DNA of 64,000 bases from an uncultured Gammaproteobacteria bacterium (GTDB lineage Bacteria; Pseudomonadota; Gammaproteobacteria; Arenicellales; CAJQKF01), in assembly GCA_905478855.1 (NCBI GenBank), contig CAJQKF010000021.1:1-64000 (forward strand), in the 5' to 3' direction. A program made the translations under genes and the position numbers. Positions 1-64,000 of the stretch are shown piece by piece. The stretch's first letter is position 1, and each line of letters begins with the position of its first letter. The notes beneath the pieces are model-generated. The model had not been told where the DNA came from. It was given only the letters and a program-made list of their open reading frames with translations, and ran no database searches.

Positions 1-126
1 ACTAAGAAATCTGCCACTAAGAAGACTGCCGCTAAGAAGACTGTCGCTAAGAAGACTGTCGCTAAGAAGACTGTCGCTAAGAAATCTGCCGCTAAGAAGA
101 CTGTCGCTAAGAAGACTGTCGCTAAG
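1..126 (+). repeat. 15-bp tandem repeat encoding AKKTV units
   Basis: Eight consecutive 15-bp units (1-120) of the type GCTAAGAAGACTGTC, followed by a partial unit, run in frame to the stop codon. Units 1 and 6 are variants with AAATCTGCC. The near-identity at DNA level, including synonymous positions, indicates recent slippage or recombination, so the tail length may vary between strains. The array probably extends upstream of the window. Confidence 0.85.
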
Positions 127-129
127 TAG
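1..129 (+). CDS. C-terminal tail of a lysine/alanine-rich phasin-like protein (partial)
   Basis: The window opens inside a reading frame that ends at the TAG at 127-129. The 42 visible residues are almost entirely repeats of A-K-K-T-V, A-K-K-S-A and close variants, giving a strongly basic tail. Such tails are known from PhaF/PhaP-like phasins and histone H1-like proteins, where they bind DNA nonspecifically. It ends 59 bp before the PHA synthase gene on the same strand, so a granule-associated phasin, or a PhaE subunit with a basic extension (class III synthases need PhaE), is the best inference. The N-terminal domain lies outside the window, so the family cannot be settled. An H1-like or AlgP-like protein is the alternative. 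Confidence 0.6.
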   Translation, partial: TKKSATKKTAAKKTVAKKTVAKKTVAKKSAAKKTVAKKTVAK

Positions 130-188
130 ATTCAAACACTCTACTTACAGCTCAACTGAAACACCCAATCTACTCTTTATCCTACACC

Positions 189-1238
189 ATGGCTGAAAAT
201 AAATACATTAACGAAATCATAGAGATAAGCACCAATCTTGGGCTTGCGGTTAGAAACGCCTCGACGATTTCCATCGATGAATCTCAGTCATCCTCTCGTA
301 AAGTAGTCGCTAAATTCGGAAAACATCGTTTGTTTCGCTACTACTGCCCAGATAGGAAAATTCGTACTCCCCTATTATTAGTGTATGCACTCGTCAATAG
401 ACCCAATATTCTTGATCTAGAACACGAGCGAAGTCTAATAGTCAAATTGATTGAAAATGGCATACAACCGTATCTTCTTGAATGGGGACGCGTAAGTTCA
501 GAGGATGAATTTACGACATTCGCTGATTACGCTCTAAAAGATCTAGCCGAATGTGTGGATGCAGTTTTAGAAAATGACGGTGCGAAACAATTATCACTTG
601 CGGGCATTTGTCAGGGTGGCGTTCTAAGCCTTGTACATGCGGCAGCCCGGCCTGAGAAAGTCAAGAACCTAATCACTCTTGTGACGCCCATAGACTTCCA
701 TAGTCCGGAGTTTCACCTCGCACGGTTAATCCGGCAGTTGAATGTTACCGAGATCACATCAACCTTGGGGAATATATCGGGTGATGTTATTAAACAGATG
801 TTTTTATCTTTAAATCCGATAAAACTTAGCGCACTAAAGGCTCTTGACGTATTAAATTTTGCAGACGATAAAAAGAAGCTCGAAACCTACGTGCGAATGG
901 AGCAATGGATTAATGATAGCCCGGATCAAGCGGCAATTGCGTTTCAGGAGTTTTGCGAATTATTCTTTCAGGGAAATGGCTTTATATCGAAAGACCTGTA
1001 TATTGATGACGAACGGATTGATATATCCACATTACAGATTCCCATCCTAAATATATTTGCCCGTAATGACCATATAGTCCCGGTAGAATCTTGCAATGCC
1101 CTAGAAGATCTAGTACCGAATTCTGATTACCATGAACTAGAGGTTAATGCAGGACACATTGGACTATTTATTACGCGTTCTGCACTAGCAGAAGTATCAG
1201 CCGAAATACATATTTGGTTACAAGAACATGATAATTAA
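189..1238 (+). CDS. phaC: Class III poly(3-hydroxyalkanoate) synthase, PhaC subunit
   Basis: This 349-residue alpha/beta-hydrolase polymerises hydroxyacyl-CoA into polyhydroxyalkanoate at the granule surface. The length matches class III PhaC (about 350-360 residues), well short of class I or II enzymes (about 560-600). The lipase-like box GICQGG places the nucleophile at Cys141. Asp294 (in ARNDHIVP) and His323 (in NAGHIG) complete the triad. Class III PhaC works with a PhaE partner, which is not seen here unless it is the truncated gene immediately upstream. It starts at an ATG shortly after that gene, so the two are probably co-transcribed. It ends 6 bp from the convergent SPOR-domain gene. 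Confidence 0.9.
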   Translation: MAENKYINEIIEISTNLGLAVRNASTISIDESQSSSRKVVAKFGKHRLFRYYCPDRKIRTPLLLVYALVNRPNILDLEHERSLIVKLIENGIQPYLLEWGRVSSEDEFTTFADYALKDLAECVDAVLENDGAKQLSLAGICQGGVLSLVHAAARPEKVKNLITLVTPIDFHSPEFHLARLIRQLNVTEITSTLGNISGDVIKQMFLSLNPIKLSALKALDVLNFADDKKKLETYVRMEQWINDSPDQAAIAFQEFCELFFQGNGFISKDLYIDDERIDISTLQIPILNIFARNDHIVPVESCNALEDLVPNSDYHELEVNAGHIGLFITRSALAEVSAEIHIWLQEHDN

Positions 1239-1244
1239 TCGTAG

Positions 1245-1880
1245 CTAACCAGAAACAACTTTTAACATTAAGGCTTTTATCTTCATCCCTTCCAACTGTC
1301 TATTTATCGGGCCCAACGCTTCAACAGATACGTATGGTCCAAGCCGAACGCGATAAAAATTACCACGCCCTTCTATACTTACTTTCTGTATTTTAGAAAC
1401 TAATCCGGAAAGTGCCAACTCAGCTTTTAGTCGATCAGCATCCGACAACTTCTTAAATGAACCCGCTTGTAGTAAGTATTTCCCGTCAGATTTACTCTCG
1501 TTTCGCGGCTTAACTATCGAGTTAACGTCTGGCTTTGATGGGTTAGCAACTTTCGCCGAATTTTCCGACACTTTTTTATCTTCAATCGGCAATGGTACGA
1601 TTTGTTCTATTTCCGGCAAAATTTCATAAAAGTCAAAACTAGTAGTAAAATCCTGAGGCGGACTGGATTGAGTTATATTTTGTGGTGCAGTTACTTGATT
1701 TCGGGATGTTGATATCATGTGTTCAATACCACGGCCAATAGACTCTGGGTCGCTACTTCTAATACCCGTAATAAAAGATGTTGCGACCGCTCCCACTACC
1801 ATACCTGAGAAAAACATACCTAATGCGTTGGAACCAAATCCAGCTTTTGGCTTCTTCGATCTTCGTCGAGCCTGTGCCAT
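1245..1880 (-). CDS. SPOR-domain cell-envelope protein (FtsN-like)
   Basis: The 211-residue protein starts at the ATG at 1880, one base after the argS stop; a longer reading upstream would overlap argS. It has a basic cytoplasmic N-terminus (AQARRRSKKPKAG), one transmembrane segment at about residues 18-38, a low-complexity periplasmic linker, and a C-terminal SPOR domain (about 135-211) beginning YLLQAGSFKKLSDA. SPOR domains bind glycan strands stripped of stem peptides at division septa. An argS-SPOR gene pair is also found in Pseudomonas. The architecture resembles FtsN, but the essential FtsN motif cannot be verified by eye, so no symbol is assigned. Confidence 0.85.
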   Translation of the reverse strand: MAQARRRSKKPKAGFGSNALGMFFSGMVVGAVATSFITGIRSSDPESIGRGIEHMISTSRNQVTAPQNITQSSPPQDFTTSFDFYEILPEIEQIVPLPIEDKKVSENSAKVANPSKPDVNSIVKPRNESKSDGKYLLQAGSFKKLSDADRLKAELALSGLVSKIQKVSIEGRGNFYRVRLGPYVSVEALGPINRQLEGMKIKALMLKVVSG

Positions 1881-1881
1881 T

Positions 1882-3618
1882 TCACATCGACTCAGGTGCT
1901 GAAACACCCAACACGTCCAAACCATTACTCAATACTTGTCGGGTAGCATCAATTAGCACCAGTCGAGCATTTCGTATATTCGGTTCGGTCGCAATAAAGG
2001 GATGAGCATTGTAATAGGCATGAAATGCATTGGCCAAATCACGAAGATAGTAAGCGACCTGATGGGGCTCATAACTTCGAGCTGCAGTTTCGATCACCTC
2101 GGGAAAACGCGATAAGTCTTTGATTAGATCATCTTCGCGTGGTTCAACCAGTAGCGCTAGATCAGCAGATTCGGTATCAACGTCAATACCCTTCTCATCG
2201 AGCTGTCTAAATACACTGCACACCCGAGCATGAGCATATTGCACGTAATAAACCGGATTATCACTAGAACGCGACTTCGCCAAATCCAAATCAAAATCCA
2301 TATGCTGCTCAGACTTTCTTAGTGCGTAAAAAAATCTTGCCGCGTCGTTTCCGACTTCATCGCGTAATTCTCGTAGTGTGACAAAATCGCCACCCCGCGT
2401 TGACATAGACGCTTTTTCTCCACCGCGATAGAGAATCGCAAACTGTACAAGTAGGACAGTAAATTCATCGGGATTATTTCCCAAGGCCTCGAATGCAGCA
2501 CGGGTTCGCGTAATATAACCATGATGATCTGCACCCCAGATATATATCAACTGATCGAAACCACGTTCCTTTTTATTCAAACCATAAGCAATATCAGAAG
2601 CAAAATAGGTATAGTTGCCGTTTGCTCTCTGTATAACTCGATCTTTCTCATCACCAAAGTCAGTTGACTTAAACCATGTAGCTCCTTCCTTCTCAAAAAG
2701 ATAACCTTGTTCATCCAAGCGTTTAACGGCCTTATCTATTGCTCCGCTTGTCATTAACGATCTTTCTGAAAACCAACAGTCGAACTCTACCCTAAACTCG
2801 CTTAAATCTTTTCGTATATCATCAACTAACGTATCCCGTGTCACATCAAAGATTATGCGATAAGATTCATCTCCCAGATGACTTTTAGCTCGAAAAATAA
2901 TCTCATCAATTCTTGACTCATCGTCGTTCGACAAGTTATCCATTAACTCTTTAGGTTGAATCACAAACCGTTCAGCATAATTTCTATGAATAGTTGCTGC
3001 GATATCATAGATGTAATCACCCTGATAAGCATTACTCGGAAACGCTACTTCCTCCCCACACAGTTCCAGATACCGAATCCAGACACTTACCGCTAGAATA
3101 TCCATTTGCCGACCAGCATCGTTTACATAATATTCGCTTGCAACCTGATATCCCGCCTTTTTTAACACCCGTACAAGTGCATCACCATAAGCCGCACCGC
3201 GGCCATGTCCCACATGCAGCGGCCCGGTCGGGTTAGCCGAGACAAATTCCACCATAATCGATGGAGACTCCTGTGCGGGTAGTTCTCCATAAGCTGAGCC
3301 CGACCTGCGTATACTTCGAACTAAATCATATCCAGAATTTTTCGAAAGAAATAGATTAATAAAGCCCGGACCAGCTACTTCTTTGCGTTCAACCAGACTT
3401 GAAGGTGGAAAATGTTCGATAATACTTGCTGCGAGTTCACGAGGATTTCTACGAACACGCTTTGACAACGCCAATGCAATATTCGAAGCATAATCACCAT
3501 GATCCTTTTGTCGTGTTCGTTCCAGGTGAATTTCCGGCAGCTCATCGAGCTCAAGGGTTCCATTTGCTACCATAGCGTTGAGTGCTGCTCGAATCGCAGC
3601 TTGGACTTCAAGTTTCAT
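1882..3618 (-). CDS. argS: Arginyl-tRNA synthetase
   Basis: The 578-residue class I aminoacyl-tRNA synthetase charges tRNA-Arg. Visible landmarks are the N-terminal Add-1 type domain (LERTRQKDHGDYASNIAL), the HIGH-type motif in NPTGPLHVGHGRG near residue 130, a degenerate KMSKS-type site at KASMSTRGG, and the DALR anticodon-binding domain at the C-terminus. The length is normal for bacterial ArgS. The stop is separated by one base from the SPOR-domain gene, so the two are almost certainly translationally linked. A 158-bp divergent gap separates it from nudC. Confidence 0.97.
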   Translation of the reverse strand: MKLEVQAAIRAALNAMVANGTLELDELPEIHLERTRQKDHGDYASNIALALSKRVRRNPRELAASIIEHFPPSSLVERKEVAGPGFINLFLSKNSGYDLVRSIRRSGSAYGELPAQESPSIMVEFVSANPTGPLHVGHGRGAAYGDALVRVLKKAGYQVASEYYVNDAGRQMDILAVSVWIRYLELCGEEVAFPSNAYQGDYIYDIAATIHRNYAERFVIQPKELMDNLSNDDESRIDEIIFRAKSHLGDESYRIIFDVTRDTLVDDIRKDLSEFRVEFDCWFSERSLMTSGAIDKAVKRLDEQGYLFEKEGATWFKSTDFGDEKDRVIQRANGNYTYFASDIAYGLNKKERGFDQLIYIWGADHHGYITRTRAAFEALGNNPDEFTVLLVQFAILYRGGEKASMSTRGGDFVTLRELRDEVGNDAARFFYALRKSEQHMDFDLDLAKSRSSDNPVYYVQYAHARVCSVFRQLDEKGIDVDTESADLALLVEPREDDLIKDLSRFPEVIETAARSYEPHQVAYYLRDLANAFHAYYNAHPFIATEPNIRNARLVLIDATRQVLSNGLDVLGVSAPESM

Positions 3619-3776
3619 TATATTTTCGGGATAAATTAATAAGATACAGTCAAATAGTGAGGCACCGCAATGGCTTGATTCTACAGGGTCTTATAAAATT
3701 TCAGAAGCGGACTTAATCGGTTCTGTGCATCAAATACTGTAAAATAACGAATTCGCGATAAATAAAGAAAATAATC

Positions 3777-4718
3777 ATGGCAATACACTTTGCACAGAAT
3801 GGATATGACCGATGCAGCCTCCAACGTCAACGACAACTTCTTTTGAAAAAAAGCGTTGAAAACGGGTCCGCACTTTTTTTATTTATTTTTGACGGCAAGG
3901 TCGGTATTCGTAAAACACATGAGGGATTTGAGGCAGCATTTATAGAAACATCTACTGTGTTAACGGCTTATCGTAACAAACTAACGGGCTCGTTTTTAGG
4001 CGAAGTGGGAGGTATGCCAGTTTTTGGCATTCGTTGCGATGAGCACCCAGACGGAATTCTTTCTTCAGACTGCGGTGATCTGTTTTTCATGGAACTTAAG
4101 CAAGTCACGCCTTATTTGTCGAAAATGCATGCCAGTATTATTGGATATGCTGTGGCGATGATTCACTGGCATCGTAATCATCAATTCTGTGGAGTATGTG
4201 GAAATCCAACTGAATCAAGTGAATCAGGACATGTACTGCAATGCACCAACCGTGATTGCGATAAAAAGACGTTTCCAAGAACTGATCCGGCAGTTATCGC
4301 TCTTGTGCATAACGGTGAGTCTTGCTTACTTGGTCGACAGCGGGGCTGGCCTGACCGCCTATACTCTACAATTGCCGGATTTGTGGAACCTGGAGAATCG
4401 CCAGAACAAGCAGTTTATCGAGAGGTTTACGAGGAAACAGGTACACTCGTCCGAAACGTGCAGTATTTCGCATCACAACCTTGGCCATTCCCTGCATCAC
4501 TCATGCTGGGCTTCACGGCTTGTTGGGATACGGGCTTAATTTCAATGAAAGACAATGAATTACAGGATGCCAGGTGGTACTCGCGCGATGAGCTAGCGGA
4601 ATGGATACCCAATGGAAAAATTCAAATGCCAAATAGAATTTCCATCGCCTGGAAGCTTATTGAACATTGGTTTAATGAAAGTTCAACCGTTAAATTTCAC
4701 GAAGTGTGTGGAGAATAA
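3777..4718 (+). CDS. nudC: NADH pyrophosphatase / NAD-cap hydrolase
   Basis: The 313-residue Nudix hydrolase cleaves NADH to NMNH and AMP and, in characterised homologues, removes NAD caps from RNA. The order of parts is diagnostic: an N-terminal domain, a four-cysteine zinc ribbon (CGVC and CTNRDC, about residues 140-162), then the Nudix box GFVEPGESPEQAVYREVYEE around residue 200, followed by the NudC-specific SQPWPFP sequence. It is transcribed divergently from argS. No strong Shine-Dalgarno precedes the ATG. Confidence 0.95.
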   Translation: MAIHFAQNGYDRCSLQRQRQLLLKKSVENGSALFLFIFDGKVGIRKTHEGFEAAFIETSTVLTAYRNKLTGSFLGEVGGMPVFGIRCDEHPDGILSSDCGDLFFMELKQVTPYLSKMHASIIGYAVAMIHWHRNHQFCGVCGNPTESSESGHVLQCTNRDCDKKTFPRTDPAVIALVHNGESCLLGRQRGWPDRLYSTIAGFVEPGESPEQAVYREVYEETGTLVRNVQYFASQPWPFPASLMLGFTACWDTGLISMKDNELQDARWYSRDELAEWIPNGKIQMPNRISIAWKLIEHWFNESSTVKFHEVCGE

Positions 4719-4847
4719 TTAAATTTCTACACCTCAGATTGAAGCAAAAACCATTGTGGCAATCGGGATATGCTTTACAATTTGTATTCTTTATATGCTG
4801 ATCGGCTTGGTCGATCATAAACCAATTTCTACTAGAGCCTTACAAGT

Positions 4848-5429
4848 TTGAAAAAATATTTTGCGTACGGTTTTTTACTAATCGGCACTTCTTTAAACGT
4901 GGTAAGTTGTGCACCTGTGATCCGTGCTGGATACGGAGGAATCATTGGGCAACCGATAGCTATGGAATTATCTTTTCTCGGACTGATTATGATAATGGCA
5001 TTTGCCTGCCTATTCACGTTGGTTGGCGTTCTAATATATGTGAGGCAAACCAGCTCTGCGGGGCAAATAGAGATGTCGACCAGTACGAATCAGTCAAAAA
5101 ACATTATCTCATATTCCCAACTTGCAACATTTCTAATCTGCCTGGGGATACCATTTGCACACGTATTTGTTCCCTTATGGTACTGGAAGAAACATATCGC
5201 CAATTCGGATCTTCGGACAGAACTTTCAAACCTATTAAATTTCCAAATCACCTGGACACTATTCGCCGTTGTAGCGATGATGTTATGTGTAGTAATTGTT
5301 GGTATTTTTCTACTTTCCGCGCTCGTTATCTTTCAATGGGTCACGATAATTCGCGCGATACGTCAGACTCGTCGCGGCCACACTTTCAAATACCCCATGT
5401 CGCTCACATTTCTACCTGAAAACACCTAA
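4848..5429 (+). CDS. DUF4870 (Tic20-like) membrane protein with an N-terminal lipobox-like segment
   Basis: This 193-residue protein starts at a TTG; no better ATG lies in frame upstream of the hydrophobic N-terminus. Residues 1-21 look like a lipoprotein signal ending VVSC. A second hydrophobic segment follows at about 41-66, and then a C-terminal DUF4870-like module with two membrane helices. Its hallmarks are LLNFQITWTLF, GIFLLSALVI and the closing AIRQTRRGHTFKYPMSLTF. DUF4870 proteins are small membrane proteins of unknown function. It stands alone between nudC and hemL, and the N-terminal extension is unusual for the family. Whether the VVSC cysteine is lipidated is uncertain because a membrane helix follows. 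Confidence 0.7.
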   Translation: MKKYFAYGFLLIGTSLNVVSCAPVIRAGYGGIIGQPIAMELSFLGLIMIMAFACLFTLVGVLIYVRQTSSAGQIEMSTSTNQSKNIISYSQLATFLICLGIPFAHVFVPLWYWKKHIANSDLRTELSNLLNFQITWTLFAVVAMMLCVVIVGIFLLSALVIFQWVTIIRAIRQTRRGHTFKYPMSLTFLPENT

Positions 5430-5492
5430 TACTTTGCTAGGGAATATAGTAAACAATATTCCCAAAGCACTAAATCAGGTCTCTACATACTG

Positions 5493-6776
5493 TTACAGTT
5501 CGTTAAATGAAGCCTCAGCTGCATCCAATGTATGTTTTATCGCAATTTGGTCATGGGCGTCCGAAATAAATCCTGCTTCGTAAGACGATGGGGCAAGATA
5601 GACCCCGCGACTTAGCATCCCGTGGAAGAAACGATTAAATCTGTCTACATCGCAACTTGATACTTGTTCAAAATTTCCAACGGTTTCGGAATCGGTAAAA
5701 AACAAACCGAACATCCCGCCAACTTGGTTAGTTACAAAACCTATGTTTGCGTTCTGTGCTCTGCGTTTTAACTCTGTTAACAAATTTGCAGTTGTTTTCT
5801 CAAGTCGCTTATGTAATTCCGGGCTTACCGCTCGCTGCAATGTCGCCAAACCAGCTGTCATCGCGATCGGATTTCCAGAAAGAGTGCCCGCCTGATAAAC
5901 CGCACCCACTGGCGCTAGGTTAGACATTATTTCGGCACGCCCTCCAAATGCACCAACCGGCATTCCACCGCCAATTATTTTACCGAGCGTAGTAAGATCT
6001 GGGTTTATAGAATATCTACCTTGAGCTCCCTGTGGTCCAACCCGAAACCCGGTCATTACCTCATCAAATATCAAAACACTGCCATACTCGCTGGTTACAT
6101 CACGCAAAGTTTGCAGAAAACCCTCAGCGGGTGGAATACAATTCATATTACCAGCCACTGGCTCAACAATAATTGCAGCAATTGAATGACCAATCTCAGC
6201 AAATACTTGAACTACCTGTTCAGCATTGTTGTATTCCAGTGTCAACGTATGCTCCGCCACTGACGCTGGCACTCCCGGAGATGTCGGCACACCGAGTGTT
6301 AGCGCACCAGAACCCGCTTTTACTAATAGACCGTCGGCATGGCCATGGTAACAGCCTTCAAATTTTACAATTTTATCCCGACCGGTATAACCGCGGGCAA
6401 GACGAATTGCACTCATGGTAGCTTCGGTACCAGAATTCACCATACGGATCTGTTCAATTGAATCAATTGACTCACAAATAAACTTCGCCATTTCGGTTTC
6501 AATAATAGTTGGAGCCCCAAAGCTCAAACCTTTCTCCACCGCTTTTATAACGGCTTCTCGAACGACACTATCATTATGCCCTAAAATCATTGGCCCCCAG
6601 GAACCAACATAATCGACATACTTTTTCCCCTGGGTATCTGTAAGCCATGCGCCATCAGCGCTGGAAAAGAATACGGGTGCTCCCCCAACGGACTTAAACG
6701 CTCGTACAGGGGAATTGACACCACCCGGAATATATCGCTGAGCGTCCACAATTAATGCTTCAAATGGCTGATTCAT
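5493..6776 (-). CDS. hemL: Glutamate-1-semialdehyde 2,1-aminomutase
   Basis: This PLP enzyme converts glutamate-1-semialdehyde to 5-aminolevulinate in the C5 route of haem and corrin synthesis. The ATG at 6776 (MNQPFEALI) gives 427 residues, the normal length; a start five codons upstream is less likely. Landmarks are the N-terminal [11 protein letters not shown], the [10 protein letters not shown] cofactor region, [11 protein letters not shown], and the PLP lysine in [16 protein letters not shown] near residue 265. It is divergent from rubredoxin with a gap of about 130 bp. Its product feeds tetrapyrrole synthesis, needed by the cytochrome c4 encoded in this window and potentially for cobalamin. 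Confidence 0.97.
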
Positions 6777-6908
6777 AGTATTAAGTCTCAAATGACGTGA
6801 ATTTTTTAGGTAAAAGGCTCATGAATTTGGAATCAATGCTTCCTAGTTTATATTTACGTAGTATAGAATCCTGCACCTTCAAAAATTTATTATTTGGTGC
6901 TTCCTATT

Positions 6909-7079
6909 ATGGATTTTAAAACCTATATGTGTGTTATTTGCGGTTACGTATATGACGAAGAAAAAGGCGAACCTGACGAGGGTATTCCAGCCGGAACTTT
7001 GTGGGCCGATATTCCCGACGATTGGAAATGTCCGGATTGCGAAGCCACTAAAATTGATTTCGAACTAATCGAAATTTAG
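6909..7079 (+). CDS. rubA: Rubredoxin
   Basis: A 56-residue single-iron electron carrier. The two Cys pairs are CVICG near the N-terminus and CPDCEA near the C-terminus, enclosing the typical YVYDEEKGEPDEGIPAGT and WADIPDDWKCPDC core. An in-frame TTG lies five codons upstream, but the ATG at 6909 gives the standard length. It would pass electrons to oxygenases, peroxidases or other oxidoreductases; no obvious partner is adjacent. It is divergent from hemL and ends 3 bp from the convergent prmB. Confidence 0.95.
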   Translation: MDFKTYMCVICGYVYDEEKGEPDEGIPAGTLWADIPDDWKCPDCEATKIDFELIEI

Positions 7080-7082
7080 CTT

Positions 7083-7970
7083 CTAAAAGTACTGCTTAAG
7101 CTCTGCCGCCGTCAGTAGGAATATTACCTCATCACCGTTTGCCGAGCTTAGCCAGGTAAACGGTATGTTAGGAAAATGCTTTTCCAAACTAACGTTTGCC
7201 GATCCAGCTTCAACTACGAGCACTCCGTTTTCCGACAAATATCGAGGCGCATTTTTAAGAATCTGCTCGATAAAATCAAGCCCTGTTTCTCCACCCTCAA
7301 AGGCCATTGGCGGCTCAAAGCCATATTCATCAGGTAAATCCAGCATTAATTGACTAGCAACATAGGGTGGATTGGAAACAATTAAGTCATATGGCTCGGA
7401 ATTTTCGTCAACGAAGTCGTACATATCCCCTTGAAATAATTCAACACGATCGCTTAGATTATGCATGTCCACATTTATCTGAGCAACAGCCAATGCGGCT
7501 GAGGATAGGTCAGCCCCATGAACTAAGGCCTCAGGAAACGATTTAGCCAATGCAATCGCAATACATCCGCTTCCTGTGCAAAGATCAAGAATCTTCGAGC
7601 GGGGGTGCGTGAGATCCAACCATGGCTCGAAACGATCGGGAATCCATTCACCCAAATGAGAGCGGGGAACGATAGCTCGTTGATCTATATAGAAACGTTC
7701 TCCACCGAACCAAGCTTCGTTAATAAGATAGGCTAACGGCTTTCCGCTGGAAATTCGTTTATCTAGCAAATTATCCGCCCGAGTAGCTTCAGTCTCACTT
7801 ACGTTTCGTGACCACGGTAATTCTTCCTCTATGGCAAGATCGATTTCGCAAATATGACAAGCTAACCATACCGCTTCGTCATAAGCGTTATCCGTACCAT
7901 GCCCAAAATAAACATTCGAGCTAAGCATTCGATCTTCAAGATCTTCACAAAGTTGACTAAAGTTTTTCAA
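7083..7970 (-). CDS. prmB: Ribosomal protein uL3 N5-glutamine methyltransferase
   Basis: The 295-residue SAM-dependent methyltransferase modifies a glutamine of ribosomal protein uL3. The Rossmann core begins ILDLCTGSGCIAIALA (motif I, near residue 130), and the catalytic NPPY signature is in DLIVSNPPYVAS. The N-terminal helical domain (about 1-100) and the sequence preceding NPPY fit PrmB better than its paralogue PrmC, which methylates release factors and is normally beside prfA. It lies downstream of rpmE on the same strand, beyond a strong terminator, so it probably has its own promoter. Confidence 0.88.
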   Translation of the reverse strand: MKNFSQLCEDLEDRMLSSNVYFGHGTDNAYDEAVWLACHICEIDLAIEEELPWSRNVSETEATRADNLLDKRISSGKPLAYLINEAWFGGERFYIDQRAIVPRSHLGEWIPDRFEPWLDLTHPRSKILDLCTGSGCIAIALAKSFPEALVHGADLSSAALAVAQINVDMHNLSDRVELFQGDMYDFVDENSEPYDLIVSNPPYVASQLMLDLPDEYGFEPPMAFEGGETGLDFIEQILKNAPRYLSENGVLVVEAGSANVSLEKHFPNIPFTWLSSANGDEVIFLLTAAELKQYF

Positions 7971-7983
7971 TATTCCCTACCAT

Positions 7984-8017
7984 AAAAATAAAAAAAGGCG
8001 ACCCATAAGTCGCCTTT
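7984..8017 (-). terminator. Intrinsic terminator of rpmE
   Basis: On the minus strand a stem (GGCGAC at 8009-8014 with its complement at 7997-8002, extended by A-T pairs) is followed by an uninterrupted U tract and more U-rich sequence. It begins 30 bases after the rpmE stop and ends before the prmB start at 7970. It should separate the two transcripts. Confidence 0.9.
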
Positions 8018-8046
8018 CCCAAATTACAGAACAGTATTGGAACTGT

Positions 8047-8253
8047 CTATGACTTACGACCATACTTTTGCTGAAATTTACCAACACGTCCGCCGGTATC
8101 CATTATTTTCTGCTGCCCGGTATAGAACGGGTGGCATTCTGAACAAACTTCAACATGGAGTTCGTCTTTCAGTGTTGATCCTGTTTCAAAGTTATTTCCA
8201 CATGCACAAACAACTTTGATGGTTTTGTATTCAGGGTGTAGTCCTGTTTTCAT
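8047..8253 (-). CDS. rpmE: 50S ribosomal protein bL31 (zinc-binding form)
   Basis: The 68-residue ribosomal protein of the large subunit. It retains the cysteines of the zinc-containing type: CACGN near residue 16 and [10 protein letters not shown] near residue 37, then the conserved [12 protein letters not shown] good Shine-Dalgarno (AGAGGA) precedes the ATG. It lies downstream of rho on the same strand, separated by 143 bp, and is followed by a strong intrinsic terminator. No zinc-independent paralogue is seen in the window. Confidence 0.96.
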
Positions 8254-8396
8254 CTCAATTCCTCTGGTGCATATTTTACATAAATCGTAAATATGCCGTT
8301 AATATGTTCGTTAGACAGCATCTAGCGGAGCGCGGATTCTAGGTAAATCACGACGCAAACGCAAGCAAATTCTCGATAAGACGCTGTTGCGAGATT

Positions 8397-9659
8397 TTAT
8401 CGATTCATCGATTTGAAAAATTCCGCATTGCTCTTAGTTGCACGTAACTTATCCAACATAAATTCAAGCGCATCGGCATCATCCATAGGATGCAGTAATT
8501 TGCGAAGCAACCAAATTTTCTGCAACTCAGCAGGATCAGTTAACAACTCTTCCCTACGTGTTCCCGATTTACTAATAATTATCGATGGGTAAACCCGTTT
8601 TTCGGCGATACGTCGGTCAAGATGAATCTCCATATTGCCGGTTCCCTTGAATTCCTCATAAATTACATCGTCCATTTTCGAGCCGGTTTCAATAAGAGCT
8701 GTCGCCAAAATCGTAAGGCTTCCACCCTCTTCGATATTTCGAGCAGCACCAAAAAATCGCTTTGGTCTCTGCAGAGCGTTTGCGTCAACTCCGCCGGTTA
8801 AGACCTTCCCTGAAGCGGGAGCGACAGTATTATATGCGCGAGCCAATCGGGTAATAGAATCGAGAAGTATCACAACATCTTTTTTATGCTCGACAAGCCG
8901 TTTAGCCTTTTCAATTGCCATTTCAGCTACTTGCACATGCCGAGTAGCCGGCTCATCGAATGTCGAAGATACAACTTCACCGCGAACCGAACGTTCCATT
9001 TCGGTCACTTCTTCTGGTCGCTCGTCGATCAATAAAACAATCAACATTATATCTGGGGATGCCGAAGTAATTGCGTGAGCAATTTGCTGCAACATCACAG
9101 TCTTACCCGTCTTCGGGCTTGATACGATCAATCCTCGTTGGCCTTTTCCTATCGGTGACACTATGTCAATTACTCGCGCCGCCAGATCTTCTGTTGAACC
9201 ATTCTCCTGCTCCAGACGAATACGTTCATCCGGATGTAAAGGTGTAAGGTTCTCAAACAGTATCTTGTTTTTGGCCTCTTCCGGCGGCTGATAGTTTATC
9301 GATTCGACCTTGAGCAGAGCAAAGTATCGCTCTGAATCTTTTGGTGGTCGAATTAATCCGCTAATTGTGTCACCCGTCCTTAAACTAAAACGTCTAATCT
9401 GACTAGGAGATACATAAATATCATCCGGTCCAGCCATATAAGAGCTTGAGGCCGAACGTAAAAAACCGAAACCGTCCTGGAGTATTTCCATGACACCTTC
9501 GCCTTTTATTTTTTCGCCCTTACGAGCCTGTGATTTTAAAATTGCAAATATTTGATCTTGTTTTCGCAAACGTGCGGAATTCTCAAGATTTATACTGCGG
9601 GCAAACTCTGCTAACTCTGTAGCAGATTTTTTCTTTAATTCGGAAAGATTAAGTGCCAT
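8397..9659 (-). CDS. rho: Transcription termination factor Rho
   Basis: The 420-residue hexameric RNA-dependent ATPase releases RNA polymerase at Rho-dependent terminators. In order it shows the N-terminal helical domain ([16 protein letters not shown]), the cold-shock-like primary RNA-binding domain ([12 protein letters not shown] at about 58-70), and the RecA-like motor. The motor has Walker A SPKTGKT at 181-187, the Walker B region [18 protein letters not shown], and the Q/R loop region [13 protein letters not shown]. The length is standard, with no inserted N-terminal domain. It is downstream of trxA in the same direction. Its leader contains stem-loops, in keeping with the autogenous control known for rho in E. 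coli. Confidence 0.98.
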
Positions 9660-9789
9660 ATTAATTGTAAATGGATAAGATTAAGCAGCCTTCACCGGAC
9701 GGTGATGACAAGAAAATTTAAAAGGGGCGCAGGAAAAAGCGTAAAAGAAGAGAAATAATAAATGTTATGGTGCGATCATAACCGAGATC

Positions 9790-9820
9790 AGCGCAGTCGA
9801 CAAGTACTGTCAACTGCGCT
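9790..9820. other. Stem-loop between trxA and rho
   Basis: An 8-bp perfect outer stem (AGCGCAGT at 9790-9797 with ACTGCGCT at 9813-9820) and a 4-bp inner stem (GACA/TGTC) surround a five-base loop. It starts 11 bases after the trxA stop in the minus-strand transcript. There is no U tract, so it is not a classical terminator. It may protect the trxA mRNA 3' end or belong to the rho leader. A second small hairpin (TCACC/GGTGA) lies near 9692-9705. Confidence 0.6.
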
Positions 9821-9830
9821 GTGGTATACT

Positions 9831-10157
9831 TTATAGATTGCTGTCGATAAATGCTGTAAGTTGGGACTTCGACACCGCTCCAACTTTTGTCGCTTCAACA
9901 TTGCCATTTTTAAACAACATAAGTGTTGGGATACCACGAATACCGTATTTTGGCGGAGTTTCCGGATTTTCATCGATGTTTAACTTGGCGACCTTAATTT
10001 TGTCAGCATACTCATCTGCTATTTCGCTTAGAACGGGCGCAATCATTTTACATGGCCCGCACCATTCAGCCCAATAGTCTATCAGTACAGGACGTTCAGA
10101 TTTAAGTACGTCATTTTCGAAGGTGTCATCGCTGACGTGGACAATTTTGTCAGACAT
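9831..10157 (-). CDS. trxA: Thioredoxin 1
   Basis: The 108-residue cytoplasmic disulfide reductase has the active site [13 protein letters not shown] (Cys33 and Cys36) and the cis-proline loop [11 protein letters not shown], at standard length. It reduces ribonucleotide reductases and other targets, and it would be a plausible reductant for the class II enzyme encoded later in the window. Gene order trxA-rho with divergent rhlB is the conserved gammaproteobacterial arrangement. The proline pair in [12 protein letters not shown] is a small departure from the usual sequence. Confidence 0.97.
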
Positions 10158-10339
10158 TTAGGGTTTGCCTCCTGGGCAGTACCATGGGTGAAGGTTAAGT
10201 TGGGTTATAGTTTACACAATTTGACAGCATTCCGAATCGGTTTGCAATCCCAAAAACACCGGAATTTTTTTCCGGAAGAGCGCCAACAACTTGCTGGCTC
10301 CAGATTTTCTTATATTGATCAATACCCTACCAAGAACGA

Positions 10340-11848
10340 ATGAAAAATTCCCACTTAAGTAACGTTGAGTTTTCTACACTAAATTTAGACGGACGCTTGT
10401 TGAATGCGCTCGAATCTGCTGGATTTAGTCATTGCACACCTATTCAGGCAGAAAGTCTGCCCGTTGCTCTTAGCGGAGGAGACGTGGCAGGACAGGCTCA
10501 AACGGGCACCGGTAAAACAGCCGCGTTTTTGCTTGCCATGTTTAATCGCATTCTAACTACAGAGATTCCTGACGCCGACCAAGCTAGGAAATCAGCTCCT
10601 CGGGGTATCGTTATCGCTCCCACTAGGGAACTTGCTGTGCAAATCCACTCCGATGGCGTAAGTTTAGGTAAAGATACTAATTTACGACTTGCCTTAGCCT
10701 ATGGGGGTACAGATTACGAAAAGCAAAAAGAAACGATTGGCGCGGGAATAGACGTTTTGATTGGAACGCCTGGACGTCTAATTGACTTCTACAAACAGGG
10801 TATTTTTACACTAAACGATATCCAAGTCGTAGTATTAGATGAAGCCGATCGAATGTTTGATCTCGGGTTTATAAAAGATATGCGCTACTTGTTGCGACGA
10901 ATGCCAGACCCGAAAGAACGCTTAAACATGCTATTTTCTGCAACCCTTTCTGCTCGAGTAATGGAACTTGCATACGAGCATATGAACGATCCTAATGAAA
11001 TAAAAATCGAATCGGATAAAACGGTAGCCGACAATGTCCGGGAAGAAGTCTATTATCCGGCAAATTCAGAGAAAATACCGTTAATGCTAGGTATTCTTGC
11101 GAGCCTGAAAACAGGGCGCACGCTAGTATTTGTAAATACTCGGCATGGAGCCGACAAAGTAGGCAACTGGTTAACCGCAAACGGGCATCGCGCGGGGGTG
11201 TTAACCGGTGAAGTTCCACAGAAAAAGCGAGAATCAATATTACGTAATTTCACCAGTGGCGAAATGGATATTCTTGTTGCGACCGACGTTGCCGCCAGAG
11301 GACTTCACATACCCGATGTAAGTCATGTATTTAATTTTGATTTACCCCAAGACGCTGAAGATTATGTGCATCGTATAGGTAGAACCGCCAGAGCAGGTGC
11401 TAGTGGTGATGCGATTTCCTTTGCTTGCGAAGATTATGCATTTTCTCTTGTCGAAATCGAACAATATATCGGCCACCAAATAAACCGTGCCGATATAGAC
11501 CCGGCTTTCTTATCTGCTGAATATAAAAGACCATCACGGGAGCAAACTGAACGAAACACAAAAACCAACCGTTCTCAGCACGATAAGCGCTCGGCTAAAG
11601 CACCCCAGCGCAAAAATACTAAACCCGCGTCACCAGAAAAAACCACGCCGAGGTCGAACCAACCGGCAGTCGAACATAGACCAGCACAGGTTTCAACCAA
11701 AACAGAATCGGCATCGGTTACAGCATCTGACAACGTATCGATTTCTATTGAAAACGCTCCGGAAATTCAACTGGTAACGACTCCAATGGCACGACCAAGA
11801 ATCTCAAAATGGAATAACCCAAGCATTGAAATTCCAGTGATCGGCTAG
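10340..11848 (+). CDS. rhlB: ATP-dependent RNA helicase RhlB (DEAD-box)
   Basis: The 502-residue helicase has all family motifs: Q motif (CTPIQAESLP), motif I (AQTGTGKTAAF), Ia (PTRELAVQ), II (DEADRMFDLGF), III (SAT) and VI (HRIGRTARAG). The core ends near residue 390. The last 110 residues are a low-complexity tail rich in Arg, Lys, Pro and Ser/Thr, probably for RNA or RNase E contact. RhlB in gammaproteobacteria unwinds RNA for the degradosome. The assignment over other DEAD-box proteins rests on its position divergent from trxA-rho. The 182-bp intergenic region carries the promoters for both directions. Confidence 0.92.
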   Translation: MKNSHLSNVEFSTLNLDGRLLNALESAGFSHCTPIQAESLPVALSGGDVAGQAQTGTGKTAAFLLAMFNRILTTEIPDADQARKSAPRGIVIAPTRELAVQIHSDGVSLGKDTNLRLALAYGGTDYEKQKETIGAGIDVLIGTPGRLIDFYKQGIFTLNDIQVVVLDEADRMFDLGFIKDMRYLLRRMPDPKERLNMLFSATLSARVMELAYEHMNDPNEIKIESDKTVADNVREEVYYPANSEKIPLMLGILASLKTGRTLVFVNTRHGADKVGNWLTANGHRAGVLTGEVPQKKRESILRNFTSGEMDILVATDVAARGLHIPDVSHVFNFDLPQDAEDYVHRIGRTARAGASGDAISFACEDYAFSLVEIEQYIGHQINRADIDPAFLSAEYKRPSREQTERNTKTNRSQHDKRSAKAPQRKNTKPASPEKTTPRSNQPAVEHRPAQVSTKTESASVTASDNVSISIENAPEIQLVTTPMARPRISKWNNPSIEIPVIG

Positions 11849-12024
11849 TTTGCTATGCAGTCTTCCATTAAAATCCTCTAGTGAGATTGGGGATAGAATT
11901 AATTGTCCTTGATTCCAATCGAGCATTTAGTATCGGTTTTCTTGTAGCGTGTTTATAAGACACGGAAGCCTATGTCTCTATCACGATCAACAAGGTTCTT
12001 CTAGGACATTTTCACGACAACAAT

Positions 12025-13398
12025 TTGTTTTTGGGATATATTTTGAGCTCGCAATTAAATACTCCAATCTATTCCGGAAAGATTGACCCATCGCAACTGA
12101 GTGTTGCCTTCAGGGAACTCTCACTTTGCGCAAGGAGCGGCACCTGTGTTGGTGTCTGCCCCGAAGGTGCCCTTTCAATTGGTCCTGATTACTATCCTCA
12201 ACTAAATGAAGATGCCTGCACAGAATGTGGGCTATGCCGAAAAGTATGCCCAGGCCAAGACGTTTCCTTTGAGAACCTAAACGAGCTTAGTTTTAATGAC
12301 GTCGATGTAAGCGATAATTTCGATGGTCGAGTGGAAGAAGTTCATGTTGGCTATGCAACAAATGAAACATTCAGATACGGTGGTGCAGGTGGAGGCGTCG
12401 TCACTGCCCTGCTCCATGATTTACTCAAAAATGGTGATGTCGACGGCTGCATTGTCACCCGAATGCGAAAGGACAAACCTTGGTTGGGTGAGTCGTTTAT
12501 CGCTCGTACCGAAGAAGATTTAGCAGCGAGCCAAGGGTCGCGTTATACCGTCATACCGTTTAATGCCATATTGAAAGACGTTCTTGCATCAGACGGTAAA
12601 TATGCTATCGCAGCGCTACCTTGTCATTTGCACGGACTGCGATTTGCTCTGCGCGAAATTCCAGAACTACGAGAAAAGCTGCCGTGGATTGTAGGTCTAT
12701 TTTGCGGAGGTGCTCTTGAAACCTATGTTGTTCCGGAACTGCTGGAAACAAAAAAAATTAAACCGGATGAAATACAGGATTTTCAATTTCGCGGGGGAGA
12801 TTGGCCCGGAAAGATGAGAGCTATAATGAAGGATGGAGAAATTAGAGACTTACACTATTCAAACTACAAGGATGGCGCTTATAACTATTTCATTGGACTG
12901 TATATGCCCGATCGTTGCCAGACATGTCTGGATGGATCAAATTTATTTTCTGATATTTCAATTAGTGATGCATGGACACGTGACAAACAGGGGAATTATA
13001 AATTCGCCTATCATTCAAGAATTTTAGTACGCAATAATCACGGAAAAGCCTTATTAGAAAAGGCTGTTGCGAGAGGCTCACTTCACGCCCAAAATTTGGG
13101 AAATGACAAAGCCTATCAAACCCATAAACAGCAAACCCGTCGAAAAGGTTTAAACGCTCCACTTCGAGTCGAACGGAGACGGCAAAGTGGTATAGCTGTG
13201 CCTTTTTATGGCCTACCCGCGGCCGAGGCTACTGCACAAGAAAAACTTACTGAACGGGCGGTTTCAAGCTTATTATGGTTTGGTAGATTTCGATTCGTCA
13301 GATTTAACCTTATCCGATTTTTGACATCTTCTGCGGCTATTCCACTGATTAACATTCGTTTGTGGCTGAAAAAACGCAAATACACAAAAACCCGATAA
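12025..13398 (+). CDS. Coenzyme F420 hydrogenase/dehydrogenase beta-subunit-like iron-sulfur protein
   Basis: A 457-residue FrhB/FdhB-family protein. Near the N-terminus are two ferredoxin-like clusters, CARSGTCVGVCP and CTECGLCRKVCP. FrhB N- and C-terminal domains follow, with YGGAGGGVVTALL, GSRYT, LPCHLHGLR and LFCGG typical of the fold. The start is one of several in-frame TTG codons (12025, 12031, 12043), and no ATG is available before the ferredoxin part; a GGGA sequence supports 12043. No F420 biosynthesis genes are nearby. FrhB-like proteins often sit beside polysaccharide pyruvyl transferases in glycan loci, as here, and probably perform a flavin-dependent redox step on a sugar or lipid intermediate. 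The substrate is unknown. Confidence 0.8.
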   Translation: MFLGYILSSQLNTPIYSGKIDPSQLSVAFRELSLCARSGTCVGVCPEGALSIGPDYYPQLNEDACTECGLCRKVCPGQDVSFENLNELSFNDVDVSDNFDGRVEEVHVGYATNETFRYGGAGGGVVTALLHDLLKNGDVDGCIVTRMRKDKPWLGESFIARTEEDLAASQGSRYTVIPFNAILKDVLASDGKYAIAALPCHLHGLRFALREIPELREKLPWIVGLFCGGALETYVVPELLETKKIKPDEIQDFQFRGGDWPGKMRAIMKDGEIRDLHYSNYKDGAYNYFIGLYMPDRCQTCLDGSNLFSDISISDAWTRDKQGNYKFAYHSRILVRNNHGKALLEKAVARGSLHAQNLGNDKAYQTHKQQTRRKGLNAPLRVERRRQSGIAVPFYGLPAAEATAQEKLTERAVSSLLWFGRFRFVRFNLIRFLTSSAAIPLINIRLWLKKRKYTKTR

Positions 13399-13426
13399 TC
13401 CAACTACAGATTATATTTAACAGCGA

Positions 13427-14437
13427 ATGTCTTCGACGAAAAATATCTTGTCATTGCTCCTCAAAGTCACAGTTACCTTAGGCTTAATTGGTTTTGTCAT
13501 TTACCAGGCTGATCTCATGAGTGACGAAGGGCGCACTAAATTTCTAGTAACTATCCGTAATGTCGATCTCTATTTTCTTTTTTGGTCGATTGTAGTTAGC
13601 CTAGCAATGAATCTACTTAGTTCATATAAATGGCATATTCTATTGCTCTCAAAAAAACTGAATGTCGGCTTTATGAAACTCCTTGGCCTGTACTACGTTG
13701 GTAAATTCTTCAACTTGTTTCTTCCAACCGGCATGGGTGGGGATATTGTCAGAGTATATGAACTCGGCAAGATAACCAAAACCAATTCAGAGTCACTGGC
13801 ATCTGTCTTTTTAGAACGTTTTACAGGAATGGTAGTGCTCACCGTTGTGTCTTTGCTCGCAGTAATAGTCAGTATTCAGAATTATGACCTTCCAATCATT
13901 ACTAATAGTCTGCTGTTATGCGTTGTGATGACGAGCATAATAGTCTGGCTGATCCTGGACAAAAGGCCAATTTATATTATAAATAATCTGTTTGGTAGCC
14001 GTTTCAAATTACTCGAGCGATCATTTGAAAAATTAATAAAATTACATGATGCTATTTATGAGTATAAAAACGACAAGAAAACATTAATTATTGCTTTTCT
14101 TATATCATTAGTATTCTATTTTCTTGCTGTTATAAATGTATGGGTTTCAGCCATGGCATTTTCTCGTGAGATAGAGTTTTTGACTATCTTGGTGGCGGTA
14201 CCGGCGATAATGCTGATCATGAACCTACCGGTATCAATCGGTGGACTTGGACTTATGGAAGCAGCGTACTCGACAATATTTCAAGCATTTAGCTACACAA
14301 GTAGTGTAGGACTCTCGACCGCGCTTCTTATTAGAGCAAAAACAATTGTTGATGGAATATTAGGCGGACTATTCTACCTATATCGCTATAAACGACCAAC
14401 CACGTCAATATCAAAACCGGATAACTCAAATGGATAA
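13427..14437 (+). CDS. Lysylphosphatidylglycerol-synthase TM-region / flippase-like membrane protein
   Basis: A 336-residue polytopic protein of the LPG_synthase_TM (AglD-like, UPF0104) family. Conserved signatures are LPTGMGGDIVRVYELGK (about residue 95-112) and MNLPVSIGGLGLMEAAYS (about residue 265-282) between hydrophobic helices. The catalytic C-terminal domain of MprF-type enzymes is absent. In glycan loci such proteins are thought to move or modify lipid-linked intermediates. The stop overlaps the next gene by 8 bp, so the two are translationally coupled, and the FrhB-like gene lies 28 bp upstream in the same direction. Confidence 0.85.
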   Translation: MSSTKNILSLLLKVTVTLGLIGFVIYQADLMSDEGRTKFLVTIRNVDLYFLFWSIVVSLAMNLLSSYKWHILLLSKKLNVGFMKLLGLYYVGKFFNLFLPTGMGGDIVRVYELGKITKTNSESLASVFLERFTGMVVLTVVSLLAVIVSIQNYDLPIITNSLLLCVVMTSIIVWLILDKRPIYIINNLFGSRFKLLERSFEKLIKLHDAIYEYKNDKKTLIIAFLISLVFYFLAVINVWVSAMAFSREIEFLTILVAVPAIMLIMNLPVSIGGLGLMEAAYSTIFQAFSYTSSVGLSTALLIRAKTIVDGILGGLFYLYRYKRPTTSISKPDNSNG

Positions 14438-15200
14438 ACATCGAGACTTTCGCTTTGACACAATTATTGAAGATAAAAAACGATCTTTCTTACGAAAGTA
14501 TCAGGACCTTGTGATAGGCAATCGTAAATTAAGCACTTTACTATTCTTTGAATTATGTCTGGTTTTTATAAATCCAATTCAAGGAGCACTCGGGCTTGCT
14601 CTTCGTAAATTGATCCTTCCAAAACTTTTCTCTCGCGTTGGAAGTAAAGTAATTTTTGGTCACCATCTTCACCTCCGTTCACCGGGAAATATTCAAATAG
14701 GAAATAATACTGTAATCGATGACTTTGCGACATTGTCGTTCAGAGGTAGCACTGATCAATATATGTCTCTTGGAAGTAACGTGTTGATCGGTCGGCAATC
14801 CATGATTAAAACTCGCGGTGGCAATATAAAGATACACGATCATGTTCATATTGGCCCTAATTGCTTACTAGGGTCAGCAGAGCATCTCGAGATAGGCGAG
14901 TACACACTAATCGGTTTTAACTGTTCAATCGGAGGGCTGCAACACGGTTTCGAAAATAGCGACAAACCCATAGTTAAACAAGCTCTGGTGAGTCGTGGCG
15001 GTGTAACTATTGGACGCGACGTGTGGCTTGGTGGACACGTATCGGTAATGGACGGGGTAACTATTGGCGATAGTTCGGTAATCGGTGCTGGATCCGTTGT
15101 CGTAAATGATATTCCGCCTTATAGTGTTGCGGTAGGTGTTCCTGCACGCGTAATTCGAACCCGAAGCAAAGACGAACCCACCACCGCAAATCAGGAATAA
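14430..15200 (+). CDS. Left-handed beta-helix acyltransferase (hexapeptide repeat)
   Basis: The 256-residue protein has an N-terminal membrane-proximal segment (about 30-65), then repeated hexapeptide motifs such as IQIGNNTVIDD, VLIGRQSM, VHIGPNCL and VTIGDSSVIGAGSVV. It ends with the PYSVAVGVPARVI sequence typical of O-acetyltransferases of the CysE/LacA/NodL group. It probably O-acetylates a sugar of the surface glycan. The start overlaps the previous gene, placing it in one operon with the FrhB-like protein and the flippase-like protein. Confidence 0.9.
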   Translation: MDKHRDFRFDTIIEDKKRSFLRKYQDLVIGNRKLSTLLFFELCLVFINPIQGALGLALRKLILPKLFSRVGSKVIFGHHLHLRSPGNIQIGNNTVIDDFATLSFRGSTDQYMSLGSNVLIGRQSMIKTRGGNIKIHDHVHIGPNCLLGSAEHLEIGEYTLIGFNCSIGGLQHGFENSDKPIVKQALVSRGGVTIGRDVWLGGHVSVMDGVTIGDSSVIGAGSVVVNDIPPYSVAVGVPARVIRTRSKDEPTTANQE

Positions 15201-15235
15201 TGATCATAGCGTGCAGGCAGATCGAGTAAGTCACT

Positions 15236-16135
15236 GTGCCGAATACTCTCATTCATTTAGGTGTTCAGAGCTTAGTGTCAAAGGCGATTTTTCCAAAGAT
15301 AGATATCCGCCTAGTATTTTTAAGTTGTGTTATTCCAGATTTCCCTTGGATAATACAGCGTGCGATACATGCAATCGACCCTGATATCGACCGTATTGAT
15401 CTCTTCTTACGCAGTAACGTACAGGCATCGCTAATATTTTCACTCATTTTCTGTTTCGCAATCTCAACACTAGCTTTTCGACGCCGCTTATCGTTTTTAA
15501 TACTTGCTAGCGGTTGTATCTTTCATTTACTGCTCGATGCTACACAGATCAAATGGGGTCATGGAATCCTGCTATTTGCACCATTTAACTGGGATCTCTT
15601 GTCATTTTCATGGTTATGGCCAGAACATAATATCTTCACCCTATTATCGTTTCTAAGTTTATTTTTTGTTTTCTGGTCATGGCATAGACTCCATTTTACA
15701 CCGTTACTCGCGCCCCTCAGAATAAAGCGCCTAAGTGCGGCAATAGTTGCCCTATTAATTTACTTCTTAGCGCCAGGGTTCTTTACCGAATCTCTCCACC
15801 AAAGTAATTCTTTGCAAACCCAAACGATCGCCAACCTTAAAGCGCATTCTGGGCAGGAGATTCTTTTAGATCGGACACCCTTAGTACAACTCGAAAATGG
15901 AAACACATCGGTCAGACTTGAAAATGGAAATAAAATTCAGTTATCGGGCATAATCAAAGAAACAACGGGCCTCGTATCAATACGTGGCATAATTATTGAT
16001 CAGCACCGCATCAACGTTGTGGAAATCCATGCTCATCCCCCTTTCTTACGAATATTCTGGTCATTATTGGGATTATGTCTAACGTGCTTGATTTTTATAC
16101 ATTCTTTTAAAAAAGGCATATTTGAAAAAACCTGA
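15236..16135 (+). CDS. YdjM-type (DUF457) inner-membrane metal-dependent hydrolase-like protein
   Basis: A 299-residue membrane protein read from a GTG start. The N-terminal PNTLIHLGVQSL, the acidic CVIPDFPW motif near residue 35 and IFHLLLDATQ near residue 95 are the His/Asp motifs of the YdjM/DUF457 family. About five hydrophobic helices are visible, with a soluble segment (about 190-275) before a final helix. The family is annotated as membrane-bound hydrolases, but function is poorly known. It follows the acyltransferase by 35 bp on the same strand and ends 5 bp from a convergent lipoprotein gene. Confidence 0.75.
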   Translation: MPNTLIHLGVQSLVSKAIFPKIDIRLVFLSCVIPDFPWIIQRAIHAIDPDIDRIDLFLRSNVQASLIFSLIFCFAISTLAFRRRLSFLILASGCIFHLLLDATQIKWGHGILLFAPFNWDLLSFSWLWPEHNIFTLLSFLSLFFVFWSWHRLHFTPLLAPLRIKRLSAAIVALLIYFLAPGFFTESLHQSNSLQTQTIANLKAHSGQEILLDRTPLVQLENGNTSVRLENGNKIQLSGIIKETTGLVSIRGIIIDQHRINVVEIHAHPPFLRIFWSLLGLCLTCLIFIHSFKKGIFEKT

Positions 16136-16140
16136 TAGGC

Positions 16141-16971
16141 CTATTTTGATCGAATAAAAACATCCCCGCGTGTAGCGTTTCCAACATCCGTTATGTTAAA
16201 AACATGTCCAGACTCTCGATTTATTAGCACAATATCAGTGTGTTGCCCTTCGGTTTCGGCTGTGATCCAATCAGGAGAATTCGTCCAAAAGTGATTATCA
16301 AGAGTTACACTGTTATCATATTTAAGAGGTTGGGGTAAAGTAGAGGGGTGCCTTGAATATAAGTCTACAGTCTTGTGATTGTGCCTTAATACCGTGATTA
16401 ATTCCCCATCGGGAGAGAAGCTTGCTGAACAACCACGCCCCACGGGTGTCGGATTAAAATCATTAGGTCCGAGTTTTACCACAGTATAACCGCGTTTTTT
16501 AACTGTTGCTATAACGGTACCATTCGGCGAAACATCCAGTTCACGAATATTGATGCTATTCGCAAGATTCTCAATTTCCCCGTTTGTACCAATACGGTTT
16601 AACGCATCACCTGTAGAAAAGTAAATCCAGTTGCCTGTAGGATGCCAGGCAAGGGCGACACCGTTTTTGACTTTTACTAAGTCAATAATCTTCCGCGTTT
16701 CGAGGTTCTGCTGTTTAATAATTCCAGAAGAAAAATAGGCAACAAATTTTCCGTTTGGAGACCATCTAGGCCAATAGGCATCCTTTGCAAATAAAATATA
16801 CTTACTTCCATGTTTCCGTAGCCAAATATTGTTATCTTGCTGATAGACAACCTCAACTTGTTCTTCAATCCCATGCAAGTTGGTTAGAAGATTATCTTGA
16901 CTGGATTGCTGTTTCGCTTCACAGCTAGACAAGCATACGCACACAAGTGATACATAAAGAAATACTCTCAA
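16141..16971 (-). CDS. Lipoprotein with a TolB/WD40-like beta-propeller
   Basis: The 276-residue protein has a lipoprotein signal ending LSSC (Cys17) and then several propeller-blade motifs of the PD40 type, including YWPRWSPNGKFVAYFSSG, ALAWHPTGNWIYFST, LDVSPNGTVIATV and ASFSPDGELITVL. It resembles the C-terminal domain of TolB, but it is short and lacks the TolB N-terminal domain. It is probably anchored in the envelope as a binding scaffold. The next gene on the same strand, 80 bp upstream, is another small lipoprotein, so the pair may be co-transcribed. Confidence 0.75.
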   Translation of the reverse strand: MRVFLYVSLVCVCLSSCEAKQQSSQDNLLTNLHGIEEQVEVVYQQDNNIWLRKHGSKYILFAKDAYWPRWSPNGKFVAYFSSGIIKQQNLETRKIIDLVKVKNGVALAWHPTGNWIYFSTGDALNRIGTNGEIENLANSINIRELDVSPNGTVIATVKKRGYTVVKLGPNDFNPTPVGRGCSASFSPDGELITVLRHNHKTVDLYSRHPSTLPQPLKYDNSVTLDNHFWTNSPDWITAETEGQHTDIVLINRESGHVFNITDVGNATRGDVFIRSK

Positions 16972-17051
16972 GCTTTATCTACTATCATGAAAGCATCCTT
17001 TAGTCTCTAACAAACAAGCCGAGGCAATATTATTGCGCCAGACTTTTCAAA

Positions 17052-17510
17052 CTACTGGGGAAGATTCTCGTAGCGTCGTTTCGGATTTTTAACTATCCAA
17101 ATATTTTTATCTATTTTAACGAAAGAGTTTCTCGGTATGTCGGAAGCTTTCAAGTTAAGTATAAAGTACGTTTCTCTATCACCGTTAGTTCGCCCGCGAA
17201 CCTCAACCTTCGTAGGTATCACAGAACCATCAGCCCTATGCAGAGTTAACGTACCTCGTGGTATGCTGGACCGTGTTAGTACAGCAGGCCCAGGACGAGA
17301 CTCACTCACAGGCTTCCACAAGTCTCCACCACGCCATGTCCTGTTGGCAGTTAACAAGTTAGTTCCGGCAACAGCCGTTATAGTGCCGCCCCCAGTTGCC
17401 GCTGCAGTTGCTTCGCCACCCGAAGACGACTTAACGCTGTCGTTACTACAACCTGCAATAGCCAATGCAACAAGTGCTGTAAGCGTAAATTTGTGTAATT
17501 TGATTTTCAC
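17052..17510 (-). CDS. Small hypothetical lipoprotein
   Basis: The 152-residue protein has a clear lipobox AIAGC (Cys20) after a basic and hydrophobic signal. A Ser/Gly/Ala-rich spacer follows (about 25-50), then a folded-looking domain (about 55-152) with RTWRGGDLWKPVSESRPG, VEVRGRTNGDRETYFIL and a basic C-terminus. I do not recognise the domain. The sequence reads like a beta-rich outer-membrane lipoprotein. Confidence 0.65.
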   Translation of the reverse strand: MKIKLHKFTLTALVALAIAGCSNDSVKSSSGGEATAAATGGGTITAVAGTNLLTANRTWRGGDLWKPVSESRPGPAVLTRSSIPRGTLTLHRADGSVIPTKVEVRGRTNGDRETYFILNLKASDIPRNSFVKIDKNIWIVKNPKRRYENLPQ

Positions 17511-17903
17511 GAATATTCCTACCCAAATTAGTTAGAATTCGACCCTGTAAATGCAAACTTTGGGTCAATTAAGAAGAAAACATCGCTTGATGTGAGCAAA
17601 CAGGATAGTAAAAACAGCCACACAGACTCGCGATTTTAGAAAAAACTAACGTTATCTTCGGGGACATAGTTTAAACGGTCACCGTTCCACGTCAAGTTAG
17701 ATTTAGGCGCATAATCAGAATCTTGAATGAAAAACATAATGTATACCATCAAATAACAATGCAGCTGGCGTGTATAATTAAATGAAGTTGAGACTGTAGA
17801 AGAAAAAATGTCAATATGAAAAACTCCAACTCACAACACTATCGACTATAATCCCTCTGGAATTCAACAACTTAACTGTAATTTTCTACCACTATCCCTG
17901 TTA
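17511..17903. other. Divergent intergenic region
   Basis: A 393-bp gap between the divergent small lipoprotein and the large membrane protein. No convincing coding frame is seen. It contains a perfect 13-bp palindrome, AACGGT-C-ACCGTT at 17674-17686, that could be an operator. It is A+T-rich towards the plus-strand gene, as expected for promoters. Confidence 0.5.
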
Positions 17904-19781
17904 ATGATAAACGCTTACATTCGCCAGAGCTTTCCCAAAATTTGCGTATCAGCCTTTTGGATACTGCTATTTTTAATTTGCGCCTTGTTAATGCGGAATT
18001 TATTGATAACCGCATATATCGAATTTGACCTGGAAACTTCCCATTCTGATCAATTTGCTATTTATTGGGCGGGTAACGGTCAAGCATACAATGAATCCCG
18101 AGTAGCGCGTGCTCATCTAACACCACATCGAAAACAGTATGTTTTACCATTGGGTGATCTTAAAAAGATGTCTACGTTGCGTATCGACCCTACAGTAAGC
18201 CAGTCGTCTGTGCGTATTTCTAGAATAAGAATTCACCAATTCGGTTATGAAACCTCCCATTTATCACCTGAACAGGCTGCACAACAGTTCACCTTACGTA
18301 ACCAAGTATTGAAGGTTAACCCAACACGCAGCGGATTAGAAATATTTTCATCAGGTACCGATCCTCAGCTGGAATGGAACGTTAGTAAGCTCCAAAAATT
18401 AAAACTCCAGACGCCCTATGAAAGCATAATTATTCGTTCTATTCTTTTATTTACTTTATTCGTTTTCGTTTTCAAATGGACACGGCAATTCGATAAAGAA
18501 TATAACGTTGTTCCTTATGCAATGCTTGTTGCATTCATTTTGATGTTTAGCATGGCGAGTGTCAGCCGAATAAATGCGCATCCGGATGAGTATGTGCATG
18601 TGCTAGCTGCTCGCCACTATATCTCCAATCACAGCCCACCATCGGCTTGTGAGCCAGGAACCGAACACAGCTATAGTCCTTACGGCTTTTCCCGATTAAA
18701 TTCAACAGAAATTGCCTATTTTCTAACCGGGAAATATGCGGCTACGGTTGCATTTCTTCCGACAAAGGATATTTTCAAACTACGATTTTTCAATATTTCA
18801 CTATTTGCATTATTGTTGATTCTATCCATTCGTTCACATCCCTTTAGGCTGTTGTGCATTCCAATCCTTGCAATGCCACAAACATGGTATCTATTTAGTT
18901 ACGTAAACTCGGATGCTTTCGCCTTATTTACAGGCTTAATACTCACACAACAAATTATCGATCCTCGCAGTATATTGCGAACGCTCATCGATTCGGGAAG
19001 TCAGGTTAAGCATTTAAGTGGTTCACTTTTTCTTGGCCTTGTGCTTACCTGTTGTGCACTCATAAAGAAAAATTATTATGCGCTTGATCTATTTTTGGTT
19101 GGTTGGATTGCGTTGCAATATGCGCTGAGCTCACGTTCAATCCGAGAGGATGTGCTAAAGATCATCCCGGCCGTGATAATTGCCGGTGTTCTTTTTTCAT
19201 GTTGGATATTTGTTCACGAACAAGCAAATGATTTTGAGCGTAAACAACGTATCGTTGAATGCCAACAATCTAAGGTGCATTACCGCTATCGAGAAGATAC
19301 TCCACTAAAGGAGCAATATCATTCCCTATATTGGAAGGATAAAGGCTACCCGTTTAGTGATCTATTTAAAAATCATTGGGGAACCAAAATTTTTCAATCT
19401 GCTTTTGGTCACTTTGGGTACCTCGATATACAAGGACCACGTTACTATTATTCATTTTTATCCATCGTGTCGATACTTCTCTTACTCTATGTCATTATTG
19501 AAATATTGAGACAAGGAACCGTCAACCAAAAACTAACCCTGTTTATGGTTGTCGGAATGGGGATTTTGTTACTTTGCATAATCGCTTGGAAATCCTGGAC
19601 AAAAGACTTTCAACCCCAGGGGCGATATTTGTTCCCGATGATCCCGATTATTGGTCTTTTACTTGTTCACTGTCGAAAAATTTTGAAACCACGCGTGATC
19701 ACCAGTCTTATCTTACTGATGTTCATCGCGGGTATATTATTCTTTGTGCAGGTAGGTTTGGTAGAAATTCGAAGGGGTTAA
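17904..19781 (+). CDS. Polytopic membrane protein, DUF2142 / glycosyltransferase-like
   Basis: The 625-residue protein has a first membrane helix (about 13-35), then a beta-rich extracytoplasmic domain (about 36-165). About ten further helices follow, with an acidic motif NAHPDEYVHVLAARHYI after helix 3. The His-Pro-Asp-Glu motif in the first large loop resembles the catalytic loop of DUF2142 and GT-C glycosyltransferases. It probably transfers a lipid-linked sugar on the periplasmic side. It faces the convergent pyruvyl transferase gene and has no partner on its strand nearby. The family call is by motif and topology only. Confidence 0.65.
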   Translation: MINAYIRQSFPKICVSAFWILLFLICALLMRNLLITAYIEFDLETSHSDQFAIYWAGNGQAYNESRVARAHLTPHRKQYVLPLGDLKKMSTLRIDPTVSQSSVRISRIRIHQFGYETSHLSPEQAAQQFTLRNQVLKVNPTRSGLEIFSSGTDPQLEWNVSKLQKLKLQTPYESIIIRSILLFTLFVFVFKWTRQFDKEYNVVPYAMLVAFILMFSMASVSRINAHPDEYVHVLAARHYISNHSPPSACEPGTEHSYSPYGFSRLNSTEIAYFLTGKYAATVAFLPTKDIFKLRFFNISLFALLLILSIRSHPFRLLCIPILAMPQTWYLFSYVNSDAFALFTGLILTQQIIDPRSILRTLIDSGSQVKHLSGSLFLGLVLTCCALIKKNYYALDLFLVGWIALQYALSSRSIREDVLKIIPAVIIAGVLFSCWIFVHEQANDFERKQRIVECQQSKVHYRYREDTPLKEQYHSLYWKDKGYPFSDLFKNHWGTKIFQSAFGHFGYLDIQGPRYYYSFLSIVSILLLLYVIIEILRQGTVNQKLTLFMVVGMGILLLCIIAWKSWTKDFQPQGRYLFPMIPIIGLLLVHCRKILKPRVITSLILLMFIAGILFFVQVGLVEIRRG

Positions 19782-19856
19782 GTATACAAACGAAACCTCT
19801 TAAGCACTGCAGTTAAGCAATTACATCGCTTTAACTCCGTGTTACTTAATCCAATT

Positions 19857-21026
19857 TCAACTCAGATACTTTGCTAGTAACTTGGCACTGTCTCGAGCCT
19901 TGCGCTTTTCTTCTGTAACTAGGGGTATCAACTCCTGACTAATATTTTCCCTATCGTTCCAAACTTCCAAAATCTGTCCAAGAATATGATCTGGATCCAA
20001 GTTATCAAACGAAATAAATTTATCTTCTTGGCCAATAGTACGCATAAATCCCGTACTTTTTGGATATGAGGAAATATTCATCATCGGCGTATGCATAGCA
20101 GCCGAAAAAATAAGCGTATGAGTGCGTAATCCAACATGCATTTCAACCCGATCCAATAACCCGGTTAGATCCTCATAAGTATAGGTTTTATTGGAAACAA
20201 CTTTAATACGATCTTTGTGCTCACTAAATTTAATACACCGGTAGGTGTTATCCAGATCCATAGGTTGGGTGCATACAAATAGAATATCAACGTCCAATTT
20301 ATCAATCACACGATCAATAGACTGGCCCACCGTGCGGCAAAAGTCTTCCTGGGTGTAAGTTCCAGTCATACTCCAGTTGTCTATATAGGCATTAACATTA
20401 AACCCAACGGTACCCTTAGGGTTAGTAAAAAGGCCCTCAGTCTTAATTATATCTTCCAATGCCTGACCAGACGTCGGCTCTGTATTAAGTGCACAATCTG
20501 CATGACAAACTGTTTCCGGATGCCGCATGTTTAACTTTTCGAGTAATTCAATTGTTTGAACATCGCGAGTTATGACAAGATCACAAGCATCCATAACTTT
20601 CTGTAGTGCTTTCTTACCGTAAGGAAAATCAATCGGCCCAATCGAGCAGTTGTACATTACGATAGGAATGTTTTTGCGCTTACAAAATGGTGCAACTAAA
20701 GCTATCGAAGATAAGTTATTGAATAACGGATTATAAAATTTTCGATCAAAAAGAATGTTGTCACAAATTAACACAAGATCCGTATTAAGCATTGCATGAG
20801 CGAGCGGTATACCAAAGTTTTTAATTGCTCCGTACCACGGCAACAGTGGCACGGTTTTAATATTAAACTTACCAAAATGCTTATGTATAAAGCCCGGGTG
20901 TGTCGTTGTAATTTTAAACAACACATCTGGGTATACTTCCGAGATGTCTCGTAACATGTTGCCTAATATTGCGGCATCACCCGCGTTCCTTCCGGAATTG
21001 TTACCAAGAACGGTAATACGTTTCAT
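19857..21026 (-). CDS. Polysaccharide pyruvyl transferase family protein
   Basis: The 389-residue protein belongs to the PS_pyruv_trans family. It begins with ITVLGNNSGRNAGDAAILGN, the family's N-terminal glycine-rich motif. It also has the core VITRDVQTIELLEKLN and the C-terminal VGLRTHTLIFSAAMHTPMM, including the conserved histidine of the GLRxH region. Members transfer pyruvate from phosphoenolpyruvate as a ketal onto sugars of exopolysaccharides. It heads towards the end of a minus-strand run with an epimerase, a metallohydrolase-like protein and a GT4 enzyme spaced by only 6-27 bp, clearly one operon. Confidence 0.88.
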   Translation of the reverse strand: MKRITVLGNNSGRNAGDAAILGNMLRDISEVYPDVLFKITTTHPGFIHKHFGKFNIKTVPLLPWYGAIKNFGIPLAHAMLNTDLVLICDNILFDRKFYNPLFNNLSSIALVAPFCKRKNIPIVMYNCSIGPIDFPYGKKALQKVMDACDLVITRDVQTIELLEKLNMRHPETVCHADCALNTEPTSGQALEDIIKTEGLFTNPKGTVGFNVNAYIDNWSMTGTYTQEDFCRTVGQSIDRVIDKLDVDILFVCTQPMDLDNTYRCIKFSEHKDRIKVVSNKTYTYEDLTGLLDRVEMHVGLRTHTLIFSAAMHTPMMNISSYPKSTGFMRTIGQEDKFISFDNLDPDHILGQILEVWNDRENISQELIPLVTEEKRKARDSAKLLAKYLS

Positions 21027-21047
21027 AAAAAATCTCGAATAAAAATG

Positions 21048-22073
21048 TTAACCAAGTAAACCCTGATCCCTATACCAGAATGCAGTCTCTTCTAAACCCT
21101 TATCATTATCATAGATAAATTTGTAATTCAGTGTTTCTTTTATTTTCTGATTAGTAAACTGCCTATCTTTAGTATAGAAGTCCACCCGGCGTCGGTATAT
21201 AGGCGGCTGAATACCAAGTGGTGGACAAATAACACTGCAAATATCGGAGGCCCAATAAAACGGTTGAATAGGCAAGCGAACCGTACGAACCTTAAGACCC
21301 AATTTTTTTGCAATCACCTTAGACATGTCCTCGATAGAAATCGGGTCATCACTGGCAGCGATCAACGCTTGGCCCAATGCCGCTTTTTCCAGGCCGGATA
21401 ATAAAATGGTATTCGTAAGATCTTCGACATGGACCAGATGATACATACCCTTGCCCTTTCCCAGCATCAGTAAATAGCCTTTCTTGACCATACGGAATAT
21501 TTTCAACAGACGCATGTCACCCGGACCAAAAATAGGTGCAGGACGGATTATTGTATATGGAAAATTATTCTCATCCCCAAACTTTTTAATCCATTGTTCC
21601 CCTTCTAGTTTGGTTCGTTGATATCCGTCACCAGGAGAGAAACGATAATCTTCGTCCGCGCGCTCAACTTCGATGTGTCCATGCACACCCACAGTAGACA
21701 CATGCACAAAACACTTAAATTGCTCACTTCCCAGAACCTTATTTACCATCAACTGGGTACTATCCAAATGGACTGCTCTGAAGTCATCATCTGTTGATTT
21801 CTCTTCGCGAAAAGCGGCGGCTAGATGAAAAATATACTCTACTTTATCAACAGCGCGTTCAATCACTTCTGGGTCGAAAACATCGCCACGAAACCATTCC
21901 ACATCGCGAGCGGCTAAGTCACCCGTATCTGAGCTTTTTCGCGCGATAACACGCACACGTGCGCCAGCATCAAGAAGTTTGTGTGTTAAAACTCGACCCG
22001 TAAAACCTGTGGCACCGGTAACCAGTACAAGACGGTCGCGGTAAGTTTCAAGTCGTGATTCCATATCGTTCAT
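21048..22073 (-). CDS. NAD(P)-dependent sugar epimerase/dehydratase (extended SDR)
   Basis: The 341-residue protein has the nucleotide-binding motif VTGATGFTGRVL (about residues 18-29). It also has IFHLAAAF, the active-site YQRTKLEGE (Tyr-x-x-x-Lys, near residue 150) and the substrate-loop sequence IIRPAPIFGPGD. It is an extended short-chain dehydrogenase that would epimerise, dehydrate or reduce a nucleotide sugar. The exact substrate cannot be read from sequence. It lies in the minus-strand glycan operon, 21 bp upstream of the pyruvyl transferase gene. Confidence 0.88.
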   Translation of the reverse strand: MNDMESRLETYRDRLVLVTGATGFTGRVLTHKLLDAGARVRVIARKSSDTGDLAARDVEWFRGDVFDPEVIERAVDKVEYIFHLAAAFREEKSTDDDFRAVHLDSTQLMVNKVLGSEQFKCFVHVSTVGVHGHIEVERADEDYRFSPGDGYQRTKLEGEQWIKKFGDENNFPYTIIRPAPIFGPGDMRLLKIFRMVKKGYLLMLGKGKGMYHLVHVEDLTNTILLSGLEKAALGQALIAASDDPISIEDMSKVIAKKLGLKVRTVRLPIQPFYWASDICSVICPPLGIQPPIYRRRVDFYTKDRQFTNQKIKETLNYKFIYDNDKGLEETAFWYRDQGLLG

Positions 22074-22099
22074 AAAATTTCCAACGTTAAATAGTGTGA

Positions 22100-22888
22100 T
22101 CAGCCTGCGAGTTTATGTTTGATCATACGTTCAGCTACCGTATGAACTCCCAAGCGATTCGTCCCAGGACCTACATGAATATCTGGGTTCGACAACAAAG
22201 ACTGAAGTGACTGCTCTATCGAGTAATCATGAGGGCATACTATTTTTGAAAAATAGGAACCTGGCCTGCACTCTTCACCACCAAAAGGTAGTGGATCCGA
22301 ACCGGCGAGGACTCGAAAACCCCTTTTCTCAGCGGCCCGCATTATAAACGGAGTTGACCACCCAATGGGCCGTAAACTTGTATCGCCCAATGCGATTTGC
22401 TGTGGAGTGAACTCATCCAATAAACTTGTTACGATTTTACCACGATTACCAAACCACTTCCCGACTGCCCAAGCAACCACGGGAATTCCGTTATTTTGTA
22501 ATATAGACTTTACGGTCGCTGAAGCGCTAGCGCCTTCCGTGACACGACCACGCATATTGAGCGCCAATATCTCAATATTTTCGGACGTCACGATTTGCTG
22601 CCCGGCAATAATATGTAGCTCTCTGCCATCACTATCAATTAACTTTTGAACAGTCGTTGATGCTGTGGGTTCAACTTTAAAAAAATCACGAACTTCTGAT
22701 AATCCACCGGTTTCTAGCTCGTCATACAAATTACAGTCATAGCGCTCGGTTATACACGCCAAATATTTTCCGCTCGGAAATATTGCTGACATATTATTTA
22801 ATGCTGCTTTAAAACTGTTTAGCGCATTATGGAAAGGATAAATATGAATATGGCTATCAAAGAGCAATGTTTGGGTATTTTGAGCCAT
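22100..22888 (-). CDS. Metal-dependent hydrolase-like (PHP/amidohydrolase-type) protein of unknown function
   Basis: A 262-residue protein. The N-terminal LLFDSHIHIYP has the His-x-His of TIM-barrel metallohydrolases. Later QIALGDTSLRPIGW and VLAGSDPLPFGG supply acidic residues at positions typical of the metal site. Other family histidines are not obvious, so activity is uncertain. It is 6 bp from the GT4 gene upstream and 27 bp from the epimerase gene downstream, which ties it to glycan synthesis. A phosphatase or deacetylase acting on a sugar intermediate is one possibility. I do not recognise a named family. Confidence 0.55.
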   Translation of the reverse strand: MAQNTQTLLFDSHIHIYPFHNALNSFKAALNNMSAIFPSGKYLACITERYDCNLYDELETGGLSEVRDFFKVEPTASTTVQKLIDSDGRELHIIAGQQIVTSENIEILALNMRGRVTEGASASATVKSILQNNGIPVVAWAVGKWFGNRGKIVTSLLDEFTPQQIALGDTSLRPIGWSTPFIMRAAEKRGFRVLAGSDPLPFGGEECRPGSYFSKIVCPHDYSIEQSLQSLLSNPDIHVGPGTNRLGVHTVAERMIKHKLAG

Positions 22889-22893
22889 AAATA

Positions 22894-24057
22894 TTACACG
22901 TGAAAAGATTGATAGACGGTCTCGAGTTGATTTTGAAAGACACGAAAATTAAACGTAGTCTCATATCGTTCCCGACCATTATTCGCTAAACGGCCACGTT
23001 CGACTGGGTCCACTACAAGACCACAGATTTCGTCGGCGAAATGCGTTGGCGTGTATTCACATAATTTTGCACAATCCCGATCGAGGATGAGACGATTGGC
23101 ATCAGTATCTGTTGCGACTATTGCTGTACCCGCTTTGAAATAATCGAGTATTTTCAGGGGCGTATTAATACCTGCACGACGAGGAGCCAATACAATGTCA
23201 GATGCAGACAGCCAGTTTGGGAGTTCATCAGGATCGATTCTTCCCGCGAATACCACCCGTTTAGCATAACTACCGAGTTGCTTACTATAAGATTCAATCT
23301 CAGTAGTTGATCCACCAATCACGACAAAACGCACACTTGGTGCGGCATCCAACACCAACGGTATGGTCTTGAATAATAAATCGATCCCTTGATACTCCGC
23401 AAAAGAACCCACGTAGGTGACCAATATCGAGTCGTCTTTTTGCATCAATGAATCACGTATCAAGCCTACCTGCATGCTGTCGCTCTCAACTAACGACGAT
23501 GGAATATCCGAAATGCAGTACGTTGGAGTATTCGGGGCATAACGCTTCGCCTGATCGGCAAGTCCGGGGCCTGTCGCAATTACCGCATCCGAATGTCTCG
23601 CGGTAAAAGCCTCTAGTTGACGATAAACACTCATTATTATATTTCGTAAACCCTTCTTTTTATAAGATGCGGGGTCGGAATGTTTTTCATAAACACAGCG
23701 GGCCCTAATAATACGACTTATCAACCAGGCAATACTTCCGCCTTCTTCAGTTCCATGCACGACGTCGTATCGCCGGCTAATCGCCAACTGGATTCCTTTC
23801 AACAGAAGAAAAAAATCAAAAATTAATTTTGGTAATGACGGCCCGATTGATAAGGACTTTACCCCAGGAATTGACCATGTTCTGATTACACGTGATCTAA
23901 TTTCGGGTGCATCCTGGCCAATCGGAGGCGCTAACAGATCGACCTCGTATCCCATCGATTCCAAAGCAAGAACATTAAATTTGACACGAATTGAACTCCC
24001 GCGCCACTCAAAGAACGGTTGCGTAGATATAAACAGCACCCGAGCAGGCTTATGCAT
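22894..24057 (-). CDS. Group 1 glycosyltransferase (GT4 fold)
   Basis: The ATG at 24057 gives 387 residues beginning HKPARVLFISTQPFFEWRGS, the normal start of a GT-B enzyme; the reading upstream of it is a poor N-terminus. It has an N-terminal Rossmann half with RGSSIRVKFNVLALESMGYEVDL split over two strands. The C-terminal donor-binding half contains VTYVGSFAEYQGIDLL, VFAGRIDPDELPNWLSASD and the LAPRRAGINTPLKILDY motif. It should transfer a sugar from a nucleotide donor to a growing lipid-linked glycan. It is the first gene of the minus-strand glycan operon, after a gap of about 100 bp. Confidence 0.9.
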   Translation of the reverse strand: MHKPARVLFISTQPFFEWRGSSIRVKFNVLALESMGYEVDLLAPPIGQDAPEIRSRVIRTWSIPGVKSLSIGPSLPKLIFDFFLLLKGIQLAISRRYDVVHGTEEGGSIAWLISRIIRARCVYEKHSDPASYKKKGLRNIIMSVYRQLEAFTARHSDAVIATGPGLADQAKRYAPNTPTYCISDIPSSLVESDSMQVGLIRDSLMQKDDSILVTYVGSFAEYQGIDLLFKTIPLVLDAAPSVRFVVIGGSTTEIESYSKQLGSYAKRVVFAGRIDPDELPNWLSASDIVLAPRRAGINTPLKILDYFKAGTAIVATDTDANRLILDRDCAKLCEYTPTHFADEICGLVVDPVERGRLANNGRERYETTFNFRVFQNQLETVYQSFHV

Positions 24058-24155
24058 GCAGCTTTTTTCCTCTAAACGGAAGACGTAGAACTCCACTAAG
24101 GGAGATTACGAGTTCCGTAAGAATTACGAATAACTAGTGAGGTTTTTGAAATCGA

Positions 24156-26198
24156 CTAGAGATCCTTGCTTAAAGTAAACATTATCGCTTTCTCATCTGG
24201 CGAATCCTTGTCGTGATAAGCTTCGCTTCTATAGAGCATATGAGAGCCAAGCTGCATATCTTTTCCAATATTTGTCCGATAATAAAGTTCAGTAATCTGC
24301 TCACGGCCGTCTGGGTTTAAACTGAACCGGTCCCGAGATTTAAAAATAGTGCCCGCATTGTCCCTAGCAAAAGGCACATCAGAATCAACAGAACCACTGA
24401 TCACTCGCAAAGGCTGGAATATTCCGATGCCGAATGCATCATTTTTACTAAACACTGATGTACTCACCATACCCAGCCCAAAACTGTCTGTTTCGATAGC
24501 AGAAAAATCTTTTAAGAGCCCGTTTTCCTGCTCCTTCACGTCAGTTACACCGCGTGTGTAGGTACCAATTAATGAGGTAGACCGCCCCATTCTGTACTGG
24601 CCTGAAACACCAACCGATAAAGTCTTCGCGGAATCAACACTAAAGGCACCACTAGAGGAGCCACCGAATAGACTTCCCTGCTCATCCAAACGACCCAACT
24701 GAAAACCAACACCCACCTTGTTATTTTCATAACTGGTTTCAACCATCACGCTTTCACTTTTTAATCCCCAGCGTTCCTCGTCGTCTAAAGAGGCCAAACC
24801 GAATTTAACATTAGTATTATTTCCAGGTTTAAAACTGAATACAGAGCTAAGTCCTTCTTCGGTAAAACCCATTAGCGGCGCAGCCATGGTACTACTATTA
24901 ATAAACCGAACTTGATCTATTACGTCTGGCAACACCGATTGAATACCAAACTGCCCTTTCAGACCTTCATTCAATCCAAAAGACATTCGTTTGCCGTCAC
25001 TGTAAACAGTATGAAAACTTAGACTTACGTCATCAATTTGGTTTGCATCGAAAATATTTTTAACCATAGAATCATTTGTGTCACCGGTACGAATTACCGC
25101 ATAGCTTTGCACATCTTCAGTTGCTGTAGTCACTACAGTGTGCTGGTTACTTTTAAGATTGGCCATTAACAGATTCAAATTAGGTGTTGCATCTCTTTTC
25201 GGTGCAACGGCAGTTAAATCCATCACATAACCACGCCCAAATTGATCAAGTATTAACGTCTTTTTAAGTTTTTTGTCTTTCTTCATTAATGCGTAAATAC
25301 CGGCACCGATTACGAGCGCGCCGCCAGCAGCAGCACCACCAGCAGACGATGAACTGCTTGCTGAATCACCTGTTGCTACAGTCGTTGTTCCAATTGCTGC
25401 TAGTGCCGCTGAAGGATTCAATAAGCCATGACCATACACACCATCAACACCAGGTGCACCTGCATCGGTTGCCGAAATCTTTAAAATTTCGACAATTTGC
25501 GCTGGGCTTAAAAATCCAGCGGCAGATTTCACTCGCGCCGCAGTTGCAGCCACACGCGCGATTGAAAACGAATTTCCAAACGTCGCGGATCGTGGAGAAG
25601 ACCCTAGAGCAGCTATAGCATGGCTAGCGAATTCTGCTCCAGGTCGATTCGAACTGGACGCTATCGTGCTATCGGACTTGAGAGTAACAGCTACGATACC
25701 ACCACCCAACAGAAACGGCACCAGACGCGCAGTGTTTTGAAGCGTTTCAGCTCCTGCATTACCCGCGTTTATTACGACAACCGTATCGTTGGCCACAGCA
25801 ACCTGTAAGCGACCAACATCCATGGGTTGCAAACGATTAATGGCAAGAACTTTTACACGAGGATCGGCGTTAGCAAAATCCATAGCCGCTTGACCGTTAA
25901 CCAAAGTCATATCAGCCGATGTTCGTTCATAAGTCTTCAAGAACAATATCTGCTGGCCAGGCGCACTGTCATTGAAAATTTTCGCCTGATTTGTTCCGTG
26001 CAAATGAGGTGACTGATCGTCAGGATCGGCATCGTTATTTACGAAGTCAAAGCCCCCGACTCTTACTCCGGCTAGATCCGAACCCTGAATTCCAGTATCC
26101 AGAAACGCAGTAACGACTGCATTAGCTCCACTAGGAAGAAGACCCACACATAATAGTACGGCACTTAGGGTTGAGTTACGTATTGCAAACATGTCCAT
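24156..26198 (-). CDS. Subtilase-like secreted protein with a C-terminal barrel-like domain (S8 autotransporter-like)
   Basis: The 680-residue protein has a Sec signal peptide ending about residue 27. The S8 peptidase fold then shows Asp34 (AFLDTGI), His67 (HLHGT), an oxyanion asparagine in INAGNAG (about 144-147) and Ser210 in FGNSFSIARVAA. The usual GTSMAxP is altered here, with no Pro. A Ser/Gly/Ala-rich stretch and one hydrophobic segment (about 280-305), then KKDKKLKK, separate it from an approximately 350-residue domain. That domain is rich in alternating strands and ends in a terminal Leu (SKDL), like an outer-membrane barrel. It resembles S8 autotransporters but is unusually compact. 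It stands alone between two glycan transcription units. Confidence 0.7.
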   Translation of the reverse strand: MDMFAIRNSTLSAVLLCVGLLPSGANAVVTAFLDTGIQGSDLAGVRVGGFDFVNNDADPDDQSPHLHGTNQAKIFNDSAPGQQILFLKTYERTSADMTLVNGQAAMDFANADPRVKVLAINRLQPMDVGRLQVAVANDTVVVINAGNAGAETLQNTARLVPFLLGGGIVAVTLKSDSTIASSSNRPGAEFASHAIAALGSSPRSATFGNSFSIARVAATAARVKSAAGFLSPAQIVEILKISATDAGAPGVDGVYGHGLLNPSAALAAIGTTTVATGDSASSSSSAGGAAAGGALVIGAGIYALMKKDKKLKKTLILDQFGRGYVMDLTAVAPKRDATPNLNLLMANLKSNQHTVVTTATEDVQSYAVIRTGDTNDSMVKNIFDANQIDDVSLSFHTVYSDGKRMSFGLNEGLKGQFGIQSVLPDVIDQVRFINSSTMAAPLMGFTEEGLSSVFSFKPGNNTNVKFGLASLDDEERWGLKSESVMVETSYENNKVGVGFQLGRLDEQGSLFGGSSSGAFSVDSAKTLSVGVSGQYRMGRSTSLIGTYTRGVTDVKEQENGLLKDFSAIETDSFGLGMVSTSVFSKNDAFGIGIFQPLRVISGSVDSDVPFARDNAGTIFKSRDRFSLNPDGREQITELYYRTNIGKDMQLGSHMLYRSEAYHDKDSPDEKAIMFTLSKDL

Positions 26199-26358
26199 TC
26201 TAAAATTTTCACCTCATGATCACCAGGATATCCAGAATTTACTAAAATCATCCTAAATTGTTCAATCTACTACTCAATTCTACTTTAATTTACAAAATAT
26301 CAATAGGTCATCACTGTAAATAATATGTACGTAAATGGTGCGAGAGAGGAAACAGCCA

Positions 26359-27891
26359 TCAGTCGTCTGCGGTATAGTAAACCCGAAGTTCATCCCCGCG
26401 ATCACCCGCAAAAATTTTTATGGGTTCTTGATCCAGAGACTTCTCGACAATTTCGCGCAACTCGTTGTCGTGCTTTGTTAGATAAACAAATACATAATCT
26501 TTCCATTGCCACAGGTTGGTGTTAAGCCAAGTTGCAAACTGTCCGGGGTCTGCTATCAATACCCGATAGTCACGATATCTATTTGCATAAAAAAGAAATT
26601 TCGGATCGTTAGATATTATTCGGGCATTATCCTCAATATTTTCGCGGGCCCAACTCCCAGCAACTTGTAAATACTTCTTATGACTGAACGAATCCAACCC
26701 TTCAACAGCATTAACCAACAGTAATAAAACAACCGATGATCTAATCAAAAACGTCTTCCAAACCTTAGCCGTTTTACCCTTTGCATGGAGTAAATGTTCA
26801 ATAGTAAAAGGCACTGCTAGTATCAAAGTTAAACTTAGTGCTATTGGATAGCGTGAGGCAATAAAAAACTTAATTGAAACAAACGTCAGTAACACAATAA
26901 GCTGCAGACTTAAAATAATTGTAAAAACACGCCTTACACCAGGCACCTGAGTGGGTATTACCTGTCTATGTCGCCAAGCATAAATTAATAAGATTAAAAA
27001 AGGCGCCGTAATTGCCTCAGCTGTTTCCTTGATCACTATCCAAAACACAGTAACCACCATTAAAATCCAGCTGAGGATGTACGAACCATCGTTTAATCGA
27101 TTTGTTTGAACAAATTGCACGTTTTTCTGTATTTCAATCCAAACCTGGCTTCCGGCCAGAGAAAGAACTTCAAATGGTCTAGATAATATTACCCACCTGC
27201 TTTGATCCCCATCCGGTTGGTAAATCCACCAACCGTAAAAAACACCAAGAGCCAAAATGGCTAAGCAGAGATAGGCAAACAGAACACCACCGCGACGTCC
27301 ACGGTCCACCCGACGGTATATGTAAATAATAGGAAAAATAAAGACAAGGAGTGCCGCCTCGACGCGAAATAGCGACGCCAGCAACAATAGAACCAATGCA
27401 GAAATCAACGGTAAACCACGACGCGTTGTGGCGTACAACAACAGATTCCAGATTGCAAACATATAGCAAGCCAGATACAACGAATCCCGAATCAAGAATG
27501 AGCGAAACTCATTGATTCCCGGATAGATCAGAATAGTAATGAGCGCATACCAAAGCACCCGGCCGCGAGCACCGAGCGTATGGGTGACCGCTAGAAAAGC
27601 AAAAACCAACAAACCGAAGCCAATAGTCGTAACTATATGTGCTGACGTTTTAAATTCAGTTCCTGTCACCAATTGAACCAAATAAACTAGCGCCGAATAG
27701 GCTGGCCACTTAAAGGTTTGGAATGCTTCCTGCCATTGACCAGACGCAATATATTCTGCGGTAAGAATATAATGAACGCCGTCGTTGTTAATAACGGGAT
27801 CAATGTGCAACGACCATAAAGTCAGCGCGATACTTCCAAAAACACCCGCAACCAACAACCAGAGATTCGATTTGAAACATGATTCGTTCAC
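26359..27891 (-). CDS. GT39-like (ArnT/PMT-type) integral membrane glycosyltransferase
   Basis: The 510-residue protein reads from a GTG start; no ATG is suitably placed upstream. After the first helix comes an acidic loop, DPVINNDGVHYILTAEYIA, typical of GT-C fold enzymes. About ten further hydrophobic helices follow, with KWPAYSALVYL and an extracytoplasmic C-terminal part of about 110 residues. GT39/ArnT enzymes use polyprenyl-phosphate sugars on the periplasmic face. This is the second such large membrane protein in the locus; the other is at 17904-19781. The donor and acceptor are unknown. Confidence 0.65.
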   Translation of the reverse strand: MNESCFKSNLWLLVAGVFGSIALTLWSLHIDPVINNDGVHYILTAEYIASGQWQEAFQTFKWPAYSALVYLVQLVTGTEFKTSAHIVTTIGFGLLVFAFLAVTHTLGARGRVLWYALITILIYPGINEFRSFLIRDSLYLACYMFAIWNLLLYATTRRGLPLISALVLLLLASLFRVEAALLVFIFPIIYIYRRVDRGRRGGVLFAYLCLAILALGVFYGWWIYQPDGDQSRWVILSRPFEVLSLAGSQVWIEIQKNVQFVQTNRLNDGSYILSWILMVVTVFWIVIKETAEAITAPFLILLIYAWRHRQVIPTQVPGVRRVFTIILSLQLIVLLTFVSIKFFIASRYPIALSLTLILAVPFTIEHLLHAKGKTAKVWKTFLIRSSVVLLLLVNAVEGLDSFSHKKYLQVAGSWARENIEDNARIISNDPKFLFYANRYRDYRVLIADPGQFATWLNTNLWQWKDYVFVYLTKHDNELREIVEKSLDQEPIKIFAGDRGDELRVYYTADD

Positions 27892-28038
27892 GTTTTATTT
27901 GACCCGTGTAGAGATGTGAAACCCAATGTACCCTGACAAGTAAAAACAGATGGGATAGTATATCCGAAAACTTGACGCATCCGCCCAATCTTTAGCCATG
28001 CGTTCTATACCTTTTGTCACTTTCTACAGAGCCTATCA

Positions 28039-28956
28039 ATGCGCAACCCTCTCATCTCGGTGGTAATGCCGGCGTACAATCATCAGCAATTTATCGGCCA
28101 TGCGATTAATAGTGTCCTACAACAAACTTATTCAAATTTAGAACTTATTATCATCAATGATGGATCCACGGACCGCACAGAAGAAGTAATTTTGTCATAC
28201 GATGATCCAAGGATAAAATATACTCTTCAGGAAAATCAGGATGCCTATAACGCACTCAATGCCGGCATGTCTCAAGCAACAGGAGAGCTTATCGCTATAA
28301 TAAACTCTGACGACATTTTCATGACCGATCGACTCGAGCAACTGGTCAACCTTCAACAAACAAATAGCTACCAATTTCTGTTTACGAATGTTGAACCCAT
28401 TGATGCCGATAACAATGAACTTTCAACGACTGAGCATCCATGGAATAACTGGCATGAAGAAAATAGATCATTCTTTTTTGAAAAAAACGATCTATATCGA
28501 GGATTCTTACATGGTAATTTTATGGTTACCACATCTAATATTTTCATGACTCGTAGCTTAATGAAGGAGGTTGGTGGGTTCGCCTCGATCCGTTATTTAC
28601 ATGACTATGATTTTGTTTTTCGACTCCTAAATGCCTCAGATCGCTGCCACTATGTTGCCGATCAAAAGCTACTAAAATATCGAATTCACGGCGGCAACAC
28701 ACTCAGCGAAGCTGCAATCTTAGGTAGGGAACAGGATCGCGACGTAATTCGACGATATACCCTTCGAATCGTCGAACCAGATTCCCGCGAAAGAGTAGAA
28801 ACTGGGCTTAATCGGCTTATCGCATTGGAACATGAATTGCTCAATGTCAAACAGCAGCTCGCAAAATTAACCCACCCCGAACGGCAAACAACGACACCCC
28901 CCGGTATTTTACGAAGGATATATCGCAAAATTCGCAGAAACTTGACTAAACGATAG
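28039..28956 (+). CDS. Family 2 glycosyltransferase
   Basis: The 305-residue GT-A enzyme starts RNPLISVVMPAYNHQQFIG, with LELIIINDGSTDRTEE near residue 35-50 and the DXD-type IINSDDIFMTDRL near residue 90. The acceptor region includes RYLHDYDFVFRLL, followed by a helical C-terminus ending in a basic tail (RRIYRKIRRNLTKR). It probably adds a sugar on the cytoplasmic face. It is the first gene of a plus-strand pair with the HAD protein, with a gap of about 115 bp between them. Confidence 0.92.
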   Translation: MRNPLISVVMPAYNHQQFIGHAINSVLQQTYSNLELIIINDGSTDRTEEVILSYDDPRIKYTLQENQDAYNALNAGMSQATGELIAIINSDDIFMTDRLEQLVNLQQTNSYQFLFTNVEPIDADNNELSTTEHPWNNWHEENRSFFFEKNDLYRGFLHGNFMVTTSNIFMTRSLMKEVGGFASIRYLHDYDFVFRLLNASDRCHYVADQKLLKYRIHGGNTLSEAAILGREQDRDVIRRYTLRIVEPDSRERVETGLNRLIALEHELLNVKQQLAKLTHPERQTTTPPGILRRIYRKIRRNLTKR

Positions 28957-29072
28957 GCTTTTTTTGCAAGATAGCGCTTACTGTTCAACAATAGGCTTCA
29001 AAATTCACTCTAAATAGTAGAAAATTCGGGAACATCTTTTTCCTCTTTTCACACTACCCAGCAATTCGCCGC

Positions 29073-31130
29073 GTGCAAGCAGAAACACATTTCGAACTTT
29101 CGTCATTAATCGAGTCCGTCAATAGTAGTCTTGACGACTATGATACGGTTTCACTGGACCTCTTTGACACACTTTTTATCCGTCGTATTCACGAACCCGA
29201 TGAAATCAAGCGTCCAGTTGCCATATTTATTTCTAACGTTGCTCGACAATATGGAATCGATATCAGCTTTTCAAGAACGTGGCAAATTCGCAATGAAATA
29301 GAACAGCAGCACCGCAACCGTAACGGCAAACACTTCCCCGATTTTGAGGCACGTTACGAAGATTTTATGAAAGAAGTGCTATCGGATATTTTCGAAAAGC
29401 AGGTACCAACGGGTTTTCTCGAAGAAGTGATTGCTTACGAATTACGCATCGAAACTTCGATGCTCGTTGTTCGCGAAGAGTTTGCACGGTGGCTAAAATA
29501 CCTTAAAGAACAAAAAAAGCGCGTTCTGATTATTTCGGATATTTATCACAGTTCGAGTTTTCTCGAGCTTTTAATCCGTGAAAAAGGATTAGATCCCTAT
29601 ATCCACTCTGTTATTTCGTCGGCCGATAGTTTTAACGCGAAAGCTTCCGGTTCGGCTTGGCCTTTAGTTAGGGATCGTTTTAATCTGGACATTAATCGAT
29701 GGGTGCATATTGGTGATAATCCGATATCCGATAGTGCAAAACCTGAAGAGTTTGGGATTAAAGCCCATCTATTGCGGGATCTAGGCGAAAAACACAGGAA
29801 GAGCATTGTGCGCCATCTTCACGCAAAATCAAGCCGAAATGAGTTACTAAAAGGCAGATATGTCCAGCAACTTATGCTGCCATTGGAGGCAGAAAATGTT
29901 GATGTATCCCCTCTGTATACGGACGGCTATAACTTTATGGGCCCTCTTCTCGGCTATTTTTGTTTGTCTGTGCTTGATTATTGTCGTACGAATAAAATTG
30001 ATCGCGTATATTTCTGCTCAAGGGAAGGTTGGACACTCCTTCGTTGTTGGGACGAAATGATGCCGATACTAGCCCCAGACGGTAACTACCCAGAAGCCAG
30101 TTACTTATACGTAAGCCGAATCGCGCTAGCTAAAGCGTCTTGCTCGAAACACGGTCTAAGTAATTTAAGTGCAGGTGTTGCGTTGCTACCCGCAAATAGC
30201 CGAGATTTTCGCGATATTTGCCGAGTTTTTAGTCTCGACATTGAGCCTATTTTACCATTTCTTGAAATGCATGATCTATCAGCCCATGACCCAATTGGTC
30301 ATTCTAGCCCCGGGGTGACCATAGAAAACCGGCATAAGTTTCAAGAACTATTATTGGACAGCGGGTTTCAAAACGAAGTTAAACGCCAAGCTAGACCCGC
30401 ACAATTAAAACTTGAGAGCTATCTAAACCAAGAAGGTTTTTTTGAGCATCCTGATGTTGCTCTCATTGATATTGGCTGGCTCGGTACGATACAACACTAC
30501 CTTGTCGACGCAATTAGCCACCGACTGCATAAGCCTCGGATTCACGGCATGTTACTCGGTGCCTCCAAGCTTATGCCCTATCGGGACAATCATGAATCAC
30601 GCGTGCATGGAGTACTTTACGATCGCCTGCGTTTCAGTTTTCCGGAAAGTTTGGTCACAACGATAAAGGATGTATTTGAAGAAACCTGTCGAGCCCCCCA
30701 TCCTAGCGTTATAGGCTACGAACGAAAATACTCTTCAGTTGAACCTATTTTTCGAAACACTGACGATGAAGTCGCCTTTGCTGAAGAGGAACAAGACCGA
30801 CACTATGCACCACTAAGACAAGGTATTTTTGATTCGGCTGCGCGATTTGCCGTTGCGATGGCAGTTACCGGATACCGAACGCAACATCTGAAGCCATGGT
30901 TAAATCTACTGTTAACTGCTCGAATTGCATTTCCAAAAACTGCTGAGGTTTCCCGTATAAAACATCAGGTTCACCAGGATGATTTTGCCGGGAATCATAT
31001 TATTCCAAAAAAGATATTACGAGCAACTCGTAATCTATGGGATGTGTCACTAAGACAATTACGCTTCAATCCTTTCCTACGACTTTACTATTACTTACTA
31101 CATGCACTGCGTTTATTGAGATCCGGATGA
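29073..31130 (+). CDS. COG5610-type predicted HAD-superfamily hydrolase in a glycan locus
   Basis: The 685-residue protein, from a GTG start, has an N-terminal HAD domain (about 1-230). This contains motif I VSLDLFDTLFIRR, motif II ILISD-like VLIISDIYHS, and motif III/IV VHIGDNPISDSAKP. The remaining 450 residues have conserved-looking DRVYFCSREGWTLLR and VALIDIGWLGTIQHYL, and a helical basic C-terminus. Proteins with this layout (COG5610) commonly lie beside glycosyltransferases and are thought to act in capsule or O-antigen synthesis, but the reaction is unknown. The stop overlaps the start of the next small gene (ATGA at 31127-31130). Confidence 0.75.
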   Translation: MQAETHFELSSLIESVNSSLDDYDTVSLDLFDTLFIRRIHEPDEIKRPVAIFISNVARQYGIDISFSRTWQIRNEIEQQHRNRNGKHFPDFEARYEDFMKEVLSDIFEKQVPTGFLEEVIAYELRIETSMLVVREEFARWLKYLKEQKKRVLIISDIYHSSSFLELLIREKGLDPYIHSVISSADSFNAKASGSAWPLVRDRFNLDINRWVHIGDNPISDSAKPEEFGIKAHLLRDLGEKHRKSIVRHLHAKSSRNELLKGRYVQQLMLPLEAENVDVSPLYTDGYNFMGPLLGYFCLSVLDYCRTNKIDRVYFCSREGWTLLRCWDEMMPILAPDGNYPEASYLYVSRIALAKASCSKHGLSNLSAGVALLPANSRDFRDICRVFSLDIEPILPFLEMHDLSAHDPIGHSSPGVTIENRHKFQELLLDSGFQNEVKRQARPAQLKLESYLNQEGFFEHPDVALIDIGWLGTIQHYLVDAISHRLHKPRIHGMLLGASKLMPYRDNHESRVHGVLYDRLRFSFPESLVTTIKDVFEETCRAPHPSVIGYERKYSSVEPIFRNTDDEVAFAEEEQDRHYAPLRQGIFDSAARFAVAMAVTGYRTQHLKPWLNLLLTARIAFPKTAEVSRIKHQVHQDDFAGNHIIPKKILRATRNLWDVSLRQLRFNPFLRLYYYLLHALRLLRSG

Positions 31131-31435
31131 ATACTAAAACCACAAATAAACACTATGATATTCAAGGACTAGAAATGGTAAGAGTAATACGCCTTATTAC
31201 GCTGTGGAAAATTTTGCGAATAGATGATATCGGCGGTAAACCAAGATTACGGGACCTTCTTCAACTAGCAGTGCACCATTATGCTGGGCGTTTTGCAGCA
31301 ATAGTGACAGTAAAACATGAAAAACGCTGGTTGCGAAGCCTAGTACTAATACGAGAATATCGAGCGAGAGCCTCCAGGCTTGCGGGAAGGGTGAAACAAC
31401 GATCTTTGTCACTCTTCAGACGCAATTACAAATAA
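31127..31435 (+). CDS. Small basic hypothetical protein coupled to the HAD gene
   Basis: The 102-residue protein starts at the ATG that overlaps the HAD gene stop as ATGA. It is rich in Arg, Lys and Leu, with a short hydrophobic or amphipathic core (IRLITLWKILRIDD) and a strongly basic C-terminal helix. There is no signal peptide and no recognisable family. Translational coupling and the intrinsic terminator 16 bp after its stop make it likely to be a real terminal gene of the GT2-HAD unit. Confidence 0.55.
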   Translation: MNTKTTNKHYDIQGLEMVRVIRLITLWKILRIDDIGGKPRLRDLLQLAVHHYAGRFAAIVTVKHEKRWLRSLVLIREYRARASRLAGRVKQRSLSLFRRNYK

Positions 31436-31450
31436 AATTACGCTCAAATA

Positions 31451-31479
31451 AAAAAACCGGCAGCATGCCGGTTTTTTTT
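31451..31479. terminator. Bidirectional intrinsic terminator
   Basis: The stem CCGGCA (31457-31462) with TGCCGG (31466-31471), extended by A-T pairs on both sides, is followed by seven or more T on the plus strand and preceded by a run of A. It serves the plus-strand small gene and the convergent OmpA-like gene. It marks the right boundary of the glycan region. Confidence 0.93.
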
Positions 31480-31495
31480 ATCTAACTCATAGTTT

Positions 31496-32065
31496 TTAGT
31501 TACTTATTTCAATAACTTCTACGCGTCGATTTTTTGCACGTCCGTCATCGGTATCATTACTGGCAACAGGCTTTGATTCGCCATATGTTTTAATAGTTAG
31601 TTGTTCCGAAGATACACCAGCTCGACCAAGATACTCGACCACAGAGATCGCTCGTTTTTCTCCCAGCGTTATATTGTAATCATCACTACCCATTGAATCT
31701 GTATGACCTGCAACTTCAAACATGCGATCAGCGAAACTTTTAACCTTTTCAGCAATTCCGTTCAAAGTTTCAGTTGCTTCACTAGTTAACGCGGCGGAAT
31801 CAAACTCGAAATGAGCATTTTCCAAAGTACCGATAATCTCACATCCTTTATGATCTACAGCTGCACCAGGACGCGTGTCCGGACATGCATCCTGATCATC
31901 AGGAACCCCATCATTATCACTATCCGCCGGAGCGGCGGTGGCAACGGCTGTTTCTGCTAGCGGCTGTTGCTTAGCCGTAATTACTGTTGCACAACCACCA
32001 AGCGCAAACATTGCGAGCACCGCTGTGGCAGAAAGTTTTGTAGTTAATGATAAAAAATTAGTCAT
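31496..32065 (-). CDS. OmpA-family (Pal-like) peptidoglycan-associated lipoprotein
   Basis: The ATG at 32065 gives 189 residues with a lipobox ALGGC (Cys at about 25); a longer reading would add a poor N-terminus. Next is a calcium-binding thrombospondin type 3-like stretch, DSDNDGVPDDQDACPDT (about 48-64). Then comes an OmpA C-terminal domain (about 80-189) with FEFDSAALTSEA, GHTDSMGSDDYN and AKNRRVEV, which binds peptidoglycan. The domain order is TSP3 plus OmpA, as in OprF-type proteins but without the barrel. It should tether the outer membrane to peptidoglycan. It is convergent with the glycan locus and ends near the shared terminator. Confidence 0.9.
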   Translation of the reverse strand: MTNFLSLTTKLSATAVLAMFALGGCATVITAKQQPLAETAVATAAPADSDNDGVPDDQDACPDTRPGAAVDHKGCEIIGTLENAHFEFDSAALTSEATETLNGIAEKVKSFADRMFEVAGHTDSMGSDDYNITLGEKRAISVVEYLGRAGVSSEQLTIKTYGESKPVASNDTDDGRAKNRRVEVIEISN

Positions 32066-32165
32066 GTCTATTCCGAAATAATAAATGTGGAGTAAATAAG
32101 AGTGTATAGCAACAGTAGTTCGGCTAAGTACCGAAATCAACGATTATCCGTTAATCTGTTGAGGT

Positions 32166-33425
32166 TTATGAAAAATCAGGTATAAATTCACCCCTAATCA
32201 TCTGCTCGAAAGATTCTCTTTCTCGCACAATATAGTATCGATCGCCATCTACCAAAACCTCTGGTGGACGCGGTCTCGAATTGTAATTTGAACTCATAAC
32301 GTGGCCATATGCACCTGCTGAGCGAACGGCAAGAACATCCCCAGCTTCAACCTTCAAGGTTCTTTGCTTACCAAGAAAGTCTGCTGACTCGCAAACAGGT
32401 CCAACAATATCGTAGACTCGTTCCGCAGAAGCAGATAGCAAGTTAACCGGTAATATTTCTTGCCAAGCTTGGTAGAGCGCAGGGCGTAATAAATCATTCA
32501 TCGCACCATCCACCACAGCGAAATTTCGTTCGTCTCCGTCTTTAATATATTGAACTTCCGTTAAAAACACTCCGGCATTTGCAGTGATCACACGACCAGG
32601 CTCTATCATCACCGGAAGTTCGCATCCGTGTGATTTAAGACACTCGATTAATTTAGTCGTGTATTCTGTTGGATGCGGTGGGGATTCATCCTTATAAGTC
32701 ACGCCTAGACCACCACCGACATCAAGATGATCGAGTTCTATTCCTTCAGTCTTAAGCTCATCGATAAAGCTCAAAACCCGATAAAAACAATCTTCAAACG
32801 GTTCCAATGAGGTCAACTGCGAACCAATGTGGCAGGTCACTCCGCTTACGTGTAAATGAGGTAAGTTTTCTGCGTGACGGTAGGCCTGCACGGCGTCTGC
32901 AATTGGGATTCCAAACTTATTTTCCTTCAGGCCCGTAGAAATATAAGGATGCGTTTGCGCATCAACATCAGGATTTACCCTGATGGCAATCGAAACAATG
33001 GCGTCGGTTTCAGAAGCCACTGAATTTATTCGATCTAGTTCTTGAAGCGACTCAACATTAAAGCATCGAATTTCTTGCTCAATAGCGTAGCGAATTTCCG
33101 CAACCGTTTTCCCTACTCCCGAAAAAACCACCTTATCCGGCCTACCGCCGGCCTGAATTACTCGTTTCAATTCCCCTGATGATACAATATCAAAACCTGA
33201 ATCCAAATGAGCAAATAGACCTAAAACACCTAAATTGCTGTTTGACTTAACGGCATAATAAATCGTATGTGGCCAATCGCCGAATGCCTGATCAAACGCC
33301 TTCCAATGCCGTTCTAATGTAGCGCGTGAGTACACGTAACATGGCGTACCAACATCCTTAGCTATAGTGGATAAGGGTACGTCCTCTGCATAGTACGCAC
33401 CCTCTCGATACTGAAAATGATCCAA
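32166..33425 (-). CDS. lysA: Diaminopimelate decarboxylase
   Basis: The 419-residue PLP enzyme makes lysine from meso-diaminopimelate. The PLP lysine is Lys60 in YYAVKSN. Conserved glycine-rich HLDVGGGLGVTY and the C-terminal VGPVCESADFLGK and AGAYGHVMSSNYN motifs complete the alanine racemase-like barrel and active site. The start is a TTG at 33425, with a GTAGGG Shine-Dalgarno about 7 bases upstream. It is 24 bp downstream of the lptM lipoprotein gene in the same operon. Confidence 0.96.
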   Translation of the reverse strand: MDHFQYREGAYYAEDVPLSTIAKDVGTPCYVYSRATLERHWKAFDQAFGDWPHTIYYAVKSNSNLGVLGLFAHLDSGFDIVSSGELKRVIQAGGRPDKVVFSGVGKTVAEIRYAIEQEIRCFNVESLQELDRINSVASETDAIVSIAIRVNPDVDAQTHPYISTGLKENKFGIPIADAVQAYRHAENLPHLHVSGVTCHIGSQLTSLEPFEDCFYRVLSFIDELKTEGIELDHLDVGGGLGVTYKDESPPHPTEYTTKLIECLKSHGCELPVMIEPGRVITANAGVFLTEVQYIKDGDERNFAVVDGAMNDLLRPALYQAWQEILPVNLLSASAERVYDIVGPVCESADFLGKQRTLKVEAGDVLAVRSAGAYGHVMSSNYNSRPRPPEVLVDGDRYYIVRERESFEQMIRGEFIPDFS

Positions 33426-33449
33426 TTAAAAGCCCTACGGTTTAAAAAT

Positions 33450-33581
33450 TTAAGAGCTTTCTTCTGTTGATGTCGTTTCTTCACTCGCATCATCCGGCAT
33501 ATATAACGGACCTTTCTGTCCACATCCTGCCAGTATTCCGATTAGCGCCACAGTTAGTAGCAACCGAACCCAATTAATCAT
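33450..33581 (-). CDS. lptM: LPS-assembly lipoprotein LptM (YifL-like)
   Basis: A 43-residue lipoprotein. The signal MINWVRLLLTVALIGILAG precedes lipobox Cys20, followed immediately by the diagnostic GQKGPLYMP, then a short acidic tail. The length and C-G-x-K-G-P-L-Y sequence match the LptM/YifL family. In E. coli this protein supports disulfide maturation of the LPS translocon LptD. It is 24 bp upstream of lysA, the arrangement known in Pseudomonas (LppL). A GAGG Shine-Dalgarno precedes the ATG. Confidence 0.9.
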   Translation of the reverse strand: MINWVRLLLTVALIGILAGCGQKGPLYMPDDASEETTSTEESS

Positions 33582-33706
33582 TGTTTCTGCCTCATACTTG
33601 TTGCTGGTTGTTACCCGAGTTCTCGGGTCGTTATACCGTAATTATCAAACCTGTGCGCTCATTGTAACGCAAACCAGGCTTTTGATTTAGTTTCATCAAA
33701 ATAAAA

Positions 33707-35110
33707 TTATTCTGGAAGATTATCGCCAATTCGCTCACGAGCTTTCAAGATTGCACGTCTTACCTGCTGCGGAGCGGTACCACCAACATGCGACCTAGAT
33801 GAAACACTGCCCTCGAGAGTCAATACTGTAAAAATACTCTCATCTATTCTGGAGTCAAATTCCTGTAATTCTGCAAGACTTAAATCTTCTAGAGTCCTAT
33901 TTGACGAAATCGCGAACGAAACCGTTTTCCCAACGGTTTCATGGGCATCACGAAAGGCCACACCTTTTCGCACAAGATAATCAGCCAGATCTGTAGCGGT
34001 AGCATACCCAGCGTTAGCCGCATCACGCATACGCTCCCTATCAAATGTCGATTCAGCCAGCATTCCTGTAAATACTTCAAGACAATCCGTTATAGTATCC
34101 ACTGAATCAAATAGCGGCTCTTTATCTTCCTGATTATCTCGGTTATACGCAAGCGGTTGTCCCTTCATTAAAGTCAAAACGGCTACTAAATTACCAATTA
34201 CCCGACCGCTTTTCCCACGCACAATCTCAGCGGCATCCGGATTCTTTTTTTGTGGCATGATGCTTGAACCGGTACAAAATGCGTCACTTAACTTAATATA
34301 TCCGAACTGCTCCGAAGACCACAAAACAATCTCTTCAGCTATTCGTGATAGATGCACAGCCAGTATAGCGGCCGCCGAATTAAATTCTATCAAGAAGTCT
34401 CTATCAGAAACGCTGTCCAGAGAATTGCTGGACACAGAGTCAAAGCCAAGTAATTCAGCACTTAACTGTCGATCAATTGGATAGGAAGTTCCCGCCAGCG
34501 CTGCTGCACCTAATGGACAAACATTAGCTCGGACCCGACAATCCGCAAAGCGTCCGGCGTCCCGATCAAGCATTTCAAACCACGCCATCAAATGATGGCC
34601 ACACGTTACAGGCTGAGCACTCTGCATGTGGGTAAGACCCGGCATTATAGTGTCAGCTTCTCTCTCAGCCAAATTCAGCAAAACACCTTGCAAACTTCTG
34701 ATAGATACAGTCACGCTGTCGACGCAATATCGAACGAACAATCGCATATCAGTTGCCACTTGATCATTTCTAGAACGCCCGGTGTGCAACTTTTTACCAG
34801 CATCGCCAATCAACTCAGTCAGACGAGCTTCAATATTCATATGAACATCTTCGAGGCTTGGCTTCCAATTAAACTCACCTTGGGCAATTTCTCTGGAAAT
34901 TCGATCAAGTCCATCAAAAATCAAATCACATTCACCACTAGTCAAAACTCCAACCGATGACAGCATGCGTGCATGGGCTCGTGAGCCCTCAATATCTTGT
35001 CGATACAAGCGCCGATCAAAATGTTCCGAAGCCGAGAAGCGTTCCATTAGCCTAGCAGTTCGTTGAGCAAAACGCCCACCCCACAGCTTTTTATCTGCAC
35101 TATCATTCAT
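33707..35110 (-). CDS. argH: Argininosuccinate lyase
   Basis: The 467-residue fumarase-superfamily enzyme splits argininosuccinate to arginine and fumarate, the last step of arginine synthesis. It begins [12 protein letters not shown], and it has [25 protein letters not shown] and the superfamily signature [12 protein letters not shown] (about residue 280) carrying the catalytic serine loop. Length and motifs are normal. It is followed downstream by lptM-lysA on the same strand after about 125 bp, and preceded by a 319-bp gap containing a plus-strand terminator. Confidence 0.97.
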
Positions 35111-35194
35111 GTATGATTTACCAAAGAAAATAAATATTCAGATCAAAAAATGTCGACTCTGTCTGAAATTGAAAACGACACGAGGACTAACTCA

Positions 35195-35422
35195 AAATGA
35201 GGGAGCGCGCTAAAAAATCAGCGCGTCCGCCGCTTATCAGAAGATAACAACCGATAATCGTAAACCCTTTGCCGGCTTCGTTCGGTTTTCGTAGCATGGG
35301 CAACGTTGATTTAACGGTCTTCCGGAAAATTAACCAGTTCGGCTATTCCTTCCTCAAAGCACCCCCACTGAATCCGAACTGTTTAAACATACCCTCTTCG
35401 TTCTTCGAAGAGGGTTTTTTTT
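35195..35422 (+). ncRNA. Candidate plus-strand small RNA in the argH / cytochrome c4 gap
   Basis: The plus strand of this non-coding gap carries a hairpin CGCGCT/AGCGCG at about 35206-35226, a TTATC/GATAA mini-hairpin at about 35234-35247, and a strong intrinsic terminator at 35391-35422. No plus-strand gene ends here, since both flanking genes lie on the minus strand. The terminator therefore implies a short plus-strand transcript. The 5' end is not defined; a possible TTGAAA -35 near 35169 has no good -10. Antisense action on the argH leader is possible. Confidence 0.3.
35391..35422 (+). terminator. Intrinsic terminator, plus strand
   Basis: Nine-base stem ACCCTCTTC (35391-35399) with GAAGAGGGT (35407-35415), a seven-base loop, then a run of eight T. 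On the minus strand the downstream side is only weakly T-rich, so it works best for plus-strand transcription. It lies 8 bases past the cytochrome c4 stop codon and could act for that gene only poorly. Confidence 0.88.
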
Positions 35423-35429
35423 GCAGGCT

Positions 35430-36041
35430 CTATTTCAACGCAGACATATACAGCGATAATTCACGTATTTGCGCTTCAGACAATTTAAACGCTATTGGAT
35501 TCATCACATCATTTACGCGAGAGCCCCTCTTGAACGCTAGTAGCTGTTGTTCCAAGTATGCTGCATGCTGACCGGAGACTTTAGGGAACCGAGGAGGAAT
35601 GCCATGTCCCGCCGGTCCATGGCAGCTCATGCATGCTGCAATTGAAAAGGGCCGATAACCACCGCGATACACTTTTTCACCCAGCATGGCCGTTTCTACC
35701 TGATCCGCAGAAATGCTTTTCGGCGTTGCTGATTGTGCTGAATAGTAAGCGTCGATATCAGCCATATCTTGGTCACTAAGGCCCACAGATTGTCCCATCA
35801 TTATCGCGTTTTCACGTGTACCAACTTTGAAAGCTTGTAACTGGTTTTCAATATAACCTGGAACCTGACCTGCAAGCACTGGAAATTGTGGGTTGGTATT
35901 ATCGCCCGCCACACCATGACAAGCTACACACATCTGAGCTTTTTGCTCACCCGCCGCAGCATCACCCATAGCGAAACCGGAATTTGATACCGCCAACATT
36001 GCAACCAAACCAAAGACTGCACCGGTTAATTTTAGACTCAT
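35430..36041 (-). CDS. Cytochrome c4 (dihaem c-type cytochrome)
   Basis: The ATG at 36041 (MSLKLTGAVFGL) gives a 203-residue protein with a Sec signal cleaved after about residue 24 (GFAMG); a longer reading adds an unlikely leader. Two haem c sites, CVACH and CMSCH, lie in duplicated domains, each with a downstream methionine ligand (IMMGQS, DVMNPI). Cytochrome c4 is a periplasmic or membrane-associated electron carrier to terminal oxidases, usually cbb3. The position divergent from engB near polA is conserved in Pseudomonas and relatives. Confidence 0.93.
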   Translation of the reverse strand: MSLKLTGAVFGLVAMLAVSNSGFAMGDAAAGEQKAQMCVACHGVAGDNTNPQFPVLAGQVPGYIENQLQAFKVGTRENAIMMGQSVGLSDQDMADIDAYYSAQSATPKSISADQVETAMLGEKVYRGGYRPFSIAACMSCHGPAGHGIPPRFPKVSGQHAAYLEQQLLAFKRGSRVNDVMNPIAFKLSEAQIRELSLYMSALK

Positions 36042-36170
36042 TAATAACTCCCTAAATAATAAAAGTTGGAATCTGGCCAATAACGTATAGAATGCGTCAT
36101 CGCAGCAAAGAAATTTAGACGCAATCGTATATCCGATTTCCGCCCATGCGTCAATTACCATCGCAGAGAA

Positions 36171-36818
36171 ATGGAACAAAATAGCCCCCAACCCCGAAAT
36201 ATCAGCCTAAACAGCGCTACATACCTTACCGCAGCTCACCTCAAGCAACAATGGCCAATTTCAACTGGTTTTGAAGTTGCGTTTGCAGGGCGTTCAAATG
36301 TAGGTAAGTCAAGCGCTATAAATGCAATCACCGACCATCACGGTTTGGCAAAAACCAGTAAAACACCTGGAAGAACCCAACAAATAGTGTTTTTTGACCT
36401 AAACAGCGGGGATCGCCTTGTCGACTTCCCTGGGTACGGTTACGCAAAGGTACCAGCAAATGTTAAATTACATTGGAAACGCACTATCAGCGATTTTATC
36501 GAGACTCGTGATGTTTTATGCGGCCTAGTGCTACCTATGGATATCCGCCATCCCCTAACGCCTCTAGATATAACCATGCTGGAATGGTGCTCCTCAGTAG
36601 GACTACCCGTCCATGTGTTGCTCACCAAATCTGACAAACTTAGTAAAAGTCGAGCAAACGCCGCTCTTTTTGAAGTACGTAAGGAATTGAAAGCTTATTC
36701 AGCTTCTAGTATTCAATTATTTTCAGCTTCAAAAAAAGTCGGTGTTCAAGAAGCACGAAAGGCAATTATTGATTTTTTACTCGACGCAAAAAAAAGCCCC
36801 AGCAACAATTCAGAGTGA
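36171..36818 (+). CDS. engB: Ribosome-biogenesis GTPase EngB (YihA/YsxC)
   Basis: The 215-residue GTPase assists 50S subunit assembly. Motifs are G1 GRSNVGKSSAI (about 40-50), G2 region TPGRTQQIVFF, G3 DFPGYGYAKVP, G4 TKSDKLS and G5 SASKK. Length and order are standard. It is divergent from cytochrome c4 and convergent with polA. Its last codons overlap the minus-strand terminator of the sRNA downstream of polA, so the two transcripts would interfere or pair at their 3' ends. Confidence 0.97.
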   Translation: MEQNSPQPRNISLNSATYLTAAHLKQQWPISTGFEVAFAGRSNVGKSSAINAITDHHGLAKTSKTPGRTQQIVFFDLNSGDRLVDFPGYGYAKVPANVKLHWKRTISDFIETRDVLCGLVLPMDIRHPLTPLDITMLEWCSSVGLPVHVLLTKSDKLSKSRANAALFEVRKELKAYSASSIQLFSASKKVGVQEARKAIIDFLLDAKKSPSNNSE

Positions 36819-36828
36819 AACCTGGGGC
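36788..36828 (-). terminator. Intrinsic terminator of the minus-strand sRNA
   Basis: On the minus strand, GCCCCAG (complement of 36822-36828) pairs with CTGGGGC (complement of 36796-36802) across a 19-base loop and is followed by eight U (36795-36788). The T tract appears only in this orientation. The stem overlaps the last codons of engB on the other strand. It would end the sRNA and any readthrough from polA. Confidence 0.8.
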
Positions 36829-36911
36829 ATTAACGATAAGATTTCAACGTATTGAAAACTGCCGCCGAGGGAGGATCGGCGGAATGAAAAAGTCTTAAGA
36901 CTTCGCCATCA
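36788..36911 (-). ncRNA. Small RNA at the Spot 42 / ErsA position downstream of polA
   Basis: About 124 nt between polA and the convergent engB, read in the polA direction, where enteric Spot 42 (spf) and Pseudomonas ErsA lie. It has a 7-bp stem CCGCCGA/TCGGCGG (36862-36882) whose seven-base loop reads UCCUCCC in the RNA. That is an ideal anti-Shine-Dalgarno seed, as reported for ErsA-type riboregulation. A linker and an intrinsic terminator follow. A sigma-E-like promoter precedes it at proper distance. No open reading frame is present. The start site is estimated from the promoter, and homology by sequence could not be tested. Confidence 0.7.
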
Positions 36912-36916
36912 GTTTT

Positions 36917-36944
36917 ATAGACACTCTACGTATAAAAATGTTCC
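36917..36944 (-). promoter_or_regulatory. Sigma-E/AlgU-like promoter for the polA-engB sRNA
   Basis: Reading the minus strand, GGAACAT (36944-36938), a 16-base spacer and TCTAT (36921-36917) match the extracytoplasmic-stress sigma consensus GGAACTT-N16-TCTGA closely. The predicted start is about 5-8 bases downstream, near 36911. ErsA in Pseudomonas is driven by the sigma-E family factor AlgU from the equivalent position, which makes the match more convincing. Confidence 0.6.
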
Positions 36945-37084
36945 GCACATTACCTATTCGTAACGCTATAGCGTACGAAATATTACCCGATGTTATGAAA
37001 CAAAGTTTATGTTATCCAAGGCTTTTTCATAATCCTGCAATCCATGCATAGCGACTTCACAACGTTCAATATGAAATAATTCTT

Positions 37085-39766
37085 TTAGTGAGCCTGAGCC
37101 CAGTTTTCTCCAACGCCTGCCTCGACCTCTAATGGTACTCTCAGTTGTGCCACATCAATCATAATTGCGGACGCTATTTCAGTAACTTCTGAAATTAATT
37201 CCTTAGGAGCTTCAAGCACCAATTCATCATGAACCTGCAGAATCATCCGTACCTGTGGTTGTTGTGTAAGAATCCATTGATCTACTTTAATCATTGCCAT
37301 TTTAATTAAATCAGCAGCAGTGCCCTGCATGGGAGCGTTGATTGCAGTGCGTTCGGCGTATTGTCTTCGTTGAAAATTACTCGATCTAATTTCGGGCAAA
37401 TAAAGTCTTCGGCCAAATACCGTTTCAACATACTGCTTTTCCTTAGCGACTTCACGAGTCGTATCCATAAATTTTTTCACCCCAGGATAACGTTCAAAAT
37501 ATAAATCAATGTATTCCTGAGCACTTTTACGATCAATACCGAGTTGCCGACCAAGACCAAATGCCGACATTCCATAAATAAGGCCAAAGTTTATCGCCTT
37601 TGCGGAACGCCTTTGGTCATCGCTTACCTGATCGTCATCAACACCAAAAACTTCAGCCGCAGTGGCACGATGTACATCACGCCTTTCTGCGAACGCACTT
37701 AGTAAACTTACATCCTCACTCAAGTGAGCCATAATTCGTAATTCAATTTGACTATAGTCAATTGCAACCAATTGATTTCCTGAATCCGCAACAAATGCCT
37801 CGCGAATGCGTCTACCTTCGGCAGTCCGAATCGGAATGTTTTGTAAATTTGGATCAGATGATGAAAGTCTGCCAGTTGCCGCAACGGCTTGATGATAAGA
37901 CGTATGAATACGACCCGTCGCAGGATTAACAATAAGGGGTAATTTATCCGTATAGGTAGATTTAAGCTTAATTAGGCTCCGATGCTCGAGTATCAAGCTA
38001 GGTAGTTCGTAATTTTCTGCTAACTCTTGTAATACGTTCTCCGCGGTGGACGGCTGACCTTTGGGAGTCTTACTAATAACGGGGAGTCCAAGTTTTTCAA
38101 AGAAAATATGTTGAATCTGCTTTGGCGAAGCGATATTGAATACTTCGCCAGCAACATCATGAGATTTCGCCTCAATCTGTTCAGTTCGAGCCTTTAATTC
38201 GGCACTTTGTTGATACAGCATATCAACATTCACACCGACACCGTTGCGCTCGATACGCGATAGCACGGATAACAGCGGAAGTTCAACTTCAGTTAGTAAT
38301 TTACGAAGAGTTGGCTCCGAGTCCAATTTCGATTCAAAGTACTCAAACAAGCGAAAGGTTATGTCTGCATCTTCCGCAGCGTAATCTTTTGCTACTTCCA
38401 ATTCAACCTTGTTAAAGGTAATTTGGTTTTTACCCTTGCCTGCGACATCTTCGAACTTTATGGTTTTTAGTCCAAGGTATTTGCTGGCAAGTGTATCCAT
38501 ATCATGCCTGGAACCTGTGCTATCTAGAACATAAGACGACAGCATAGTGTCACCAACGATTCCGTTTATCTCGAACCCGTGATTTTCAAGAACTGTTTGA
38601 TCATATTTTAGATTTTGTCCTACCTTACCTACACTAGCATCCGATAGAAGCGGTCCCAACAATTCATTTACCTCGGAGAGTGAAAGCTGCTCTGGAGCAT
38701 TTTCATAGTCATGAGCGACAGGTAGATAAGCCGCTTTTCCAGTCTCGCAGCAAAATGAAAAACCCACTAAACACGCGGTCATCGAGTTTACGGATGTAGT
38801 CTCCGTATCGATCGCAAAAGTCCCCGAAGCTCTCAAACGAGAAATCCAGTCAACCAGAGCAACTTTTGTCAGAATCAGGTCATAATCAACCTCTATAACA
38901 TTCTCCGGTTCTTCCTCGTCTGCCCCACCAAGTTCCGCAAGCCAGCTTCGGAATTCGTAAGTTGCAAACAATTCACGTAACACGGTTTCATCAACTTCTA
39001 AAACACGCATCGATTCCGCGTCGGCGTGCAGTGAAACATCACATTTAATGGTCACCAACTGTCGGGAAAGTTCAATTTGATCCAGGCTGGCACGAAGATT
39101 TTCTCCAACTTTACCCTTAATATCGTCGGCGTGCGCAATAATAGTATCTAGATCATTGTACTGTTCAAGCCATTTAGCGGCAGTTTTAGGCCCTACTTTT
39201 GGAACGCCCGGAATATTATCGGAGGTATCGCCTATCAAGGTAAGATAGTCAATTATCTGCTCAGGTAAGACACCGAACTTTGATTTAACCCCTTCGATGT
39301 CATAGGTAATATCCTTCATCGTATCCAACATGACAACATTGCTGTCAACCAGTTGGGCTAAATCCTTGTCACTACTGACTATTGTCACCTTAACACCGTC
39401 CGCAGAAGCACTGCGTGACAAAGTTCCGATCACATCATCAGCCTCCACACCGCGCTCACAGAGTAGTGGCAATCCAAGCGCAACAACGGCTCGATGAATC
39501 GGCTCGATCTGACTTCGTAAATCATCCGGCATCGGCGGTCGGTTCGCCTTGTACTCAGGGTACATTTCATTACGAAACGTCGATCCTTTTGCATCAAAGA
39601 CAACTACCATATGGGTAGGCTTATATTGCTCTTCGAGACGACGCAGCATATTAATAACACCGTATATTGCACCCGTCGCCTGACGCTCAGAGTTTTGCAA
39701 ATTAGGCATCGCGTGGAACGCCCGAAAGAGATAGGAAGAACCGTCAACCAAAAAGAGTTGTTTCAT
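37085..39766 (-). CDS. polA: DNA polymerase I
   Basis: The 893-residue enzyme has all three domains. The 5'-3' flap exonuclease (about 1-290) shows VDGSSYLFRAFHA and GVEADDVIGTL. The 3'-5' proofreading domain (about 300-490) has FAIDTETTSV, QNLKYDQTVL and YAAEDADITF, so its metal-binding acidic residues are intact. The polymerase domain has VAIDYSQIELRIMAHLSED, the O-helix RRSAKAINFGLIYGMSAFG and QVHDELVLEA. It removes Okazaki primers and repairs gaps. It is transcribed towards the sRNA and engB. Confidence 0.98.
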   Translation of the reverse strand: MKQLFLVDGSSYLFRAFHAMPNLQNSERQATGAIYGVINMLRRLEEQYKPTHMVVVFDAKGSTFRNEMYPEYKANRPPMPDDLRSQIEPIHRAVVALGLPLLCERGVEADDVIGTLSRSASADGVKVTIVSSDKDLAQLVDSNVVMLDTMKDITYDIEGVKSKFGVLPEQIIDYLTLIGDTSDNIPGVPKVGPKTAAKWLEQYNDLDTIIAHADDIKGKVGENLRASLDQIELSRQLVTIKCDVSLHADAESMRVLEVDETVLRELFATYEFRSWLAELGGADEEEPENVIEVDYDLILTKVALVDWISRLRASGTFAIDTETTSVNSMTACLVGFSFCCETGKAAYLPVAHDYENAPEQLSLSEVNELLGPLLSDASVGKVGQNLKYDQTVLENHGFEINGIVGDTMLSSYVLDSTGSRHDMDTLASKYLGLKTIKFEDVAGKGKNQITFNKVELEVAKDYAAEDADITFRLFEYFESKLDSEPTLRKLLTEVELPLLSVLSRIERNGVGVNVDMLYQQSAELKARTEQIEAKSHDVAGEVFNIASPKQIQHIFFEKLGLPVISKTPKGQPSTAENVLQELAENYELPSLILEHRSLIKLKSTYTDKLPLIVNPATGRIHTSYHQAVAATGRLSSSDPNLQNIPIRTAEGRRIREAFVADSGNQLVAIDYSQIELRIMAHLSEDVSLLSAFAERRDVHRATAAEVFGVDDDQVSDDQRRSAKAINFGLIYGMSAFGLGRQLGIDRKSAQEYIDLYFERYPGVKKFMDTTREVAKEKQYVETVFGRRLYLPEIRSSNFQRRQYAERTAINAPMQGTAADLIKMAMIKVDQWILTQQPQVRMILQVHDELVLEAPKELISEVTEIASAIMIDVAQLRVPLEVEAGVGENWAQAH

Positions 39767-39845
39767 GAGTCAGCTATAGCATTAGAAAACCTAATTGTAA
39801 CGCTTAATAGGCAGCACTCACCAGAAACTGCAAGATAAAGAAATT

Positions 39846-41048
39846 CTAATGAGATACGCCGCCACCATCTGCATTAACGTTTGAGGAACCTAATGCACCG
39901 AGAAACAGTGCGGCACTTATTACAAAAAAAGAAACCAGAGCCAGACCGGCCGCCATCCATAATGCTAATTGATACGTTCCATAAACATCATAGACTAAGC
40001 CCGCCACCCAAGGAGCAACCAGTCCCGCCGTACCCCAGGCGGTAAATACCTTCCCGTAGGCACGGACTCCTGCATTGACGCCAAAAATGGACGAGATAGC
40101 AACGGGATATGCGACAATGATTGCACCATATAACAATCCAACTAATGCCAATAAGGGCAGAATAAGGCTACTTTGTGCTATTGATAGCAAACACAGTGCA
40201 ATAACAGAAAAAAACGGGAAGACAGCGATTAATTTTCGAGCAGAAACACGATCTGAAAGCCATCCACTTAGTAGACTTCCTGGGATTCCACTTATGGTTA
40301 ATAACGCCGGCGCCAGTATAAGCTGAGCCGTTGGAATACCTGATTCTCTGGCTATCCCAGTCGCATGCCCAATGGCCATCAAGCCTGCAGCCACTGCAGT
40401 ACCGTAACCGATCCAGAGTAAAATCAACTTTCGAGACTGCAAGGCAGGCAACGATGTTTGGGTTTCGTCCTGATTCTGGAAACGACCTTTAGTATGGCGT
40501 AAAACCCACCAAACAATCGGAACAAACAGCAACAAGACCATAGCCAACGCTATAAATCCTCCACCAACACCGCTATGTTCTATACCCAATGTGAGTAACC
40601 ACGGAGACAGACAAGCTCCTACAGAATACGCCGCCGTTACAAAACCCATTAATACGCCTTTACGCTCTGGCATTCGTTGTGCAGGTAGTTGCAATGCAAA
40701 GGCATAACCCAAACCATTGGTAAAGCCAAACACAACTCCATATCCAATCCATGCGCCGTACAAACTTCCGGACACAGAAGCCAACAGCAAACCCACGGAT
40801 GCAGCAATTACGACCACGGGGGCAAAAACCCGAATCGGAATTAATGCAAAAATTCTGTGTCCAATCAAAACAGCAACCGTAAGACTCATCAGCGCAATAG
40901 AATAGGTAAGGCTCACCGACGATCGTGATACAGCAAATATCCGCTCCATGGGTTCTACAAACACTGAGAACCCGTGCACAGAACCAAACAAAAAAGATAG
41001 AAGCAAACAGGCAACCAGAACGGGGCTATCAATTTTAGCCTTTGACAT
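39846..41048 (-). CDS. Major facilitator superfamily transporter
   Basis: The 400-residue protein has about 12 hydrophobic helices. It starts VLVACLLLSFLFGSVHGFSVF, with loop sequences LSGWLSDRVSARKLIAVFP (the MFS loop motif region, around residue 265) and VYDVYGTYQLALWMA near the C-terminus. The layout resembles the oxalate/formate antiporter-like (OFA) or monocarboxylate group, but the substrate cannot be deduced. It is 79 bp downstream of polA's start region on the same strand and may be monocistronic. Confidence 0.85.
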   Translation of the reverse strand: MSKAKIDSPVLVACLLLSFLFGSVHGFSVFVEPMERIFAVSRSSVSLTYSIALMSLTVAVLIGHRIFALIPIRVFAPVVVIAASVGLLLASVSGSLYGAWIGYGVVFGFTNGLGYAFALQLPAQRMPERKGVLMGFVTAAYSVGACLSPWLLTLGIEHSGVGGGFIALAMVLLLFVPIVWWVLRHTKGRFQNQDETQTSLPALQSRKLILLWIGYGTAVAAGLMAIGHATGIARESGIPTAQLILAPALLTISGIPGSLLSGWLSDRVSARKLIAVFPFFSVIALCLLSIAQSSLILPLLALVGLLYGAIIVAYPVAISSIFGVNAGVRAYGKVFTAWGTAGLVAPWVAGLVYDVYGTYQLALWMAAGLALVSFFVISAALFLGALGSSNVNADGGGVSH

Positions 41049-41137
41049 ATCTAAATTTCACTCTGCAGATGGTGATTATGTGTTCAGATTATCAGTTTAT
41101 TGATAATCCTCCACATAATGTGTCTACCACACGCCAC

Positions 41138-43609
41138 CTACAGTCGTGCCAACAACCGGATCGGTAATACATCAAGTAGTTTTCGAAGGCTAGCGTAACC
41201 ACAGAGAGCGACAAGGGTTGCTGTACCGATAATAGTAAGCACTAGCCAATGCCAAGGTGGATGATAAATAAAACCAAATATACGATCTGCTAGGATCCAA
41301 CCACTAAGAATTGCCAATCCGCCACCAAGCGCCCCCGACAATCCACCAAGCAGCGCAAATTCACACAGTACGTTGCGTCTTATTCGACGTTTACGCGCTC
41401 CTAGCGTCTTATAAAGTGCTATCTCCCTCAATCGAACACTGCGTTGACCTTGCAGCACCCCAACCAATACAAGCAGCGCCGCTCCTAAGGTAAATACGAA
41501 CACTGCACCTACTGCACCGCTGGCCTGATTAGCTAAACTACGAAAACGTTGCAGTAACATATCCAAATTGATCGCAGACACATTTGAAAACGAACGACTT
41601 ATATCATTAATAAATAGATTGATATTCTTATTCACTTGCACACTAGTTATGTAGTGGCGAGGTGCACCCTCTAATAAACCAGGGGAACCGATGACGAAAA
41701 AATTTGGGCGCATGGTATCCCAGCGAACGGCACGCAGACTCGTTACGTTTGCTTCTAACTTTAGCCCTCCAATATCCACTCCAAGTAAATCGCCAATTTC
41801 AATACCCAACAACTTGGCCGTATCTTCCTCAACGGACCACCCGGATTCATCGGCACTAAACCAGCGTCCTGCTGTAATGGTATTAGCAACCGGAAGGTCC
41901 GCGAGTTCGGTTAGATTAAACTCATGATTTACACGATGCTGAGCCGATTTATCTTCAAGCTCATCGGCATTAATGCCTTGCCCATTCAGACTTATGATTC
42001 GACCACGAATGATCGGAAACATAGGTGTTGTCTGAGCCCCAAGTTGGGAAATCTTTTTCTGAATTTCTTCAACATCCGGTTCCTGTATGTTTATAAGAAA
42101 AACATTAGGTGCATCTTGGGGCACACTTCTTTCCCATGCTGCAAACAAATCGGCACACACAACTCCCAGCAACACCAATGCAAAAACCGTTGTCCCAAAG
42201 GCACAAGCAAGCCACGCACTTCGACTACTATTAGCGCTAATCGCCTTCAATGCGTAATAAATTGAGGAAGAACGCGGCTTTATGATCTTACCGGCAGCGT
42301 ATATGAGCAGTTTTAAAACGGACCATAACAATAATCCTGCAATAGATAGTCCCACAACAACGATGCCCGCCAATTCGGCATCCCGTGCAAGTATAAATGC
42401 CACACACACAATAAGACTAACAACACCGAGAACCGCTACCCGATTTCGACCAACAACATCCCCCTGACGTGAGCGCAAAACCTCGATCGAAGAAACTCCT
42501 TTTAACGAGAGCAATAACGGCAGAGTCACTGCCAACATCGCCAAAATAGAAACAGCAAACACAAGCAACAAAGGTGTAAGAGAGATTCCCGGCAACTCGA
42601 TCCCGGAAGCTTGTGTGACAACATTTACAGCCATATTTTGTGCAACATAACCAAATATAATGCCAATAAGTGCGACAGGTATTGCGGATACTAAATATAT
42701 CCATAAGTAATTCGTAACAATGCTCGCATGGGATTTACCGAGGCATCGAAGCAATGCAACTTCATTGCTCTGCCGTCGCCACAGGCCTTGTGCAGCTAAA
42801 GCCATTGCAACGACAGCTAACACTACTGATAACAATACAGCAAGTCGAAGATATGAGACAACACGTCCTATTGTGCCTCGAACATCGCTTTGCCTAATAT
42901 CTGCAATAATCCAAGATTCATAGGATTTCAATGTGGGTTCTACCGAATTACCGAAAGCCGCGATCTGGTCACTATCTCCAGCCAACATAAGCCGAAAACG
43001 CGCTCGACTTGCCGGAGTAATCAAACCAGTTGATGCTAGATCCGACATATTCATCATTACTCGAGGTGCAAGCCGCAGCATTCCCGCACCGCCCTCGGGC
43101 TCAAGCATGATTTCTCGATCCGGCACAAATGAAAGCTTGCCTAAGGTTGATTCGGATTTTCCAAGATCCAGACTAACGGCCAACTGACTAGCGACCCACA
43201 CGCGTCTAGGCTTCGGTATATCTGTAGCAATTTCATTACTATCGGGGTTTCCACTATCGCGCAACAACAATTCACCGCGTAATGGATAACCATCGGTTAC
43301 CGCTCGAACACCAACAAGCTGACTTCCCTCGGGAGAACCGAGCATACTCACAAAGCTCACGCTCTGAGCAACTTGCAAATCGAATTGCGCGGCGAGTTCG
43401 ATTATTTCGTCACGTACGGGTCGTGTCGACTCGACCAACGCATCAGCTCCGAATATCGCACTCGTTCGAGCTTGCATACCCTGTTCAACACGATCACTGA
43501 ACATACTTACCGATGTGATAGCTACGCTAACCAAAATCAATGCTACACCGAGCAGTCGAAACTCGGTCAATCGCAATTGTCGTAAAAAATCCCGAAAAAA
43601 TAATTTCAC
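41138..43609 (-). CDS. ybbP: ABC transporter permease, YbbP-type (FtsX-like)
   Basis: The 823-residue membrane protein has an N-terminal helix (about 17-38) and a large periplasmic region. It then has clusters of helices typical of the duplicated FtsX/MacB-type permease, with a conserved segment GQRSVRLREIALYKTLGARK near residue 725. It overlaps the upstream ATPase gene by 4 bp (ATGA at 43606-43609). The genes ybbA-ybbP beside tesA match the E. coli ybb locus. The family is linked to lipoprotein or envelope processes but the substrate is unproven. Confidence 0.9.
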   Translation of the reverse strand: MKLFFRDFLRQLRLTEFRLLGVALILVSVAITSVSMFSDRVEQGMQARTSAIFGADALVESTRPVRDEIIELAAQFDLQVAQSVSFVSMLGSPEGSQLVGVRAVTDGYPLRGELLLRDSGNPDSNEIATDIPKPRRVWVASQLAVSLDLGKSESTLGKLSFVPDREIMLEPEGGAGMLRLAPRVMMNMSDLASTGLITPASRARFRLMLAGDSDQIAAFGNSVEPTLKSYESWIIADIRQSDVRGTIGRVVSYLRLAVLLSVVLAVVAMALAAQGLWRRQSNEVALLRCLGKSHASIVTNYLWIYLVSAIPVALIGIIFGYVAQNMAVNVVTQASGIELPGISLTPLLLVFAVSILAMLAVTLPLLLSLKGVSSIEVLRSRQGDVVGRNRVAVLGVVSLIVCVAFILARDAELAGIVVVGLSIAGLLLWSVLKLLIYAAGKIIKPRSSSIYYALKAISANSSRSAWLACAFGTTVFALVLLGVVCADLFAAWERSVPQDAPNVFLINIQEPDVEEIQKKISQLGAQTTPMFPIIRGRIISLNGQGINADELEDKSAQHRVNHEFNLTELADLPVANTITAGRWFSADESGWSVEEDTAKLLGIEIGDLLGVDIGGLKLEANVTSLRAVRWDTMRPNFFVIGSPGLLEGAPRHYITSVQVNKNINLFINDISRSFSNVSAINLDMLLQRFRSLANQASGAVGAVFVFTLGAALLVLVGVLQGQRSVRLREIALYKTLGARKRRIRRNVLCEFALLGGLSGALGGGLAILSGWILADRIFGFIYHPPWHWLVLTIIGTATLVALCGYASLRKLLDVLPIRLLARL

Positions 43610-44295
43610 GATACCAACCTGCCACCATCTAGTCGAAAAATACGATCACAGCGCGAAGCTAAATCACTATCGTGAGTCACCAATACAAGAGTGCAACCTA
43701 TTTCATTGCACAAAGAGAAGAGCAGATCACAAACCTGATCCCTAGTTCCGTGGTCCAAGTTACCCGTCGGTTCATCGGCAAATAACAGGCTAGGACCAAT
43801 GACTATCGCGCGTGCCAGAGCGACCCGTTGTTGTTCGCCACCGCTAAGTTGAGATGGAAGATGATTTCCACGTTCGGATAACCCTACTTTATCAAGAGCG
43901 GACAGCGCACGCTCCGTAATGTTTTCACTACGATGTACGACCTCCAGCGCCAATTGGACGTTTTCCAATGCCGTAAGGTTAGGAAGCAGATGGAATGACT
44001 GAAATACAAATCCGACTTTGCCATTTCGCAGAGCTGCGCGCTCATCTTCATCCAAACTTTCCAAAGATGAACCGAGTAAATCAATTGCGCCAGAACTGGG
44101 AGAATCCAGACCAGCCAGCAAGCCAAGTAAGGTTGTCTTTCCAGAACCCGAAGATCCGACAATAGCAACAGATTGTTGTGCCTCAATACTTAACGATACA
44201 TCCGTTAAGATGTGAATTGTTTGATCACCAAGATTAACCCTTTTGCTCACATTTGACGCTTGCAGGACCAAGCCTGCTGCATTACTGTTACCCAT
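43606..44295 (-). CDS. ybbA: ABC transporter ATP-binding protein, YbbA-type
   Basis: The 229-residue ATPase of the LolD/MacB-like class has Walker [14 protein letters not shown] (about 51-63), Q loop [12 protein letters not shown], signature [15 protein letters not shown], and Walker [13 protein letters not shown]. The stop overlaps the permease start by four bases, indicating coupled translation. It is divergent from tesA by 26 bp, an arrangement conserved in gammaproteobacteria. Confidence 0.93.
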
Positions 44296-44321
44296 AATTT
44301 CTTTCCGTATAGAATATATTC

Positions 44322-44948
44322 ATGTCTACATTTTTTGTTAATCGTTTACCGACTTTAGTTTTTTTATTACTTCTCGTCGTACAAACATCTGTAACGCACG
44401 CCCAGCAACGTATCGTCGTACTAGGCGATAGCATCAGCGCAGCCTATGGCATATCCGTTGCGGAAGGCTGGGTGCAACTACTTAAAGATCGCATTGCAAA
44501 TGAGAATATTAAAGTTATAAACGCCAGCATTAGCGGTGAAACAACATCTGGTGGTAGTACGCGCATATCTCAAGTACTACACGACCATAAGCCCAGCATC
44601 TTAATTCTAGAACTTGGAGCTAATGATGGACTTCGTGGCTTGAGCATACAAACCATGCGCGCCAATCTTTCGACCATAATAGAACAAACCCTAAACCACC
44701 CGGCGCGTATTCTACTATTAGGCATGAACATTCCGGCGAATTATGGACAAACCTACACTAGTCAATTTGAACAAACTTACAGTGAGTTGGCCCAAACCTA
44801 TCAACTTGAGCTTGTTCCATCTTTTCTAGGCACGGTCGGGTTGGATTATGACCTGATGCAAGAGGATGGAATCCATCCTAATAGCGCAGCACAAGCAATC
44901 TTACTTGACCAGCTTTGGCCAAAATTAAAAGTCATGCTGCAAAATTAA
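44322..44948 (+). CDS. tesA: Multifunctional acyl-CoA thioesterase I / arylesterase
   Basis: The 208-residue SGNH hydrolase has a signal peptide to about residue 27 (TSVTHA). It has block I GDSISAAYGIS with the catalytic Ser, block III GANDGLRGL with Asn, and block V DGIHPNS with the catalytic Asp and His. It acts in the periplasm on acyl-CoA, esters and lysophospholipids. The position divergent from ybbA-ybbP supports the assignment. It is convergent with the batD gene, 5 bp apart. Confidence 0.95.
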   Translation: MSTFFVNRLPTLVFLLLLVVQTSVTHAQQRIVVLGDSISAAYGISVAEGWVQLLKDRIANENIKVINASISGETTSGGSTRISQVLHDHKPSILILELGANDGLRGLSIQTMRANLSTIIEQTLNHPARILLLGMNIPANYGQTYTSQFEQTYSELAQTYQLELVPSFLGTVGLDYDLMQEDGIHPNSAAQAILLDQLWPKLKVMLQN

Positions 44949-44953
44949 ATTGC

Positions 44954-46681
44954 CTAATGTTGCGTATAAAGCTCGGGCAATTGAGCGTGGGGCTTTGCGG
45001 GAATAGTTTCTTTGTTAATTTTTAATAAACCATCAAGTTCAGTCCATAATTGTGGACCTTTGAAATCTTCTATCCCTTTTCCATAACAAGCATCATTCAG
45101 GCGACCTAATGGCTCTTCTAACAGCGGAGCTTTCAACGCCTCAATAACGCCATCCAACGAGATCACAGGGCCGCTACTACAAACCGAATTACACCACGCA
45201 ATAATTGCTTGTCGTGCTGCAACGGCATTGTTTGACAACAAGGCTTTCTTTATATTTTTACGAGCAACCTTACTCCGAGCAACAGGATGAGTATCAACAT
45301 CGCTCGATTTGCCGACGTGTGGTCGCCGATAATATCCATTTACCGCCAATAATAATGTAGCCAACCATAAAACAGCGAAGATAATAGTCCCATACTTCCA
45401 GCGTGACGACTGGCCTTGCTCGTGAACCAGTGAGCGCATACCAGTTGGCTTTTGGTTAGAAGAAACTTGCTGGGACAGCGCCTGATTTTCCATCACCTCG
45501 ATTGTGCGCCCAGGCAGTTGCACTGTTTTCTCAATATTTTCCTTAATATCCCACCAACTAACAGCCACAGAGGGTAATTGAAGTGGGCCTGCAACCAAGG
45601 GCACCAATGCAATTTTTTGCTCAAGAACACCGATCAATTCACTTTGATCCAATCCACTTTCGATTGTAGGTTTGTCCGGATAAGCACTAACTGTATCGGG
45701 AAAAGTGAGATTAAACTCCGGTAATTGTTGGCCACGAAGACCTCGAGCGACGAGTTTCAAGGTTCTCGTCACAGGCACACCAACTTCGAAACCTTCGCCG
45801 TTATTCTCCCAAGCTTCAGTCAATAAAACTTCAGTGGCCGGTAGCCACTTTTCAGCGCTATACAAAGCGGGTGGTGACTTTATGCTCAAAACCAATTCCT
45901 GACTACTCGCATTTACACGTCGCCCTCTACGAAAAAATGAATTTAGCGAAGCCTGACCGGTATCTTCAATTTCTCCAGTAAATCGAACTTTAGGAATCCG
46001 TAGGTCACCGCTTCGACTCGTATGTAATACATAACGGCGTTCAACAATAGAAAAACGATTACCGTTCTTCGTGGCCGTATAACGCAAATCGTCACCTAAT
46101 CGTTGCAACTGTGCACCATCAATTCTAGGTTCGTCCAGGCTACCTTCCATTAGGTTAACCGACTCGCTTATAAATAACTTAATCGATAACGTAATTGGCG
46201 CCTCTACCCATGTCTGCTCGGGGTTAGCCACCACTTCTACAAAAAATGCTGAACTCTCACCCGTTAAGACATCCTCGGGAAGAATATTTAGTTGAACAGG
46301 TTTACTCGATAAATTACCAATGGATAACTCAGGAATAACGGCTTGGCCCTCTCTTAAAGGTTCTAACTCAAATAATAATTGAGTTCTTATTGTCTGTGAG
46401 CCATTCACAATGCTTACACTTGAACTAGATGATCGCCCTAATACTTTAAAGCTTTTCTCCAAACCGGAAAGATTTATTTTATTGCCATCAATTTGCTGCA
46501 TTGCTTCAATTGTTAATCGAACAGTTTCGCCCATACGAACTGTATTTCGATCCACACTGGCATGCAAACCGGCATTTTGCGCCTGTAGAGGGGATGACAG
46601 TAAACTAAGAACAAATATTAGCCACAACGTAAAGGAACTTAATAGCGTCCAAAAATTAAAAAATAAGCGGTACAAAAGCAT
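44954..46681 (-). CDS. batD: BatD-like protein (oxygen tolerance family)
   Basis: The 575-residue protein has a signal sequence, tandem immunoglobulin-like beta domains starting HASVDRNTVRMGETVRLTIE, a transmembrane segment at about residue 428-448 and a helical cytoplasmic tail. It matches the BatD family of aerotolerance or MoxR-associated operons. It lies last in the minus-strand run moxR-DUF58-DUF4381-batA-batB/C-batD, after a 121-bp gap with no visible gene. Homologues in Bacteroides and Francisella are linked to stress tolerance; the molecular role is unsettled. Confidence 0.88.
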   Translation of the reverse strand: MLLYRLFFNFWTLLSSFTLWLIFVLSLLSSPLQAQNAGLHASVDRNTVRMGETVRLTIEAMQQIDGNKINLSGLEKSFKVLGRSSSSSVSIVNGSQTIRTQLLFELEPLREGQAVIPELSIGNLSSKPVQLNILPEDVLTGESSAFFVEVVANPEQTWVEAPITLSIKLFISESVNLMEGSLDEPRIDGAQLQRLGDDLRYTATKNGNRFSIVERRYVLHTSRSGDLRIPKVRFTGEIEDTGQASLNSFFRRGRRVNASSQELVLSIKSPPALYSAEKWLPATEVLLTEAWENNGEGFEVGVPVTRTLKLVARGLRGQQLPEFNLTFPDTVSAYPDKPTIESGLDQSELIGVLEQKIALVPLVAGPLQLPSVAVSWWDIKENIEKTVQLPGRTIEVMENQALSQQVSSNQKPTGMRSLVHEQGQSSRWKYGTIIFAVLWLATLLLAVNGYYRRPHVGKSSDVDTHPVARSKVARKNIKKALLSNNAVAARQAIIAWCNSVCSSGPVISLDGVIEALKAPLLEEPLGRLNDACYGKGIEDFKGPQLWTELDGLLKINKETIPAKPHAQLPELYTQH

Positions 46682-46802
46682 ATTAATTTACAATCATATA
46701 TAGTGATAAGAAATAGCGTGTGCACATACCGGTGGCGATGTGTTCATCAAGATTAAACCGTTCTTTTACTTCTAAATTAAACATCGTTTTTACCACCACA
46801 AA

Positions 46803-48572
46803 TTATTCACTTTTTTGCCGTTGCTGATATTGATATAAAAATTTACGTCGCAATAACCCTTGCGGGTCATCGGGTATCTGACGTAACCATTGTTGCAGTG
46901 CTTCATGCTGTTCTTTCTGCTCTCGGGTCATATCGGCCTCTTCCGTACTAGACTGCGGCGATTCCTGCTCCTCTGCAGGCTGCTGATCTACTGAATTAGA
47001 TGATTCCTGAGAAGCCTCATCCTCATCTGTTGAATCGTCCTGATCATTTTTGCTATCGGTTTGTTGCTCCGATTGTGATTCTTTACTATCGCCTTTTTTA
47101 CCTTCTTGATTCGACTCCTTAGAGGCATCTGAGTCTTTCGATTGATCATTCTCAGCGGAGTCTTGCTGATCCTGATCTTCAGGCTGTTGGTCATCACTTG
47201 ACTGATTTTGTTGCTGCTGCTGTTCAAGCAATGCCTCGACAAGCTGCTTGTTAAATTGAGCATCTTCGTATTCTTTATCTTCTTCCTTTATTCGGTCGTA
47301 AGCCTCAATAGCCTCCTGTAGTTTTCCATCACGAGCAAAGGCATTGCCTAAGTTATAAGAGCTTGATGAGTCTTCATGATTAAGCCAGCTTTCTATCGCG
47401 CCTTGATAATCTTTAGAACGATACAAACTAGCCCCTCTCCAGGTTTCAGACCCAGACTCCAAAGCCTTTGGGTAATCTCCCGCACCGAATGCGATTGCCG
47501 CTTGTTGATCCGGTCGTTGCCAAAGGTCTGACCATCCAAAGGCAACAGTTTCTTCCGAAAAAGGCATCAATATCGGTAATAGTAAGAATGAATAACCACG
47601 ACGAAAGCCGATCAACAACACGAGCAACCCGGGCAAAAGCAACCAGAAACCCAAATCCGTGCGCTGGACGATACCACCCTGCTTTCGACTCGCAGCAATA
47701 TCTAAGGTGGTTTTTTCAAACTGTAATCTCTGCAAGTCTGATCCATCAGCTGTATGATTTGAGAATCGACCATTCGTACGCTGAGCAAGCGCTTCTAGCG
47801 TCGATGAATCCACACCGGAAATAATAATATTCCCTGATAAACCCTTTAAAAATCCGCCATCTTCGCTCTTTATCGGTGCTCCTTCTTTAGTACCGACGGC
47901 GAGAACAAGCAGTCGAATGTTATTTTCTAACAATGTGTCAATTTGCTCATCAACATCCCCATTCGCACCATCTGTAATGAGTACGATTTCTCCATTTGAT
48001 ATACCCGCCCCTTGCAGCAAATCAACGGCTAACTTTATACCCTGATCAATTCGATTACCCTGCACCGGCATAATGTTTGTCGATAGTGCAGGTAATAAAT
48101 TTACTAAGGTTTTTCGATCGCTTGTAACCGGAGACACAACAAAAGCATCACCGCCGGCCACGATCAGCCCATATTGCATGTCCCCCGGAATCGCCAAAAT
48201 ATCCCTAATTTTAAAACGGGCACGCTCCAGCCTAGAAGGTTTCACATCCGCTGTATTCATACTGAGTGACATGTCCAACACAATAACCCGCCCTTGAATC
48301 GTCACAAAATGCTCCGCAGACCGAGCCTTTATTGACGGTCCAGCTAAGCCAAGAACAACCATACTCCATACAATGATTAATAGCCAAGCGGTGTAACTTC
48401 GAGTGTTCTTAGTATCGCTGTTAATAAGTTGACTAAGCAGATCTGCTTGTATTACACCGGACCACGCCGAGGATCCGCTAGCCCTTCGTCGAAGTCGATA
48501 TATAAGAAATCCACCCACCGGAACAAGCAGTAGCCACCAGGGGCGGAGAAGTTCCCAATTGTATTCGAGCAT
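46803..48572 (-). CDS. batB: BatB-BatC fusion: VWA membrane protein with TPR and acidic tail
   Basis: The 589-residue protein has two N-terminal helices and a von Willebrand A domain (about 88-290) with MIDAS motif VLDMSLSMNTA. A C-terminal helix near 310-335 follows, then a tetratricopeptide region (about 355-445) with YKKAL/SYNLGNAFAR-type repeats. A long Gln/Glu/Asp/Ser-rich segment (about 450-550) comes next, and a final helical part. In other bacteria BatB and BatC are separate genes; here they are one. The start codon ATG overlaps the end of the upstream batA gene. Confidence 0.9.
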   Translation of the reverse strand: MLEYNWELLRPWWLLLVPVGGFLIYRLRRRASGSSAWSGVIQADLLSQLINSDTKNTRSYTAWLLIIVWSMVVLGLAGPSIKARSAEHFVTIQGRVIVLDMSLSMNTADVKPSRLERARFKIRDILAIPGDMQYGLIVAGGDAFVVSPVTSDRKTLVNLLPALSTNIMPVQGNRIDQGIKLAVDLLQGAGISNGEIVLITDGANGDVDEQIDTLLENNIRLLVLAVGTKEGAPIKSEDGGFLKGLSGNIIISGVDSSTLEALAQRTNGRFSNHTADGSDLQRLQFEKTTLDIAASRKQGGIVQRTDLGFWLLLPGLLVLLIGFRRGYSFLLLPILMPFSEETVAFGWSDLWQRPDQQAAIAFGAGDYPKALESGSETWRGASLYRSKDYQGAIESWLNHEDSSSSYNLGNAFARDGKLQEAIEAYDRIKEEDKEYEDAQFNKQLVEALLEQQQQQNQSSDDQQPEDQDQQDSAENDQSKDSDASKESNQEGKKGDSKESQSEQQTDSKNDQDDSTDEDEASQESSNSVDQQPAEEQESPQSSTEEADMTREQKEQHEALQQWLRQIPDDPQGLLRRKFLYQYQQRQKSE

Positions 48573-49591
48573 TAAGAACCCATACCTCTATTTTGGTTTG
48601 GGATTCCCCGAGCCGAAATACTTCCACGTTCAATAGAAAACAACCAAAGCATTAGAAGAAAAACCGCTAGTCCGGCAGGAACATAAAAATACTCCTGTAC
48701 ATTGCGGGCTGATTGATCCGTTCCAGGAACAGGTTCAATTCGGTCAATAATCTGATAAATTTCGTCGAGCTCCGATTGGCTTTTTGCTCGAAAATAGCGC
48801 CCGCCGGTCGTATCCGCAATGTCCGTCAACAGCCGTTCATCCAACTCAGCAGACGGGTTAATCCTGCGCGCACCCAATAGGCCACGAACCATCATACTGT
48901 CAGCACCAATCCCGATCGTATAAATTCGTAATCCCTGTTTCGTCGCCATTTCCATCGCTGAACGTGGGCTTACTCTACCCGCAGTATTTGCGCCATCGGT
49001 CATCAAGATTAATACTTTATGTTCAACATTTTCATCCTGTAAACGCTTTATTGCTAGACCGATAGCATCGCCAATGGCGGTTTTCTCTCCGGCAATACCA
49101 ATTACGGCTTCCGATAATAAAGTTGATACTGTATCTCGGTCGTGGGAAAGCGGCGCTTGTAAATAGGCATTAGTTCCAAACAAAATTAAACCTAATCGGT
49201 CTCCAACACGACGACGTAAAAAGTCTATACCTAGTTGCTTAACCACATCCAGGCGTGTTGTCACTGTCTGGCCGGTCTCTAAATCCCGAGCTTTCATACT
49301 GCCCGACACGTCAATTGCAAGCATCAAATCACGACCACTGGATGGAACAGATGCCAAGTCCCCAACCCATTGTGGACGGGCAGATCCACTAATCATCAAC
49401 AGCCAAATTAGAAATAGGAAAAGATTTCGCCGTGAAGGAATTTGGAAAAAGGCATCGGCCTTACTGGTTTCAAAGCCTGAGAAAGCTGGAACATTAATCG
49501 CGCTCTTAGTTAGGTCTGCTGGCATAAAGCGCCAAATAATCAACGGCAAAGGCACTAGCAAGAACATCCAAATCCATTCAAACTGAAACAT
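48572..49591 (-). CDS. batA: BatA-like VWA-domain membrane protein
   Basis: The 339-residue protein has two N-terminal membrane helices and a von Willebrand A domain with MIDAS site LAIDVSGSMKARDLE (about residue 91-105). Downstream are KVLILMTDGANTAG (metal-binding loop) and a C-terminal membrane helix near 305-325. Its last base overlaps the first base of the BatB/C gene, so the pair is translationally coupled. In Bat systems the VWA proteins are anchored in the inner membrane and receive the MoxR ATPase. Confidence 0.93.
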   Translation of the reverse strand: MFQFEWIWMFLLVPLPLIIWRFMPADLTKSAINVPAFSGFETSKADAFFQIPSRRNLFLFLIWLLMISGSARPQWVGDLASVPSSGRDLMLAIDVSGSMKARDLETGQTVTTRLDVVKQLGIDFLRRRVGDRLGLILFGTNAYLQAPLSHDRDTVSTLLSEAVIGIAGEKTAIGDAIGLAIKRLQDENVEHKVLILMTDGANTAGRVSPRSAMEMATKQGLRIYTIGIGADSMMVRGLLGARRINPSAELDERLLTDIADTTGGRYFRAKSQSELDEIYQIIDRIEPVPGTDQSARNVQEYFYVPAGLAVFLLMLWLFSIERGSISARGIPNQNRGMGS

Positions 49592-49592
49592 A

Positions 49593-50096
49593 TTATTTCG
49601 ACCGTTTCATATCTTTGGGAGCACGACTCGTTTTAAACAATTCACGAATCAATGGAAATAAGGCGGCAAAATCTACTGTTGGATCCGGGCGATAGGGTGC
49701 GGTTATCAAACTATGCCCCACTCCCTGACTAAATTTTTTCCCATTACTTTTTTGATCCAGATATTGAAGCCATGCATCACCGCCAAGACCCGCAACAGGT
49801 TTTTGATGGTCCACCGCTAATGCATGGCGTCGTAACAATACGGATAGTTGTCGTATCGTATCCTGAGTGTTTCTATTGTGTTTATATCCCTGTTCGATTT
49901 CGTTCAACGACTTTATTGCTATTAGACCTGCTTGGCGTCGTCGATGAGCGGAAACACAGGCACGAACAAGAAACACAACTATTACCATAAACAAACATAA
50001 TATGATCCACCAGCCAGGCGCTGGCGGCCACCAGTTTGGATCTAGGGGCAAATGAATATCACGCAATTTTTCTAGCGGATCTACGGCGCTTTCCAC
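49593..50096 (-). CDS. DUF4381 membrane protein of the Bat/MoxR operon
   Basis: The 167-residue protein begins LEKLRDIHLPLDPNWWPPAP, a hallmark of DUF4381, followed by one transmembrane helix (about 28-50) and a cytoplasmic helical part with LSVLLRRHAL. It sits 5 bp downstream of the DUF58 gene and 1 bp before batA. DUF4381 proteins regularly occur between DUF58 and VWA genes in such operons, presumably in the membrane-bound complex. The function is unknown. Confidence 0.85.
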   Translation of the reverse strand: MESAVDPLEKLRDIHLPLDPNWWPPAPGWWIILCLFMVIVVFLVRACVSAHRRRQAGLIAIKSLNEIEQGYKHNRNTQDTIRQLSVLLRRHALAVDHQKPVAGLGGDAWLQYLDQKSNGKKFSQGVGHSLITAPYRPDPTVDFAALFPLIRELFKTSRAPKDMKRSK

Positions 50097-50101
50097 GAAC
50101 G

Positions 50102-51013
50102 TTACCTTAGTATGCTATGGAGTCGGGAAACAAAATCGTCTCCGGCACTCAACACTGCGGATGGGCAGCGATGGCGCTTGGAAAACGCTTCAACACGAAG
50201 ACGACGTTGTTTCAAAAACGCATCCAACTTCACTCGGTTTTGCTTACCCGACAAATCAATCGTGCGAACACCATCAGGATGCTTCAAGGGGTATTGTCCA
50301 ACGGGTGGCAACTGAAGCTCGAGAGCATCAAGCACCTGAATCAAAGCTAAATCATTATGCTGCCTCAATCGAGACATTAAATTTTGGATGTCTTCATTAA
50401 AATCTGAAAAATCAGAAATTACAAAAATCAGACTTCCGGGATGTGCTACATGCTGGGTTCGTTTTAACATTGATAATAAATTGCTACCCTGAAAAACATC
50501 CTGATTTGGCATTTTTGTATCCAAAGCACGTAACAGTCTTGTTACGCCACCGCGCCCAACCACAGGCTTCACTTCAACGTGGGTTTTATCCAAACCAACT
50601 AGGCCACCAATGCGATCGCCTTTTTCAGCAGCAAGCCAGGCTAACGTTGCGGCAATCTCAGCTACAACCACATGTTTAAATGCAATTCGAGAACCAAATC
50701 TCATTTGACTACCAATATCAGCGACCACGAATACTGGACGTTCTTTCTCTTCCTCAAATATTTTAGTATGGGTTCGTGTGCTTCGTGCGGTTACTTTCCA
50801 ATCGATCATACGCACGTCATCGCCAGGAAGATAAAGACGCGACTCTGCAAAATTCATACCTCTACCGCGAAACTTGGAGCGTAAAGCACCACTGGATGAA
50901 GCTCGAGAGGATGGCGGGTTTTTCCATCGAATCTGTTTTGCCCGATATCGCAGTCTTAACAGATCATCAACACTATAGTCTGCACCTCGAAGGCCCTGAA
51001 GCTCCACTGACAT
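50102..51013 (-). CDS. DUF58 domain protein of the Bat/MoxR operon
   Basis: The 303-residue soluble protein has the DUF58 signature GDDVRMIDWKVTARSTR near residue 64-80. The VWA-like fold includes VFVVADIGSQMRFGS and LIFVISDFSDF. It overlaps the moxR gene by one base upstream and is followed 5 bp later by DUF4381. DUF58 proteins partner MoxR ATPases; the metal-binding site typical of VWA domains is partly altered here (ADIGSQ). Confidence 0.92.
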   Translation of the reverse strand: MSVELQGLRGADYSVDDLLRLRYRAKQIRWKNPPSSRASSSGALRSKFRGRGMNFAESRLYLPGDDVRMIDWKVTARSTRTHTKIFEEEKERPVFVVADIGSQMRFGSRIAFKHVVVAEIAATLAWLAAEKGDRIGGLVGLDKTHVEVKPVVGRGGVTRLLRALDTKMPNQDVFQGSNLLSMLKRTQHVAHPGSLIFVISDFSDFNEDIQNLMSRLRQHNDLALIQVLDALELQLPPVGQYPLKHPDGVRTIDLSGKQNRVKLDAFLKQRRLRVEAFSKRHRCPSAVLSAGDDFVSRLHSILR

Positions 51014-52014
51014 TACGGCACCGCAACTGTGCTCAGCAAACTCTGAATAATTTGATTTGCACTCACACCTTCAGCCTCCGCTTCATAGGAGCGGATAATA
51101 CGATGTCGAAGCACATCTGGCGCCATCTCCTGAACATCCTCAGGAGATACATAATCTCGACCGCATGCCCACGCATAAGCTCTGGCACAACGATCCAATG
51201 CAATAGTCGCACGCGGGCTCGCCCCATACTCCAACCAACGAGAGAATGTCGAATCGTTTGTGCCACTTGTTCTCGTTGCAAGAACCAATTCAACAATATA
51301 ACGCTCCACCTCTGGGGTCATATATATCTGTAGCACTTCTTTGCGAATAGACCATAGTTCCTCCTGGTTTAATTTCGATTGAACGTCCAGTCCCGTCTTT
51401 CCCCCCTGCCCCAGCGCTTCGTTTCGTGCAATATTTAAAATAGCCAACTCCGAGCTAACCTCGGGGTAATCAACAAAAATGTGCAATAAGAAGCGATCCA
51501 ATTGAGCTTCGGGTAGGGGATACGTACCTTCCTGTTCGATCGGATTCTGTGTCGCCATTACCATAAACAATTCTGGCAACTCATAGCTCTCGCGACCCAC
51601 AGTGATCTGTCTCTCAGCCATTGCCTCAAGCAATGCAGACTGCACCTTAGCGGGCGCTCGATTGATTTCGTCAGCTAACACAATGCTGTGAAATAGCGGC
51701 CCACGTTGAAACTCAAAGGTTCCTGTTTGTTGCCGAAATATTTCGGTACCGGTTAGATCAGCCGGCAACAGGTCCGGTGTAAACTGTATTCGGTGGAAAT
51801 CACCCTCGACACAATCGGCCATCAATCGAACTGCACGGGTCTTCGCCAGTCCCGGTGCTCCTTCAACTAAAAGATGGCCGTCCGCCAATAACCCAATCAG
51901 TAGCCGCGTTACAAGTTCTTGCTGCCCAACAATTTGTTCATTCAACCAATGTCGAATTACATCAAACTTCTGGTGTAAGCTTTCCTGCATGATACCCTCA
52001 GATTTCTCTTGCAT
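51013..52014 (-). CDS. MoxR-family AAA+ ATPase
   Basis: The 333-residue ATPase has Walker A VEGAPGLAKTRAVR (about 54-67), Walker B VLADEINRAPAKVQSALLEAM, sensor 1 VMATQNPIEQEGTYPLPEAQ and a C-terminal lid helix region SPEDVQEMAPDVLRHRI. It heads the Bat operon on the minus strand. MoxR proteins act as chaperone-like motors for VWA partners, here BatA and BatB. An alternative Met at codon 9 is equally possible as start. A 217-bp gap with an inverted repeat precedes it on the other side. Confidence 0.95.
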   Translation of the reverse strand: MQEKSEGIMQESLHQKFDVIRHWLNEQIVGQQELVTRLLIGLLADGHLLVEGAPGLAKTRAVRLMADCVEGDFHRIQFTPDLLPADLTGTEIFRQQTGTFEFQRGPLFHSIVLADEINRAPAKVQSALLEAMAERQITVGRESYELPELFMVMATQNPIEQEGTYPLPEAQLDRFLLHIFVDYPEVSSELAILNIARNEALGQGGKTGLDVQSKLNQEELWSIRKEVLQIYMTPEVERYIVELVLATRTSGTNDSTFSRWLEYGASPRATIALDRCARAYAWACGRDYVSPEDVQEMAPDVLRHRIIRSYEAEAEGVSANQIIQSLLSTVAVP

Positions 52015-52161
52015 AGTTAGTTAAATTTAAAAACAAAACGCGCGAAGTTTACCCGAATCATCAAAAGTGTCACCTGTTTAACCGTCATCATTAGAGTTAA
52101 TTAAAGGTTTTGTAATACTCATGCACCATCATCTAGGTGTGATACCAGGAACGCGTAAAGC

Positions 52162-52218
52162 TCAGGGGAATTAAGGAACGAAAAACTATTTTGCGTGTCA
52201 GACACCATAATCCCCTGA
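52162..52218. repeat. Inverted repeat with a palindromic core upstream of the DUF1223 gene
   Basis: TCAGGGG (52162-52168) is repeated inverted as CCCCTGA (52212-52218), and the pairing can extend across adjacent AT bases. Inside, an 11-base palindrome GTGTCAGACAC (52195-52205) lies close to the right arm. It sits just 14 bp before the ATG at 52232. It resembles small palindromic mobile or REP-type elements in design, but no other copy was recognised in this window. Confidence 0.5.
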
Positions 52219-52231
52219 CTAAGCATAATTT

Positions 52232-52960
52232 ATGAAAACCTTTGCAGCCATATTAGTATTTACACTTACATTACCGGCTATCGGTTCTACACATGATGAA
52301 TCCAAATCGACTAAAGCCGTAATTGAGCTGTTCACCTCACAAGGATGTTATTCCTGTCCACCGGCAGACGAATTACTAGGTGCAACTCTAAAAAGTAATA
52401 AAAACATTATTGGATTCGAATTTCACGTAGATTATTGGGATCAACTTGTCCACGGCGATGACGGCAGCTGGCAAGACCCATTTTCTAATCCGCAACATAC
52501 GGCCCGTCAACGACTTTACAATACACTCCCGTTGCAGGGCAGACGCGGAGTTTACACTCCGCAAATGATAGTAAACGGGAATTTCGCTCTTGTTGGCAGC
52601 AATTCACAGCAGCTACGTCATCAACTCGAAAAACAGACAAAAATACCGACCCAAATTTACGTACTATCCGCTAAGAACAACAATCTAGCAGTAAAGATTA
52701 ATGGTGAACCTAACGTCCGCGCCAATATTTGGCTCATTAACTTTATCCCCGAGATTACCACCGAGATAAAGTCAGGAGAGAATAAAGGTGCATCAATGAG
52801 AAACTTTAATGTCGTCACAGCTATGCAACGCGTGGGACTATGGAATGGTGGAGTGGAAGAATTCAATTGGGATATTTCCGACCTGCCACCCGAGCAACGT
52901 TGTGCAATCTTAGTACAAAAACCAATGGGTGAAATTCTTGGAGCTAGCTATTGCCCTTAG
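52232..52960 (+). CDS. DUF1223 secreted protein (thioredoxin-like)
   Basis: The 242-residue protein has a signal peptide (about 1-20) followed by VIELFTSQGCYSCPPADELL. This is the DUF1223 hallmark with a CxxC (CYSC) of thioredoxin-like proteins. Further landmarks are GFEFHVDYWDQLVH, GRRGVYTPQMIVNG and the cysteine near the end (RCAILVQ). Members are envelope proteins of unknown activity, possibly thiol-disulfide related. It is the only gene between the MoxR operon and a gap of about 430 bp. Confidence 0.88.
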   Translation: MKTFAAILVFTLTLPAIGSTHDESKSTKAVIELFTSQGCYSCPPADELLGATLKSNKNIIGFEFHVDYWDQLVHGDDGSWQDPFSNPQHTARQRLYNTLPLQGRRGVYTPQMIVNGNFALVGSNSQQLRHQLEKQTKIPTQIYVLSAKNNNLAVKINGEPNVRANIWLINFIPEITTEIKSGENKGASMRNFNVVTAMQRVGLWNGGVEEFNWDISDLPPEQRCAILVQKPMGEILGASYCP

Positions 52961-53400
52961 TAAGATGTGCATCAACACGACCACGATACAGCCTACCAAA
53001 GAAAAAGCCCTGAGCAAAATGCACGTTTAAGGTATGTGGAGTATATTTTCCTAGATAAGCTAAAATGCGTGCTAAGTATACACACTGGAGAAATAAGAAC
53101 CGTCCTAGATCATGCATAGCACCATGCTTGGAGTCGCCTTTCAGCTAACACATCACATTCAAAACATTCGTCAAACTATTGATTAGAATACCACCTGTCA
53201 AAACTCTTGACTCAACATATTCTAGCCGTAATAAAATGACTATCGAGGCTGCGTATAAGTTACTGATAGAGCAAGTAACTTAATTAAACTCAACAATGTA
53301 ATGTCTGTATTGTTAAAACTATAATTTTATCGCATTAATTTGAACTTAATCAGTGAAAGCAACGTCTTATAGTTAATCACGTCAAACTGGGGTGTCTATA
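52961..53400. other. Intergenic region with promoter-like and palindromic elements
   Basis: No convincing gene is seen. TTGACT at 53207-53212 is followed by TAATAA (53229) or TAAAAT (53232) at suboptimal spacing, a weak promoter candidate. The inverted repeat AAGTTACT (53257-53264) with AGTAACTT (53274-53281) lies between that promoter and the small gene at 53401. It could be an operator or leader structure. Confidence 0.35.
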
Positions 53401-53631
53401 ATGCTAAGCTATATTTATCGTTTATTCAGGGAATTTGAATTGCACATGGGGTATGCACCCAATGTATTATTTATTAATCACGAGCACATGGAGCATTTGA
53501 AGAGCAGTTTTGAACCACAATCGAATTTGGATGATATTCGAGACCGACTAGGATTAGAAATCCTACTACGTCGTGGAGCGCTGCATCCAAGTGTAAACTG
53601 GGTAGCCAGCGCCGCACGAAAAACAGGTTAG
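53401..53631 (+). CDS. Small hypothetical protein
   Basis: The ATG at 53401 gives 76 residues; a GTG three codons upstream is an alternative. The protein starts LSYIYRLFREFELHMGYAPN and has FINHEHMEHLKSSF, GLEILLRRGALHPSVNW and a basic end. I recognise no domain, but the composition and codon use look genuine and it resembles small conserved proteins of gammaproteobacteria. No partner is adjacent. It lies 61 bp before the convergent SDR gene. Confidence 0.55.
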   Translation: MLSYIYRLFREFELHMGYAPNVLFINHEHMEHLKSSFEPQSNLDDIRDRLGLEILLRRGALHPSVNWVASAARKTG

Positions 53632-53691
53632 CAAAGCTTCGACCCGCTAAGGGACGCTAGAACATTCCAATCGGTGGTCGGAAATATAATC

Positions 53692-54423
53692 CTAATAACG
53701 GATATCGTATTTCTGACCATTGTCCAGATCGTCTCTTTGCAAAAATTGCAACGTCTGCTTTGCAGCAACGTCTGCAGATACAAGATTACCCTGCCGTTTT
53801 AGTTCCACAAAACGAGCCAAGTCCGGAAAATCTGTAACGCTTGTATCACGGATAGTATTCTGCATCTGTGTATCGATGACTCCGGGTGCGAAACTCACAA
53901 TAAGTGCTGGATTTCGATGAAGTTTCTGCTCCTCCCCAACACACCGTGTAAAATGATCCACTCCCGCCTTAGCGGCACAGTAATGGCTCCAGCCCCGATA
54001 AGCCGAGGTTGCCGCACCGGACGAAATATTAAGTATTTTTCTAGGGCACGCCAAATTATTGGTGCGCTCAAGAAAACCACAGGACAACTGAATAACCGCC
54101 GAAAGATTTAAGCTAATAGCATTAAATGTATCCGTTGCTGAACATTTTTCAGCAAATGTAATTGGCTCTACCGCCCCAGCATTATTTAGTAAACTCACAG
54201 ACCGTAAGTTATTAACATCCAGTAGTTGCTCGAACATTTGCATAACCGTAGCGATTGCCTCAATTTTGGATAAGTCCGCCTCACACGTGAATACATTGGG
54301 ACCCGCAATTGAAATTTCACCTCTGGCAATTAATAGCAGTGTTTTACCCTGAGCATGTAGAATTTTAGCCATCTCGTAGCCGAGCCCTCGTGACGCTCCA
54401 GTAATAACGCATAAATCGATCAT
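53692..54423 (-). CDS. Short-chain dehydrogenase/reductase (sepiapterin/benzil reductase-like)
   Basis: The 243-residue NAD(P)-dependent enzyme has the cofactor motif VITGASRGLGYEMAK at the N-terminus, SLLNNAGAVEP near residue 78, a catalytic Ser in ILNISSGAA and YCAAKAGVDHF (Tyr and Lys, near residue 148). FAPGVIDTQMQ follows. The sequence is closest in style to sepiapterin or benzil reductases, but the substrate is not known. It is convergent with the small protein and divergent from the CbbQ-like gene by 238 bp. Confidence 0.87.
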   Translation of the reverse strand: MIDLCVITGASRGLGYEMAKILHAQGKTLLLIARGEISIAGPNVFTCEADLSKIEAIATVMQMFEQLLDVNNLRSVSLLNNAGAVEPITFAEKCSATDTFNAISLNLSAVIQLSCGFLERTNNLACPRKILNISSGAATSAYRGWSHYCAAKAGVDHFTRCVGEEQKLHRNPALIVSFAPGVIDTQMQNTIRDTSVTDFPDLARFVELKRQGNLVSADVAAKQTLQFLQRDDLDNGQKYDIRY

Positions 54424-54661
54424 AGTTTTCTCGCTGGCTGCCTAAATTGCAGAGTAGTCGTTCGTGGAATTTGTTAAAACATTAGCAATTCCGTTTTCGA
54501 TTGGTCGCATCTAATCGTTAAAGACCAGCATTTAGCCAATCGATATGAGTATTGATACAAATCATACCAACAAACGTTTTAAGTACAACATGATGTTCAT
54601 ATTCTGAGTTTTCAGGTAATCTTCCAATCATCCAATTTGCAAATTCAGACGAACCCCATCT
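54424..54661. other. Divergent intergenic region, nothing recognised
   Basis: A 238-bp gap between the SDR and the CbbQ-like gene with no reading frame or strong structure. It should contain promoters for both directions; none could be fixed with confidence. Confidence 0.4.
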
Positions 54662-55471
54662 ATGTCGATCAGCGCGAAAAAAGACGATAGCCTTTTTGAA
54701 TCAGAGCCCTACTATGAGGCTCAGGGCGACGAGATTACATTATTTGAAGCGGCCTATAAAAATCATATCCCCATATTATTAAAGGGACCTACGGGTTGCG
54801 GAAAGACCCGGTTTATGGAGCATATGGCGTGGCGTCTAAAGAGACCGCTCGTTACGGTTTCTTGTCATGATGACCTCACGGCTTCAGATTTGGTTGGACG
54901 CTATCTTATTGTCGGTGGCGAAACGCAGTGGATTGATGGCCCCCTTGCCAGAGCGGTTAGACAGGGTGCCATTTGTTATCTTGATGAAATTGTAGAAGCC
55001 CGAAAAGATACCACTGTGGTCATTCACCCTCTTGCCGATGACAGACGTGTATTACCCATTGAGAAGACTGGGGAATTACTGAAGGCAGATGAGCACTTTT
55101 GCCTCGCAATTTCTTATAACCCAGGATATCAAAGTGTTCTAAAAGATCTAAAGCAAAGTACTCGACAACGATTTATTGCCATCGAATTTAATTACCCGAC
55201 TACCAATCTGGAAACTCAAATAGTTGTGCAAGAAACGGGGCTTGATCGGGATACAGCTAGTATGTTGGTTAAATACGCCGTTATGACGCGAAATCTCAAA
55301 GGAAATGGGCTCGACGAGGGAGCCAGTACTCGATTGCTGGTGCATACCGGTAAGCTAATAATGAGCGGCATTGATACCCGCGTGGCTTGTCGAACAGCTA
55401 TCGCCGATGCGTTAACTGACGAACCTGATCTACTCGCCGCAATTAACGAATTAGGCACCGCTTTATTTTAA
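54662..55471 (+). CDS. CbbQ/NirQ/NorQ-family AAA+ ATPase
   Basis: The 269-residue MoxR-class ATPase has Walker [19 protein letters not shown] (about 38-55), the family-specific [16 protein letters not shown], and Walker [20 protein letters not shown]. Sensor 1 [17 protein letters not shown] follows, and a C-terminal lid. CbbQ with CbbO activates Rubisco; NorQ with NorD serves nitric-oxide reductase. Neither enzyme is in the window, so the client is unknown. It is followed 81 bp later by the cbbO-like gene. Confidence 0.9.
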
Positions 55472-55552
55472 CCAACTCAAAGCTACCGTGATTTATCTCG
55501 AACAGTTAAATCTCTGGTCAACTGCCTATCTGACCCCAGCGTTTAAAAACTC

Positions 55553-57661
55553 ATGCCACTAACTACCGCCGAACTTGAGCGACTTCTAGAAAGAGTATTA
55601 GATCCGGTACTATCATCAAGACGAACCGTAAGTGAATCGGCAACATCACTATCCCAATGCACTGAGAAGTCGCAACAATTTGCACTTCAATGGTTAAAAA
55701 TTGTTTGCGCCACAAATGCGGAACTCGGTTACCGGTTTATAACCAACGTCGCCGCTGCGATGAGTAGAATGGATTTACAACTTGTCGAGCAATGGGTTGT
55801 TAATGCACTTGATATTTACGACCAATCTGGACTGTATCCTGGAACCGCAGCTCTTATTGAAATCGATACATTCATCAAACATTCCGGCACCCACAGGCAA
55901 GCCGTTAAACTGAAACAAGAACGGGAGTTGCTGGGTCGCTACCTGCAGGGTTTGTCCGGTAGAAATATGCAGATTCGTAGTTCAAGTCACCCGCATACAG
56001 ATACCGAATCTGTTTATCTGCCTGAGGTTATCAACTATTTTTCTGATCGAAAAAGCAATCGACTAGTGCTCAAAGCTATGGCCACTCATCTGTGGGGAAT
56101 GAATCGGTTTGGTACTTTTAAACGTGCCACCCCAGACGCCCCCGGTCTAGAGCAACGATTGTCCGAATTACCGGATAACGCGAACAAGATGTCGATTTTC
56201 CACGCTTTGGAAGCCGAACGAATAAATGCCTGTATTTCCAGGGAATTACCCGGATTGAAACGCGAACTCAATGATTTATCGGGCATACCTAAACACGATG
56301 CGACCTGGCAAACCGCAATAGATGTATTGTCTCTACCTACTTCAACAATAGACGACACACTAAAATGGACTAGACTATTTTTGAAAAGACGTATTCCGCT
56401 AACGAACAGCAAGCCCTGGCACGGTTCGATCGATATTCACGCTGCAGAACAGGCAAGTAAGCAACGTCTGGATAAGGATAAAACCGAGCTAGCCAAGCTT
56501 ATTGAGGAACTCATTCAAAAACTTGACGCCGAAAACTCACTAATATCGGACGAAACTGATAAAGAACTGCAAATCTCCCTCGACAATCAATCTGAAGATG
56601 AACAGATGGAATTGTCAATCAACGGTGAGCAAGTTCAAATGCCTCCCGAGCTTCGCAAAAAACTAGAGGGAATGCTGCAAGATCTAGCACAAATCCCCGA
56701 TGAATGGTTAAACGCTAATAATAACAGCGAGGAATCTCCGGGCAACGAGAGCGAGGACCTTGATTTACCCGCTGAATTGCCTAACTCAGACCCGGTATTT
56801 TACTACGACGAGTGGGATTATCAGCGAAAACACTATCGGAAACACTGGTGCACTTTATATGAGCGGCAAATAGCTCCTGGAAAATCTGGTTTCGTCGATG
56901 AGACGATTGCAAAGTATCACACTGTGGTAGGTGATTTACGAAGATCATTCGAAATACTACGTGACGATCCAAAAACCCATAAAAGACAACCATTTGGAGA
57001 TGACATTGATCTCGATGCAGTGGTTGAGGCCAATACCGACATGCGTCGAGGTGAAGAGATGACGGATCGCCTTTTCCTAAAAACCCAACGCTCCGACCGT
57101 GATATAGCGGTTATGTTTATGGTTGACCTTTCTGGTTCGACGAAAGGCTGGATTGTGGATGCCGAACGGGAAGCGCTTGTGCTTTTATGTGAAGCTTTGG
57201 AGGTTCTCGGTGACCGTTATGCCATCTACGGCTTTTCAGGCATGACCCGTAAACGCTGTGAACTATTTACCATAAAACAGTTCTCCGAAACCTATAACGA
57301 ATCGATTAAACAACGAATAGCCGGTATAAAGCCTCGCGACTACACACGAATGGGAGTGACTATTCGTCATCTTACCGCGTTAATGGACACCATCGATGCC
57401 CGCAGCCGTTTGCTAATAACATTATCGGACGGGAAACCAGACGACTACGATGGTTATAGAGGTGATTATGGAATTGAAGACACACGTAAAGCTCTGATCG
57501 AGGCACGTAACAAGGGTATTCACCCTTTTTGTATTACTATCGATCGTCAAGGTAGCGACTATCTTCCCCATATGTATGGGGCGGTTAACTATGCGGTGGT
57601 AGACGATGTTCGAAAGTTGCCAAAAGAAGTTTCGGAAGTGTACTGCCAACTGACCCGCTAG
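55553..57661 (+). CDS. CbbO/NorD-family VWA-domain protein
   Basis: The 702-residue protein has an N-terminal helical region (about 1-330), an acidic middle stretch with SDETDKELQ and NNSEESPGNESED (about 335-415), and YYDEWDYQRKHYRKHWCTLYE. A C-terminal von Willebrand A domain (about 520-702) has MIDAS FMVDLSGSTKGWIVDAE and LITLSDGKPDDYDG. This is the CbbO/NorD layout, the adaptor partner of the CbbQ ATPase upstream. The pair with no Rubisco, nor or nir genes nearby suggests an unrecognised client. Confidence 0.9.
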   Translation: MPLTTAELERLLERVLDPVLSSRRTVSESATSLSQCTEKSQQFALQWLKIVCATNAELGYRFITNVAAAMSRMDLQLVEQWVVNALDIYDQSGLYPGTAALIEIDTFIKHSGTHRQAVKLKQERELLGRYLQGLSGRNMQIRSSSHPHTDTESVYLPEVINYFSDRKSNRLVLKAMATHLWGMNRFGTFKRATPDAPGLEQRLSELPDNANKMSIFHALEAERINACISRELPGLKRELNDLSGIPKHDATWQTAIDVLSLPTSTIDDTLKWTRLFLKRRIPLTNSKPWHGSIDIHAAEQASKQRLDKDKTELAKLIEELIQKLDAENSLISDETDKELQISLDNQSEDEQMELSINGEQVQMPPELRKKLEGMLQDLAQIPDEWLNANNNSEESPGNESEDLDLPAELPNSDPVFYYDEWDYQRKHYRKHWCTLYERQIAPGKSGFVDETIAKYHTVVGDLRRSFEILRDDPKTHKRQPFGDDIDLDAVVEANTDMRRGEEMTDRLFLKTQRSDRDIAVMFMVDLSGSTKGWIVDAEREALVLLCEALEVLGDRYAIYGFSGMTRKRCELFTIKQFSETYNESIKQRIAGIKPRDYTRMGVTIRHLTALMDTIDARSRLLITLSDGKPDDYDGYRGDYGIEDTRKALIEARNKGIHPFCITIDRQGSDYLPHMYGAVNYAVVDDVRKLPKEVSEVYCQLTR

Positions 57662-58226
57662 TTTCGTCAAATATCACTAAAATATCATCGCCATTTTTTA
57701 AAATCCCCAATAATCTGTTAGTTTGCAGGCTTCGTCGTTTAACTCTTCGCAGCAATCGGAAAACACGTAAATCTTATCTCAATAGCGGTTATATCGAGAG
57801 CTAAATAAACCTCCAAATTTAATCGAATCAACGTTGACGACCACAACATATAGGGGTTATTCTTCGTAATACACCAACATGTTGTGGGCACAGCGAAATT
57901 CTTACAGAAATCTATTAACACCCATAATTCCGCTGTGAACAAATCGATGTGTTAACAATATTTTAGCGTGGTTTTATCGAGTACGATGACATAAACCACG
58001 CCTAACTTACAAAATTAGTTGTCACGCACTATACGCTACAGCTAGCCAATAGAAGCGCCAGTTGCCAAATGATGAAGTGTTGTAAACAAGCAAACCCGTT
58101 GTACCCGTATAACGACAAAGTTCGCTACGCACAAACAATAAGATATAGATATTGAAGATTAATGTCCGCAGTTTGACGGATGACTAAAACAAAATTACGA
58201 GTAGTTTCCAGGAGTCGTTTAAAACC
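57662..58226 (+). other. Long leader region of nrdJa
   Basis: A 565-bp non-coding stretch between the CbbO-like stop and nrdJa. It carries the NrdR-like promoter region and then about 340 nt of leader. The leader has a perfect 9-bp stem GCGTGGTTT (57966-57974) with AAACCACGC (57993-58001) around an 18-base loop. AGGAG at about 58211 precedes the nrdJa ATG. No coding frame of note is present. Confidence 0.6.
57834..57887 (+). promoter_or_regulatory. Sigma-70-like promoter with tandem NrdR-like boxes
   Basis: TTGACG (57834-57839) and TATTCT (57858-57863) are separated by 18 bp. A 16-bp NrdR-like box, CCACAACATATAGGGG, fills the spacer (57841-57856), and a weaker second box, CACCAACATGTTGTGG (57872-57887), covers the predicted start region. 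Their starts are 31 bp apart, about three helical turns, as known for NrdR operators upstream of ribonucleotide reductase genes. The match is about 12 of 16 for the first box and 10-11 for the second. No cobalamin riboswitch consensus was recognised. Confidence 0.6.
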
Positions 58227-60338
58227 ATGAAATCAGCGCACATTACAGCGTTAAAACCACGTACGACCGAGATTGAATTCCAAAGCACATCCCTTGATAT
58301 TTGGGATAAGAAATACCGCCTTAAGGCAAAAAACGGCTGTGCTGTCGATCAATCACTCGAATCAACCTATATGCGTGTAGCCCGCGCACTAGCCGATGTT
58401 GAGACTTCCGAAGAATTGCGCGAGCTATGGCACGAGAAATTCGTGTGGGCATTGCAAAATGGTGCAATTCCGGCAGGACGAATTATATCCAATGCTGGCG
58501 CACAGGCTCATAAGCCGGCGACTAGCACAATCAATTGCACAGTATCCGGCAGTATTCCGGATTCAATGAACGGCATTCTGAACTCGGTACACGAAGCCGG
58601 TTTAACCCTTAAAGCCGGTTGTGGTATTGGCTATGAATTCTCCACATTGCGCCCTAAAGGCGCGTTTGTAAGCGGTGCGGGAGCATATACCTCTGGCCCA
58701 CTGTCTTTTATGGATATTTTCGATGCCATGTGCTTCACCGTGTCCAGTGCTGGCGGTCGACGTGGTGCGCAGATGGGAACATTTGAAATCACCCATCCAG
58801 ATGTCCGCGACTTCATTAAAGCAAAACGGGAAGACGGTCGCTTACGTCAATTTAATTTATCTTGTCTGATTACCGATGATTTTATGGAAGCGGTTAAAAA
58901 CGACGACGATTGGCAGTTGATATTCCCAGCAACAGCGAAAGAGCTAGAAGAAAACGAGTGCGAAATTGTATGGCGCGACTGGCCTATTACTGAAAACTAC
59001 ACATCGAATGATAAAGGCGAAATCGCCTGTCGCGTGTACCAAACAATAAAGGCACAACGTTTGTGGGATTTCATAATGAGCTCCACATACGATTTTGCAG
59101 AACCGGGTTTTATCCTCATTGATAAAATCAACGAAATGAACAACAACTGGTTCTGTGAAAACATACGCGCAACCAACCCTTGTGGCGAACAACCCCTACC
59201 CCCGTATGGCAGCTGCCTACTCGGCTCAGTCAACCTAACTCGTTTTGTTACTAATCCGTTTACAGAAAATGCTAAATTCGATTGGGAAAACTTTCGCAAA
59301 GTAGTCGCCGTATTTAGTCGCATGTTAGATAACGTGGTTGAAATTCATGGTTTACCACTGGAAGGGCAAGCAGGCGAAATTGAGTATAAACGTCGACACG
59401 GTATGGGATTTCTAGGGCTTGGTTCATCGATGGTTATGATGCAAATGTGCTACGGTGATGATGACAGCCTTGAGTTTACCGAGCGTGTCGCTCGAGAAAT
59501 GGCTGAAATTGGCTGGGAAGTGGGTGTAGAACTGGCTAAGGAAAAAGGCGCAGCGCCGGTTATGGACGATATGTTTGAAATTACACCGAAAATGTTTCGC
59601 CAAAGACCAGAACTAGAGAAAGATGGCCATTCCATTGGGGACAAATTACCAGGACGCGTGTTAATGGCGAAATATAGTCGCTACATGCAACAGTTTCCCG
59701 ACGCACTAACCGACCAAATTGCGGAACACGGTGTTCGTTATAGTCACCACACATCCATCGCTCCAACAGGAACCATCAGTCTTTCATTAGCCAATAATGC
59801 AAGCAATGGTATTGAGCCATCTTTTGCGCATCAATACAGCCGAAACGTAATACGTGAAGGAAAGAAATCGAAAGAAAAAGTTGATGTATTCTCATTCGAG
59901 CTGCTTGCCTATCGACACTTTGTTGATCAGAATGCGACATCAACTGCCGGCTTGCCGGACTACTTTATAAGCGCAGACGATATTGCTCCGAAGCAACATG
60001 TTGATGTGCAAGCAGCAGCTCAGAAATGGATCGACTCATCTATTTCAAAGACCGCAAACGTTCCTTCAGACTATGCTTTCGACGATTTTAAGGATATTTA
60101 CCGTTATGCTCATGAAAAAGGTCTAAAGGGCTGCACAACATTTCGCTTCAACCCGGAAGCATTTCAAGGTGTTCTGGTTAAAGATGAAGATCTTGCCAAC
60201 ACCATGTATCGCTTCAGCCTGGAAAACGGAGAAACCGTTGAGGTTAAGGGCAACGAAGAAATTGAATATGATGGTGAAACCCATACAGCAGCTAACCTTT
60301 TCGATGCCCTTAAAGAGGGCTACTACGGAAAATTCTAA
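58227..60338 (+). CDS. nrdJa: Adenosylcobalamin-dependent (class II) ribonucleotide reductase, large fragment NrdJa
   Basis: The 703-residue catalytic part reduces ribonucleotides using an adenosylcobalamin-derived thiyl radical. Visible features are GAIPAGRIISNAGA, the active-site cysteine region STINCTVSGSIPDSM, GCGIGYEFS, RATNPCGEQPLPPYGSC (NPCGE loop) and SIAPTGTISL near the C-terminal part of the barrel. It ends without the usual C-terminal redox cysteines, which lie in the separate nrdJb downstream by 16 bp. The same split is known in Pseudomonas. It needs vitamin B12; no B12 genes are seen here. Confidence 0.92.
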   Translation: MKSAHITALKPRTTEIEFQSTSLDIWDKKYRLKAKNGCAVDQSLESTYMRVARALADVETSEELRELWHEKFVWALQNGAIPAGRIISNAGAQAHKPATSTINCTVSGSIPDSMNGILNSVHEAGLTLKAGCGIGYEFSTLRPKGAFVSGAGAYTSGPLSFMDIFDAMCFTVSSAGGRRGAQMGTFEITHPDVRDFIKAKREDGRLRQFNLSCLITDDFMEAVKNDDDWQLIFPATAKELEENECEIVWRDWPITENYTSNDKGEIACRVYQTIKAQRLWDFIMSSTYDFAEPGFILIDKINEMNNNWFCENIRATNPCGEQPLPPYGSCLLGSVNLTRFVTNPFTENAKFDWENFRKVVAVFSRMLDNVVEIHGLPLEGQAGEIEYKRRHGMGFLGLGSSMVMMQMCYGDDDSLEFTERVAREMAEIGWEVGVELAKEKGAAPVMDDMFEITPKMFRQRPELEKDGHSIGDKLPGRVLMAKYSRYMQQFPDALTDQIAEHGVRYSHHTSIAPTGTISLSLANNASNGIEPSFAHQYSRNVIREGKKSKEKVDVFSFELLAYRHFVDQNATSTAGLPDYFISADDIAPKQHVDVQAAAQKWIDSSISKTANVPSDYAFDDFKDIYRYAHEKGLKGCTTFRFNPEAFQGVLVKDEDLANTMYRFSLENGETVEVKGNEEIEYDGETHTAANLFDALKEGYYGKF

Positions 60339-60354
60339 GTAGAGACCTGAACAA

Positions 60355-61086
60355 ATGGCTATCAAGATTTCGAACCCAATTACCAACTACGAAGTGGTAA
60401 AACCGCAAAGCGAAGAAGCTGCAAAACCATCTGAACAATCACAAACATCGATTCCAGAAGGCGAGGCTTCGATGCCAAACGTAGTGCAAATGCATGAAAA
60501 AGTAGAACGTCCTGAGATGTTGTTGGGAAGTACCTACAAGGTTAAGACACCGTTGTCTGATCATGCCCTGTATGTAACGATCAACGACATTATCCTCAAT
60601 CCAAATACACCTTATGAAAAACGTCGTCCATTTGAGATTTTCATTAATTCTAAAAATATGGACCACTTCCAATGGATAGTTGCTCTCACGCGTATTATCT
60701 CTGCGGTATTTCGAAAAGGCGGCGATGTTATTTTTCTGGTTGAAGAACTACACAGTGTATTCGACCCGCAGGGTGGATACTTCAAACGAGGTGGCAGGTA
60801 CACACCTTCATTGGTTTCCGAAATTGGCGACGCTATAGAAGCTCACATGCGCATGATCGGCATGATAAAGGACGACGAACCGGATACAGATCGCCAGAAA
60901 CTAATGGACGATAAACGTAAGGAGTATGAAGAGCGTACACAAGAGGCTAATAAAGCCAATGCCGATAGTTCCGATGGCACCTTTCCGGCAGGCTCCAGCT
61001 TATGCAAAAAATGCCAGACCAAAGCATTAGTTCTTTTAGACGGTTGCATGACTTGCCTAAACTGCGGCGATTCTAAATGCGGATAA
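60355..61086 (+). CDS. nrdJb: Class II ribonucleotide reductase, C-terminal subunit NrdJb (TSCPD domain)
   Basis: The 243-residue protein has a variable N-terminus (about 1-45), then a TSCPD-like domain with HALYVTINDI, RRPFEIFINSKNMDHFQW, VFRKGGDVIFLVEELHSVFD and a helical lid to about residue 170. A charged linker follows, and the C-terminal CKKCQTKALVLLDGCMTCLNCG and final Cys supply the mobile redox pair that re-reduces the active site. In most bacteria this is fused to NrdJ; here it is separate, as in Pseudomonas NrdJb. It would act with thioredoxin. The gap after nrdJa is only 16 bp. Confidence 0.9.
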   Translation: MAIKISNPITNYEVVKPQSEEAAKPSEQSQTSIPEGEASMPNVVQMHEKVERPEMLLGSTYKVKTPLSDHALYVTINDIILNPNTPYEKRRPFEIFINSKNMDHFQWIVALTRIISAVFRKGGDVIFLVEELHSVFDPQGGYFKRGGRYTPSLVSEIGDAIEAHMRMIGMIKDDEPDTDRQKLMDDKRKEYEERTQEANKANADSSDGTFPAGSSLCKKCQTKALVLLDGCMTCLNCGDSKCG

Positions 61087-61104
61087 AAGGATAATCGTTT
61101 TCCA

Positions 61105-61145
61105 GGAGGAGCCAGTCTTAAGTACAGGCTTCTCCCAGTGATAGA
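61105..61145 (+). terminator. Possible weak terminator after nrdJb
   Basis: GGAGGAGCC (61105-61113) can pair with GGCTTCTCC (61137-61145), one G-U wobble, around a 23-base loop. There is no clear T tract, so this may be a stability or Rho-assisted element. Confidence 0.3.
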
Positions 61146-61166
61146 ATCAACCATATCCACAATAAG

Positions 61167-62045
61167 CTATCTGGCAATAGCCAGCACTTCAGCGAAGGCT
61201 CTTGCTGCCGGAGATAGTCGACCCGACTTCTTACTAATGATCGCTAGTTGCCGCTCCATTTTTAAACCAAAAACGGGTATCTCGGATACATCAACCTGCC
61301 CCTTTAATCCTAGCCGACTAACAAACGCCAGATTACCGGTTGTAGCAACCATTCTCAAAATCGCCGGGATAGAACGTAGTTCCATTACTACATTCATTTC
61401 AACCGCAACATCTCGCAGTGCCGTATCAATTATTTGTCGTATTGCACTTCCTGCTTCGAATCCGACGAAACTTCTACCCAACAGATCTTCAACATGCACA
61501 TTATTTTTAACCGCCAAAGGATGATCATTACGGGCAACCAAAACAATTTTATCTGAGATTAGCGGCTTAATATCAAAGTCCCTATTTGCCACCGGCATAG
61601 TAACCACACCTAACTCCAATGCTCCATCACTGACAGCACGCAGTACTTCACTACTGCCAGCTTCCTTCAATTGAAAATGTATTTCGGGATAGCGCGCCTG
61701 AAACACCGCGATAGCTTCCGGCAATAAGAACGAAACCGCTGTTGCTCCACCACCTATTCGAACAGTTCCACCTTTAAGGCCCTTCATACGTGTGATTTCA
61801 GCTCTAAGCTGATCATAGCGGTTAACTAACAAACGCCCTTCTTCAGCCACACGAATGCCCACTTCGGTGAGTTCAACTCCTTTTCTTCCCCGCACAAAAA
61901 GGTCCGCACCTAGAAACGCTTCGAGTTGGGCAATACGCCTGGATAAGGCTGGCTGAGTAATATTTACCTGCACAGAGGCAGCAGTAATCGCACCGGCGTC
62001 GCAAACGGCTAAAAATGATCGAATAAGTTGTAAATCCATAGTCAT
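61167..62045 (-). CDS. LysR-family transcriptional regulator
   Basis: The 292-residue regulator has an N-terminal winged helix-turn-helix, LQLIRSFLAVCDAGAITAAS, with VNITQPALSRRIAQLEAFLG (about 27-46). A substrate-binding domain (about 90-292) starts GTVRIGGGATAVSFLLPEAI. An internal Met at codon 3 could be the true start. It is divergent from acnB with a 139-bp shared region, so autoregulation and control of acnB are plausible. The effector is unknown. Confidence 0.92.
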   Translation of the reverse strand: MTMDLQLIRSFLAVCDAGAITAASVQVNITQPALSRRIAQLEAFLGADLFVRGRKGVELTEVGIRVAEEGRLLVNRYDQLRAEITRMKGLKGGTVRIGGGATAVSFLLPEAIAVFQARYPEIHFQLKEAGSSEVLRAVSDGALELGVVTMPVANRDFDIKPLISDKIVLVARNDHPLAVKNNVHVEDLLGRSFVGFEAGSAIRQIIDTALRDVAVEMNVVMELRSIPAILRMVATTGNLAFVSRLGLKGQVDVSEIPVFGLKMERQLAIISKKSGRLSPAARAFAEVLAIAR

Positions 62046-62184
62046 GCAATTTTAACATGTTATCTATGCAAACTATCAATTTTACTTATAATTAGAGATT
62101 TGCTAAATTTTCGTATTCGCATCTGATCATGACAATGTCTGCGTCAGAGTGCATCAAATCGCAATTACAACCCAAGGTGCCCCC

Positions 62185-64000
62185 ATGTTAGAAGCCTATC
62201 GAAGCCATGTTGATGAACGAGCAGAACTCGGTATACCACCGCTACCTCTAAATCCGGAACAAACCTCCTCTCTGGTTGAATTGCTTAAGAACCCTCCAGC
62301 GGGTGAAGGTGAATTTTTACTAGACCTGCTAATAAACCGCATTCCACCAGGTGTCGACGAGGCAGCCTATGTTAAAGCCGCATTCCTAGCGGCAATCTCC
62401 ACAGGCGATGCTACCTCACCACTAATTGACAAGAAACGGTCAGTAGAACTGCTTGGCACCATGTTGGGCGGCTATAACATCAAGCCCATGATCGATTTAC
62501 TCGATGACCCAGAGCTTGCTGAAGTAGCGGCTGAGCAATTGAAATACACATTGCTCATGTTTGACGCCCTATACGATGTTGCAGAAAAGGCTAAGCAAGG
62601 CAATAACCACGCACAAGCCGTAATGCAATCATGGGCAGATGCTGAATGGTTTACTACAAAAGAAGATATTCCTGCAGAAATTAAACTTCGTGTATTCAAA
62701 GTGGTTGGTGAAACCAATACCGATGATTTATCGCCTGCACAAGACGCTTGGTCTCGGCCCGATATTCCACTACATGCTCTCGCCTTTTTGAAAAACCCAC
62801 GAGAAGGAATCACCAGAGCTATTGAGCAAATCAACGATATGGAAGCCCTCGGTTTACCATTGGCCTATGTTGGTGATGTGGTCGGAACCGGCTCTTCGCG
62901 AAAATCAGCCACCAATTCCGTGCTATGGCACATGGGTCATGATATCCCTTTTGTTCCAAACAAACGACAAGGTGGTGTGGTTATTGGAAACAAAATTGCA
63001 CCTATATTTTTTAACACCGTGGAAGACTCCGGCGCACTACCGATTGAATGCTCTGTAGATAACATGAATATGGGCGATGTTATTGTTGTTAAACCCCATG
63101 ACGGTGTAATCGAAAACGAGGCGGGTGAAGTAGTATGCGAATTCCAACATAAAACCGATGTTCTACTAGACGAAGTTAAAGCCGGTGGACGTATCCCACT
63201 CATTATCGGACGCACTCTTACTGATAAAGCGCGGGAGGCGCTAGGTCTAGGGCCTACTGAAGTATTTCGTCGTCCTGCCAATTTAAAGGCAAACGATAAA
63301 GGTTTCACCCTTGCCCAGAAAATCGTGGGTCGTGCCTGCGGTCTAGCCGAAGGACAAGGTGTTCGACCAGGCGCCTATTGCGAACCACGCATGGGAACAG
63401 TAGGTTCACAGGATACAACGGGCCCGATGACTCGAGACGAGCTCAAAGAGCTCGCGTGTTTAGGCTTTTCAGCAGATCTGGTAATGCAATCATTTTGTCA
63501 TACGGCGGCCTATCCGAAACCGGTGGATATCGATACCCAACACAGTTTGCCTGATTTTATGCACAATCGTGGTGGGGTTTCACTGCGCCCTGGTGATGGC
63601 ATCATTCATAGCTGGCTAAATCGTATGCTGCTCCCTGATCAAGTGGGTACAGGAGGAGATTCTCATACACGTTTTCCTCTTGGCATCTCCTTTCCGGGCG
63701 GTTCAGGTGTTGTAGCTTTCGGTGCCGCACTCGGTGTCATTCCGTTAGATATGCCAGAATCCGTATTAGTGAGATTTACTGGCGAGATGCAACCGGGTAT
63801 TACCTTGCGCGACATGGTTAATGCTATACCTTATGCTGCCATTCAACGCGGGTTACTGACGATTGAGAAGAAAGGAAAAAAGAACGTTTATAACGGTCGA
63901 ATCCTCGAAATTGAAGGTCTGCCGAGTTTAACTGTAGAACAAGCCTTTGAATTATCCGACGCTAGTGCGGAACGATCAGCAGGAGGATGTACGATTAACC
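62185..64000 (+). CDS. acnB: Aconitate hydratase B (partial, 3' end beyond window)
   Basis: About 605 residues of the iron-sulfur aconitase are visible, from the ATG at 62185 ([20 protein letters not shown]) to the window edge. The B-type order is evident: a HEAT-like N-terminal domain (about 1-160), then the swivel domain with [20 protein letters not shown] near 230-250. After it come the aconitase core segments [33 protein letters not shown] and [20 protein letters not shown]. AcnB converts citrate to isocitrate in the TCA cycle. The cluster cysteines nearer the C-terminus are outside the window. It is divergent from the LysR gene. Confidence 0.96.

Follow-up and report, generated by a model that had tools for sequence, protein, structure and literature searches.

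A predicted small RNA gene with a sigma-E-type promoter beside engB in an uncultured gammaproteobacterium and its relatives

Whether the interval between polA and engB in this uncultured gammaproteobacterium holds a small RNA (sRNA) gene of its own, and to which known family such an RNA would belong, is the question raised by this locus. A sequence-only reading of the window (the whole stretch of 64,000 nt analysed here) had proposed an sRNA of the ErsA or Spot 42 type on the minus strand, preceded by a sigma-E-like promoter. The ordered set that it described, GGAACAT-N16-TCTAT followed by a 7-bp stem with a UCCUCCC loop, a terminator and U8, was recovered complete, and the features of the locus were placed as follows:

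36788-36911, minus strand: predicted sRNA of about 124 nt, with its putative 5' end within a few bases of 36911
36938-36944, minus strand: -35 element GGAACAT of the sigma-E-type promoter, assigned from sequence; the family mate G001 has the same element
36917-36921, minus strand: -10 element TCTAT (context GTCTATA), with a 16-nt spacer to the -35 element
36883-36910, minus strand: SL1, the 5' hairpin, present in the MFE and centroid structures
36862-36882, minus strand: SL2, the seed hairpin CCGCCGA-UCCUCCC-UCGGCGG (7 bp, 7-nt loop), from fold and covariation
36869-36875, minus strand: the SL2 loop UCCUCCC, nearly invariant in relatives
36839-36860, minus strand: SL3, the third hairpin, from the fold; covarying helix 2 in alignment A4
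36788-36828, minus strand: Rho-independent terminator with a long loop and U8, from the fold; helix 3, covarying
36171-36818, plus strand: engB (YihA/YsxC GTPase; ORF, Pfam MMR_HSR1), the convergent neighbour and the anchor gene of the family
37085-39766, minus strand: polA (ORF, Pfam DNA_pol_A), upstream on the sRNA strand

The observed set of elements is far from chance. The 124-nt RNA folded at -37.9 kcal/mol (z = -3.6), and none of 200 shuffled sequences folded as well. The fold has four parts, namely SL1, the UCCUCCC-loop hairpin SL2, SL3 and the terminator with its eight U, of which SL1 (36910-36883) and SL3 (36860-36839) are additions to the anatomy described before. The terminator stem GCCCCAG...CUGGGGC, of 7 bp, spans 36828-36796, and U8 occupies 36795-36788. 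The 3' 31 nt of the sRNA (36788-36818) overlap the last part of engB on the opposite strand, so that the U-run of the terminator is written in the last codons of engB. Just upstream of the -35 element, a near-perfect inverted repeat, TTCGTACGC-TATA-GCGTTACGAA, was observed at 36957-36979; no U-run follows it, and it could be an operator or the 3' hairpin of polA.

When the window was scanned against Rfam at the gathering thresholds, no family reached its curated score. A permissive search of the region gave a sole significant match, anti-hemB (RF02837), which aligned over its full length (1-81) with 33.9 bits and an E-value of 3e-6, below the gathering cut-off of 49.5 bits. The family mates G001-G003 passed this cut-off (50.6-59.6 bits), all three at the same engB-adjacent place, and one further genome, G009, carried an above-cut-off anti-hemB directly beside engB. 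The covariance search that the sequence-only reading had suggested went against its two labels: neither the ErsA model (RF01719) nor the Spot 42 model (RF00021) matched in the region up to an E-value of 10, anti-hemB being the best match. Membership in either family was not supported on this ground. The nearest Rfam family of the window sRNA is anti-hemB, sub-threshold here.

The anti-hemB family (also Burkholderia RNA 7, and ncS04 in B. cenocepacia) has a plan of a UCCUCCCU-loop stem, a second hairpin and a U-run terminator, and the window RNA conforms to it by alignment, fold and covariation. The two differ in their neighbours, which are the convergent engB and polA in the window instead of the hemB of the family name, and in the sigma-E-type promoter, which is present in the window but missing at L222, an anti-hemB locus, and at the copies L306 and L307. 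In B. cenocepacia, anti-hemB/ncS04 was seen at approximately 105 nt on a Northern blot and was Hfq-bound (PMC5688073).

A direct DNA search of relatives returned nothing beyond the window itself, so a structure-aware search was needed. We built a covariance model, R1, from the window and twelve relatives, with the promoter columns left out. On the genome of the window, R1 gave 69 bits over 36887-36788, the sole match at E ≤ 0.01, the window being one of the 13 training rows. Among 369 sampled genomes of Gammaproteobacteria (in the GTDB sense), 166 had a match at E ≤ 0.01 and approximately 136 at E ≤ 1e-5. The phylum-wide sample yielded 14 genomes outside the class with a match at E ≤ 0.01, only one of which was below 5e-4; strong matches are therefore close to confined to the class. 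The strongest out-of-class match (L300, 2124-2226, in genome G676; E 3e-6) has the loop CUCCUCCUCC and a terminator, with neither polA nor engB adjoining, and a similar RNA was found at L302 in a relative of G676. We read it as a convergent C-rich-loop sRNA or a terminator.

The neighbourhood was then compared across 109 fetched loci, some of which end at a contig edge. engB was convergent in 69, polA preceded the sRNA in the same orientation in 63, and one or both were present in 89, in agreement with the conserved polA/engB position claimed before. In family mates in which the search found no polA end next to engB, the gene was still present. By its score, its convergence with engB and its sigma-E-type promoter, the window sRNA is a member of the family defined by R1.

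The convergent arrangement, which is conserved, and the 31-nt antisense overlap with the 3' end of engB could also be explained by an RNA acting mainly in cis as an antisense to the engB end, or by interference between convergent transcripts. We regard this as highly improbable, since the overlap comprises the terminator only, many relatives stop before engB (by 0 to several hundred nt), the conserved SL2 loop falls outside the overlap, and the Burkholderia relative owes its name to hemB, not engB.

Several genomes had tandem copies of the sRNA, up to five (L227). Arrays of four to five copies were observed at L227 (1077-1802), L218 (1158-2078) and L233 (1149-1888), and most of these copies carry a sigma-E-type promoter of their own. 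A second, separate copy without the sigma-E motif was seen in an Ectothiorhodospiraceae MAG (L051, 6298-6408), approximately 300 nt downstream of the first, and genome G687 has five anti-hemB-type copies at four places. The anti-hemB-type copies L222, L306 and L307 (genomes G206 and G687) are without the sigma-E motif, which suggests that the promoter was replaced in the Burkholderia-like lineage.

Conservation of the structure was assessed by covariation. Of the 15 pairs in a 13-sequence MAFFT alignment, 10 had changed on both sides, and there were 22 double-change cells versus 4.4 after shuffling, a number reached in none of 500 shuffles; slid controls collapsed. For 118 distinct relatives, 501 such cells were counted versus 130 expected (score 0.48 versus 0.14), in an alignment fitted to R1 and hence biased towards the model. 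The SL2 stem of the window has CCGCCG/CGGCGG in place of CCGCUC/GAGCGG, with the loop unchanged. The loop columns (C)CUCCCU are kept in approximately 110 of 119 relatives, and this sequence closely resembles the anti-Shine-Dalgarno at the end of 16S rRNA. Such conservation is consistent with the earlier proposal of a C-rich loop that may cover Shine-Dalgarno sites. With the fold (z = -3.6), the R1 score of 69 bits and the covariation, the claim of an sRNA gene on the minus strand between polA and engB was upheld. It is very probably a real, functional and free-standing sRNA gene, new for this organism.

For the promoter, GAAC-N17-19-TC was found within 120 nt upstream of 123 of the 149 R1 matches, the other 26 being without it. 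The same motif gave a mean of 9.1 and a maximum of 15 in shuffled controls, and 6 on the complementary strand. Although R1 holds no promoter columns, the sites cluster approximately 50 nt before the start of the model. The GAAC-to-TC gap was 18 in 102 of 117 relatives, and the 117 sites gave the consensus (G/T)GAACTTTT and GGTCTTA at constant spacing, which matches the published sigma-E/AlgU promoter type. Most relatives have GGAACTT as the -35 element; the window and its closest genome, G001, have GGAACAT. A promoter matrix (PWM) trained on the 117 relatives, with the window excluded, scored the window site at 16.3 bits, the second-highest value anywhere in the 64 kb with both strands counted, the third site having 12.8 bits. 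The sigma-E-like character claimed for the promoter was thus borne out by its presence in the relatives and its rank. More than a third of the sampled related genomes have both the predicted sRNA and its promoter.

The top PWM site in the window (16.7 bits) lies elsewhere, at 53341-53375 on the plus strand, and reads TGAACTTAA...CGTCTTAT. Approximately 30 nt after it begins an ORF of 76 aa (53401-53631) with no Pfam or NCBIfam match, possibly a sigma-E-controlled small protein.

These data also bear on the origin of the RNA. The sRNA follows polA on the same strand after 140 nt and has a good terminator; sRNAs derived from 3' UTRs are common, and a simple scan for a sigma-70 promoter at the sRNA saw none. 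The locus might accordingly be a structured polA 3' UTR or terminator without a promoter of its own, the short RNA being a processing product, and the sequence-only reading had named conservation pointing to such a polA 3' UTR as a way for its proposal to fail. The comparison makes this very unlikely: the sigma-E-type promoter is kept at a fixed distance upstream in 123 of 149 relatives, the gene stays beside engB where no nearby polA end was found, and tandem copies elsewhere mostly have their own promoter (for example L218 and L227).

RpoE-type ECF sigma factors read GAACTT-N16-TC. The genome encodes an RpoE (300 bits against a cut-off of 236), with RseA directly downstream of rpoE (RseA_N, 42 bits), and also Hfq (102 bits). 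The strict sigma-E pattern occurred 5 times genome-wide and 5 times for the reversed control, showing no enrichment, and no obvious sigma-E-type site was seen upstream of rpoE, so that any exact RpoE consensus for this organism is provisional. A true sRNA whose GGAACAT is read by the housekeeping or another ECF sigma factor, rather than by RpoE, would fit this lack of enrichment, the -35 element GGAACAT in place of GGAACTT with TCTAT as the -10 element, and the Burkholderia-type copies that lack the motif (L222, L306 and L307). We consider it unlikely, considering that G001 shares GGAACAT and has it together with GTCTTAT, that the window site ranks second in 64 kb on the family matrix, and that RpoE, the reader of GAACTT-N16-TC, is encoded with RseA. 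Sequence comparison shows the anatomy of the gene, its conserved structure, loop, promoter and location, and the presence of the rpoE, rseA and hfq genes.

How the predicted RNA relates to known sRNAs was examined family by family. In Pseudomonadaceae, which were picked by their PrrF gene, the engB-polA interval holds Rfam-confirmed ErsA at four loci (L265, L266, L272 and L273), preceded by TGAACTTT-N-GTC or a close form. ErsA is AlgU-driven and represses algC with the aid of Hfq (PMC8395346). ErsA (Pseudomon-1, RF01719) resembles the window sRNA in its place between polA and engB, promoter type, similar length, C-rich loop and terminator. It differs in having the C-rich stretch in the loop of its terminator, and in an upstream hairpin unlike that of the window sRNA; R1 matches it weakly (18-22 bits). 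Since ErsA shares place, promoter and logic with the family, common descent is plausible, not proven, and ErsA is probably the divergent Pseudomonas counterpart of the engB-linked family. The ErsA label therefore stands for promoter type and place, and falls for membership in RF01719.

With Spot 42 (RF00021), the window sRNA shares only its place in the interval downstream of polA. Spot 42 is under CRP control. No sequence or structure similarity was detected by either model, RF00021 having no match at E ≤ 10 and R1 giving 9.7 bits (E 0.58) on a Vibrionaceae Spot 42 (L107, by Rfam); no sigma-E-like promoter was found in L054, L061 and L107. Of the Spot 42 label, gene position holds and the covariance match does not; the promoter type appears to differ. 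A genuine Spot 42 orthologue, serving carbon metabolism under CRP, is suggested by the shared polA-engB interval, and is hardly credible in view of these scores and the apparently different promoter type.

Two further systems share the use of C-rich seeds. sX13 of Xanthomonas also lies downstream of polA, and its C-rich hairpin loops pair with G-rich sites near start codons and repress such start regions independently of Hfq (PMC3771888). By description it is set apart by three stem-loops with 4C/5C loops, against one C-rich loop in the window sRNA, and apparently by its sequence; no sX13-type Rfam match was obtained in the region. The Neisseria siblings NmsRA/NmsRB (NgncR_163/162) block ribosome-binding sites with a UC-rich anti-Shine-Dalgarno seed (PMC9973317, PMC5362039) and are tandem, as in several relatives of the window sRNA. 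They differ in lying between dsbB and lrp and in having a sigma-70-like promoter and stringent-response control (PMC5362039); they were rejected as the same locus.

The explanation that we hold with good confidence is an engB-linked, RpoE-driven, trans-acting sRNA that would block G-rich ribosome-binding sites. From the conserved features we infer transcription, RpoE control, Hfq binding and repression at G-rich start sites. Envelope stress would free RpoE from RseA, and RpoE-polymerase would transcribe the RNA of approximately 120 nt from its own promoter. The SL2 loop UCCUCCC, a copy of the 16S rRNA anti-Shine-Dalgarno, could base-pair with ribosome-binding sites of the AGGGAGG type and block their translation, with Hfq probably on the U8 tail. 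ncS04/anti-hemB, ErsA, sX13 (which acts without Hfq) and the Neisseria siblings serve as precedents for such a mechanism.

Candidate targets were sought by pairing. The exact 8-nt complement AGGGAGGA had five matches before ATG in the genome, none at a convincing gene, and one of the five was the sRNA itself in reverse reading. GGGAGG-N3-9-ATG occurred at 80 sites genome-wide versus 41 for the reversed pattern, an excess that Shine-Dalgarno sites would show in any case. Thirty of the 80 sites were fetched, and two preceded real-looking ORFs, a DAO-type FAD oxidoreductase (L325) and a GXGXG/FwdC-like protein (L336), which may serve as leads only. Against start sites in the window, the loop reached -10.7 kcal/mol at best, whereas the best of shuffled loops averaged -11.9 kcal/mol. 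Pairing within the window thus gave no signal and no support for the nearby surface-glycan genes, which had been put forward as natural targets. On the other side of engB, a c-type cytochrome gene has AGGGAG at the Shine-Dalgarno position (36048-36053, minus strand); it was rejected as a target because this six-base match to the loop is not kept in relatives.

As predicted here, the window sRNA is a variant in which the body is anti-hemB-like and the promoter is of the ErsA type. The putative engB-linked family is widespread, anti-hemB is the part of it described in Rfam, and most relatives have a sigma-E-type promoter. Rfam treats anti-hemB and ErsA as unrelated, and our incomplete literature search met no paper covering both ErsA and sX13; that this pairing of promoter and body is common across the class goes beyond the published descriptions found in that search. 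We give an even chance to a single origin, in which beta- and gammaproteobacteria inherited one ancestral sigma-E-driven sRNA mimicking the anti-Shine-Dalgarno and retained it next to engB. Anti-hemB and ErsA would be branches of it, some lineages would have duplicated it in tandem or swapped its promoter, and Spot 42 may then be a far-diverged, promoter-swapped occupant of the site. If this were true, a single conserved RNA would let envelope stress adjust how G-rich start sites are translated across much of the class. Whether such RNAs also come from the polA locus in other bacteria was a question that the sX13 study did not settle (PMC3771888); for a large part of the class the answer would be yes. 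The prediction is that one envelope-stress sRNA, a decoy of the ribosomal anti-Shine-Dalgarno, would be present in many bacteria for which assembled sequence is all that is known.
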